A stretch of 64,000 bases of DNA from contig NC_068571.1 in assembly GCF_025698545.1 (NCBI RefSeq), positions 49,757,733-49,821,732 on the forward strand. The letters run 5' to 3'. This DNA is from Gossypium raimondii (lineage: Eukaryota; Streptophyta; Magnoliopsida; Malvales; Malvaceae). The notes beneath the pieces were generated by a model. The model made no database searches, was not told where the DNA came from, and was given only the letters and a program-made list of their open reading frames with translations. Of the stretch, positions 1 to 64,000 are shown piece after piece; position 1 is the first letter of the stretch, and each line of letters opens with the position of its first letter. Position numbers and translations under genes: made by a program.

Positions 1-3000
1 ATGGATAGCTCCAAACATTGTATGAAGTATACTCTACATTTATATTAAAATTTTCTTCACAAAGTATCATTTTATTCGTTACCCATCTCTCTCTTATCTC
101 ATACACTAGTTTTTTATTTTTATTTTACACCGTTTATATATAAATTAAAATGTATTAAATTAATTTATATTTTTATTAGATTTTATAAATAAAATGAATA
201 AAGTTTTATGATTGTATGGATTAACAATATTGTTAATTATTTAAAATATTATTATTATGTTTTAAAAAATTAATAGTATTTTATTGGTTTAAAACTTCGT
301 TGTGTGAATGAATATTTTAATTTTAATTTTAATTTTAATTTTAAGTCGGTTAAAATATGTTGTTTAAAACTCTTTTAAATTTTAAGTTGTTTTCTATTTT
401 TCTTTTCATTTTCGAAAGTATTTTATATTAGTTTAAAATAATATTTAGTTTAAAAATTTAATATGCATATAAATTATGTTAATTTATAAATTCTAATAAT
501 ATTTTATAATTTCTTTATGCTTTTTAGAACATATTTAAATACATTTAACAATATTACGAAATTTAATTTTTAAATTGATAATGTTAATATTTCAATAATT
601 ACATAAATAGTTTTAATTTTGTTGTAAAAATTTTAATAATGCTTTTGGGTTTAAAATATATTCGGTTAACATGTAACTTTAAATTTTTAGTTTTTTTTTG
701 AATTTTATGCTATTTTAATTATTTTCTTCTATATAATATTAGGGTAGAGAATGAGAATAACACAATTCGAATCTATGTCAAACAAGTGTCCAACAAGAGC
801 TTTAACCACTACTCCATTCAAGTAAAAATATTTTAATTTATTTTTAATACATTGTTTGATTTGTTTTAAATAATTTAATTTTTAAATATATTTTAGAAGT
901 GTCTTCTTTTTTTATATATTATTTTTATTAATTTAAAAATATTATTTCATTTGATATTTAAATGTGTCTATAAATTAGGACCATTGTACATCTTTTTAAG
1001 TAGCTTCAATGTTAGAGATATATATCGCGCAACAATTTTTTGAGGCTAACGATTAATTTGAGTAACCTCAAGAGAAATGGGTTTCGCACTATGAAATTCT
1101 TGTATTTCCTACCTCATCACTTGCATAAATTCTTCAAATAAAGTTAAATACCTTTGCGGTCTTGTTCTTGTGGTTGAGATGGAGGATCTACTGGATTCAC
1201 TCTAGGTTGTTGATTGACTTGTCTGATAGGAAAAGATTGAACTGTCTCTTCCTGTTAAACATCAAATGAAGGGTCTTGTTGTAGAGAGTCTTTTCCTGAC
1301 CTTAACTCTTCTATATATTTTTTCATTTCTTTGATTAACCTTTTTTTTATATTTTTGTCGTTGTTGGTGCAATGGCTTTTGTGGAGAAAGTTGTTTCTCT
1401 AACATTCTTATCCTTTTTTATATCTCAATGAATTGTTGTGAACTAAAATAAAGATTTTGGGAGGTTTGGTCACCTTAAGGGGCACTAGTTTTTCCTTAAT
1501 ACAATGAGAGTTAGACCTACTGATGTTGAGCATAATATGCAGGTGAGAGATAGTTTATAGAGGTAGGCCTGGTGGGACACATGGTTGCCTCTGGATAGTC
1601 AACTAGTCATTTCCAAGACCCTTGTTAAGTGAGAATGTGATATCATATAGATTATAGGATATGTAGGTGACAAGTGATGGTTGTCTTGTTAGAATGGTCC
1701 GATTGTAGATGTAATTGTTTTGCATATTCCCTAGGTCCTGGTGGAACAATGTTGATGACAGAACTAGACGAATGAAGCTAGGTGAGAGATGAAACTAAAA
1801 GGTTGGCAAAGGTAACCTTCCAGTGACAACGATCGTTATATGTAACACAATATTTTATTTAAAAAATTAAATTTTATTGGAAATAGACATAATCCATATG
1901 AAATTACAAAATTCAATGCCATATTAATTTACAAAGAGAACTAAACTTATTAGAATTTGAACTTAAATCAACCGATCCTAGAAAGTAGTACTAATTTTAA
2001 ACAAAGAATACTAGGAATTTATCTGGGAGAATGAAAAGAAAAATATAAAAATGTAAAATGGAATAAATTATTAAAATAAAAAAACAAAATATATATTATT
2101 CTTATTTATGTGCTCAGCAAGAAAGATGAAAATTCTGAAAAAAAATTATTTATTGCTTGGTAGTGGTAAGAATAAGAAAAAAAACTAAAATTTCGAAAAA
2201 TGCATAATTTTAAAATTATCTCTCTTATTTTCTTTCATATTATCTCTTCAACTTGATATATTTTTATGTATTAAAATAAAAAATTTCTCTTATTTACTTT
2301 TCTTTCAAAGATTTTTTTATCGAAAACATCCTAAAAGGTTTACAAAACTAACAATACAAAGTTGATATGGACAACTAGACCCTTTATAAATGGCTTCACT
2401 CAATATATTATTGAATTAATATATACGGAGATACTTAAACTTGATAACTTATACCTAATTGGTATTTATATTTTTTTGGATCTAATTGGCACCTAAACTT
2501 AAAAATCGTAAGTCAACTTAGTACTTTTATTAGCTACCTAATTAATATCGTTGTTAAAATATCTTGATGTGACACTAACGACCAATAACATGATGACATA
2601 TAATGGCTTCACATTTTAACGCGAGACAAATTAAAAATATTTATAAAATTAGAATATTTATTTTTGGGATTGAAAATTTTAATTTATATTGACTAGTATT
2701 GGAGTGGATGCAAAGAAGATCAAAAAAATCGATTCCATGGACATTGCCTTAAACATTTAGAAGAATATATATTTTCTTTAGGTAAAAAGTTAGAGAAGTG
2801 AAATATATGATGATATCATCCCAGGCAATAATTATAAATACATATAGCATCATTAAAAATGTTCACTCTATACCCCTCTCTTGGGGCCTCCTTTACTTGC
2901 CCATACTTTCATAACCATCACCGACACATTGGAGTAACACTTGAAAATGAAAACAAAAAGAAACCAACGAGACAATATTAACCATGCAAAATTGAGTTTA

Positions 3001-3002
3001 AT
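1..3002. other. AT-rich intergenic DNA with decayed repeat sequence
   Basis: No intact gene is visible. The first 1 kb is very AT-rich. Between about 1000 and 1800 base composition is more balanced, and the minus strand shows short open stretches broken by many stops, including a charged, glutamine-rich piece. This looks like a decayed transposon protein that I cannot name. Around 2340-2640 the text resembles one arm of the foldback elements seen elsewhere in the window (phrases about a TGATGTGACACTAACG-type stretch), but I did not find a matching second arm. Confidence 0.5.
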
Positions 3003-5834
3003 TTATCTTCGATGAGCCTCCAAATCCATCACCACTTTGGGTGCTTTAATCTTCTTTTGCTGATATTTGGCGTAAGAATACCACACCCCGCCTGCCGTGT
3101 TTATAACCAATCCGGTTACATTCAAACCATGAACTTGCACACCTCCCAGTAACACAAATCCAAGCGTCTAATAATGAAAAGAAAATATATATCAGGCATC
3201 ACGTATGTATGTTTTGTGAAAATATTTATCAGTAGGACAAAATCCACACTTCCATCCTTTAAAAAGCTTTCCAAGCAGGTTATGGGGCAAACAGACTTAC
3301 CGTGGATCCAACACCTTTGAGTACTCCAACAATGGTTGTGGTTAGAGCTGAGTTAACTATGGTACACAAAAACATGGTGTAGTTAAGAGCGATTCCCATC
3401 ACCAATGAAAGTAGTAGGATGAACAAAAACGAGAAAGAATTGCTCTGCAAACATAGATATTAAATCAAGTTAGAAATCAAATCTATGAAATCCTAATAAC
3501 ATCCAAGAAACAATTTAAAAACTCAAGGAAGATTAAATATTTCAAATAGCAGGGAATCAACTACAGCCGAGATTTTATTTTATCTGGTTATATGGTACTG
3601 ATTAAAGGAATTCGGTCCTACTTCCTCTTGCTTTAGATGGAAAACATCCCTATGTTAATGTTCCTAATGGACGCCTGAAGTAGTTCTTAATATAAACAGA
3701 AGTGAAAATGAAACGAAATCCAAGATGAGACATATTTGAGGGGAAAGGAGCTCTTAGGACCAAGGTTGTATAACAATTTATGCGCAATCTAAAATCTCAT
3801 GCGCTTTCTTGATTGGTTAAGCGTCTTAACAGACTCTAATCTCATCTAAACTGCAGCTATCAACAAGGTTCTGAGGCCACATGTTATTGGAAAAAAACAG
3901 TTTCACTTAATCTTGTGACATTTGTTCAGGCCTAACACAATCACAAATGAATTACAATTGAAAGAAAATGTGCAAAGTCCTGACCTTTGCTAATAATAAT
4001 GCCAAAGAATTTGGGAACTCTCCTGTCGCTATGATGAGAAAAAGCAAAAATGGAAGAGAAAGAAAACTGTTATAGAACATTATCTCTATTGAAGAAAGCC
4101 CTTCCTCTGCACCAGACTTTTCCACCAACACAAGGTACATGGTCTGCATTTTGGATTAAACTTCAACATGAGGAAGCTATGCAGGGCATTAATAATGAAC
4201 CTCAACATGCAATGCAAGTTCATAACCAGCTATATCTATATGTATATATGTGCAAAAGGAAACCTGGAAAAACACAGAAGTTAGGGCCATGGTGTATCCC
4301 GGCAAGTCGAAAGAAAAATCTCCAATGGCAGCTACAATAACTCCCACAGCAGTCAAAACTACCGAAAGGGTCACCTGAAAATTGACACAAAGCACACAAT
4401 GGATGAGAATTTTCAAGACCAAGTGCAAAATATTTTAAGCTTGTTACAAATAACAAAAACAGCCCCTATGAATTCATTGACAAGGAAAAAGATGATCACA
4501 AGGACATGTGTCTTTGACACCTTTACTTGAGCTCTGTTTTTATTAAGGGAAAGAGGACAGTTTGATGGTCTTAGATGCATACCATACAATGCAAACAGTT
4601 TAACTTTAAAATTGCACCAACATGATAAAGAGGAAGCCATTGACATTGACATTGACATAAACATCAATCAAACCCCTTAACAATCATTTCAAGCTACACA
4701 AGCTGTCAACAATCAAGTACCAGACATCAAAATTATACATAAAAAGACGTAAAGAAATGACTGTACAAACCTGAGTTGTAGGCTTTCCCTTTCCAGAAAA
4801 GAATCCAGCAATAAGAACAGCAAGTGGTGTGAGCCTCTTTATAGCAATATACATAGGAATATTAACGCCTTTCAAGCTTGCAAGAGCAAATGCCACATTT
4901 GCATTGTAAAATAAAGAAATAGGGAGAAGCCTTCTAGCTGTGGTAATATCAACCCCTTTTGCTCTTGTATAACCCATTTGCCGACCAAAGTGAATGAGCA
5001 AGGTAGTTGCCAATTGCTAAGACAATCAACTAACCAAGTAAGTTTGTTTACAATAAACTCAAAGATCCAATGCCCCATTTTGTTTCTTTAAAAGAGAAAA
5101 CATAAAAAGAAATACCTGCAAAGTAAGAAGGGTCATGGAGTGCGCATATTGCATAATAATTGCTTTATTGATAAAAACCATAGCCATGGAAGCAATCCCA
5201 TATGATAAAGCTGCAAACAAACTACATGGCAAATAAATCTTCAGCTTTACTGATTTAATAACAATGCTTTTTATTTCTTGTTTTTTTTTCCCTCTTAAAA
5301 GAAAAGAACAGTGTACTTCGTGGGTAAAGTAAATGATAGTCTGACATGCAAAATATCTAAGTGTCAGAACAATTACAAGACAAAATTATAACCTTAAAAA
5401 GGAACTGCCATCTGCAACAGTGCTGGTATCCATCATTGATAGAGATCGAAGATTGGATTGCCGCTTTTGCAAATCAAAGACAATTCGAATAGCAGTAAAT
5501 CCAAATCCAATTACATCGTCGAGTTAACAGAATCCAGATTCCACCAATAAAAATATATAAGAACTACAAAGAGATTCCTGCAAATCGAACAACCAGAAAA
5601 TGGGGTCTTCAGATCGGGAGAAAAGGAAGAATGAAAACCAACCATCATCGGAAAACAAATCACCTGATAGCAGAAATGGTTGAATTACATAGAGACCCAA
5701 GGTATCCTTTTTATGGAATGAAAATCTAGAAAATAAGAGAACTGTTGGATCGAGTGAAAAGGGGAGTTTGAAAGGTCGATGGAGAGGGTTAAGATTAAGA
5801 AGTCCAGTGGAAGGAACGTGAAGATGGAATATCC

Positions 5835-5868
<34 letters not shown>

Positions 5869-6059
5869 TTAATATTAATAAAGTAATATACAAGTAAAAA
5901 AATAAATAGACCGTAAAGAAAGGGGAAAAGGAAGGGAGATTTGGTATATAGAAAAACAGCTGGCGGTGAGATAGTGAGAAAGAGAATGGGATTGGGAATT
6001 GGAACAAAGACATCGCCATCAGTATCACTTGGGATGCTCCCTTCCTTGCTTGGTTTCAT
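3003..6059 (-). CDS. UGNT1: UGNT1-like nucleotide-sugar transporter (UDP-GlcNAc transporter family)
   Basis: Multi-pass Golgi/ER membrane transporter of the plant nucleotide-sugar/triose-phosphate translocator superfamily. Arabidopsis UGNT1 moves UDP-N-acetylglucosamine into the secretory lumen. Exons read on the minus strand: 5958-6059 (tentative), 5393-5463, 5116-5221, 4771-5016, 4264-4374, 3985-4143, 3301-3444, 3003-3167. Exons 2-8 sum to 1002 nt in frame and encode 333 residues. Recognisable blocks in order are MVFINKAIIMQYAHS, YNANVAFALASLKGVN, IKRLTPLAVLIAGFFSGKG, AIGDFSFDLPGY, VEKSGAEEGLSSIEIMFYN, FLCTIVNSALTTTIVG and GGVWYSYAKYQQKK, and the tail ends in basic residues. The lysine-rich tail is typical of these Golgi/ER carriers. 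The first exon (ATG at 6059, MKPSKEGS) joins in phase only through a weak donor (GCT|GTTTTT), so the true start could instead be one of the two ATGs in exon 2. Identity by family resemblance is strong; the substrate is inferred. Confidence 0.88.
5835..5868. repeat. (AAT)n microsatellite in intron 1 of the UGNT1-like gene
   Basis: About 11 perfect AAT units read on the plus strand. They fall inside the tentative first intron of the minus-strand transporter gene. Confidence 0.9.
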
Positions 6060-6277
6060 TGCAACACTAATGGAGCTTTGGCTGTTTCGTTGTTGCATCT
6101 ACCATTTTCCAAGTAGAGTAATAATTATGTTTCGATGGCTCCATCTGCATCTCATCTACAATTCAGCTTCTATCACTTTTTTCTTTTTTTTGGTTATACA
6201 TCTCACGTTTTGACATTCTTGAGCTACGCTAGTCTACCACCACAACACCATTAAAGACAGTAGATACCTTAGGTGAT

Positions 6278-6640
6278 GTGAGCTTGCTCCCATCATGTGT
6301 ATTATCAACTAACATTCGTCTTCAAGTTCCAAGGAGGCCAAGTTTTCGTCGGGCAATTTTGAGTATGCAACCGATTTCAATGAAGCCATTCATCATTGGG
6401 CCATTTTCAAGGGCTACGGATCCAATTCAAGCCACAATGAGATTGTCTACAAGTGGACCCATTTCAATTGGGTTGACTCCAAGTGGACCTATAATTGGGC
6501 CAAAATCAAGCTCAAAAGAACCTTTACAAACACTAAGTGGGCCACTCGCAAGTACAAAGGCTAAACGGCTTAAAGAGGCCATCCACGGGATGCCCCAAGA
6601 AGATTGGGTCGAATGTGAAAAGCCCAAGTCCAAAATTTAG
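6278..6640 (+). pseudogene. Retroelement-like ORF remnant
   Basis: An open frame of 120 codons with no ATG at its start (it opens on GTG). The protein is rich in S, P and G. It ends with a segment, GPLASTKAKRLKEA, that resembles the GP(I/L)TRSxAKR linker seen in plant Ty3/gypsy polyproteins. Upstream there is no protease or reverse transcriptase, and downstream is AT-rich DNA. I read it as a retrotransposon leftover. It is not a good candidate for a host gene. Identification rests on that one short motif. Confidence 0.35.
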
Positions 6641-6829
6641 ATCCAACAAGATCAAGGAAAATGCAACATTCTAGAAGCAGCCCATCCAGATCCTAACATC
6701 AGCCTTCAAACTTTTTGATGTTGTAAAACTATATAACATATGGATTATGATGTAGAATTTCATTTTCCTCTAACATTTTCTTAATATAAGTTAATTATGT
6801 TTATGCAGAATATAATTCTCAAGTTATAT

Positions 6830-7500
6830 TTTGATTTTAGTAAATTCATATAAGAACATTTTATTATTAAGAAATTTATGAAATTATATATCATTATTAA
6901 ATTATATTTAATATTAATTATTTTAAATTGTATAAATTCATATAAGAAAATTTATTATCAATAATTTTATGAAATTATATATTATTATTAAATTATATGT
7001 AATAATAATTATTTTAAATTATACAAATTCATATAAGATAATTTATTAGTTATAATTATTTTAAATTTTATTAAATCATATATTTTAAATAAAATATATT
7101 TAATATTAATTATTTTAAATTATATTTTATAGTATCATATATTATGATTTCAGTAAATTCATATAAGAATATTAATTATTAAGAATTTTATTAAATTATA
7201 TATTTTAATTATAATATATTTAATAATAATTATGTTAATTTATATTTTATAGTATCATATATTATGATTTGAGTAAATTCATATAAGAATATTGATTATT
7301 AAGAATTTTATTAAATTATATATTTAAATTATAATATATTTAATAATAATTATGTTAATTTATATTTTATAGTATCATATATTATGATTTGAGTAAATTC
7401 ATATAAGAATATTGATTATTAAGAATTTTATTAAATTATATATTTAAATTATAATATATTTAATAATAATTATGTTTAAATATGATTAAATTATTTATTA
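6830..7500. repeat. AT-rich tandem repeat, period about 120 bp
   Basis: Blocks starting ATTATGATTT recur at 7141, 7261 and 7381, exactly 120 bp apart, and the last two copies are nearly identical over about 110 bp. More diverged copies extend upstream to about 6830 (repeated AAATTCATATAAGAA phrase). There is no coding potential. Confidence 0.85.
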
Positions 7501-7597
7501 TTGATAATAATAATCTTATTAAAATTTAAATAACAATAACAATAATCATTTACCAAAACAAATTTATGCTAAGGGTATTCTAGTTATTTTAGTTTTT

Positions 7598-7745
7598 TCC
7601 ATTATGCTATTACACCTCTATTCCATTCAATCAAACACAAGATTACTATTACGCCTCTATTCCATTACATTCAACCAAACAGTTGATTTGCTATTACACC
7701 TCTATTCCATTACGCCTCTATTCCTTACGCCTCTATTCCAATACA
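7598..7745. repeat. Cluster of TTACRCCTCTATTCC direct repeats
   Basis: Five near-copies of TTAC(A/G)CCTCTATTCC occur within 150 bp, some followed by CATTCAA(T/C)CAAAC. Such strings are common at the ends of plant TIR transposons, but I could not find the opposite end here. It may be a one-sided remnant. Confidence 0.5.
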
Positions 7746-7889
7746 GCGAACCAAATATGCTCTTAGTTTTCAAGATTCAATCTCTTTACTTAATGCATTC
7801 ATGAGTATTTTAATGTCTTTATGTTTGTTATGTTTTTTTATTTATTTATGTTTTAACATTTTATGGTTTAACAGCCTTTTAATATGTCT

Positions 7890-9480
7890 TAGGTACATCC
7901 CCATGATTGGTCACACAAGGAACATACACCAAAGATCGTTCAGCTTCCATTGATACATTGTATCATGAGAATCCATGCACCATCAACTCTTCACCTACCT
8001 TGGGTTCAATGTACTACCAACATACATGAAAGGCCACATATCTTCCTTTAAGATTCAATGCATGTTCAGCCAAGCCAAGGAACATACATGCACGCACGTC
8101 TAAAGGAGGATAAATGTGACTCTTCGTCAATTCATTGAACGGTAAAGTCATGTATCTCATTAATGGTCGAATTGCTCATTCCTATTCTTGTGGGATTTGA
8201 TCCAAGTATAAATATTAGGCCTTAGGCTTATGTAAAAGACTAATGTACATTGATTAAATTAAGGGTTGTTGGGATAGGTGGTGCGTCTACCTGCAGTTAG
8301 TGTAAAAATAACGGTGGTGGTGAGATTAGATACTGTAATGATATTGTAGCGTGAGACAAAAAGTAAACACTACACCGCACCCCACCACCCATCCAAACCC
8401 ACCCTAAAAGTTATATCTTTGGTACTTTTGAGAACTTTATCTGAACTTATCAAGAATTATTTCTCGTGGCGTTTACCCCCCTCCCCAGTCTTATCACTCA
8501 CCTTTTACCTATCTTGAGTGTGGTGACTACCTTATAATTTCGGTTCTTATCTTCCTAGATAACGGGTCAGGGTCCTTATACCATTGGTTCGTAACTTGTT
8601 ATAGAAATTGAGTTAAGGTCCTTGTACCTTTAGTTCGTTTCTTGATATAGTTATTGGGTTAAAGTCTTTTTTTTTTAATCTATTTTAGAAGATCAAGTAA
8701 ACTATATATGCTCCAATAATTAGAATTCGAATCTCATTGTTCTTTTTGAGGTTCAACGTGATTAGAGGATCACATCATTCTGTTTAATTTCATTAATTCT
8801 TTCAACTTACCAAGTACACTAACTTTGCCTTTTTATGCATCCAGGTCATAGCACCTTAATCTAGATCTAAATATTAAAGAGTCAGATCTACTCCAAGATT
8901 AAGAGGACACAATGACATACAAACAACAAAAGAGATCAACTTCACTTTGCTAAATCACCATCTTAAAGCTCCATCTTCAATAACTCTTTTCACCACATAC
9001 GGTATAAACCACCATCATAGTCTACTTAAAATATTTTCTGTAGGAATCTAGAGAAAAACTATGGCTCAATCAACCCAAAACATTCTAAAACTGCAAGAAA
9101 ATGAGATCAAGTACGAGCAAAATAATCAACATTACTAGAATCAATATTATAATTAGTATGGATACCAGTATGGTTATGATCAGGAGCAATATATCTAGCA
9201 ACAACTAAAGAGCAAAATATCAAGGTTATGCTACTTACAACTATTAGGGACCATTCGGTCAATGAGAATACTACTAACAACCTTAATTAGAGCAAGCACG
9301 TGGATATCATCAAAACTATACATAGAAAATAATACTCCCACTGCACAACCATACACTGAACTGCAACAGCAAATTAAGACTTTAGAAAAGTATAACTAAC
9401 AAGAAGAAACCATATAACAAAGTACCCAGATCATTCTTAAATTAAGAATCGAACAAGGAGATCCAAAAATGTGGACATAG
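7890..9480 (+). mobile_element. Decayed LTR-retrotransposon fragment (LTR end plus broken gag-like start)
   Basis: About 7890-8660 reads like an LTR with a transcribed region: a TATA-like AAGTATAAATATTAGG at about 8202 and two diverged copies of a 57-bp unit near 8560-8660. An ATG at 9061 opens MAQSTQNILKLQENEIK, which continues as a Q/N/Y-rich frame with several in-frame stops to about 9480. This suggests a dead gag gene. A MITE is inserted within the LTR-like part. No reverse transcriptase or integrase is present. Assignment is by general appearance and is tentative. Confidence 0.4.
8263..8404. mobile_element. Tourist-like MITE, copy 1
   Basis: A 142-bp element with ends GGGTTGTTGGGATAGGTGG and, read in reverse complement, GGGTGGGTTTGGATGGGTGG. 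It is flanked by the 3-bp duplication TAA (8260-8262 and 8405-8407). The internal phrase GTGAGATTAGATACTGTAA and the later GCGTGAGACAAAAAG recur in a second copy at 58660. A 3-bp TWA duplication with GGG ends fits PIF/Harbinger (Tourist) MITEs. Confidence 0.75.
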
Positions 9481-9682
9481 CATTGGGTCATGATTTAGTG
9501 ACTATTGAATAGTTCAATGTCTTAAATGAAAACTTTTAAATAATTCAATGACAAAATTATAACTTTTTTAGTTAAATGACCAAAATGAAAACTTCACCCT
9601 AATTTAGTGACTAATGATGTAATTTATTGCCAATATTATTTTATTATAAATATGACATTCAATGTGGTTAAGTGCGTAGTAG

Positions 9683-10118
9683 AGGTGCTCATGGGCCGGG
9701 CTGCGCCAGGCCCAAAATTTTTTTGGGCCCGGCCCGAAATATGGGCTTAAAATTTTATCCATGCCCGGCCCGGGAAAAAATTCATAAGCCCGAGCCTAGC
9801 CCGGTTCATTTTTTTAATAAATACTAAAAAATTATTTTAAAAATAAAAAAATTTAAAAAATTATTTTAAAATATTTTAAAATAAAAAAAATAAAAAAAAG
9901 TATTTTAAAAATATTTTAAAATAAAAAAATAAAAAAAAGTATTTTAAAAATATTTTAAAATTAAAAATATTAAAAATATATTTATTATATTCGGGCCGGG
10001 CCCGAGCCAAAAAAGTGGTGCGGGCCTCATTTTTTGCCAAGCCCATATTTCGGGCCTATATTTTTACCCGGACCCTGGCGGGCCGTGCGTTGGTCTAAGA
10101 TGTGCTGTTGAGCATCCC
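9683..10118. mobile_element. GC-ended inverted-repeat element with AT-rich core
   Basis: The left arm begins GAGGTGCTCATGGGCCGGGC and the right arm ends, in reverse complement, with GGGATGCTCAACAGC followed by GGCCCGCC. Both arms carry GGGCCGGGC-type and CCGAAATATGGGCTT stretches pointing at each other, separated by about 200 bp of AAATATTTTAAAATA-type sequence. It could fold into a long hairpin. It ends about 90 bp upstream of the REM gene start codon, so it may lie in that gene's promoter. There is no coding capacity. Confidence 0.7.
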
Positions 10119-10205
10119 AAGTTTCAACACAATTCCTGAAATAAATGCAAGCTTCATCAGTTTCCCCAAGGAACTTGAACATCTCAACTCACTTTCAACG
10201 CAGCT

Positions 10206-11316
10206 ATGTCCAATGCTTTATTTTCTCCCACTATTCCTCACTTCTTCCAACCCCTCTTACCAGGCTTCCACCTTGTAAGTATCTCTCTCTTCTCTCTGCA
10301 TTCTGCTGTGTTGCTAAGTAGAGCTAAAGTAATGCATGCATTATTTGCAGTCAATCCCTCTTTCATTTTTCAAGGACTACTTAAAGGGTCAAATTAACTG
10401 TGAAAGTGCCGTCCTGAGAAGCTATGGAAGAACATGGTCAGTGAAGATTAGAGACCGGAGATTTGAAGATGGGTGGCAAGATTTTGCACGAGACCATGAT
10501 TTACATGTGGGCGATTTCTTGGTGTTCAGATATGGAGGAAATATGGTTTTTGATGTTGTGGTGTTTGATACTAGTGCCTGTCAAAGACAATATCCACTAT
10601 TAGCTACCCAAACCCAACAACCCGCAAAAGAGATTGGGAGTAAGCTCTTTCATTCTTTTTCCTTATATATGTCCATGTGTATATACATTGATACTGAGAA
10701 AGTATTGCTTAATAATATGATTTGATGGTTTAGAACAACATGAGAAACGGACAAGCACTTCGGTCACCCTTGAAAGCCCTCATTTTGTGTCAAATTTGAC
10801 CCTTGAATCCATGAAAAGCTTCAGACTGGTTAGTATATATATTTGGTACAAAAAATACGCCTGTAAAATCAATTCAATAGGCATCACAGTTATGTTTCAT
10901 ATATCGTACAGAATATTCCAAGAAAATTTGCAAGGTCCAATGATCTGGACAGATCTTGTGAGACGGTTCTTGTTGATGAACAAGGTCGGTCATGGATGGC
11001 AAGTATACGGCTCAAAGATTCAGACGGTCAAGTCTATATTGGACGCGGTTGGAGAAACATTTGCATTGGAAATAGCCTCGGTTTAAAGGATTGTGTCAAA
11101 CTTGAGCTCATTGGAAATGGAATTACGCCTATATTTAAACTTTATAGTATGTTAAAGAAATCTTGTTTATCAATATGAGATTTGTTTTTCTCCCAGTATT
11201 ACTGATCAAACAACTCCTTTTGTTTTTCAGAGGTTGCAAGCGACTCAGATGCCAAAAAGTTGCCTAATTGTTCTGGTTCCAACGCTGTTGTTCAGGAGGA
11301 TCAACCAGAATTTTAG
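10206..11316 (+). CDS. REM-type transcription factor with two B3 domains
   Basis: Plant nuclear DNA-binding protein of the REM (reproductive meristem) B3 family. Five exons: 10206-10274, 10351-10639, 10734-10828, 10912-11146, 11231-11316, summing to 774 nt and 257 residues with all phases matching. The first B3 domain spans roughly residues 9-103 (PHFFQPLLPGFHL, then IPLSFFKDYLKG, WSVKIRDRRFEDGWQDF, LHVGDFLVFRYGG). The second lies at about 150-229 (NIPRKFARSNDL, GRSWMASIRLKD, GRGWRNICIGNSLGLKD). A short acidic tail follows and ends in EDQPEF. The N-terminal PHFF..LLPGF motif straddles the first intron, as is common in this family. The start is the ATG just before that motif, and there is little room for more N-terminal sequence. 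Length is short but normal for a two-domain REM. Target genes cannot be inferred. Confidence 0.88.
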
Positions 11317-11886
11317 AATGAATAGCAATTATGTGATAAACAGTGAATCCTAAGCAGACAGGCAAAGTAAAATGTTGTTTTGTCTTATATCTTGCACTGT
11401 GCCATGAAAGTGAAATTAACATGTTGCGCTGATGTGTTAATAAATAGCTTAAATATGTCGCAGAACTGAAATAATTCAAGCCCTGATCTTAGATTTATTG
11501 ACAAAGGAATTCCTGTTATAATTCTAACCACATTCTTCGACTGTGTAACCCTAAAATGGTTAAGGGTCAAGTTTAAAAAAATAGAATCTATTTAGTATTT
11601 TCAATGATGGGATAATCCAAACAATAAATATATGAACAAAGTAATTACCCCATAAAATGCAGCCAATTACTGCAAGGGAAACTACCTTGCCATCGACAAT
11701 TCGCATTTCAAAGCGGGTTTGAACTGGAGATGTCTCATCTTTCACAAACCATCCCCTTCAGTAGATGGACTAGATTTGGAACTGGCCATATCTACGTCTT
11801 GTGAATCTTTGATCACGTAACTAATTGATACTAGCGAATCTAGCTGACAGCTTGCTTTGCATCAATTGTCTTCGCGCTTTCGGCTT
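11317..11886. other. Convergent intergenic gap between the REM and UBP genes
   Basis: This 570-bp stretch must hold both 3' UTRs and polyadenylation signals. The minus strand just past the UBP stop has open codons (VKDETSPVQTRFEMRIVDG in another frame). They lack a splice route I can defend, so I treat them as UTR or an unused 3' extension. Confidence 0.45.
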
Positions 11887-14800
11887 TTATATATCTTCGG
11901 AGTTGGTTGCATCAAATAGATCTTTGTCAGACCTGCAAATCTCCTTCATATCAGTAGAACATGGCAGAGTACTAATCCTATCCATATTCTCTGGATTTCC
12001 TGTCACAGCTATAGAATTAACCTTATCCATATCATCACCATTTATTTGGATAACTTCTGAATCAATCTGTAAACATGAGTTGTTTTCATAGAAGAAAACT
12101 TCCTCAGAAAGAGAGGAGTTGGACTTTAACCTAACCACATCACCATCCTGATGTTGAGCATCAGTATTCCTTCCTGTAGATGACTCAACTTTAAGTCCAG
12201 GAATTTCTGAATGCAAACTACCATTCAATGACAAGGACGGAGAAAGACTAGAAGTGATGGACTCATTTTCAGGTAGGCACTGAATTTGCTCCTTTGGACA
12301 ATGTTCAACTAAAGCTTTCATTGATTTCTGTTCATCATTCCCCTGAGTTCCTGAAGTTTTAAGACATGAGGGGCGTACAGAAACCCTGCACAAATAGTAT
12401 CCCTGTAAGGTCACTGACATAAAGCACTTGCAAAGATGATTACACATACAATAAAAGCAAAATTTTTTACAACCAAAATCCATGTATCCCTCCATTACCA
12501 ATTTAAAAGGGGCCAGTGATGCAGGAGTATCTAAATCTTAAAATCTCAATGGCTGCAATTTTATCTCAACAGGTAAATTCAGATCAAACATTCAAGATTT
12601 AGGGGGTTCTAATTAATACATGCTGCAAAGTAAATAAAAGCTTTGAACAGAAGAATGGGAGAAAGAAAAATGGCTTTAAGTGCCAGAATTTACCAAGGAA
12701 AAAGGTACCTGCTATATAAAAGCATATATGCAACCTGAGAAAGGACCTCTGCCAATTCAACCCTCATAACCTGGAGAAAGTGGCAGATCACATCAAGTTC
12801 ACAACAGAGAACTCAAGTAAACTTCTTTTTTTTTTTTTTCTGTCTACCACTTTGTAATGATGATTGAAGGCGAATGACACAGTGGTCTTGGCACAAAGAA
12901 AACTCCGCAGAGAGATTCTTTTAATAGGTACAAGACTCACAATCAGAAAAGGGAAATGGTGGTAAATGCACGTGTGTGCGTGTGAGAGAGAGAGAGGGAG
13001 TACCTTACAGTCATCAATTCTATACCAATTTCCATTGAAATCTTGGGTATAGCAGATGTAATGACCAAAAAAGGATGCATTTAACATATCCAAATGGACA
13101 ACAACTGCATAAAGTTTGTATACATTGGTATCATCTCCATCTCCACTCATGTAAGAGGTAAGATCTAATGTCTCAGGAAAGCTAACTCTTTTGTTGAGTT
13201 TCCCAAACCGGCCACTCTGCAAAGATTTTCAATAGAAATTTCAGTCATAAAAAAGGGTAAACTACACCCGAAGTCACTAAACTATTAGTAAGTGTACATT
13301 TTGGTCAACTTTAAAAAGTTACAAAATGATCTCTAAACTATTCAAAAAATTTCATTTAAGTTACTAGGTTGGTAAAGTCGATGTTGTATGGCCTTCTTTA
13401 TTCGCACTGCCTGCACTAATCGAACGCTCTCATCTCCTTCTCTTCTACAATTAAGTTTTTTTTTTCATGAAACAACTTTAAACATCACGAATCTACGAAC
13501 TAGAATTCAAACAACTTTTTTCTCCAATCTTTGACATTGACTGTTAGATCGACTTATATCTATGGTATGTTCTTCCACTTGTCAATGGGTACCAATCCAT
13601 TGTATCGATAGTTGAATCATTACTTGAAGCTAGCTGGACTTTCTAAAAAAAAAAAACTTAACAGCCCAGTGACTTAAATAAAAACTTTTGAATAATTTAA
13701 TGATCATTTTATAACTTTTAACATTGCGTGACCAAAATATAAATTTCCTAATAGTTTAGTGACTTTAGGTATAATTTACCCAAAAAAATCAATGATTCTA
13801 TTAACCAGCAAACGAAAAGAAGACAGTAAGCATCAACAAAGCAAACAAATAACATATGCAAGATGTAGGTAAGACCTCAAATCTTTTTAAGGCAATTGTA
13901 AGAATGTTAGGAGCCCATAGTATAGTAAGCCGCTTCCATGCCTTGACATAGTCATTGCAACTGAAAATAATAAACACCATAAACAAACCAAATAGGTACA
14001 CATCAATGTACAATAAAAGTATATAAAATGTAGCTTAAATTCCAGTCTCAATAATTTAAAACCATGCAAACTAAATTATACAGATCTTGAGAGCAAGTGA
14101 AGGGGAATGAATGATACCCATCACATTTGTACATATTTTCCCCATGAAGCCACTCTTTAACAGTGAATTGGTCAAGGCATTCCTCCAACGATGAAGCATC
14201 TCCATTAATTTCAACAGTTAAATCCATCATATTTTCACATTGATTTGAAATCTTATTGCAATTTGTACAAATCACCTGCAAGGTTATAACATGATGATAA
14301 AGCAATATAAATCAGGGTACAAACTTAAGCATTGAATAATACCAAGCAAGGTGATTTATATGAAGGATTATGGCAAAATCATCTGAAATATCCTTTAGGG
14401 TGTGCTTTGTTGGGTGGGAAAGTGGAAAGATGGGAGGAAGGAATGGAAAAGTGAAAAGAAAATAAATTTTGAGTGTGCTTCGTAGGGAAGGAAAGTGAGA
14501 GGAAAGAAAATTGAAGAGATGATCATTTTCCATCCAAATGCATAAAAACCAATATTTCCATTTTGAAATGATGAGAGGGGAGATGTGTATGTTACCTCAA
14601 AAATACGCACTTTTCAAATGTTTTATTTCTTTTCCTTTCCTTTTTCAACTCTGCCAAGCAATGGAGGTAAAAATAAAAATTACTTTTTCTTTCAATTTTT
14701 CCATCTCTCCTACCAAGCACACCTATGGAAAGAAAAAAAATATATTTTCCCTCATTCTATTTTTCTGCCCCTTCAATTTTCCATCTTTAGAAGAATGGAA

Positions 14801-17279
14801 AACATTATTTTTCTTTCCATAGGTGTCCTTGCCAGGAGAGATGAAAAAATGGATTCTATCCATTGCTTGGTAGAGTTGAAAACTGAAAGGAAAGATAATA
14901 AAACATTTAAAAAATGCATAATTTTGAACTAACATACGCATCTCTCATTTTCTCTCCTCTCATCTTTCCAATTTGGAAGAATTAGTTTTCATGCATTAGG
15001 ATGGAAAATGGTCATCCATCCTATTTTCTATCCTCCCACTTTTCTACTCAACCAAGCATACTCCAATTTTATTTTCCTTTCACTTTTCCACTCCCACCTC
15101 CCATCCCTCCTCTTTTCCTCCCAACCAAAAACACCCTTAATGTTAAGATGTTCAGACTCTGAACAAACGCTGGCCCAGTTAAGGAGCAACACTCTTATTC
15201 ACATTGAGTTTCCAATTCATATGGCTACTCTATTTTTTCTTCAGGAGGGGGGGAGATGGAGGAAACAGCCTAAATTAAGGAGCAAATTGAAAAAACACAA
15301 TGTTGCAGAACATTGTTTGCTGAATCCAAAGTTACAGTATCTCTATCAATACCAAATAACCAAAGTTCAATAGCAAAAGGGTGAAAATCAATTATTCTAA
15401 TCAATAGGTTACATCACCTGCGACTGTAGATGACCACCAAATATGTGCTGAATAAGGGTTGTCTCTTGAGAGCTACGATCAACTGCTTTTTCTCCACCAA
15501 ATTCATCAAGGCAGACTGATTGCATTGTATCAATAGCAAACCTGAAAAAAAGGCAATGTTAATTACAAATAAATCTAGAAGTCAACAACTTCCTCTTGTT
15601 AATTTCAAGATGTTAAAAGAGAATGCAATCAAATATGAGATGCTAACCTCATGAATTCATGAGCATCCTCCTGTCTTCCATAACCAAGATTACCTCCAAT
15701 ATTAGGCAACCTTGAGAGAATATTAGTTGGTGAAAATGGATGAAGACTTTGGCTTGATCTTTCAATGTGAATTTGAAGTTCGCACAGAAAGCACCAATCA
15801 TTACGTCTGCCTGGAAAGAAGAAATTACAATGAAGGTCAGGTGCTGTTCAACAACCTTGAGAGTAGCAGTTTTAGTTTCTAAATTTACACTCTTTCCGAT
15901 GCCCTTTCTCCAATAAGTAAGCAACAAGAGGCCGAGTAGAAGCAAGGCATTGCAGAACAACATTGGCAAAGCAACTGTAGGCAAAGGACAAACACGGAAA
16001 AATAAATAAAGATTAGAATAAGAAACATAAACTTATCCCGTCTAATAAAAAGTTCTAACAAATAACAATAATAATAAACAAAAGCTTGAACAAAAAGAAA
16101 TATAAGCATGGTAAATATGAACCTATTCCCACAATTTAAGAGTCCACGCGGAGGGAATCCTGGTTTCTCCCAGTTGAAAAGTTCTACAAACTCATTATAT
16201 GGGAAAAGAACCTGCAAAAAGGAGAAAAAAAAAAGAGGAGAAGAAGAAGAAGAAGAAGAAAGAATGCGTTTTAAATTTACTTCTATTGGTTTTAAAATGG
16301 GTCAAAGGATTAACCTCTGTCGGCTTCTTGCTGATTGTAGAGGTTCCGCGGGCAGGAACCAAAGCAACTCCTGAAAATGATTTTGTGTTAGCAGTCTGTG
16401 CTGAATTTACTTTGCACTTTGTCTTATGCCCGTCTTTCCAGTGCACCTTCTGGCAAGTTAAGGAACTGAAAAAGAAAGTAAAAGTAATGAGATCAAACCA
16501 TTCAAATGATGAATACATAAATTAAGAAATTAGTAAATCATCGTTCACTACCACGCTAATGGAGAATTCTAGTTTTATTATATTGGACAACAAATGCAAA
16601 TTTTGAAGTCAAGGATCATTGAGATTAAGAGGCTTTTCGATAACTCATGCAAATAGGACTAGAAATATGGCATCTTTCCGTAGAATTGACTAATAGGTGA
16701 TCAAAGTATCGACATTGAACTTTCAAGGCTTCTAATTTATACACACCATTAGTGTTGAATAAGTCCAGATTCTATAAGCAAAAAAATCCAGGAAACCCCA
16801 ATATGGTAGCAAAAACAATTCTTTCTATATTCTGACCTATAAATAAGAAAATACCAAATGGTTATTTTATTTTAAGAAAAGAGAAGTAAATTAAAAAGCA
16901 TAAAACTTGCAACTTAATAGAAGAAAAAAAACATTCCTAATTTAATTTTCGTTATCTCGAAAAGCAAAAGAAACTTCAGCTATAACAATAATGAAAAACA
17001 GCAGTAATCATCGCAAAAAAAAAAAACCCAAAATATTTGGGGGGGGGGGGGAAGCGTTATGTACCAATAACGAACAGATTTACACCGCGAGCACTTCTTG
17101 GAGGCGGGATTGGAACAAACGGCGCAAGTAGAGACGTCGTTGTCGATGGGGATGGAAGGCATTATTTGTTGACGATCGAAATTGGCGTCCACTCCGAAGT
17201 ATTTCGAGGCCGTATTTTTTATCAGGTGAAGAGCCCCAAAGCCAATATAAAAAGCGTGAATAAATTGCAGGATATGCAA
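11887..17279 (-). CDS. UBP18/19: Ubiquitin carboxyl-terminal hydrolase with MYND finger (UBP18/19 type)
   Basis: Cysteine protease that removes ubiquitin from substrates; UBP15-19 family members carry an N-terminal MYND zinc finger. Exons on the minus strand: 17065-17279, 16315-16465, 16211-16123, 15889-15974, 15648-15810, 15418-15541, 14118-14275, 13876-13960, 13004-13216, 12709-12770, 11887-12385. They sum to 1845 nt in frame, about 614 residues. A hydrophobic N-terminal segment precedes [13 protein letters not shown]. The MYND cysteines read CAVC...CSRC...YCSLTC...HKTKC. The Cys box is [15 protein letters not shown], split between exons 3 and 4. Zinc-binding pairs CTNC and CDGC follow, then QEDAHEF and the His box [11 protein letters not shown] serine-rich tail ends at TAA. 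No in-frame ATG exists at the head of exon 1: the frame from 17279 opens on TTG below a stop. The first in-frame ATG is at 17162. An out-of-frame ATG CAC GTG at 17299 may be the old start. Confidence 0.85.
13255..13781. mobile_element. MULE-like foldback MITE in UBP intron 8
   Basis: A 527-bp element with ends GGGTAAACTACACCCGAAG and, in reverse complement, GGGTAAATTATACCTAAAG. Each end is followed by GTCACTAAACTATTAG, so the inverted repeats run for tens of bases. It is flanked by A-runs that hide the exact duplication. A diverged full-length copy is at 63171. It is spliced out with the intron, so the protein is unaffected. Confidence 0.8.
14398..15136. mobile_element. Tourist-like foldback element in UBP intron 6
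   Basis: A 739-bp element with ends GGGTGTGCTTTGTTGGGTGG and, in reverse complement, GGGTGTTTTTGGTTGGGAGG. It is flanked by a perfect TTA duplication (14395-14397, 15137-15139). Both arms continue with GGAAAAGTGAAAxGAAAATAAA-type sequence, and the middle is a further set of inverted copies. A 3-bp TTA duplication and GGG...CCC ends fit PIF/Harbinger. Open frames in it are chance products of purine-rich DNA. Confidence 0.8.
16234..16262. repeat. Purine-rich (GAA)n tract in UBP intron 2
   Basis: On the minus strand this is a TTC/TTTTC polypyrimidine run leading into the exon 3 acceptor at 16212. It probably serves as an unusually long splice-acceptor pyrimidine tract. Confidence 0.75.
17039..17051. 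repeat. G13 homopolymer beside the UBP exon 1 donor
   Basis: Thirteen G in a row on the plus strand (C13 on the gene's strand), starting 13 bp inside intron 1 of the ubiquitin protease gene. Confidence 0.9.
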
Positions 17280-17299
17280 ATTTATTTAAACACGTGCAT

Positions 17300-18064
17300 C
17301 TGCACGGTTGCTAGTTTTTCTTCATCGAATTTTTTAATACCAACATAAACTTCATTACTGAATTGTAATTCTGTTATTGAATTTACTCTTACTCAACCCC
17401 AAAAGGGTTTAAGATGAATTTGAATAAAAAACTTTCCAAAATACAAAATTAGCAAAATCCAACTTTTATAAAAACAACAATATCAGCAGCGGGGTTAATT
17501 TCTATAGTGTGAGCTTTTCCTTTTCGTGTTATAATTAGCAAAGGAAGGTATCTTATGAAACAATGCCAAGACCCAGACGCTGAAACCCTCTTCGCTCTAT
17601 TTAACTTATGCCTAGTTTCATGCCGTTTTTGAGGTCAAGGCAGTTAGCCCTTCACTTTCATAGGTATAGTTTCGGATCAGGTAAGTTTAAATAGTAAAAA
17701 TTATTATTTATTTAGTTAATTAAATATTAAAATAATTATTAATATTTCATAATTAATAATTTTAAATAAATAATTTTATTTATTAATTAATTAACAGATT
17801 AAAATTATTCGACTAAAAAAATTTAAATCTGACCATATAATAAATAAACATTGAAGGGAAAAGAAAAACAAAATGACTTTGATTTATATGTTAGATCCGC
17901 TCATAACTCCAACCAGGAATCCCTTTGTGTGATTTTATACTTTTAGGAATAGAATATATAAATATCGTTGAATCTCTAAAAAAAGTTTAACTTAGCATTG
18001 GTTAAAGAAGAAATGCATATTAAAGAATAGTAACATGTTGGATATAAGTAATAATGTTTGGGAT
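17300..18064. other. AT-rich intergenic DNA upstream of UBP
   Basis: Presumed promoter side of the ubiquitin protease gene. No clear TATA box, ORF or repeat was recognised. The stretch 17690-17800 is dominated by short AATTA-type palindromes. Confidence 0.4.
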
Positions 18065-18730
18065 TGACAAATGTCTTATACTACAGAATTTAAAAGTTAA
18101 TTAAGGAACAATTAGTAAAACGAGAGTTTTAGGGAGATTAATAAAACCGTAAGTTTTGAGGATCAATGAAATGGGGCATTTTGTTGGGAGTTAAGGGTTT
18201 AGTGATACGGTGCATTTCATTCGGCTGAGTAACAACCTTTGGTAACAACCTAACAATCCGTTGTAATTGCATTTTTGATTGGCTCTTAAAACCAATTGAA
18301 AAATTTATGCTTCTTGAAGTAATAACCCAGTTAAAATTCGGTTTCTTTTTCTCTTCTCTCTTTCCTCTCATTTCCCCTCCTTCCTATACATTTTTTGTTT
18401 TGTAACCATTGCTATAGAATTTAAAAGTTAGTTAAGAATCAATTAGTAGCAAGTTAGTAAAATGAAAAGTTTTAGAGAAATTAATGAAACAAGTGTTTTG
18501 TTAGGAGTCCTGACTAAGTAACAACCTAACAGTCCATCGTAATTGCCATTTCTGATTGGCTCTTAAAACCAATTGGAAAAGGTTATGATTCTTCAAGTAG
18601 CAAACCAGTCAAAATTCAATTTATTTTTCTCTCTTCTCTCTTTCCCCTTGTTTGCCCTTTTTCCTCTTGTACATTTTCTGTTCTAGCTCTCCTTATATAG
18701 GCAAGCCCACTTTGATCCAACGATTGCAAA
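18065..18730. repeat. Direct duplication of an LTR-like segment (about 340 bp, two copies)
   Basis: Copy one (about 18075-18410) and copy two (about 18412-18725) share AGAATTTAAAAGTTA, TTGATTGGCTCTTAAAACCA, CAATTG and a pyrimidine-rich TTCTCTTCTCTCTTTCC run in the same order. The second copy continues into CTCCTTATATAGGCAAGCCC, which looks like a TATA box followed by a transcript start. This resembles U3 sequence of a copia-type LTR, with two partial units side by side. No element body follows, so it is a relic. Confidence 0.55.
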
Positions 18731-19370
18731 TGATCTCAATGGATGATCTAGATCAAATTCTATAACATTCCCGCCTCACCCTATTAAATGCTATATGATG
18801 GTGGATTATTTTAGAGCTCCCAAAACATTCTATTTGATTCTACTAAGATTCAGCCTCTGTCAGACTTCTAGAGTATGAAGCACTCTAACAACCTCATGGC
18901 TTAGTTGTCTTTTGTTTGCTCGGTTTCGGACCTAATGAGGCCTTGCTCACCCGCGTATTGTAACACAAGAAAGGTGTAAACCACAAGTCTAGTTTCTCAA
19001 GCTTGCTTGCTGGATTGAGCCAAGTGAGTAGCACTGAAAGGGTTTGAAAAATGCTTAAAATGACATACTAAAGGGTCCAATAAATAGGACCAAGCCAACA
19101 AGATCCAAAAAATATCCAAAAGGCTCAAATTAACCCTTCAATTGCTATAAGCTCTACAAGCCTAGAGCTATTGGGGTTGGACTTAGTACTAGGATAAAAA
19201 ACCCTAATAGTATCAACAAGGAAAGGCTAAGGGAGCTTCACAATAACTCCAACGTACGAGTTTAACCCTAAATCTTGGTGGCACATGGTGAATGTCAACA
19301 AAATGGTGCTGGTGGTTGGCGAGGACTCATTAGCAAACTAAAAGCCAATGGTCATTGATAAGAGAGACAA
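18731..19370. other. Unassigned spacer ahead of the DELLA-motif ORF
   Basis: No ORF of note. The composition is less AT-rich than the surroundings and the style suggests transcribed retroelement sequence. It may be the continuation of the LTR-like block just before it. Confidence 0.3.
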
Positions 19371-19580
19371 ATGAGAGCACTAGTAGTTCAATTAAAGGAA
19401 AATGATGAGAAAGTCAATGGTATGGATGAGCTCTTAGCCATTTGGGGTTATAGAGTTCGGTCTCCAGACATGGTTGATTTGACTCAAAAGTTGGAAATGT
19501 TGATTATGGAAACTGCTAAAGAAGGCAGGATTAAAAATGGTTTAAGGAATTTGGAGTTTCTAACTTGGTTAAGGATTTAG
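19371..19580 (+). pseudogene. Orphan DELLA-motif fragment (truncated DELLA/GRAS-type protein)
   Basis: A 69-codon ORF starting with ATG. Residues 17-51 read as a DELLA domain: GMDELLAIWGYRVRS then PDMVDLTQKLEMLIM. This matches the [27 protein letters not shown] region through which gibberellin-repressor proteins bind the receptor GID1. The later TVHYNP motif and the whole GRAS domain are missing. After ETAKEG the sequence turns unrelated and stops. The 16 residues before the motif do not match a normal DELLA N-terminus. Most likely it is a gene fragment moved by a transposon. A functional short peptide that binds GID1 is possible but unproven. The motif call is strong; the functional reading is speculative. 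Confidence 0.75.
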
Positions 19581-19799
19581 AGGGATTTTTTTAGTTTAAA
19601 GATTGACAATAACCATAAGTATTTAACAAATTCACCTCGACTTTAATTTTTCATTCACATTAGTGTTTGAAATGCCAAATTGCCAACTTGGCAGCAAAAA
19701 TCAATAGAAGGTACCATCTTTCTATTTTTATAATGTAAGGGATCATTTCGCAAGTTTTTCAAATAAATGGACTGAAATGCAATATGAGTAAGATACTTT

Positions 19800-20129
19800 T
19801 TATCTCGATAGCCTTCCTTTGGATAAACAAATACTTGTGGAAAGATTTTTTTGATTTTTTTTTTGAGATTTTATACTACTCTTACGAACCCCAAAACTTT
19901 TTTGTTTTGTGTACTTAGTATAGTACCCTAAAGCCTCTTCCAACGATTGAAATTTCATTCCTATAAATGGTTGAAGAGACTCTTGATTCATATCTTTCTT
20001 TATCTTGTCTTCATCATGATTTTTATCATTCAAATCTTGAGAAACATAGTCTTGATTATTTCCATTAAAATTCGATTCATTACCTGGAAATGTAATCATC
20101 ATAAACTTGTAACAACTTTTTTTTATCAA
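19800..20129 (-). pseudogene. FAR1/FRS-type DNA-binding-domain fragment
   Basis: A minus-strand frame of 109 codons. An acidic Asn/Asp-rich leader is followed by PFIGMKFQSLEEALGYYTKY and then KSFGVRKSSIK. This is the start of the FAR1 zinc-finger-like DNA-binding domain of FHY3/FAR1-related proteins, which derive from MULE transposases. The domain breaks down after the basic stretch (poly-Lys/Asn, then CLSKGRLSR) and ends at a stop. No MULE transposase or SWIM domain follows. The ORF's opening Met precedes any conserved sequence. I read it as a decayed fragment of a FAR1-like gene. Confidence 0.7.
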
Positions 20130-21136
20130 TTAGTAAAATAAAACCTAAATTACACATCAAAATTTCATACTAAAGAAAACAAGCACATGATTTCATCGAT
20201 CTTATTTTTACCCGCGGGATAATTGTGTTCTTGCTCAAAGTAGCAGGGCAAAATTTGGGAGTTGCGACCATGGCAATATATGAAAGTAATAACATCAAAT
20301 CATTGTGCAAGACTAATTTTTTAAATTGTATATGGTTTGAGGCAAGACAACTGATTGCAAATAATTTTCTTATATTTCATCTAGTTTTAAATAATTTTAT
20401 ATTTCAGTCAAATGAATCAAATAAAATAACATATCTAATATTTTTTCCATAATCTTACATTCCCTAATTTTATTACCAAAATAATTTTACATTCCTTAAA
20501 CCATATGCTCGTATAATTATCATTAATGCTTGGTAGATATTTTTCGATAGATTCTTTTTTGTGACTAAAGTATTTTTAATATCCTTTTTAGAATAAGATA
20601 ATTTTCGTGGGGTTGAGGCTCTCTCTCCAACAATATCATTTTTAAAAGGGTAAATTATCAAAATAGTCACTTTTATTTGTCTTAGGTTACATTTTAGGCA
20701 CTTATATTTGAAATGTTACGTTTTAGTCACTTACGTTATCGTGTTGTAATATTTTAGTCACTGAGCGTTAATTGTTATTAACGGTGTAATGGTAAGCTGA
20801 CGTGACACATTAGATCATCATTTCAAATGAAATTTTTTTAGATTAAATTATACAATTAGTCTATATTTTTTTTTCGTTTTGAGTAATTTAATTTTTTCTT
20901 TTATATTTAAAAAAAATATTTTTTCCCATTTTCTTCTCCTTCTCCCTCTATTTTCTTCTATTCTCCATTTTTTTAACGTAATTTTTCTATATTTTCCATT
21001 TGTTAAAACTAGCCCTTATACTTTTTTTTGAACAATTTATTTTTTTATTTTCCTTTTCTTCTTTCCTTTTATTTTTCTCTCTTCTCATATTCTTCATTGC
21101 AGAAACATAATTTTTGCCCACCAAAGAAACTAAGTC

Positions 21137-24100
21137 TGTAACACCCCTTACCCGTATCTAATGTCGGAACAGGGTACGAGGCGTTACCGGACTTAAAATT
21201 TCTTGAACATATAAAACCGGGTCATAAAATTTCGTCAACATGTATCATACTATAATTGGACATCCGAATATCCAATTTTACATACACATTCTCATACACA
21301 TCGTCATTCATGAAGTCATTTATAAACCACCTCCACAACATTCAATTATGCAATTACCACATACATGAATAATCACATCATAGGCGTATAACAACCATCA
21401 ATATTGGCCATCTCCAAATAGCCTTAATCAAAAAGAACATTTATTAAATAAGGGCCAACATTTTAGGCCATAAGAAATATGACATATATGACAAAACGAC
21501 CAAGCCTACTATACATGCCATAACCCAAAAATTAATGTATCTAGATATACCAACTGTTCCAATTGATAGTGTGAGCGAATCTCCAACATCCACCGATCCC
21601 CGAGCTAACTTGGCGATACTATAAGGCAAAGGAAAAGAGAGGGGAAATAAGCATAAATGCTTAGTAAGTTCATATGAAAATAATAAGAAATTAATAAACT
21701 TGTGTGGACAAATCCTTGAAATAATTTCTTAAGATAATATAATCATTTTATCACATGCTTACACCTTATTACTAATGTTCACATTAATTTGTCTACTTGA
21801 GTCACTGTCACTAAATTATTTATTTCTTGAAATACAGAGCTCCGAATGAAGAACCGTTAATTTTCTCTGAAACTAGACTCACATAATTTCTTACCATAAA
21901 AATTTCAGAATTTTTGGTCCAGCCAATTACTACAGTTTATTCATTAAAGATTCCCCTATTTCACTGCTCGATAGCTCTGACCCCCCATTCACTAAAAATT
22001 AATTATCTCTTTGCACAGAATTCAAAGCATGTAAATTACAAACCATAATTATTTTTGTACAGTTTTTAGTAATTTCCCAAATTTGGAATAGGGGATTTCA
22101 AATTTATTCTGTCCCTGTCTCACTAGAATTCAAATATCTCAAAATATATAACTCTTTTGCTTACTTTGTTTCCTTTATATGAAAATAGACTCATTCAGCT
22201 TTAATTTCATATCTCATACAACCTCTAATTCAATTCCCACCATTTTTGGTGATTTTTCAAAATCACGCAATTGTTTCTGCCCTAAACTGTTTTGTTGTTA
22301 AATTTACTCATTCTTAATTTCAATGTTTCATTTCATCGTGCCAAAGGGTTGATTAAAGATCGAACACATTGTTTGTAACATATATTTTCACTTAATTAGT
22401 TTTCTGATAAACACTTCGAAATAATCTCAGTTACACGGTGGATCAACACATAGCACCAACCTTATAGTCAATAGTACTCGGTGAAATCAGCACATAGCAA
22501 CCACCTTTATACTTAATGGTACCAGGTGAATTCAGCACATAGCAATCACTTATATAACCATTGGTATCCGGTGAAATCAGCACATAACAATCACCTTTAT
22601 ACTCAATGGTACCGGGTGAATTCAGCACATAACAATCACTTATATAACCATTGGTATCCGGTGAAATCAACACATAGCAATCACCTTTATTTTCATTAAT
22701 ATCCGGTGCAATCAGCACATAGCATCCACCTATATTTCCAACGATATCCGATCCATTCCGAAGGTTCAACCATAAATTCTCACTTTTTTTAAACATTTTT
22801 CCAACTCTTCCATATTCAACCGTAATTCATAATTCACCTAAATTAATTATTCCATATTCAATCATATCTCATAAAAATGTTAAAACGTAAGTAAAAACAA
22901 GGAATTAATCACATACAAACTTACTCGTTTGCATCCTTATCAATAATGCATCATAATCTGAGCACATTATTTATGAGTCTCATATATATACCTGTGCCTA
23001 GTCATAATACTCACATATCCTACTCTTACTTATCTTGAGCATACTTCTTGAATTTCCCGTTGAACTACTTGTAATATTAGTGATGTTCGGGATATATCGT
23101 ACACCTGGTAGGACGGCAATGGCATATGCCAGATATGGTCTTACATGAGATCACATATCGGTGCCGATGCCATGTCCCAAACATGGTCTTACACTGGCAC
23201 ACTCACTGTCATGGTCCAACCATGGTCTTTTTCGTCAATTCATCACAAGTTGTAGTACAAATGTATTTGACCCTGCATTTCTCACAATTGATCCTTCAAT
23301 CTAATCTCGTACTTGCATAAAGTCATGATTAAATAACAAATATATATATAAAATAATACATCATCTCAATTCAAATTTAATAATTGATCACTATAGACTA
23401 ACCATATGAACTTACTTCAACGCGAATCGATCATTTTGATTGATATTTCCCCGTACTTGGTCCAAATCTCGATTTCTTTGATCTAAAATGTCACATTTCA
23501 CTTAATTATCACTCACATTACTCATTTTAATACAAAAATCATACTACGGAAAATTTATAATTTTTCCCCTAAACTTTCTCATAATTACAATTTTACCCCT
23601 AGGCTCGTAATATGATTTTTATTCAATTTCCATAACATTCAAGGTCAGCCGAACCTTTTTCTCTTCTAAAGCAACCTCAAATTCTTATTATTTCACACTT
23701 TTAGGAGCATTTACAACTTTTACTAATCAACCCGTTTTAACCATTTTCAACGAAAATCACTTAGCAAAAATCATTCTCCTAACCTCGTGCACCCTTATTC
23801 TACCATTAAACATCAAAATGCACAAATATCTAGCATGGGTCAATTTTTAAACTTCATTTTTCGTGCAATTAAATGGTAAAAATCGAAAGGTTAAGCTTCT
23901 AGGATCTCAAAAATACGAAAAACATTAAAAACGGGGCTCAAATGCACTTACAATTGAACTTTGAAAAGGCTTGAAACCCTAGCCATGCTTTTCAAAAATT
24001 TCGGCAGCATGGAGAAGAGAATGAGCAGATTTTTGGGTTTCAATTGTCTTTTATGCCTTAAAACACTCAAATGACAAAAATGCTCTTTTTACTAAACCTT

Positions 24101-24416
24101 CAATTTTTACCCTTTCATGATTAGTTTTGTCCATAACAAAATATGATGGTCTATTTTCCATTTAAAGACCTCTAATTTAAACCCCCCATTTAAAACAAGT
24201 ACTTATGTTCTAGAACTCATATTTTGCAATTAATACAATTTAATCCCAATAATAAAATTGGGCACTTTATCGATAAAAAAAATTACTTAACAAAATTTGC
24301 ACACCATCACCCAAATATATCATAGACTCTAAAACAATCATAAATTAAATATTTCTACTTCGGGTTTGTGGTCTCGAAATCACTGTTCCGACTAGGCCCT
24401 ATCTTAGGCTGTTACA
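21137..24416 (+). mobile_element. Solo LTR (TGTAACACCCC family), copy A
   Basis: A 3280-bp sequence from TGTAACACCCCTTACCCG to CTTAGGCTGTTACA, flanked by the perfect 5-bp duplication AAGTC (21132-21136, 24417-24421). No second LTR, gag-pol or primer site is present, so it is a solo LTR left by LTR-LTR recombination. Large parts match the copy at 52688 closely. The family is probably a large Ty3/gypsy element, judging by LTR length and termini. Short ORFs inside (for example 21444-21629, reverse) recur in the other copy at 52980 and are not genes. Confidence 0.92.
22440..22760. repeat. Minisatellite within solo LTR copy A
   Basis: About seven units of roughly 45 bp, each with CAGCACATA(G/A)CAATCAC followed by a GGTA(T/C)CxGGTGAA phrase. 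The units alternate between two variants (CTTTATACTCAATGG and TATATAACCATTGG). Confidence 0.85.
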
Positions 24417-25603
24417 AAGTCATTGTTTCTTTCACATGATTCCAAAATTGAATTTCACTCATAAACGAATACCAATCATTTTTAATCAAATCTCGATTCG
24501 AACATAACCTAATTTTGAAACTAAAATTGGATCTAACTAATCAATATAAAAAATCATATCCTTAATCAAATCTAAATATAAATTGAATTCTTTATATTCA
24601 AAATAAAAATTTTCCATTTCTAAACTTTTACAGAATCATGTAGATTATTCCTTTCATTTTCTTTTATTTTTTGACTAATAAAATTGAGCAAATGATAAAA
24701 TTGATCTAAACCTTCTTGGATATTCCCAAGCAAGTTTGATTAGAAGTCGAGCATGGATGAACCGAAGAGATAAAGGGAGCATGGAACCAAACTGGTTTGG
24801 GTGAAATTGAGGGTAAGTTTAGTAGGGTAGTCGTTTTAGTCATTGAGAGTGTAGAGCTCGTTTGAAGAATCCGTGAAATAACGTAGTTTCGAGAGGGCGA
24901 GAATGTTGTAGGTAAGATAGATAAGGTGGTTGTAGGGGTTGGTTAGGAAGTTAAGGGAATGAGCTCGAGAAACTTTGTTGAAGGTGGATTGCCATAAGTC
25001 ACAACTGGCGAGGTTTTTGAGTAAGGCGAGCTTGTGGGTTAAGTTATTGAGATATCCAAATTGGTTCGTTGAAGCAATGATAGACGATGAGGGTTTGTAA
25101 TTGTGGGGGTGAGAATATGCGAAGCAAGTTTTTTTTATTGTTTCAGCTTTCGCCTTTTCTTTTTTCACAAACATAAAAAAGTTTTAACAAATGGAAAACA
25201 TAGAAAAACTACGTTAAAAGATATGAATAAGGGGTAAAAACGAAGGGAGAAGCAGAAGAGAATGGAAAATAAAGAAAAAAATAAAGTTAAAAGAACATAA
25301 AAAAATTAAATTGCTCAGAATGAAAATATATGGGGACCATTTTGTATAATTTAATCTAAAATTTTTGTTTGAAATGATGATTTAACGTGCCACATCAGCT
25401 TACCGTTACACCGTCAACAAAAATTAACGGCTCAGTAACTAAAATATTATGACACGTTAACGTAAGTGACTAAAACTTAACATTTCAAACATAAATGACT
25501 AAAATGTAACCTAAAGTAAACAAAAGTGACTATTTTTATAGTTTACACCTTTTAAAATTAGAATTTAAGTTTTACCCCTTGATTTTATCATTACCCCGTA
25601 CAC

Positions 25604-27424
25604 TTATTTGGTTCCAATAAATTCATCTCTGTGTGTCATAATTTTGTTGATTCCATCATTATTATTTTCTTGAGAAACCAATGTTCCCATCCTTTTTAGC
25701 AGCAAATCAAAGTCATCATCGCTTTTCACCAAGCTAAGCCGTACAAATCTGCTTTCAGCACCGAACAAGCTACCATGACGTCCAGTTATATTGACCGAGT
25801 GGAGCACCGCGTTGCAATCTTTATCTTCTTCTCTTACACACTTAAGCCATGCATAAGCTGCCATCAAAACCAGCTACTCTTTAAGTTCACTAGTTCAGGA
25901 ATTTGTATATGACTGTGTGATGGGAAGAGAGTTAATAATTACCTGGAGTAGCTCCTCTGACTTTTTCGGAGAAAGAGCAGAATTGAGTCTCAAGTTCCTG
26001 GATTGAAAACCGCTTAGACAATGACATAGTTTTGCTCAACTTTCTCCAGCGGTTCCTCATTGTTTGGTATCCGAAGTTAAACATTTCCTTTCCTTCATTT
26101 TCAACGGCAACTTTTAGCAGCTTCAGAACTCGTAGCTGAGTCTCTCGAGCAACCCCATAGGTACTTAGATTCATATATGTTAGCATCCTTTGATGTACAG
26201 CCTCATCTTTTATTATCGCCCATCTAAGAAAAAAGAAAAAGCATGTTAAATTATTGCATATCCTCCAAAGAAAAAGCATCTTTTAAGTCCTTCAATATTC
26301 TTTGTTTTATATAAGTTACGATGTGTTATTTATTATTGACTAATGGTGTACAAGATCTATGAATATCCTCAATATGTATATATGCTTACCCAAATCTGCT
26401 TCCGCCATGTCCAGTAAGCTTTGAGAGAGTGAATATCATTAAATTTTCATCTGCTAGAGCTGGGATTGGTGTATAATGTGGCCAATAGTAAGCAAAATCA
26501 TGGATTGTCTTTGCCGATGGGCCTTGAAGTACTGCCTTCTTTAATTGGCCATCTGGATTGTTCGGTGAAGTCACAAGTTCGATGAAATTCCCTTTACAGC
26601 CACTATTATTGTTACACAATGAAGTATCTCCTTCGAACTTGTAATCCTCAGAATTGAAAAACTCAGTTTGTTCCTTGTAAATCTGTAGCATGAACATAGT
26701 TTGTCAATTTAAAAGCTAAAACGTAGATTACAATCCAGACTAGAGGAGGGCTTGAAGCTAACTGGATAGTATGGTGTTGAGGCAACGACTCTTGAAGGGG
26801 AAGATGGATGATTAGTAGTGGAGAGGGCATGCACTGCTGCATGAAGAAGTTGGGTAGCACCAACACCAAATATGATGAATCTTCCATCAGTCACCGCATT
26901 TCCGATAACTGCATGAAGTTTCCGAATTTGAGCGTCGAGTTCCTTTGAGATGAGGGAATCATCATTGAATTCATAGCTCATCCGATGCCATCCTGGAACT
27001 ACAATGGTGCTACTTGCTGCATGCTTCAACCAAAAGGGCTCCAAGAACATAGGATCTCCGCTGTAACAAATGAGATATTCACATTATTGATACGACCCAA
27101 GATTCTTAAAATAAATACCGGTCACTTTAGTTATATCTCCGTCGTCAATTACCTATCGGCGTCAGCGATACATTCAGGTAAAAACACAGAGCAGTGAGGG
27201 CCTCCATAACATGCGTTGCACTCACAAACAGGTTTTCCATCAAGGATTGATCCATCCAAGAAAGCTCTTCCATGTCCTGAACATGAGATGGATGCCACAA
27301 ATTCAGCTTCTGCAGTGGCACTCTTGGTCCAACTTTGCTCCCATTGGCCATGGAAGTACCAGCTATGAAATAGTAGCAGATTAAGAACGATGGAACAAGT
27401 TAGAAGAATCGTATTCCTAGACAT
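25604..27424 (-). CDS. TAR4: Alliinase-family aminotransferase (tryptophan aminotransferase-related, TAR3/TAR4-like)
   Basis: PLP-dependent enzyme of the TAA1/TAR and alliin-lyase family. The TAR3/TAR4 branch keeps an N-terminal signal or anchor and an EGF-like alliinase domain, which point to the secretory system. Exons on the minus strand: 27153-27424, 26763-27060, 26390-26682, 25943-26223, 25604-25857, totalling 1398 nt and 465 residues. Residues 4-22 are hydrophobic (ILLTCSIVLNLLLF). The EGF-like part holds CSGHGRAFLDG and CECNACYGGPHC. The alliinase C domain begins SGDPMFLEPFW. FGVGATQLLHAAVHAL, SPNNPDG, HDFAYYWPHY and the PLP lysine motif SKLTGHGGSRFGW are all intact, so the enzyme is probably active. 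The real substrate (tryptophan, another amino acid, or a sulfoxide) cannot be told from sequence. A foldback transposon starts 54 bp beyond the stop. Confidence 0.9.
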
Positions 27425-27464
27425 GTTTTACCTCTCTGTGTGTGATGGGCGTAAAATATTAGCT

Positions 27465-27473
27465 GTTTATATA
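27465..27473 (-). promoter_or_regulatory. TATA box of the TAR4-like gene
   Basis: CTATATAAAC on the minus strand, about 40 bp before the ATG at 27424. Transcription would start within about 20 bp of the ATG, giving a very short 5' UTR. Confidence 0.7.
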
Positions 27474-28959
27474 GGAGCATTCATGCTGCTGATGACTAAG
27501 ATCCGGTTTAAGATGAAAACCTAATTAACCATTGGTTTAGTATTAATATAATCTACGTTAACCTTTGGCGTTCACTTGCGGTTAATTGTTCAAATAAGGA
27601 CAAAAACAAAACAATAATCAAAGACTTCATGAGTCAAACTGACTTTGTCGTATAAACAGAATCGCTTATCTTCGGTTGTTGACAAACAAGGCGGCTAAAC
27701 AAATACCAAATTGCTTTTAAACGTGATGGTAATCATTTATTATTGTCGAAGGTAAGTTACTTCAAACTTCTTTTTTTAAATTTTATAAAGTTTGTGAATT
27801 GTGATTAATGTACATACATTCAAATTAAAATTTAAATAGGTTTTTTGTTTTCATTGTTAAAGACTCATGCATGCGGTAGAAATAGGACAGAACACATGGC
27901 CACGTACATGCTCCATAGGATGGATTGATACATGAAATATATTATAAAGGCGATTACGTGGTGGTTAATGGTTAAATATCTCGGAAAGGTTGTATTAATC
28001 AAAGTGGGTTGCAGAGTTTAGGGGTTTTTTTTATTATTAAAAACATACAATTTCTTCCTATTTTCTCAAACTAGTTACGCCAGAAATCCTCCGTTACCTA
28101 AACTATGGTTAATTAATGTTTTCTTTTCATACTGTTTTAATACTTTCACATTATTATTGTTCTTATTGTTGTTGAGGAAGGCTGATTTTTATGGAAGAAG
28201 TTTTCAAAATGTCGTTCGCACAGCAGTTAACTGAACTTTCCAACAATGTTAGGAAGTGTCATTTTTTTGAGATTTTATCTCTCGTACTCTGTTGAGCCAT
28301 TTTATATAATTAAGGCTTCACATATAGGTGAACTATATAGTTATGTTATACTCAATATCGACACATTTCCCCTAAATCTTACCGGTCATATCTTCATTAA
28401 TTAAGCGCTTCAAGTTCTGTAAACCAATCCTCTTAGAGTTAACTTTTAACAAAGCACGAGACATAAATCTAACATTATTGAATCTAATAGGTTGCTTGGG
28501 CGACAACATTTAAAAGAGATAACATTATTATTGATTTTTTTATAAGTATACTTTTACAAAGAAATTCACCAATATACCAATTATTTATTAGAAAATTGTG
28601 CGATTTACCATTCAGAGGAGAGGTTAATAAATTAACAATGGGTTCACTTAACTCCAATGTATGTAAAATAGAATAGTGTTTTCACTCAACAAATTCAGCT
28701 TAAAATTTCTCAGCTTGACATCTGCTTACGTATATAGAATACAAGTGGTGAAAATTTATTACTAAGACACAATATGTTGTTATCAAATATTATTTGAATT
28801 TAGCAAGTGGAAAACGCAACAACTGGGGAGAGTTGGTGGTTCCAAGTTTTGGGTTCAAATATGAGTAATGTCATTTTTTTTCTCTTAATTTGTGTTATGT
28901 ATAAAAAAAGAAAAACAAGTTGAATATAAGTCGTGGTAACTTTTTTTTACCTAACCCAA
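27474..28959. other. Intergenic DNA upstream of the TAR4-like gene
   Basis: Presumed promoter of the aminotransferase gene, then AT-rich sequence. No ORF, RNA gene or strong repeat was recognised. A short stretch near 28825-28870 (GGTTCCAAGTTTTGGGTTCAAAT) resembles the B-box-like text of plant SINEs but has no partner A box. Confidence 0.4.
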
Positions 28960-30225
28960 TTATTAACATGTTTCTGATTTAATCTCATAAGTTTAAAATT
29001 TTTTATTTAGTCACTAACGTTATCGAAATTTAATATTTTAATTATTCATCCATTAAATCATTAACAAAGTACTAACATGACCGATTTTCATTGGCATAAT
29101 AATAAAATTAGTCCTCCAATATTGATAGCTTTTATTAATGTGACCCTAATTCTTAAAAATTTAATAAATTTAACTCCTCAACTTTACATATTATGTCAAT
29201 TTAATCTAGATTTTAAAATTTAAAATAAAAATTGAAATATCTTAAAAATAAGAATAATAAAAGCATTTAGAAGTTTTATTTTCAATAAAATATATACTAA
29301 ATTATAAATAAATTAATACCCATTTTATCTTTTTAAACATGAAATTTATTTATTAAAATAATTTTATAAATAAAATATTTTTAAAAAAAACTCACCAGAC
29401 TTAAATCAAATTCAAACTTTTTCTTATTTTTAGTTTTATTTTATAAATAATAATTTATTTATTTATTATATGTTTTCTATTGTTCCTTAGTCCTTGTGAA
29501 ATTTGTCGAGTGATGGGTATCACCTTTACCCACAACCATTGGCATCAATAACCTTTACTTCCAACAGCTCGATTTCAACATCCTCCATCATTGTGCCATC
29601 GAACTAGGAATCGGTTGTGGAGCTGTCGGCATGGCCTTATAGCTACAGGGTCTCCTAGACCTCATCCTCACCTATAAACCTTTAGCCACGCCTGCCCCCA
29701 AGCACAACCTTAGAGGCAACAAATTTGTTCTGGGTAATAACCTAAAGATATTGATTCTTGCCCTTTTTAACTTCAAGTCATAGTTTTTGACCCAACTTGA
29801 ATATGATGGTCAAAAATGTTGAGAAAAGAGAAAAATCGAATCTACTTAAGTCTTCTTTATGATTTTTTCCTTTATTTTTTATTTATAAAATTATCATTTT
29901 AATAAATATATAATGTCATGTTAGAAAATGGAAAAATAGATATTCATTTATTTATAAATATTTTTCTAATTTTGTATGTGTCTTTATAAAATCTTTAAGA
30001 ATCAACACTAAATTGACATAGCGTGTAAAATCGAGGGTCAAATTTAAATTAGAATCAAATTGATAGAATTTATAAATATTAAACAACTAAATTTATTATT
30101 ATACTAATGATAAAACAACCACATCGACATTCTATTATTGATTTAACATATGAGTGACTAAATATTAAATTTTGATAACAACGAAAATAGAAATTCACTA
30201 ATCATCATTTATTACCTTTTCCTTT
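28960..30225. mobile_element. Putative Pack-MULE: inverted repeats around a captured methyltransferase piece
   Basis: The left arm (about 28985-29240) and right arm (about 29990-30220, inverted) share, in order, ATCxAAATTTAATATTT, (C/T)ATTAAATCA, ACATGACC/GATGTGGTT, AATAATAAA(A/T)TTAGT and TATGTCAATTTA. The arms are diverged, about 250 bp each, with imprecise outer ends, and no target duplication could be fixed. The centre holds a gene fragment (29515-29775) with much higher GC than the arms. Long terminal inverted repeats around a host-gene fragment define a Pack-MULE; autonomous transposase is absent. Confidence 0.6.
29515..29775 (+). pseudogene. Methyltransferase fragment (METTL21-like, SAM-binding motif)
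   Basis: In the frame of 29595 the translation reads AIELGIGCGAVGMAL, a TAG stop at 29640, then LQGLLDLILTYKPLATPAP and KHNLRGNKFVLGNNLKIL. This follows the plant METTL21-type protein methyltransferase pattern: VIELGAGCG (SAM-binding motif I), then a LTD-type acidic strand, then P.LKHNLKRNK. The conserved D of LTD is replaced by Y. The stop and the lack of flanking exons show it is non-functional. GC content is clearly above the surrounding DNA. Identity comes from remembered family motifs and needs a search. Confidence 0.6.
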
Positions 30226-30435
30226 TTTTTAGTAAATTACAAGAAGAAAGTAAAGTCGTAACAGTAATACAAATGGTGTAACTTAAACCCAGACTATACC
30301 TGAGACAGTGAACACCCTGCCTGAGTATCAAACTAATGCATGAGTTGCTCATCTTGGTAACCTACTAACCTTATTGGAATATTGTTGGGTGCATTTTTCA
30401 TTTGGTTCGTGTGTGAACGAGCTTCACTTTTTAAT

Positions 30436-30640
30436 TGTTATATATAATTCTCGTCTTCTTTACTTGTGAACTTGGGCTTCATTCTAACTACCGAATATAT
30501 CCTGTATAATTTTCTTCTTTTTTTACTTGTGAACTTGGGCTTCATTCGAACTACCGAATATATCCTTTTATATAAGTATAATTCTCTTCTTCTTTACTTG
30601 TGAACATGAGTTTCATTCGAACTACCCAAATGATGTCGTT
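30436..30640. repeat. Three tandem copies of a 65-75 bp unit
   Basis: Each unit holds CTTCTTTACTTGTGAAC(T/A)TG, then TTCATTC(T/G)AACTACC and, in the first two, GAATATATCC. Copies start near 30450, 30518 and 30588. Confidence 0.8.
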
Positions 30641-33150
30641 TTCCAAATTTGTTTTTTCTTTTTCTTTTGTTAATTTCTTGTTTAGCTTTACCTTTTATAT
30701 ATAGACTATAATTTATATTAATTGGTTGATTGAGTTGATATTACGAATCTTCACATAAAATGATTAAAAATATCGAATACAATATCAACCAATTCATATA
30801 AAAAACTTAGCTACTACACTAATAATAATTTGTTAATATGCTTTTATAAATATGTTTTTCAATATAAAATACATATTTTCGTTCACTCACATTATGAATG
30901 TGATAAAATCTAGTAATATATAATATGTCTGTTTGAATTGAGGTCATGAATTAATGAGAGACCAACTCAATTAGAAAATTACTAAAAACTCACTTCTTTT
31001 AGGTTTTTTGTCTTTTATATTTTATATAAAATTTATAAAAATCAATTTAAATTAACACATGGTAAGATTTGAACACAAGTCATCATGGTTTTTAAAAGTA
31101 CCTCAACTTTATCAATTCAATCAAACTCTCATTTGTTTTTGGGATAAATCTCAAAACTATACATAAATACAATTTTATACATGGATTTTAGTTTTGTTTA
31201 ATTTTATACACGAAATTTTGATTTGATTAACTTAAGGAGAAATAAAAAATTGGAAGAAGAGAGAAAGAGAAAGAAGTGATAAAACTTCTACAGTAAAGAA
31301 TTGGTTCTTGGTTCGAACACCCTTAATCACTTGTTTAGACCTACATATCCATTCTTTCATGACCTTGTTACGTGCTCCTAAAGTCCATCTTCATCATGTG
31401 TCTATCCCCATATCTCATTCCACTTTTTAGAATTCATACTTTCTTTTTGGAAGAATTCTGAATCTCTATTGCATCGTTGAATAATAATAAAAGGCAAGAA
31501 TAAGGTCTAGGGTAAAGCAAAATAGAGTTCAGAAAAGGGCGCACAAGGTTGTCAAGGCATTCAAATTTTGTTTAAAATCAAATTAATCGATCTAATTCGG
31601 TCGGAGGTCAGTCAATAATTTTTTGAAAGTTTAGTTACTGGTTAATTTAATTCGAAATTGAGTAATTAGTCGAACATAATAATTAATATTATATATTATT
31701 TATATGTATCAATTAGTTCGGATAGTTCAGATAATTCGGTCAAATGAGCATTATCAATTTTTTCATATGTTTTATACTTGTTTTAACCAAAAAAACAAAA
31801 GTATATAAATTTCTGTTAATTGGTTAACCGATCGAATTAACCGAAACATTTTAATTCGATTAAATTTTTTTTAAAAATTGATTCAATAAACAGTTAAAGG
31901 ATTAAAAATTTCAAACACCCTTAATCCATTTTGTAGAAATCAAGGAACATCTATGAGTACTCCTAAAGTCTTACAACTTTCCAAATTGACCTTTGCACCT
32001 CAAATTGTCACAATTAGACCTGGCACATATCAAAGGGTTATCATTTTAGGGAATGAAAGAGTAAACTTTCATGTGATATTCCATGAATTCTCATGTTTTT
32101 ATAAAAAGGTTTCGTTTGTGAGCTTGGAGCAACGAGCATGATTCCGTCGTTGTGAAGTTTTTCTAGTTGGACTTATATCTTGTTTAGAGCCTTTCATTTT
32201 AGAAAAAACAAAAAATTTGACGCTGAATTTCTGGTATAAGTTGGAGTTGCTAACGAAACACTTTCAGATTTTAACCAAAATCTTTCTTTTAATAAAATAC
32301 TTGTTTTGCAACGAATTAATATTTTCTAAATCAAATTTTAAAAATTTAGAAAAGTTTAAATACAATTATAAATTATCTTGGGTCTTTAAAAACTTACTTG
32401 GATATGTTTAAATCATAAAATAAGGGTATGAAGTTCTTTGACTTGACATCAAGATTGTTCGGGTTGAGATGAATGAGAACTTTTCTAAAGCTTAAAACTT
32501 GAAAAACATTTATCCAAGATTTGAACCATTAGAAGATTTTAGAGACATTTTCAAATTGTTCGAAGGTGATCAAAGGTGATTGGGGTGCAAACCATATCAC
32601 ACAAAGTCAAAATGACTCAAAATATTGTAGTGGCTTGGGTTTGGGGCACTTGTTGTGTAGTAATTTTTTTTGTCTGACTTGTTGCGATACCACTAAGGAA
32701 AAGTACCGATACTTGGGTCTCTAAATATGTAGGAATCATTCTCATATGCTGCAAAATATAAAAAATCTAATATAATTTTTATTTTTAACATTATATATTT
32801 TGCATTAAAAAAACAGAATGTAATGATGTTAATAAGTATTTTACATTTGTACCTCATTCTTACAACCTAATTTAAATTTAAATACAATTTTATCACTTAT
32901 TTTAATTTCACCACTAAAATATTTAATCTAATTGACACTATTACTTTTAATCAATCTTATCACTCATTCAAGAGTAGCCTAAGTAATTACTTAAACTTGG
33001 ATCCCAAGTAATTACTTAAAATAGGGTTTATTTTAGCAGCAAAATAGCTAGATTAGGATCCTACTTAATTATACTATATACACAACCGTTTACATAAATC
33101 TTTGAGTAATGCGTTCAACTGTGCGACAATATCTAAATCATCAAATCTTC
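30641..33150. other. AT-rich intergenic DNA
   Basis: No supported gene. A segment at about 31570-31910 contains inverted phrases (ATCGATCTAATTCGGTCGG on the left, TTAACCGATCGAATTAACCG on the right) and may be a small decayed foldback element. Short ORFs at 31953 and 32217 have no recognisable motif. The end of this stretch must contain the 3' UTR of the glutamate receptor gene. Confidence 0.4.
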
Positions 33151-36100
33151 TTATTGGCCATGACTGTAATCAGCAAGCTCAATAGAAGATCTTTCTGGAG
33201 ATGGGGGTATATCTGGAGAATCTGTAACTGAGCCTTGTTCTACCAAGAAAACTAAGTCTGAAGGATCTATCTGGTTCGACCCAACTGATGGACTTGGCGG
33301 GCAGTTAGTATTTGTTGAGCTTCCATAAGCGCCTATACTATGAACACTACAATTGCAGCTTGCATCTCTGGGTTCAGTTTTTTTGAAAGTATGGGAGCTC
33401 AGGTCTTTCTGATCAAAGATTCTAAACATGGTTCGAACTTTTCTCCACACTGAATTTTCGGGATAGAACTGAAACAAGACATGCTTTTGTTCATACAAGA
33501 ACATTGCTGCAAAAATGATGAGCGCAGATATCGATGCAACCCCAGCAATGAGGAAAAGGCCCCAAAAGCTCTCGAGGCCAAGACTGTTCGATGAAACAGT
33601 GGGGTCGAAATCAGGACAAGTAGCGTTGTTGAACCATTTGTTGTGAATTTTTTGCATTTCATCACCTTGAGTAACATTCAAGATTGCCCTCGAAACATCT
33701 GCTGCAAGAGGAGATCCTTTTGGGAAAACCTACAAAACGATAATAAATAGTAATTGTAATAATAAGCTGTAAGCATATTATATCATATGGAATCGATGAA
33801 GGTCGAGAGAGAGAGAGAGAACTCACGAAGCCAAAGCCATCGGCTTTAAATGTTGGTTTGACGGTAGTATATTTGCCACAGTACTTTGAAAGAAATAGCT
33901 TAATATAAGGGATTTCATCCAAAGCAGCAGAGATACCACCTTTGGCACTGCCTTCGGTGAAAAGATCATGGAGTTCTTCAAGAGTTCCATATTTCTTGAT
34001 GTGGGATTCATCGAATTTCATCTCCAATAACATATCCTTAACAAATGAGGCACTTAGAAAACCAACACTTTCCCTTCTCTTCAAGAGCTGATTTATATCA
34101 GTTACAGTGGGCTGGAGTTGCTCCACTGTTAAAAGTGACGTTAAACTAGCAGTGTAACTTTGGGTAAGAACGAGAACCACGAAGCACCATATGATTACCA
34201 CAAATCTACTCAAATTGCTCACCACTTTCTCCCCTGCAAAAAATTATTCAACTCAAGAACAAATAAATTGCCTGCCGCTAACATATTTGTAAATTGAAAA
34301 GGTGAAAGAAGAGTTAAGTTATTACGATGAGCAAACACCATGGTTGAGAAGGAGAACCAGAAGCTGGTGCCGACTTGATGTGCAGGTGGTCCACGGAAAT
34401 CTTCGTTGATTCTATGCTCCAGAACCCAAACGACAAACCCGATGAAGACAAAGAAGCACCCACTGGTTACCCAGAGATCCGATGTCAAGGGCTGTAAGAA
34501 AACCCATGCATTCTTCTTATTGTTATCTCTGACGGGCACCAGCATTGACACTCCAGATTCTGTGTATGGCAATGTGTAGTCCACATACAATGATCTGTTG
34601 GCCACAATAGTTATATCTCCGACCACACCGTCATAAATCTGTGTTCATAGCCGATTGAAGCTCTCCAGTGAAACCAAGCCAGCGAATATATAAAACAAAG
34701 AGAAGGGTTAAAGGAGGAGACTTACCCCATAGAACACTTGATCAACTAAGTCATTGTATGAACCAGCAGCATTTCCTTCAGGCGTTGCAAATGGAACATA
34801 CTCGTAAGGAACGGGATAAGGCATTTTAAGCATTACAGCGTCGAAAACATCAATGCAGTACCCTCCAATTGATTTTGCTTTTTTAGAGTTAGAATCCCAG
34901 GTTACCTTAACAAATTCAGTAAAGCCATCTTTCACTGGAACCCCAATTTTCAATTTCTTCCCTTCTACTGGAATCTTCCAACCTTTGGGGACCGAGTTAG
35001 TATCCCCCGGCCATATAATGGGGCCAAGCTTTGGCTTGGAACTAGACTTTGCGCTTGTGTTTGTTGACTTCCAGTCTTTTACAAGTCCACTTTGGGGTGT
35101 CCAAAACCCCACCCTTCTTTCCCCATTTCCATTTACGTTAACTATTTGAAACACAGATGACTCTAACTGCCCATTAACAAAATGAAAATCTCCTGAAAGC
35201 CCTGTGAAATTAATTTTCGATAATTCTTTGATTAGCCGAGGACCGTTTTGTGAGACACCCAATGTCTCAAGGTCTGTGGCACCGCTGCCGGAAATGTTTG
35301 TTCTGTTGAAGCGTAGGTTTGCAGTGCCAGCGTTCTCGACTGCCCTGGCCACTGCAAAAGTTGCATCATAAGCCCATAATCCAATAATGTTCATTTCAGC
35401 ATTAACATTTGGATTGTCACTCTGGAATTTCCTTTTCCATCGAACTGTAAAGTTTTCAAGCTCTTTCGATTTGGGAACATAAGACTTCACCCCTAAAATC
35501 CCTTGCAAGGCATTAATAGCCGAGGAATTAATCGATCTCCACAAAGTAGTCATGGAATCAGTCATGATCCAAACATACCCTTCACTCATCATTCCAATCT
35601 CTTCAGCTTTGACCAAAATCCTAGACCCAAGAGGGATAGTCGCATGCACAATGAACACTCTAGTTTGATTGTTCATTAGCTTGTAAAGTTCTTTAGTAAT
35701 TAGGTCATCATCAGCTGACTCTGGGATGACACTCAGATATGGGACCCGAATGTTAATCTCTTGTAAGGCAGCCGTTAAGTAAGGTATAAGGGTCTCCCCA
35801 AACAGGTTGTCTATGTAGATGGGCACTACTTCTCGCCACCCAAATTCCTCGACAATGTCCCTTATGGCATTCACTTGGAAAGACCCGCTTTGGGCAGCAC
35901 GGAAAAAGTATGGACTCTTAAGGGAAGTAAGAGAAGGACTAGCTGCTGAAAAGGAAATGATGGGAACCTGAGATTTGTTTCCCAGACTGATAACAAAGTT
36001 GGCCTGCATTGAACTTCTTGGCCCTATGATTGCTTGCACTTCTACATTCCTTATCAACTCCACAGCTGTTCTTCCACCAAACAATTAAGTTTAGAAATTT

Positions 36101-38414
36101 CTTTCTTAACATGTTAACCCTAATCTCAAATATTAATATCTCCTTAAAAAATATATTAAAGATTAACATGTGCAAAGACTCAGTCAGACAATTATAAATA
36201 AATATATACATGTGTAGTAGCTTCAATTGATTTCATCTTTCAGGTCAAACAATGCATGTGAAGAGAGGAAGATGTACTGTACGTTTCAACCATCAATTGC
36301 TGGTGTGATACAAGTTGGAAGGCAAGTCTTGGGTCAGAATAATTATTAAAGTCAATAACAGAACAGTGAAAGTATGTGGGGAAAATCAAGATTCTTAAAA
36401 TCCTAACTTTGTAGGGTGGTAAAATGTACCCATTTTCTATTTTATTTAAATAAATTTATAAAATTAAAATATTTTTGAAAAAATTAATTAATTTATTATT
36501 TTTAATTCAGTTCAATTTTTTCCTGAAATGATATATTGGTTTTCATTCAATCAATATGATTCAATTCCAACCACCATAGAAAATGTGTCGAAAAAGAAAC
36601 CTCTAAACTTTTTTCTATATAAGGCATGTATTATTTTCTAATCACACACGTCTTGGTACCTTTTTTTCATTACACCCTTTAATTTTATTTTATTTATATT
36701 TTAAATCCTCAAATTGAAACCCAATTTTTTAAGTATTATGAAGATCAAACCTTTTAAAATGGTCTACCCTTTATAAAAAAACTCAAATAAGCTAAATCTT
36801 TTAAAATAGATAAACAAGGGTCTAACATTTTTCGAAAGTGTTCATACAAAGATTTTTCAAATGCCGTATACTAGATTTCAAATTATGTTCGGCTATTTTC
36901 TTTTCTTTTCAAGCAATATATGATTCAAGTGTGAGCATTTATTTAATTTTTTCTATAAATTAAGTCAAGTGTATAAACTTTTTATTTAAACACTTTTATA
37001 AAAATTAGGTTGTTATTTAATTATTTTAAAAGTTACCCTTAATTTCAACATTTACCCTATTCTATATGTTTTTATATATATTCTTGTTGGCCAAAAATAG
37101 TAGAAGTCTACGTGTAATGTGAATAGCCACAGGTAACAACAACTGCCACTGTGTTGGTTTACTAGCTAGCTAAGCTATAAATTAAGTGAAACAAGTGCAT
37201 TCTTCTAACCTTTTAGATTTACATATTTTTACAGTCAATTCAAAATATAAAAATATTGACTTGTGAAACCAAAACTATATTCTTATGCATTTGCCACACC
37301 CGAATATATATATATTTTTATTTTACAAGCAATTTTAAAATTTGTTATATATTATTAACTCGTATAATATATTTATCAACCCTCTTCACTAATAATATAC
37401 CTAATATTTTCTCTTAAATAAATGATATGCATATATTATGATTCATTTTAATATTATCTAAAGATAAATGGCAACATTTTCTTGTATGTGGCCAAAATGA
37501 CAGGAGTCGAGATATATAGTACTATCAATGTGAAAATACAGCAAGCCGTCATTGTGTTGACTTACTAGTTAGCTAAGTTTTTCTATTAAAAAAGTATGAT
37601 ATAATTGAACAAAAAATAAGTATAATATAAAAATTAAGTGAATTTAGTGCATTCGTTGAAGGTTCCAGATTTCACAAATGAATTTAATATAATACTACAT
37701 TTCATATTGTAAATTGAAAATAAAATATTTTGATTTTATTTTGAGATTATAATACTTCAAAGAAATTCATAAAAAAGGACCTGCTCATTTTATACTTAAA
37801 TAATTATTTTAACAAATATATATTTTTATTGCATTTAGCATTGTTGGCGTGAATAATGTTGAAATGTATTTATGTTTTTATTTAAGTGTAAGGAAAATAT
37901 TATGGGTAGTTTTAAATTTTAATATAAAATAATTAATATTACTAGATGATTAAAATAATTATTTTTCTCAACTAATCTCTGGGAAAATATAAGTAGAATA
38001 TATATATATATATTAGAATCTTGCATGAGATTATCATAAGCAACCTTGAACTTGGTTATCAGATATTGATATATAAATGTAAAACCGATAGTTTTAAAGG
38101 AGATGAGAGGACGAACCGGCAGAGGCGGCGGCAACGACGTCACCCATGGAGTCCTTGGTGTTGAAGACGAGCCTGGTTTTGTAGTGAGGATGAGTGGCGT
38201 AAAAGTCTGAAAGGGCCATGTTCATACAACTCATCCCTATCTTCCCAACCAATGAGTCCATGTCAAGAACCACACCCACTTTAACAGGGATGGTGGCGTC
38301 GCCGGTGGTGTTTTGAGACTGAGCCACCACTCCTTCTGACAAACAAACATTAAGGAAAAGACAGATAGTGATGAATGAATTGAAATTAATGCGACTGGTA
38401 GGGCTCCCCTTCAT
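33151..38414 (-). CDS. GLR2: Glutamate receptor-like channel, clade 2 (GLR2-like)
   Basis: Plasma-membrane ligand-gated cation channel of the plant GLR family. Exons on the minus strand: 38117-38414, 34726-36065, 34326-34638, 33827-34233, 33151-33729, in frame for 2937 nt and 978 residues, normal for the family. A signal peptide covers about residues 1-31. The amino-terminal ligand-binding region follows (VKVGVVLDMDSLVGKIG, then QAIIGPRSSMQANFV). Next come the first glutamate-binding half (KLKIGVPVKDGF), M1 (SGCFFVFIGFVVWVLEH), the pore segment (GTSFWFSFSTMVFAHREK), M3 with SYTASLTSLLTV, the second binding half and M4 (FWGLFLIAGVASISALIIF). The gate motif reads SYTASLTSLLTV, close to the animal SYTANLAAFLTV. 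The tail is Ser/Pro-rich. Intron 1 is about 2 kb and AT-rich. Clade 2 assignment rests on overall resemblance; agonists are unknown. Confidence 0.92.
36066..38116 (-). other. Large first intron of the GLR2-like gene
   Basis: 2051 bp with GT-AG ends, much longer than the other introns of this gene (87-160 bp). It is AT-rich, with a (TA)n stretch near 38001-38014. Near 37080-37160 and 37480-37570 it holds two related segments (GTTGGCCAAAAATAGTAG and GTGGCCAAAATGACAGGAG, each followed by TTGxxTTACTAG(C/T)TAGCTAAG). No coding potential. Confidence 0.75.
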
Positions 38415-38499
38415 CTTGGAGCTCTTCTACCTCTTACTTCCCCCAAATAACAACCTTTAAAACAACACAAGTGACAAATACAAGGAAGTAAATTGTAGC

Positions 38500-38521
38500 C
38501 TATATATATATATATATATAA
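38500..38521 (-). promoter_or_regulatory. (TA)n run doubling as likely TATA region of the GLR2-like gene
   Basis: About ten TA units end at GGCTACAATTTAC on the minus strand, 86 to 107 bp upstream of the ATG. No other TATA-like string lies closer to the start codon. Confidence 0.45.
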
Positions 38522-41059
38522 AATATCTCTTACAGCTGAAAAAATAAATAGTAACTAATTAAAAAAATATGTAAAAACAAATTCATAATATCTTGTTTCT
38601 AGTGATGTCTAAAAGATATGGATTGCTATTTATATCCCTTCTTCAAAAGCGTAGACTCATACGTAAAGACATGAAAGTCAATAGCTTTAACTTTATAAAA
38701 TTAACATAATATAGTAGCCTTCAAAAGGTTTTCATTTTATTTCCCAAAAAAGAAACTTTAATTTTTTTAAAAATTAAGAACAAAAATAATTAACAAGAAG
38801 GGAAGATTATTGAAAATTAATTATATCTTATTTTAATAATTAAAATATTTAGTAAAAGGGAATAAAAAGTAGCTTATGTAGAGGAAAAGGAAATTAGCAT
38901 GAGTGGGACATTATATAATAAATGGTACATGACTAGTATTAGTATAACATTTTTGCCTTCTGTCAGAACAACGTTTACCTTGACCAATTCAAAGCCAGAA
39001 TATGGCTTCTTATGCTCTAAGAAAACAAATCAAATTAATATACAATCTCTGTCATTCAGTTCAGACAAAACATCAAAGTGAAAACCCTCAAATGGATGAT
39101 TTTTTCCCTACTTAATAAATTTAAGAATATATTTTAATATTTAAAACTTATATATATTTATATGCCATACGTTTAATTATACTGAACATCAATCATTTTC
39201 AAAGTTAACATCATTCATAATAACATACTTTCCAGGAAAATTCGTTGGGAAGCTGAAATGTCATAAAATGGACAAGGACTTTGAAATGGATATATGTTGA
39301 TTTAGGACTTAACCGGAGAAGGATGTAGGGGAGTGAAGAGGGGTTATTGAGAAGTTCGATTTATTCGGTTGGGGTGGGGAGTTGAAGTTAATAGAGAATG
39401 ATAGTGGAATTTGAAGGTGGAGGATTCGGAAAATCTTGAGAAAATAGAAGCTTCGTATTCTTGAAGGGTTGATCCCCTTTTCATTGTTTTTGACATTTTT
39501 AGGTGAAGATCTCATGCAATGTGGTGTTAATGTGTTAGATTTGTCATCCAACCATCATTACAAAATATGTGAGAATGTCTTTAATGAGATGAGGATGCTT
39601 GTGATAAGGTTAATCTTATCACCCTTTCTAACTCTGATAGAATAGACCAGTTGAGTACACGTGATGTTTGATGATCAAACTATTTCATATTCCCAATTAA
39701 AACCGAGTCATCCGTTCTCCAAATAATTCTTCCAAAAAAATGAGTTCACGCCAGTGTTATCTCAACTTGATGATGATGACCTCTCCCAAACTTGTCATGC
39801 GTCTTATCCCAAATGGGGATATAAGAATATATTTACACATATATGAGTAATCAAGTATCTTACTTCTCGAATCTTAGAGCCCAATTTTATTTTCTTTTAA
39901 AAGGAAAAACCATAAATCCCAAACATAAAATTGTATGACTTGGTGTCACTTTTCCTATTAAAATTGTACTTTTTTCCTTTTTTTTTTAACTCAACCTATT
40001 AAAAAAGAGGAAGGATTGTATGAAATTGTGATTCTATATCATCTGATCTTATCCTTTTTCAATAGGAGAATGATAAATCAGATTTTTCCTTCTGATTTTT
40101 AGTGTTTTTAGCTGGATTTGAATTTTTTGAGGAGGAAAAAAAATTGAAAATCAAGAAGAAAAATCCAATTTGTCATTCTCCTATTAAAAACAGAGATAGA
40201 GATGACGTGAAATATTTACTGTTTCATACAATCCCTTCTCATAATAAAAAGGTACTTTAAAGCTGATGATGCCTTATTGTCTAGATTTTTGGATTTTGAA
40301 TATTAAGATTTAATTTTTTATCTTAGAAAAATTACGTGTTCCTAATTAATTTAATTAATTTAGTTATATAATTAATTGCTACTTTTAAAAAATTTGAAAA
40401 AGGCAATGCTTAAAGCGATGGTTTATATTTTAAATTTTAGCTCCTTGTTTTGATGAAGTAATTTCCTTTTTTTATTCCTTACTAATATAATTTATCCATG
40501 CTTCATATTGATTATTTATTTCAAATTATAGAGTGAAAATTTAAATATTAGAATATATTCTAAGTAAGGTTTTTAGAATCAGACTGTTGAAATATTGGTC
40601 ATGTCATTAGTTTGTACAATTTAATTAAATAAATCAATAAAAATCATTAAAAAAAATTCGGCTCAATTCATTTTTAGCCTCGTTCAATCAGTTCATACCA
40701 GTTTACGGCTCAATTGATTTGATGCTTCTCTCCGGACCAATATCCCGGCCAATCTGGTCTAGTTCAAACAACCATGACTCTTAGTCTTTGCACTTTGTAT
40801 ATTTGAAATTTAGCCATCCTACTTTTATTTTCAATAATGTAATCCATCTACTTTTTGGATTTAAAAATTCGTTTTCAAATTATATAAAACCATGTAACAT
40901 TATAATTGAAATTTTATTATATTAACTATTTGAATTAATCAATAACATTATACAAATATAAAAATCGATTTATGTTAAAAATTAAATCTCAATTTTAAGC
41001 ATATTAGAAGGACCAAAATTGAGAATTAACCATTGTTATAAAATGAAAAAAAAGCATGA

Positions 41060-41062
<3 letters not shown>
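38522..41062. other. Intergenic DNA upstream of the GLR2-like gene
   Basis: AT-rich. A short open minus-strand frame at 39309-39551 has no family motif. A near-palindrome pairs GGAGAATGATAAATCAGATT (40066) with a reverse match at about 40160-40190 and could be a small foldback repeat. Otherwise nothing was recognised. Confidence 0.4.
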
Positions 41063-41093
<31 letters not shown>

Positions 41094-41184
41094 TAGCATA
41101 TTTTAAAGACTAAAACTAAAATTATGTTTTAATATATTGTTATAGATTATCAATATTAAAAACTTATTTTTTTCAAATAGTATG

Positions 41185-41232
<48 letters not shown>
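41063..41232. repeat. Two (TA)n microsatellites
   Basis: Runs at about 41063-41090 and 41187-41232, the second with some 22 TA units. Confidence 0.9.
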
Positions 41233-41234
<2 letters not shown>

Positions 41235-41367
41235 CTTTCTATTGCTTTTATTTTCATTGTCGATGAGACAACTAGACTTGTGGTATGGGTGGGAATTTTG
41301 AACCACGAATTGGAAATTAGAATTTGGCATAGACTTTGAATCCGAGGAATTGGAGAAGTAAAAGGAA

Positions 41368-42334
41368 GGGTAAACTATCTAGCTGGTCACCTAAATTTTA
41401 AGGAGTTTTCATTTTGGTCACTCAAAATGAAATCCTTGCAATTTGGTCACCCAACTTTTAGGGTGCTTTCATTTTAATCACTCAAGCATTAAATCACTAA
41501 TGACTGTTAACTATACATGTCACATCATGCTTGCACTTTTATTTTTCACCTAATTTTTAGGTCGCTTTCATTTTGGTCACCCAAAAAATATATTTTTTAA
41601 GTATTGATTGGAGTAAAAAAAAATCATGGATTAAAGTGAAAAAGTGAGAGAAACTAAAAAAGCCTACAAAAATTTTCAAATTCTACTTGTTTATTATTCC
41701 ATCGCCTAAAATTTTAAATTCGGGTTCTGAAATATAAATTTTTAAATATTAAAATTTAAATTTATACTAGCAAATCGGTTGACATTTCAATGGATAAAAA
41801 TTGTCTAACAATTTATTTTGATGTTTTGAGATTATTTTAAAAAATTATCAATGAAAGTTATTGTCTTTATTCTTCAATAGTTGTCTATGAAACCCAATTT
41901 TAACAGAAATCCTTGTAGTCAATTTCATATTCCATTCCAAACAAAACTTATAATTTTTCATCACTTCTTTACCGAATGAAAAAAACAATTAATTTAATTA
42001 ATTACATGTAATTTTTAATTTACTTTTAACTTAGTATGAAAGATTTGAGATTATATAATCAAAAAATTTTAAGTTTCGTAGATATCATTTTTTCGTTTTA
42101 ATTCTTGATTTTTGTTACCCCAACCAATACTTTAAAAAATTATTTTTTGGGTGGCCAAAAAAATTAAGCGGTCAAGATGAAAGTGTAAATATGATGTGAC
42201 GTGTACAGTTAACCGTCATTAGATATTTAACATTTGAGTGACTAAAATAAAAATATCCTAAAAATTAAATAATCAAATCGCAAAAATTTTATTCTAAATG
42301 ACCAAAATAAAGAATCGAACTATAGAGTTTAGCC
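41368..42334. mobile_element. MULE-like foldback element
   Basis: Left end GGGTAAACTATCTAGCTGG; right end in reverse complement GGCTAAACTCTATAGTTCG. Both arms contain GTCA(C/T)xxAAA and CATTTTGGTCA phrases, and matching TAACTATACATGTCACATCA versus TGATGTGACGTGTACAGTTA. Length is about 967 bp. Flanks AAAGGAA and AAAGAAGAA may be an eroded duplication. Same style of ends as the elements at 13255, 20648, 62456 and 63171. Confidence 0.7.
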
Positions 42335-45300
42335 AAAGAAGAAAGTCAAAGTATTATAGCAAAACTTCAAAGAGCGGAGTACTGCAAATAATAAAACCAA
42401 ATTCCAAGAAGGTGAGTTGGTACATTTTCGGCCACAACTTCCTTCACATTTAAGTCTACCTACTAAGGTGACTTTCGTATGTTCAATTCTTACTTAGAAT
42501 CATTCAATACTTAGAAAAATAATATATATAAATAATAACATAAAGGCTTTTTTTTATTAGGAAATACTTAAACTATTAATTTTACCTATTTTATTCAAAA
42601 ATGATGTGAAGAGCGAGTCACATGCTATTTTTTATTAATTAATATTATTTTTGAATAAAATTAAAAATTTAAATATCACTTTTGATAATAAAAAATTAAG
42701 GAATAAAATATAGTTGAAGACCACTTTTATAAATAAAGCCTAATATAATTTATATTTTAAATTCAAAAGCAAAGAAAATTAAAACAAACGAGCATCGACT
42801 TAGAAAGACCTTGCTTGGTTAGCGAGAGCTAATCCACAAGATTAGACATGTCCATGCGGTAGCGGCTCACCTGATTCGGTCGGACTTAGATCAGGGTGGG
42901 ACACAAATTTCATGTTTAGGAATTATTTCATCCCACTCGAATTTAATTTTAATTATAAAATATTTAATTAAATTTTTAACAAAGAAATGGGTATGAAATT
43001 GAAAATTTTTCATTATGGATAACTCTACTCAAGGTTCGACCTCATGGCCAAGGCCTAGCCTCCCATCATTCACATTTTTACAATTACTTCAGTCTAGTTT
43101 CATAGTATTTTACAAGCAAACTCTAGTTTTTGTTAGAGTTTCTGAGTTCATTATGTTTTAGAAAATTTTTAATTTTGCAATTCGCATCCTATTTATTTAT
43201 ATAATTTAAAGACACATGTCAATTTCTCAACTTTTTTATTTTTATTGAAGTCTAAAGTTGTCATTACATTAGACTTAGGCTGAGAAAATAGTTTAATTAA
43301 ATAAATAATATTCTGAGAATAAAAATTGATTATTTAATTGGAAAGAGGCCTAGGATGCCTAGTGTGCATCACCCATTATACAATCGCCTAGTCGGTGTCT
43401 GTTTTTTTATTATAATATTATTATTTTGTCTTTCCTTATTCTAATAGAATTCTTGTGGCTTTTATTTTATTTTATTTTCTGAAAATGGCGACTATGAGTT
43501 AAGGCAAATACAAACATCATTGAGTATAGTTAGTCTCTTGAAATTTAGTGAGTATTTTTTTTTTGTGATAGCTCGAGTTTGACTTTTAGTTTTTTTACTC
43601 ATACAGAATTAACTTTCTTCATTGAAAAATTAAATTTTTCATTGTCTAACCCACTTTTTAAATAATTGATGGTTTAAGAATAGCGAAGAAGACCATGTTG
43701 ATTAAAAGTCAAGAATCGACGAGTCCTGCTAAACAAATACCGCAAGTGCTAAATTTGATAAATTTTATTGTCATAAATAACAAAAGGGCTCAATTTTTAG
43801 AAAGATTTTAAAATTTTGTTGTGCAAACAGTCTAAGCCACTTTTCCAAAAACTATATCAAAATATAAGGTAACTATACTTTTAGACACATATGTTCGAAT
43901 TCAATGTTCATTTCGATTCTTATGTTTTTTAATCAAATTGGTATCTGTGTTGACTTCCGCTACACAAAATGATATTTAGCACAATGGTGTTAACTTTTTC
44001 ATGTCGTCTAACTTTTTCATGGTGTTAACGGTAATGTCATAATGATATTAATCAGCCAAAAATTATAAAAATTGAAATAAAATATAAAATATATTAAAAT
44101 TTAAAAAATATATAATTGAAAATATTTCATAAAAATAAGAAAATACTAAAAAACCAAATTTTTTATTAGATTTCTAATATTTGTATTGGCCCACATAAAA
44201 AAAAGTTAACATTTATTGCTCCAAGTTCGAGTTCGTGTAACGAAAGTTGAATATAGATACCAACTTTGACCCCCCAAAAAAATACAATGGTAAGCTAAAC
44301 ATAAGTAGAAAAACTAGAACCCCAACATTTGGTCTATTGGTAAAGAATGTTTACTGAATCAGTCAGCAGGTTGTACATGTGTAGTGATTTAAGTGGGTGT
44401 GAATTTGCAATTCTAACAAAAACAAATGCCAAAAAATATATATTTTATAAAATCATAATAACTTTATGTTTGGGATGATAAAACCTATTTAATCTAAACA
44501 ATATAATTTAGGGATAAAAGTATTGGATGTTTGAAAAGAGTAATGATAAATAGTAATTTTAATTATATATAAGTTGATCTTTCTAATAGTTTTAGTTCAG
44601 TGAATTGAAAAGTAATAATAATTTGCATTTTTCTTTTTCTTGAAAATATAAATGCCGGAATAGATTAAAGACATTACAGTACAGCCATAGATTTGGGCAG
44701 TGCCTTGTGGGTAATTAAAAGCCTAAACCTAACCTAAGCGTGCTTCATAATTAACAAGTAAAAGAAAAAGAAATGATCAAACAGAAAAAACTCCTAAAAT
44801 ATCCACCTAAACCCTTAACCTTTCCCGGTGAAAACTTTTCCCCTTCGGTAAACTGGTTGCCTTCAAAGTTTTCACTTACTTTTGTTGCTCCGGTCTCAGC
44901 AACACGATTACTTCTTACCTTCTTTGGCATCTATTTCTAACTGCTGTTATAAGATACTCTATTTCTGGAGGGACATCTTCCACCCAGTAAATCGGAGATT
45001 CGGATCCGCCTTCTCCATATTCTTAAAGTTAGAGTGATTCGGCTTCAAATAACTATGATTTTTTCAAAAAAAAAATGCTAATATGAATAGCATGGAAAGA
45101 ATTAATGGTAAATGTTAGCCAAGTTTTACAGTGTATTCATCTAAGTTTTACTTTGCTAATCTCATAAATAAATTTTCGAAAAATGGGCAATACATATATT
45201 AGTGCAATGATTTCTTAAATCTTGATAAAATATTATTACCTTATATATTGGGATGTAATATAATTTATATATACAAAAGCTCGTGCAGGTAAAAAATTAA

Positions 45301-45839
45301 TTATACTATATTAGTCTTTAGGGTTTATGATTTTAAGAACCTAAGTATATATTTTAGTAAACTAACTTTTGTTATAGATAATACTTTTTTATGAAAAATA
45401 TAATTATATTAATGATGTTATTAAAATTGCACAAAATCATGTTTTACCATTAAATATATTATACCATCATTTTTTGTATATTTTTCATAGATTTATATTC
45501 ATAATTAACACTTCTTTAAGTAACTTAAAAGGATTTGTTATTTATTACTTTCATAGGTAACGAGTTTTAGTATGTTTATAAGAATTCGACTTCAAAATTC
45601 AATTTGATTTTCAAATTATTTATCCAATCAGGTACATATATTTGGACGCCCATGACATAAACAAGATTCCAGATCAGGACTCGTTTTGCCAGCTAATCAT
45701 CTTTTAAAATTCAAGAGGGAGAAAAATATTATGTGAAGAAAAGTGAACAGCATGTTATGGTAGCACTACCATAACATCTCATAGATATGCAAAAAAATGT
45801 AGATCAACTAAATACAAACATGTAAATAACATGGCCCAA
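42335..45839. other. AT-rich intergenic DNA downstream of TAF10
   Basis: No supported gene. A block at about 43870-44290 has loosely inverted ends (GGTATCTGTGTTGACTTCCG and, reversed, GGTATCTATATTCAACTTTCG) and may be a further small foldback element. A pocket of balanced composition at 44690-45030 is open on the minus strand for about 35 codons but has no ATG and no known motif. A short SINE-like phrase lies near 44310-44400. Confidence 0.4.
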
Positions 45840-47683
45840 CTATTCCTCTCTAGAAGCGGGATCGATACCGGTTGACGGGCTATCGGCAAAATACTCCTGG
45901 TGCTTCACATTCACCCCATACTGCTCATTCAAACACCAGTAAGCAATTACTTCTAAGACACCAATGAAAATGCTAAGAAAAAAAACAACTCTCTTTTCAC
46001 TTGGGACATAAAAAATGGGAAAACGTATGACCATTCATCAAAGGGCTTCTCAAGCAAAATACAAATTGACTCGACATACCGATATGTTTCCCAAAGGAAA
46101 TTAACCCATTTAATTAGTAGAATATTCTGTGTACGCCTAAGCAGATATAACCCATGTCTCATCATAATTTTGACAACAAATAAAAGCCTAAACCTCAAGC
46201 AATCAACTATATAAGATAAACGTAAATAGATGCTATTTGGTCACAGATACTAAAACATGTACTGAAATATAGAAAGAGTGGCAATGTAGATATTTCAATG
46301 CCTACCTCGCGCAATGACTTTGAAAGATCGTCCATTGTCAAGATTAGGCGCTTATCCTGTTCCAAAAGAGGGTCAGACAAGCCAAAAGAGATCAGGAAAC
46401 TAAGCAAACATAAATAGATCACCTTTTGCTGCTTCTCCCTTTTGTCTTTGACGACTGCAGCTTGCCTTGCCTTGCAATGCCTACATAAATAGTAAAATGT
46501 TATAAGCAAACTTACTTAGGCATGAGCAAATCTAGGCTGAAAGTACTCAAAAGGTTATTTATTTAATATTTCCCTAGCACCTAAAGAAATCATAGATAAA
46601 TCCACATAAATTAGGAACGTAAAAACTTAGCCCTATCCTCAAAGTCTTATATCCAACTTATATAACATCAACAAATTTCAAACATTTTCTTATTCCTACT
46701 TTAAAGGGAAACAAAAAAGGACATAAGTTATAAGTTTTTGGTGTCATACTGAAGTGCATCACTTGCAACTTCCGCAACGAACTTCTGAGTGGCAACAGCG
46801 ACGAGCCTTATTCTGCAAACGCCCAACAAAATCAAACAGGACCAAACATAAAGGAAACAAAATACCAACAATGTGAACACCTTTTCTACTCTAAAAGATT
46901 GTTTAAAGAAAAAAGGGTAAATTTAAAGGAAATCTTCTGCCCAAGACCCCATCCCGCTTTTATTAACATAGAAAAGCATGTAAAATGACTCACACATAAA
47001 CTAGCTAGCATATAAGAGGCAAAAGTCCTTTCTCATTTTTTGGGTTCCATTTTTGTTGAGTACAATAAATAAATAGAACGTCTCATTTTTGTCACGATGG
47101 AAATAGTAATTAAATTTTGTTCAACACATATGCAGGGAAACGTTAATTAAGTTTAAAGATTCAATCTTTCCGGAACCCTAGGAATAACTAAAAGAAAGAT
47201 AAGTAACCCTAGGCACAGCTAGTTGTGTAAAGTAGGATGAAAGATTTCAAACAGTATCATCTTAAACCGACAAAGGAATTTTTTTTGACAAATTTCCGCT
47301 TGGGCATCCAAACAGAGGATAAAAGGATACTGAAAGGATTTTTTTTATTTAAAAAAAGGGGGAGAAATACCTACAATCGAACATCGGGACATTGAAATCC
47401 GCTCTTGGCTAAGTAATGTTCCACCAATTCGTCAGGTATCTGCCACAAATCAACCGGAATACAGGTGGAGGAATCATTAGAAACATAGAAAAAAAAAACA
47501 GTTTACAGGAATTTGCTCCATAAAAGGATGATTGATTTGTTCTTGAAGAAAAAGCAAAAAGAAGAGGGTGTAAAAGGGAAAAGAGAGTACAGTGGGAGCA
47601 TAATCCATAAGAGAGGCAAGGAAATCGGAGAGAGCAGAGTCATCATCGTGCTTCCCATCGCTGGATTGCGGGTTGTGGTTCAT
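45840..47683 (-). CDS. TAF10: Transcription initiation factor TFIID subunit 10 (TAF10)
   Basis: Histone-fold subunit shared by TFIID and SAGA, acting in RNA polymerase II initiation in the nucleus. Six exons on the minus strand: 47591-47683, 47375-47439, 46750-46812, 46423-46480, 46306-46356, 45840-45920, totalling 411 nt and 136 residues, the usual plant length. Conserved blocks in order are DFLASLMDYAPT, IPDELVEHYLAKSGFQCPD, LVAVATQKFVAEVASDALQ, HCKARQAAVVKDKREKQQK, LTMDDLSKSLREYGVNVKH and the plant C-terminus YFADSPSTGIDPASREE. The start is the second of two in-frame ATGs, because MNHNPQSS matches the plant N-terminus; the upstream one adds only MGKRRKER. All junctions follow GT-AG and keep phase. 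A house-keeping gene with nothing broken. Confidence 0.95.
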
Positions 47684-48361
47684 TCTCTCTTTCCTTCGTT
47701 TTCCCAACTGTGCGCTCTCTTGTTTATGTTAATGATTAATGAACCGAACCTATTTTCTACGGCCGCCTCATGTGTATAATAATAATAATAGTAATAAACT
47801 GTACGCCTAATCATCCCACCAGGTAATATCCGATAAAATCGTTCACAAGTCGGGGCAATATTAACTTCAACCAATTTATTATTTAATACTAAAATTGGTA
47901 AAAGTAGAAAGTAATGTTTTTAGTGTGAATTACTTAGAATTTGAATCGGATTAAATTAGTTGGTAGAATCGATTAAATTTGGAGTCTGATCAGAATAAAG
48001 ATGTTGAACCAATTGTATTGGAAATTACTTTAAATCGATAACAAATTAAAAACAAGAAGAAAAAAACAATGATTGAATTGGGTGAACCAATTTTATAAAA
48101 AATTTAATATTTTATTATTTTTATGAATTTTTTAATTAATTAATTAATTATTATTGGACTAGTAGTCGAACCAAGAGCCAATAATTTGACCAGTTTAATC
48201 TTATGTATAGTTATTAAAACCTTGAAAATAACTCATCAATAACGTGATAATCATTAAAATCTTGACTCTTGGCCTATTGACATCGGGTATTCATCTTAAA
48301 AACACACGTCATAGGTTCGAATAACAAGGGCAATCTTGTGTTACGATTCGCCCATGAGCAA
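47684..48361. other. Upstream region of TAF10
   Basis: Promoter side of TAF10; no clear TATA box. A short (TAA)n tract lies at 47777-47796. The stretch 47930-48220 is AT-rich with GAATCGG/GAACCAATT phrases resembling decayed foldback repeats. Confidence 0.4.
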
Positions 48362-48790
48362 AGCTACCTAAAACACGAAAACAAGTTCGGAATGGAGTGA
48401 ACATAAGAAAACCAAGTCACGAGGTTGCTGGAACGTCTTGAAAGATTTTAGATGTCCAAAGAAGAGACTGGATCCTTACAGAACCGTGTGGAAGATTCTA
48501 AAAGCTCTAGAAGCATTCACCCTTGTATAGCCTTTAAAGAGTTAGATGTAAAGAGCCTAAAATGCAATCTAGGCCGTCCATTTAATTTTATTGTAACCGT
48601 TAAATCAGAAGGGTTTGCCTATATAAAAGAAGATTCTCCTCTCTCATTTTGTACACAAGCTAGCTTCTAAGAGTAACATATTCCCACATTCCCCTAACTT
48701 CTTAAACTCAAAGATTACATGGCAATCGAGCTAGCTTTTTAGAGTAATATACTTTCACATTCTCCTAACTTCTTAAAAATCATACTTGTC
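48362..48790 (+). mobile_element. LTR-like relic with TATA box
   Basis: CCTATATAAAAGAAG at 48619-48633 is followed at 48641 by CTCTCATTTTGTACACAAGC, the look of a plant LTR promoter and transcript start. A diverged duplicate of about 55 bp follows (GCTAGCTTCTAAGAGTAACA and GCTAGCTTTTTAGAGTAATA, each before CACATTC(C/T)CCTAACTTC). The 72-codon ORF at 48452 overlaps this and has no motif. No element body or duplication was found. Confidence 0.4.
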
Positions 48791-51535
48791 ACATCCAAAA
48801 ATCATATTAGTGGAACAGATATATGATTCGAATACCTAAATTAGGTAAAATATAGTATTAAAATAATTATCGAGTCTAAAAGTCTAGGTTGGGAAATTAG
48901 AATTAAATGTTCGATTATTAATTTTTTAAATGAATTTTCAAAACGAAACCATATTTGAAAATAATTAAGAAAATATTACTCAATTTAAAATAAATATCGA
49001 TTTGAAAATGGTGAAAGCGAAAGTTTTAAAAGACAAAATTTCTAAATTTTAAAATCTAATTTTCCTCCCTTGCCTATTTAAACATCAGTTGTCTCTTCCC
49101 TCTCTTTTTCATCATCCATTTAAAACTTTTCTAAAAGCTAAATCAAAGTTTTTCTCTCAATTTGACTAAACAAACCTAACACCAAATTATATTTCAATTT
49201 CAAAGAACATTCATGTTTTCTCCATCAATTTCTTCAAATCTCTTCAAACATTTTTCACTGAATTAGATCTACAACTCGTCAATTTCCTTAAATTAAGGTA
49301 AGGTTCTGGTTTCTAATTATAAAACTAAGCTTTTATTTTTATAATTGAGATTTAATTGATTATGTTGAGAATTACATAGATCTAAAACATTCAAACCGAA
49401 AATTGGCTTAAAATGGTGAAACTCGAAATATTAAGTTAACTTGTTGTTTTAAATTGATTTCCAAATAATTTTGAGCTAATTAGAATGTTTATAAACTCAA
49501 TTTTATAGATCGTTAAATAATTTTAAGGAATTGAGAGTTTTCCTCTTTGAACATTCATGTAAGCTCAATTTTCGGAAAAGTCGATCCAAGAAATTAGTTG
49601 ATTTTGATAGTTTATATCTATAATAATATGATACTTAATGATATTTAGGATATTTAGAAACATGGTTGAGGATTACAAAATGAAAATTGAGTGATAAAAT
49701 CTTTTATTTCGCTAAAACGAGTTAGAATTCGATATTAAGAAATGAGAGTTTAGATCAGCGATTTTGTTGCTATTTGAATGTAATTAAGGTTGTAAATGAT
49801 AAGTTTGCAATGTGTTTAATATGTATGCAAAGTGTCGAATCAATCGAAAGTCTCTGCGAGCAAGGCAAAAGGAAAAGAAAAGCTTGTTTAAGCTTTCGGT
49901 GCTCGATTGGAAACGACAGGGTGAGTGATCTGGTGTGCTACTTTTATGCACAATTCAAAGAGTTAAATGGGAACTTAGGTTAGTTTGATCATCTACCCTA
50001 AGTTCTACCCTGAGTTCCAAGTGTAAGTGATTATACTCAAGCTTGTGATATTTTGCAATAAATGCTTTATGTTGTGATTGATGTATGTGATGAGTATTGG
50101 GAAATGTGTTCATATTGTAGTAAACGTGTAACTGTTTTCTATGTATTTGAACGATAAATAAATAAAGTTAATTTCACATTTTATTATTATGTCTTTTATG
50201 CTTCTGTCTTTCATACTTTGTATGCATAGCGAAATTGTGACAAATGAATATTAGCTCATTGTTTGTCTAAGTTTAAACTGATGATAAGTGGCATCGTAAG
50301 AATATTTAAATTGCGAGAAAGACAACTTACTTTAGTAGATAATCTAAACGATTCTGTAATCCCGTAAAAAAATCAAAGTAAGCATTTGATTCAAATACTT
50401 AGAATATTATTATGTCGTTTACAATTTCAATTGGAAAGATGACTCGTCTTGGTTATCGGAGCAGTTGGCTCCATGGGTAGAGACATAAATGTATTCATTG
50501 GAAGAATGATACATTGGATTGAACCCAATTTGAATTATTTCTGAATCCATTTGTGAATTAATTCTCTTGTGAAGTTGATGTTGTGATTTACCTAAATCAT
50601 GAGTTAGTCATTGACCATGCGTATGTAATTCATGTGCTTCAATATAAGTGGAGGTTTATGCTATAAAAATGATTAAGCCCATAATCGGTATGTTGGGTAC
50701 ATGACTTGTGTATGGCTTGACTTTACTAGAAACAATGGAATTGATAGATCGATTCAAGAGTTAACGATATCCTCTTATTGACATTGTGTGGATTGATAAA
50801 TATGTAACGTGGCCACAAGTAGTTATTCAACAAACAATTTATCATAGTTATTTGTTGGTAGTGACCATAGTAATCGTTTAGAAGATAAAATGGTGACAAT
50901 TAGATAAAATTGGATTGTATTGAGTGAGCGGATTTAACTCAAAGGAATTAAGGATATCATATGACGGTAACACACACACGACGAGGTCATTGGGCAAAAC
51001 AGATGTATGAATTGTTTTTGTAAAGAGTATGCAATAAGTAATTTTTAATCATCATACTTGTGAACTGACTCCATGATTAAGTAAATTATGAGTTATCGAA
51101 ATGATGCTTTTATCTTGATATATGAACTTTAATTTGGTGCAATTATACGCATGAAACTTTTATTGTGGTATTTTTATATTTTGGTGTAATTATACATATG
51201 AAACTTTTATTGTGGTTCAAATACATATATGAAACTTAAATTCGATAAATTATACATATTGAAAGAAAGAAATAAATACATTAGTTTATTTTTATATTAA
51301 ATAAATATAATTATTTTATATAATATATACATGAAATGATGCTATATCAATAATTTTGTTAATAATTATGAGAATTGGATGAAATCAAAATTCCATATAT
51401 ACAAAAATATAAAATCAAAGTTTATATATAAAATTACATGTTGAACCAAAATTTATAATTTTGAGAATTATCCTTTATAACTTTAGTATATTAATATAAC
51501 AAAATATTTAATTTCAACCATTTTAGGGTAGCAGG
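48791..51535. other. AT-rich DNA, possibly an eroded LTR
   Basis: The string TGTCACATCC at 48787 could be an LTR start. A TATA-like CTATTTAAACATC lies at 49075. No matching end or duplication could be found, and the ORF at 49774 lacks motifs. Nothing else is supported. Confidence 0.3.
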
Positions 51536-52687
51536 CAAAGTGTAATACCCGAAAATTTTTACAAGAAGATATTATCTTTGATATAGTAAGGAAATAAAGT
51601 GACAAAAGGAGAATTTTGAGTTATGACAACATTGGAAAGTATATTATGACATATTAATTAAAGAAAGGATTAAATTGTAAAAGTGAGAAAAGTTTTGTTA
51701 TCCAAGAGTAAATACTCAAAATTTGAGGGTTTAAGTGTAAATATGAAAATTTTGAAGGACCAATAGTGTAAATATTTTAAGGGTGGAATAATCTAGAAAC
51801 TAAGGAAAATGGATGAATTGAGACCAAATTGAATAGATGAAGAATTATGAAGGACTAAATCATAATTTTACCAAATTAAGTGATGACTCAAGGATGGAAT
51901 TTTAAAAGATCTAAAGGGCAAAATGGTCAATTAGAAGAAAGAGAAATCTAGAAAATAATGATGATGTTGGAGATATTTTAGAATAAATAAATAAATAAAT
52001 ATTAGTTTATTAATATTTTAATTTGATTTTTAAATGACATTTTATCATTTTATTATTATTTTATTTAGTATATATATGTGGAAGAAAAGATGAAGAATCA
52101 TCTTTCTTTCCCATGCATTTCACGTTAGAAGAGAAGAGATGAGAAGAAAGAAAGTTTTGCTTTCTTTACAATTTGGTTATTCCACCAAAAATTTACCATT
52201 TTCACCTAGAAATCAAAAAAATTTCCATAGCTACCAGGAGAGAAAAATGTTAAGGAGACTATGGGGAGCTAGAATATCAAGTTAGATTCGAGAAATAGAA
52301 GCTAAAGGAGAGAGAAAATTAAGTTAAAGATTAAAATCAATAGAGCAAGGTAAGAACATCAAGATTCCAATATATTTTTAAGTTTAATATTATTGAAAAA
52401 GTATGAAATTGATGTTAATGTAGGGTTTTATTATATAAGGTTCTATGTTCTTGATATGTTAGTGAAGGGAAACAAGAGGAATTGATAGAAAATATTGTAG
52501 AGAAAGGAAAAGAGGGTGTTATAAATTTGATTATCAACATCTTACATTAAAACAGTTTTGGACAACAGCAGTAGGTTAACTTTGAAAAATCACCATAAAT
52601 CGTGTAAATTGAATTAGAGGATGAAAAAATATGGAATTAAATCTTATTGAGTCTAGTTTCTCATAGAAGAAGCGGTGTAAGTAATGG

Positions 52688-55600
52688 TGTAACACCCCTT
52701 ACCCGTATCCAATACCGGAACAAGGTACGAGGAGTTACCGGACTTAAAATTTCTTGAACATCTAAAACCGTGTCATAAAATTTCGTCAACATGTATCACA
52801 CTATAATTGGACATCCGAATATCCAATTTTACATTCACATTCCCATACACATCGTCATTCATGAAATCATTTGTAAACCACCTCCACAACATTCAATTAT
52901 ACAATTACCACATACATGAATAACCATATCATAGGCGTATTGGCCATCTCCAAATAGCCTTAATCAAAAAGAACATTTATTAAATAAGGGTCAACATTTT
53001 AGGCCATAAGAAATATGACATATATGACAAAACGACCAAACCTACTATACATGCCGTAACCCAAAAATTTATGTACCTAGATATACCAAGTGTTCTAATT
53101 GATAGTGTGAGCAAATCTCCGACGTCCACCGATTCCCGAGCTAACTTGGCGATACTATAAGGCAAAGGAAAAGAGTAGGGAAGTAAGCATAAATGCTTAG
53201 TAAGTTCATATGAAAATAATAAGAAACTATTAAACTTGTGTGGACAAATCCTCGCAATAATTTCTTATGATGATATAATCATTATATCACATGCTTACAC
53301 TTTATTACTAATATTCACATTAATCATCTACTTGAGTCATGTTACTAAATTATTTATTTCTCGAGCTACGAACTCCAAATGAAGAACCGTAAATTTTCCT
53401 TGAAACTAGACTCACATAATTTCTTACCATAAAATTTAAGAATTTTGGTCTAGCCAATTAATCAGCTTTATTCATTAAATTTACCCTGTTTCATTTGTCC
53501 AACAATTCGACACTTCTTCACAACGAATCAATTTTCTCCCGTACAAAATTCATATGATGTTCTCGTTTATTTCACTTGAAAATAGACATAATAAGGATTT
53601 CAAACATATAAATTATACTCCATATTTACTTTTGTACAACTTTTACTGATTTTTCAAAGTTGGAACAGTGATTCAAACTCATTCCGACCTGTCTCACTAA
53701 AATTCAAATACCTCATAATTCACACTTCTTTTGCTTACTCTGTTTCTTTTATGGAAAAATAGACTCATTAATATTTAATTTCATATCTCACCCAGACTTT
53801 AATTCAATTTCCACCATTTTTTGTGATTTTTCAAAGTTATACTAATGCTGCTACCCACAACTGTTTTAAGGTCAATTTCACTCATTCATTAATTCTTTGT
53901 GTCCACTTTCATTTATATACACTTACACCAAAGCATATTATATCTTGGCACACAACAATCAAGTGATCATAGACACATCTTACTTGTTTGCATCCTTATC
54001 AATAATGCATCATAATCTGAGCACATTATTTATGAATCTCATATACATACCTGTGCCTAGTCATAATACTCACATATCCTACTCTTACTTATCTTGAGCA
54101 TACTCCTTGAATTTCTCGTTGAACTACTTGTAATATTAGGGATGTTTGGGATATCTCGTACACCGGTAGGACACCAATGCCATATCCGGATATGGTCTCA
54201 CATGGGATCACATATCGGTGCCGATGCCATGTCCCAGACGTGGTCTTACATGGCACTCAAAACTCATCTCGGCCGATGCCATAATGAAGTTGCACAATTA
54301 GTGCTCTTTCTCATCTAACCAAGTTGCTCTCGGTATCGCACACTTAGTGCCCATTATACAACATCATCATTTTAATTTCGCACACTTAGTGCCCATTATC
54401 CAACATCATTATTTTAATTTCGCACACTTAGTGCCGTTCATATAGTCATAGCTATTTCATACCCGCACACTTAGTGCTAAACATCGATAAATCGCATTCA
54501 CATCTATTTTTACTTTCCGAACTAAAACGCATTTAGCTATATATATATATATATATATATTTGCATATTCCATTTCAACATATATATAATTAACATTCAT
54601 TTAGAATTTAACATCTAATTGCTTATAAACTTACTATACGAACTTACACATTCTCGTAACATTATCGAATACTCAATGTTTCATACACTAATTGCCATCG
54701 TATAGCTGAAGCTATCATAATCTCGCACACTAAGTGCCTTACATAGCCGAAGCTATCTCAGTCTCGCACACTAAGTGTCATAAATAGCCGAAGCTATTCC
54801 AAATCGCACACTAAGTGCCATAAATAGCTGAAGCTATCTCGAATTTCATATTAAGTGCTAAACATAGCCGATTTATCGTTAAACGTGACTGTATTCTCGT
54901 GTATACAATTTATGAAATAACAAAGCATTAAAAGCATAATTGTAACAATGATTAACGCGTACGAACTTACCTCAACGTGAGTCGATTATTTTGATTGACA
55001 TTTCCCCGTATTTGGTCCAAATCTCGATTTCTTTGATCTATAATGTCACATTTCACTTAATTATCACTCACATTACTCATTTTAATACAAAAATCATACT
55101 ACAGAAAATTTACAATTTTGCCCCTAAACTTTCTCATAATTACAATTTTGCCCCTAGGCTCGTAATATGATTTTTATTCAATTTCCATAACATTCAAGGT
55201 CAGCCAAACCTTTTTCTCTTCTAAAGCAACCTCAAATTCTTATTATTTACAACTTTTAGGAACATTTACAACTTTTACTAATTAACCCGTTTTAACCATT
55301 TTCAACGAAAATCACTTAGCAAAAATCGTTCTCCTAACCTCGTGCACCCTTATTCTATCATTAAACATCAAAATGCACAAATATCTAGCATGGGTCAATT
55401 TTTAAACTTCATTTTTCATGCAAATAAATAGTAAAAATAGAAAGGTTAAGCTTCTAGGATCTCAAAAATACGAAGAACATTAAAAACGGGGCTCAAATGC
55501 ACTTACAATTGAACTTTGAAAAAGCTTGAAACCCTAGACATGGCTTGCTGAAAGTTTCGGCAGCATGGAGAAGAGAATGAGCAGATTTTTGGGTTTCAAT

Positions 55601-55974
55601 TTTGTCTTTTATGCCTTAAAACACCCAAATGACAAAAATGCCCTTTTTACTATACCTTCAACTTTTACCCTTCCATGACTAGTTTTGTCCATAACGAAAT
55701 ATGATGGTCTATTTGTCATTTAAAGACCTCTAATTTAAACCCCCATTTAAAACAAGTACTTATGTTATAGAACTCATATTTTGCAATTAATACAATTGGA
55801 TCCCAATAATAAAATTGGGCACTTAATCGATAAAATTTCTTAACAAAATTTGCACACCATCACCCAAACATATCATAGACTCTAAAATAATTATAAATTA
55901 AATATTTCTACTTCGAGTTTTTTTTTTTGGTCTTGAAACTACTTTCCGACTAGGCCCTATTTTGGGCTGTTACA
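52688..55974 (+). mobile_element. Solo LTR (TGTAACACCCC family), copy B, nested in copy C
   Basis: A 3287-bp LTR from TGTAACACCCCTTACCCG to TTTGGGCTGTTACA with perfect duplication AATGG (52683-52687, 55975-55979). Long stretches are nearly identical to copy A (for example the last 900 bp). No internal retrotransposon sequence remains. It was inserted in the opposite direction to its host LTR. Confidence 0.93.
54310..54870. repeat. Minisatellite within solo LTR copy B
   Basis: Repeats built on TCGCACACTTAGTGCC (first block, about 43-bp spacing) and AGCCGAAGCTATCTC with CGCACACTAAGTGCC (second block, about 42-bp spacing), separated by an AT-rich stretch with a (TA)n run at 54538-54560. Confidence 0.85.
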
Positions 55975-57223
55975 AATGGAATTGTAAATCATGAGATATA
56001 ATAAATTTTGTTAGATAAGGCAGAATAAATTCGGGTTCCCCTGTTCTGACTTGGAAAAACCATTAAAAATTTTATAAAAATGATTATGGGTTATAATTTA
56101 TATATTTAAAATCTTTAATGAGTCTATTTTCAATAGAAACAAACGGAGACATCATCCAAATTCTATATAAAGAGATAATTAATTTTTAGTGAGGAGGGGC
56201 GGAACTGTCAAATAGTGAAATAGGGGAAACTTTAAAGAATAAACTATAGTTATTGGCTAAGCCAAAAATTCTGAAAATTTTATGGTAAGAATATATGTGA
56301 GTCTAGTTTCTGGAAAAATTAACGGATCTTAATTTGGAGCTCTGTAGCTCGAGATATAAATAAATTAGTGACTCTGACTCAGACAAACAACTTGAATTTA
56401 CATACAGGAAAATAGTGATAGTATGGATAATGTTGTTTAAATGTGTTATACACATTAAGGATGTGGAAAGGAGAGGAGGTGGAGGAAAATTGGGAAATAT
56501 ATGAATGATTTGTGTATAATTGGTCATATGCTTGATTATAATTGATAAACGATGAAATATAAATGATGCTTATATTTGTGCATTATTGGTCATGGTCTAA
56601 GCTCATGTGTGAAAATAAAATTTCATAGTATGTGTGAATGGTATATTCGGTATATGATTTGGCATGAAGTAATGTCATGAACGGGTTAATGAATTAACAC
56701 ATGTTGGTAAGTGTGAAACATGAGTAAATGTTGTATTCATCCATGCTTATAATGTTTATGCTATATGTGTATTTGGCTAACATATTTGGCATACATGCTT
56801 AGGCTTTGGCCAAGTAGTGGTTGGATTATATCACGTTAAATTTATAAGTTATGCATTGAAATGGTAAGTGCCTAATTGGAAATATTCTTGTGATCATGAA
56901 AAGGGTGGTAAGGTTTAAATTATATAATCTCTAGTGAAATGGTTTATCATGTGGTTGGTTCCAAAAAGAGTTATGTTTAAATACACTAGCTTGCGACTAT
57001 GGTTGAATGATATGTTTATATCTTGTGTGATGTGCATAGGAAACGAGTGTGGAAAGATAATGAAATAGTAAGTTCATATGGCTGAAATTTAATGATTAAA
57101 TGTTAATTTCATGAATTATATAATGTATGATGAAATATATTTATTGTTGAAATGAGAATAAAATAAAAATGCGAAAACCGAATAAATGATCAAATTGAGC
57201 GGAACGCCGGATTTGAGTACTTC

Positions 57224-57440
57224 TAATCAGTGACTTGATAAGTAGTACATTCAGCTACACTTATCTGATCAGTGACAAGTGATAAGTGATAGCTTCAACT
57301 ACACTTATCTGATCAGTGACAAGTGACAAGTGATAAGTGGTAACTTTAGCTACACTTATCTGATCAGTGACAAGTGGCAAGTGATAAGTGGTAGCTTAAC
57401 TACACTTATCTGACCAGGGACAAGTGATAAGTGATCATAC
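57224..57440. repeat. Minisatellite within solo LTR copy C
   Basis: Four units of roughly 55-60 bp containing CTACACTTATCTGATCAGTG followed by ACAAGTGATAAGTG, with short internal duplications of ACAAGTG. Confidence 0.85.
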
Positions 57441-58659
57441 GTAATACCATAGTTATACTATGGCAAAGTGGAAGTGAAGTACTCAATTTTCCGTAACCGT
57501 TCCCTAATTTGATTAAGGATGGTAAGTGACAAATGGGCCCAAAAGAATTATAGTAAATGGATAAGTGGTAGTGAATTTATACCAGGATGATAAGTTAAAT
57601 TGATGTTGTTATATAAGCTAAAGTGATATTTTCATTGCAAAAATTGAGAATTTCATAAATGTGTTAATGAATGGTATAATCAATAAATGTTGAGTTAAAT
57701 GATAAATACGTATTAGTATTGAACTTAATGATTTGAATTGTGAACATGAGAAATTTGTGAATTGAATGAAATGGAAATGAAGCATTGAATTATTAAGACT
57801 TGTGAATTGCATGAATATGTATCTGGTCTCGTAGGTCTTATTTATTATGAATATAATATTTTGAGGATATATTGTGAAGAATTATAAAATCATGTTAATA
57901 ATTTGAAAGTTTTAATTTAGATGAAGTTTTATAACTCGGTTAAATACGTTTACAAGTGTATGTGTTCTGGTAATGCCTCGTACCCTATTCTGGTGTCGAA
58001 TACGGGTAAGGGGTGTTACACAAAGTCTTTGGTCCCTTTGAAATGGAAAAATTATCTTTTAATCCTCTTACAAATGATAGAATTAAAAGTTAATATATGG
58101 TAAAATTGCATTTTGGTCACTAAAAAAAAGAAAAGATTTCTATTTAATCCTTCAAAATTATAAAATCATAAATTAATACAAGATAAAATTAAACTTTAAC
58201 TTCACAAAAATAAAATTATAATTCAATCCCAACCCTTAAAATTTTTTTGGCTTCCCTAATTAATTCAATCATCGATATACTCTTTCATTCATCTTTCACT
58301 ATTTGGTGGATTATTATTGTCATATTATTAGGAAGTATCCAATTATTCATTCTTAGTCAAATATTACTAACATAGCAACCATTCGATATCTTGAAATTTT
58401 ATTTTTCTATAAGACTTTTACAATTCAATATGTGGGTGCATATAATTAAATAAATATAAAATAAAATTACTCTAAAGATTGTTTTCTTCTAAAAAAGTTT
58501 CCGAGTCCATCACATTCTTTGCAATTTTATGCCCTTTAATTTGTTAAAGATAAGATAATGGAATGAAAAATCTATACCTTTTCTCAATCCAAAATTTTCC
58601 GTATTACTTAATTATAAAACACTTATTTCCTTTTATCCCATCATCATGATTTCGATTAT

Positions 58660-58805
58660 GGGTGGGTTTGGATAGACGATGTGTTTATATGGGGTTAGTA
58701 TAAAAATAACAGTGACGGTGAGATTAAATACTATAACGACACTGTAGCATGAGACAAAAAAAAAACTAAATGCATAGTACTGCACCCTACCCTCCATCCA
58801 AATCA
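58660..58805. mobile_element. Tourist-like MITE, copy 2
   Basis: Starts GGGTGGGTTTGGATAGACG and shares GTATAAAAATAACAGTG, GTGAGATTAAATACTATAACG and CTGTAGCATGAGACAAAAA with copy 1 at 8263. The right end is eroded (CATCCAAATCA, terminal CCC lost). Confidence 0.7.
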
Positions 58806-61300
58806 TATAATGAATTACTTCTTTATTGTTAATGGCTTCATCATCAAAATTTCTTTAAGTTTTTATAAATTTTTCTTTTAAGATAATAACTACCCGTTAA
58901 TTTATTTATTTTTTGAAATGGTTGGAGGACATTCATCTTTTAAAGTAACAAAACCATAAATATGTGAAATGCTAAATGCTATCAATTAATAATGGTCAAA
59001 TGTAATAATTTTTCATTCTTTCTCTTATTTTTGTAGGTGTAGATGTCGAACTATTCCATACTTAGAAGTAGAAGTAGAACTTAAAAAAGACCAGCTTTCA
59101 ATTAAAACTACAGCATGAACTTGGGATTAAAAAAAGAAGAAGAACAGTAGTAGTAGTAGTATGGAGTCTGGAGTGCCGGTAAGCCCTGTTTTTTGTCTGT
59201 CATTTTATTTCTTTATCCACTAACCCAAAATTTGCCTGCTATTTCACAATCCCAATATTCCGCAGGCTGTTCTCTATCTCTGACATCCATAAAATAACAC
59301 AAAGCTGCCAATCACCTGCTATCAATAACTGCATTCAACTATTCCAGATCCCTCTTCTATCCATGCATTCATCGCTAACACTGCTGTAGGCAGCTTTTGC
59401 CTTTTGGAATCAATATACAAAAACACGATCCACACCTCAAAAAAGGGTATTCCTACCGTTTATATGTATGCCCCAGATTGAATCACCATCATTGTTTGGG
59501 CCCTCTTAAGATGATGAAAAAGGGAATCTTATCTATAATCCACAGGCGGCAGAGCGTGCTCCAGGCTGATATAACCTTCACCAAGTGAGCATTCTGTTTT
59601 TTGATATGAAAGTATCCCTCTTGGCCTGGTTTTATAAAACCTTGCATTGGGATGCTTAAACTATCTCAATATCATATTTCATACCTGAATTTGATTGTTC
59701 ACTAATATGAGATTTGTAGATTTATAGCATGTATCTTTCCATCTCAAACCTATGTATATATAAAAAAGCAACTGAAGAAAGCACTGGAATGCCCAGAGAG
59801 CTTGTTGGCTGAGTACTTCAGTATAAATGGATGATTGTGGTCACTCTTTCCATCGGCAATTTTAGCTTAGTGCGTTTTAAGTGTACCCAAAGAGCCCCCT
59901 CTGCCACACTTGCATATGTATCAACACAATATCTTTTTTTTATTCTTAATGTAAAAATAAATTATTGGAAAGTTATCATAATTGGATTATTAATCATCAA
60001 TTTTTGATTTGATTACTTGAATCGAATCAATTGCCGATCCGACATGTTTACTATTAAGAAAAAGGAAATACATTTAAATAACAAGTAGAAATTTTATTGC
60101 AAGCTAATGTTTATGGAAATTAGGTACTTAGAACACAGAGATGTGTTTAAAAATAATATGTAATAAATAATGAAACCAATGAATTGAAACTAATTAATAA
60201 TAACACATCAAATATGTACAATATTAAAATGAAAAAAAATTAATTGTGAGAAAAACAAAATTTAAACATGTAAATACATTAATTTAATAATACTAAATTC
60301 ATAATAATTGTTTATCCCGGTGCTGTCATCAACTTTTAGTTGGTGTCAAATTAATTTGTAAAACCAACTCAGTCAATAATATATATATAGTTGATGGAGG
60401 TAATAACATGTTCATAATTAAAATAAAATGTATAAAAAATTCAAAACAAAACTTTGGTTGAGTAGTAAATTTAAGGTTTTACTAATGTAATCTGTGCAGA
60501 TTCAAATCAAGGTAGTCTATATCGTACTCGTGAATGTACTGTTTTTGTCTTAGTACTAGTACATACCAATACCAGCATGTTTCGATGTACCGTTTTGGAT
60601 TTATCAATGTTTTAAAATATTTCAGAAATATATATTTATAGTCTCAATTTTAGTTTCATGATAAATTATATACGCATTTAATTTTTCATATATACATATT
60701 TTGATTTATTAGTTTCTTAATAAATTATTTATTATTTTTACAAAAGTTAAATTATTATATATTATATATTCATGCAAATATATCTCAATTACATCCATAT
60801 AAATATATTTACATGTAAATATAAAATTTAAAATCATCAAATGGGTTCAATAATTTAATTTAATAGCTTTTAATTTTATATATAATAAAAAATAAAGTTC
60901 TTAAGATAAATTTAAAAATTAGTTTAAAATATCAAACATTTGCATCAACCAATACGAGTTGGTACGAACTGGTACAAGTCAATATTGATCGAAATGGGTC
61001 AAAATAACAGTATAAATATTTTTTTTTTGGATTTGGGTTAATTTTGGGCCGATTGATTAGTGGGTTTAAGGTTGGCTTTTCTATTCAATTAGTTTTTTTA
61101 GAAAGGAGTTTAAGGTCGATATTTTCCACTAAAAACCACAAGAGAAATGGGTCAAGTACTCTAGCCATCTATGCCCGACCAGAACGCACCGTGGTCACTG
61201 CCCCAGCCAACAGCTGAGTGCACCCCGCCATCGTTATTAACTTCGGTTTAAATTGAATCCGTGGTTACCAAGTAACGAAAATATGGTAAAGAGGGACAAG
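58806..61300. other. Intergenic DNA with a transcript-like block near 59.0-59.9 kb
   Basis: 59040-59900 is less AT-rich than its surroundings and contains a (GTA)n run, an ATG at 59161 (MESGVP) followed by a good donor G|GTAAGC, and a possible acceptor TTCCGCAG at 59266. Splicing these would give only an 11-residue ORF. It may be a non-coding transcript. The 63-codon ORF at 59397 opens on TTG and has no motif. From 60340 to 61020 loosely inverted phrases around CGATGTACCG suggest a decayed foldback element. Confidence 0.3.
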
Positions 61301-61366
61301 TCGGTGACTCCGATCAAAAGGCAGAATCGCAGAAATTGCATTTTTTGTTTTTAAAACTTTCCCTGC

Positions 61367-61375
61367 ATATAAAAT
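61367..61375 (+). promoter_or_regulatory. TATA box of the GDU gene
   Basis: GCATATAAAATAACAG, about 140 bp upstream of the ATG at 61510. This implies a 5' UTR of roughly 110 nt. Confidence 0.7.
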
Positions 61376-61509
61376 AACAGCCCTCACCTTCTGTTTTTGG
61401 CATATTATTTTATTTCGCTACCCAAAGCAATCCCACCACCTTCTCTATTAGCAGTGTTAAAGCAATACAAACAGGAACCAAACCGTCATTGTCGTCACCA
61501 GCACCAGCA

Positions 61510-61902
61510 ATGGCGGAACCACACTCTCCATGGTGGCACTCTCCCGTACCGTATCTCTTTGGAGGGCTAGCAGCGATTCTCGGTCTCATCGCTTTTGCTC
61601 TGTTGATCTTAGGTTGCTCCTACTTCCGACTTTGTGGTCTTTTGGACACCACCACAGGTGAAGGAGCTGATGTTGAAAGTGGCCAAAAAGACGGTGATTC
61701 CAGCGAGCAGGTGAAGGTTTATGAGGAGAAGATTTTGGTGATAATGGCCGGTGAGGAGAGACCTACGTTCTTGGCCACCCCTATTTCCATTAAACCTTCC
61801 TGTTTTGATGATAAAAATGGTAAGTGTGAGGACAATGAAGGATCTGAGAAAGCTAAAAATGGTGAGAAAGTGAAAGAAGAAGTGGGTAACGAACGCCATT
61901 AG
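61510..61902 (+). CDS. GDU: GLUTAMINE DUMPER (GDU) family membrane protein
   Basis: Small plant-specific plasma-membrane protein; overexpression of Arabidopsis GDU1 raises amino-acid export, and the family works with LOG2-type ubiquitin ligases. A single intronless ORF of 130 residues from ATG at 61510. Codons upstream are open back to a TTG at 61489, but the ATG gives the usual short N-terminus MAEPHSPWWHSPVPYLFGG. One transmembrane helix covers about residues 14-37 (FGGLAAILGLIAFALLILGCS). The family hallmark VIMAG sits in KILVIMAGEERPTFLATP at about residues 77-94. The C-terminal 30 residues are charged (Lys/Glu-rich). Length and layout are normal and intact. The specific GDU number cannot be assigned. 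Confidence 0.93.
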   Translation: MAEPHSPWWHSPVPYLFGGLAAILGLIAFALLILGCSYFRLCGLLDTTTGEGADVESGQKDGDSSEQVKVYEEKILVIMAGEERPTFLATPISIKPSCFDDKNGKCEDNEGSEKAKNGEKVKEEVGNERH

Positions 61903-62455
61903 AGGCAACAAACCCAATATCAAAATTTTACTGTTCTTTTCTTTGTTTTCTGGGTTTTGCCTTGTTGTTCCTTTTTGGTAATCGGAAATGTAAAATTTTT
62001 TTGCTGAGAATGTTCATTAGATATGTGAAAGAGTTTCCGTCACAAATCCCTATTGATTACATTACAATCAAATTCCATATACGAAACAGGTTATAGTTTC
62101 TTGTATTGTAAAATTTTCAATCTTGGTGAAAAGATCAACCTTTTGTTTTATGATTTATAAATTCATACTGAAAGTCAAACCACATATTCCTCGAAAGGGT
62201 TGAAACTTTAGAATGGAAGCCCACAGTTTTTCTATGTCTCGTGGAGATCAGGGGACATGTGCTCATCTTTAATTGGTATCAAATCTTAAGCAGCTGAGCT
62301 GTCTGATTTACGCGGCGACTCGACGCCAGCATTTCTGCATTTGTAACTTTAAATTAAACTTCTAGTCGGTTTCTTTTTGTCTGTTTTAACTTGTGCTTAT
62401 AAATATTACTTCAATTTTATTTCTTTAGATATTATCAAAAATATACATATTTTTA
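61903..62455. other. GDU 3' UTR and spacer
   Basis: Contains the presumed 3' UTR of the GDU gene; T-rich after the stop. No other feature seen. Confidence 0.5.
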
Positions 62456-63159
62456 GGGTAAATTGCACTAGTAGCCACTCAATTATTAGTAAATTTCTTT
62501 TTTGTCACTCAACTATGAAAAGTTATAAAATAATCATCCAATTATATAATTTTGTTTTGTTTTTGTCACCACTCGGCTAATGGTGGCGGGTTTTAAAATT
62601 GACATAATAGCAACTTTAATTCTCTACGTTTATAAATTATGTCAACTTAATAATGATTTAAAAAAAGTTAACCTTCAACAATTACATATTGTGTAATTTG
62701 GTTCTTCTTCTTTTTTTGGTAGTTTTGCTTCTTCTTTTTTGTGGCATTGAGGGTTAATTTAAAGAATGAGAAAAATAATAATTTATTATCTTGAAATTTT
62801 GGTGCTTTCAAATTTTTTTGTATATTTTCAATCAAATTTAGCTAACAAATGTATTTTTTTTTTAGCTTTTTAGGTAAAAGGGTCATAAAGAAAAGCAAAA
62901 TTGCAAAACACACACCAAATTAAGCAATGTGTAATTGTTGAGGGTTAGATTTTTAGATTCAAGACTAAATAAACACAATGTATAAATGTTAAGGGTTAAA
63001 GTTGCTATTATGTTAATTATAAAACTTGTCACTGTTAGCAAGTTGGTGATAGAAAATGACAAAATTGAATAGTTAGGTGATCATTTTGTAACTTTTCATA
63101 CTTGGATGACTAAAAAATAAATTTACTAGTAGTTAAGTGGCTACTAATGTAGTTTACCC
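62456..63159. mobile_element. MULE-like foldback element with about 90-bp inverted repeats
   Basis: Left end GGGTAAATTGCACTAGTAGC; right end in reverse complement GGGTAAACTACATTAGTAGC. The arms continue with CCACT(C/T)AA and GTATGAAAAGTTA(C/T)AAAAT(G/A)ATCA-type phrases at high similarity for about 90 bp. Length 704 bp with no coding capacity. Confidence 0.85.
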
Positions 63160-63170
63160 TTTTTATTTAA

Positions 63171-63720
63171 GACAAACTACACTCAATCTGACTAAACTAT
63201 AAGTAAGTTTATGTTTTGATCACTTAACTTTAAAAAAATTATAAAATAGTCATTGAATTATTCGAAAGTTTTCATTTAAGTCATTGGGTTGTCAAAATCG
63301 TTGTTGTATGGCCTAATCCGTTCACACTACTTATACCAATCAAAATCTCTCCTTCCCCTTCTATTCAACAATTTTGTTTTTCTTTCATGAAACTGATTTG
63401 AAAGTCACGAATCTATAAATCAAAATCCGAACAACTTTCTTCTTCGATCTCCAACACTAATCGACAGAGCAAATCGGATCGAAGGTATGTTCTTCAACTA
63501 GTTTATGGGTACTAATCTACCATACCGATTGTCAAATATCGCTTAGAACTCGCTAATTGAACTTTAAAAAAAAACTTAGCAATCTAGTGGCTTAAGAATA
63601 GTTCAGTGACTTAAATAAAAACTTTCAAATAATTTAATAATTATTTTATAGCTTTTTGTAATTATAGGACTAAAAGCTAAACTTATTTAATAATTTAATA
63701 ACTTTAGGTGTAATTTACCT
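63171..63720. mobile_element. MULE-like foldback MITE, second copy of the 13255 element
   Basis: Matches the 13255-13781 element from end to end (ACAAACTACACTC, TTGTTGTATGGCCT, TCACGAATCTA, GGTATGTTCTTC, AGTGACTTAAATAAAAACTT). It is flanked by an A/T-rich duplication TTTTTATTTAA (63160-63170, 63721-63731), of a length typical for MULEs. It abuts the preceding element. Confidence 0.82.
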
Positions 63721-64000
63721 TTTTTATTTAATACATTGTTTTTACCGTCTCATCTTTCTGATTGCTTCGAATCTTCATGGTCCCATCTTTTAAAACGGTA
63801 AATTTTAACTTTTAACTTTTTATAATTTATAAAATTTTAAATTAGTAATATTAAAATTTTATTTTGTTTTTCATAAAATGATAAAATATAATTTAATATG
63901 TTAAAATTATAAACATATAAACTATTAAAATAATAAAATTACATTTTACTATAGTAAAATATACAGTTTAATTCTTGCCTCCAACAAAATTTTATGGCTC
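63721..64000. other. AT-rich window edge
   Basis: No feature recognised. Confidence 0.4.

Follow-up and report, generated by a model that had tools for sequence, protein, structure and literature searches.

A 69-codon open reading frame (ORF) in the window – the whole 64 kb stretch of DNA that was analysed – is very probably a truncated and diverged fragment of a DELLA gene, that is, a pseudogene. The sequence is DELLA-derived, its divergence is raised, its receptor-contact motifs are altered or lost, and no GRAS piece was detected in the window. On the reading that we prefer, the front portion of such a gene would have been copied without the TVHYNP region, the linker and the GRAS domain; the fragment would have drifted since truncation, and the ORF is most likely what stayed open by chance. 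We propose no molecular activity for it. We infer an origin from a truncated duplicate or captured copy, and a fragment that is not translated to any effect. Features are given below by coordinates and strand.

19371..19580, +: 69-codon ORF with a DELLA-like stretch, ATG to TAG, in-frame TAA upstream
19425..19511, +: DELLA-like core (DELLA...EMLIM, ORF residues 19-47), from Pfam PF12041 (E=1e-7) and GAI (E=2.3e-8)
19512..19577, +: ORF tail (ETAKEGRIKN...LTWLRI), in which the DELLA similarity continues weakly and ambiguously and the TVHYNP region is missing, from alignment
Window peptides with Pfam matches above cut-off: ubiquitin carboxyl-terminal hydrolase; B3 DNA-binding domain; alliinase-type domain; ligand-gated ion channel

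Similarity to the DELLA domain

The initial annotation had described a 69-codon ORF with an ATG and a stop, and this is what the window contains on its forward strand: the ATG lies at 19371, the TAG ends at 19580, a TAA in the same frame (19359-19361) stands just 5' of the ATG, and a C occupies position -3 relative to the start codon. The 69-residue product contains GMDELLAIWGYRVRS, followed by PDMVDLTQKLEMLIM. ORFs of such length are not rare near the DELLA fragment: six of at least 69 amino acids with an ATG occur in 17300-26000 (8.7 kb, the DELLA-like ORF counted), compared with a mean of 0.96 and a maximum of 3 in 50 single-base shuffles, and the entire window holds 47, genes included.

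The Pfam DELLA profile (PF12041) matches ORF residues 19-47 over profile positions 1-29 of 69, with a score of 32.2 bits (E=1e-7) that lies above the curated gathering cut-off of 23.8 bits. Among sequences of solved structures, GAI (2zsh) matches with E=2.3e-8 and five further DELLA chains with E=6.1e-7 to 2.8e-4. When DELLA proteins were searched against the window by tblastn, the ORF locus was matched by GAI (E=7.7e-8), 'DELLA protein 1' (E=1.0e-7) and RGA (E=1.1e-5), and the exact string DELLA occurs only once in the six frames of the window. The resemblance to the DELLA domain thus exceeds chance. The comparison of the 69-residue protein with DELLA proteins that had been suggested at the outset therefore bears out the DELLA motif as real: Pfam, GAI and tblastn agree.

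A frameshift-aware alignment of 19250-19800 with three DELLA queries used no frameshift for any of the three, and no disabling lesion was seen inside the ORF. Beyond the core the relationship is ambiguous. The tail up to IKN aligns to GAI and 'DELLA protein 1' past a two-residue gap, while RGA puts the gap elsewhere; the gapped GAI alignment reaches LTWL, close to the ORF end. Tail-only scores of 24, 22 and 20 were equalled by 12, 20 and 32 of 60 shuffles and are thus not significant. Two peptides in other frames were considered and rejected. STSSSIKGK, upstream, was considered as what might be left of a DELLA N-terminus in a shifted frame, but has no Pfam match, and a text search of the literature for its core gave no paper; it appears to resemble a cotton GAI protein, a likeness noted only after the peptide had been seen and not counted as evidence. 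KEFGVSNLVKD (19544-19576) was aligned to QEEGINHLSSD, and 20 of 60 shuffles scored at least as high.

Divergence of the core

Over a core of 28 residues the ORF is identical to GAI at 19, to 'DELLA protein 1' at 20 and to RGA at 15 positions. For the intact DELLA proteins the corresponding values are 26/28 (GAI and 'DELLA protein 1'), 24/28 (GAI and RGA) and 22/28 (RGA and 'DELLA protein 1'), where RGA carries one extra residue and for that reason loses matches at core positions 1 and 2. The ORF is therefore further from the three intact DELLAs compared than those three are from each other. Since it shares only 19-20 of 28 residues with two proteins that share 26 with one another, constraint on its core looks relaxed. 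Being truncated relative to its parent (29 of 69 Pfam positions) and more diverged in its core than the intact copies, the ORF has two properties expected of a pseudogene or gene fragment. Counting against decay, no stop interrupts the reading frame anywhere in the DELLA core, and all five residues of the pentapeptide are intact.

In a rough neutral simulation, a consensus core ancestor with random codons was run, without insertions or deletions, to eight replacements (n=3000). Of the runs, 63% were free of stops and 37% contained them; an open frame thus needs no selection. Among the open runs MDELLA was kept in 9%, and replacements were at least as conservative as those observed in 11% (in the ORF, six of the eight replacements from consensus score at least 0 in BLOSUM62, with a net sum of +3). 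These fractions neither demand nor preclude past selection, although 9% and 11% lean mildly towards it: the retention of MDELLA and the conservative replacements are a mild hint of constraint, which may predate truncation.

The missing remainder and its surroundings

The tblastn searches with GAI, 'DELLA protein 1' and RGA found no GRAS piece in the 64 kb window (the next best match has E=0.99), which confirms the earlier statement that no GRAS domain accompanies the ORF. Only one TVHYNP-like string within one mismatch occurs in the six frames, at 40218 (+), between stops and ~21 kb away, and one VHIID-like string within one mismatch lies at 2742 (-), near a stop; both are taken as chance. Because no broken DELLA remainder was detected in the window, the rest of the gene would be elsewhere or gone. 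The simpler reading offered by the initial annotation, a captured, dead exon piece, fits best when it is taken as a dead gene piece.

That a transposable element picked up the piece and carried it here, where it is now dead, is a possible, if doubtful, sub-case of the fragment reading. Repeats are frequent in the window, the immediate surroundings are repeat-rich (the segments 20640-21010 and 21137-22319 recur at other places in it), and the failure to find a DELLA remainder in the window is also consistent with capture. Against this, the inverted repeats that flank the ORF, among the 25 listed of 35 in 16000-24000, are short (at most 34 nt) and imperfect (71-85% complementary), the window contains no second copy of the ORF, and a neighbouring ORF that looks FAR1-like by eye is without a Pfam match. 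In a search of 16000-24000 for terminal inverted repeats around the ORF (as in a Pack-MULE), a test that covers only elements with such repeats, none was convincing among the 25 pairs listed of 35.

Several further features of the window were recorded. The FAR1-like neighbour is a 109-residue open stretch at 19803-20129 (-), which has no Pfam match, whole or shortened, and which we take by eye to resemble a FAR1-type region. The segments 21137-24418 and 52688-55976 share three collinear pieces of like orientation, which are 83%, 91% and 93% identical, and probably represent a single repeat element that is present twice; 22442-22735 is a tandem array of a 45-base unit (~6.6 copies), and one of its minus-strand frames reads through as a repeating peptide. 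Three segments (14394-15140, 62455-63160 and 39994-40253), each of which aligns with its own reverse complement at 70-73%, look like fold-back elements. Ten window peptides were compared with Pfam: four lie above the curated cut-off (listed above), and a MYND finger match lies under its own. Together with the A+T-rich composition of the window, these matches would suit a chromosome of a flowering plant. A local tandem duplication (18242-18399 and 18518-18682, 82% identical, ~276 bases apart) sits between ubiquitin-hydrolase-like pieces and the DELLA fragment.

Alternatively, the ORF might belong, as a single exon, to a spliced gene that has gone unrecognised. ORFs of plants can indeed be exons. 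However, the tblastn searches of the window yielded nothing else of DELLA or GRAS type, and DELLA coding regions are usually without introns: the exon reading is very improbable.

Receptor-contact motifs and known DELLA proteins

The motif consensus strings were taken from an excerpt of PMC5226729 (DeLLaPhiLxYxV for the DELLA motif and MAxVAxxLExLExPhi for LExLE). The ORF had been called a near-full match to the GID1-binding DELLA region, and this stands for the DELLA motif only, which retains eight of nine consensus positions (one Leu is replaced by Trp). In an ungapped reading LExLE retains four of nine, too few for the ORF to be counted as carrying it, and the second Glu of the motif is Ile. 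TVHYNP is gone, in agreement with the initial annotation: its best placement in the tail recovers two of eight positions.

According to excerpted text of PMC9285615, GA-dependent interaction with GID1 requires every one of the motifs DELLA, LEQLE and VHYNP, and the same three are named as important for GID1 binding in an excerpt of PMC6335063. The latter excerpt describes a tomato allele in which an insertion and substitutions alter LExLE; plants with it are dwarf and did not respond to GA. The weaker GID1 contact of this allele is a modelling prediction, and the GID1 contacts of the second Glu of LExLE are likewise assigned by modelling. In an excerpt of PMC6137977, direct contacts with GID1 are cited for two residues of TVHYNP, Val and Pro. 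The same study reports that rice SLR1 with a single substitution in the TVHYNP region still interacted with GID1, though more weakly, which counts against an absolute three-motif rule.

The claim that the DELLA region alone contacts GID1 sits poorly with the necessity of all three motifs (PMC9285615, in excerpt), one of which the ORF has lost while another is mostly altered. The premise of a decoy – a microprotein made of the DELLA region alone, which would be translated, bind GA-GID1 and compete with DELLA proteins of full length – is weak because two of the three receptor-contact motifs are lost or altered. The eight DELLA positions, the Pfam score above the gathering cut-off, the mild conservation hints from the simulation, the GRAS-less gene models reported in other plants (PMC7409643, in excerpt) and the residual binding of the rice mutant (PMC6137977, in excerpt) all argue for it. 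However, LExLE stands at four of nine positions, and its second Glu, a modelled GID1 contact (PMC6335063, in excerpt), is Ile in the ungapped reading of the ORF; TVHYNP, whose Val and Pro are cited as direct contacts (PMC6137977, in excerpt), is absent. A decoy or GA-regulated peptide, as the initial annotation had envisaged, is thus unsupported, and we regard the decoy as most unlikely. There is equally little chance that a GRAS-less DELLA peptide is expressed and kept, and that its DELLA helix alone engages GID1 or some other partner, weakly or in a different manner.

The two outcomes differ in what they would mean. If the ORF were translated and its product bound GID1, gibberellin signalling would have a natural competitor here; the motif losses make this unlikely. 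As a gene fragment the DELLA piece matters little, because plant genomes hold many gene fragments and because the GRAS-less DELLA models described below have already been reported.

Searches for relatives were made in collections described as viral, prokaryotic or plasmid DNA; plants are not among them, and the misses therefore say little: the ORF pattern gave 18 matches in viral contigs (none confirmed), the pattern from the DELLA alignment gave 116 matches in prokaryotic genome contigs and 15 in viral contigs (none confirmed in either), and the DNA of 19200-19700 had no match among plasmids. In print, a survey of 58 plant genomes includes DELLA gene models that hold only the DELLA domain, and its excerpted text names apple models without GRAS, such as MDP0000192154 (PMC7409643). 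A DELLA domain without GRAS is thus not a new kind. A survey of cotton GRAS proteins, as excerpted, used a GRAS profile and appears to have dropped proteins without a GRAS domain (PMC5944045); a fragment of the present type would therefore not be listed there.

Compared with known systems, the ORF resembles the N-terminal DELLA domain of GAI, RGA and PF12041 in the DELLA pentapeptide followed by the GY.VRS and KLE residues. Unlike GAI and RGA it is without TVHYNP and without a GRAS domain, and its LExLE is mostly altered. Like apple MDP0000192154, to which it is likened by description only (PMC7409643, in excerpt), it combines a DELLA domain with the absence of GRAS.
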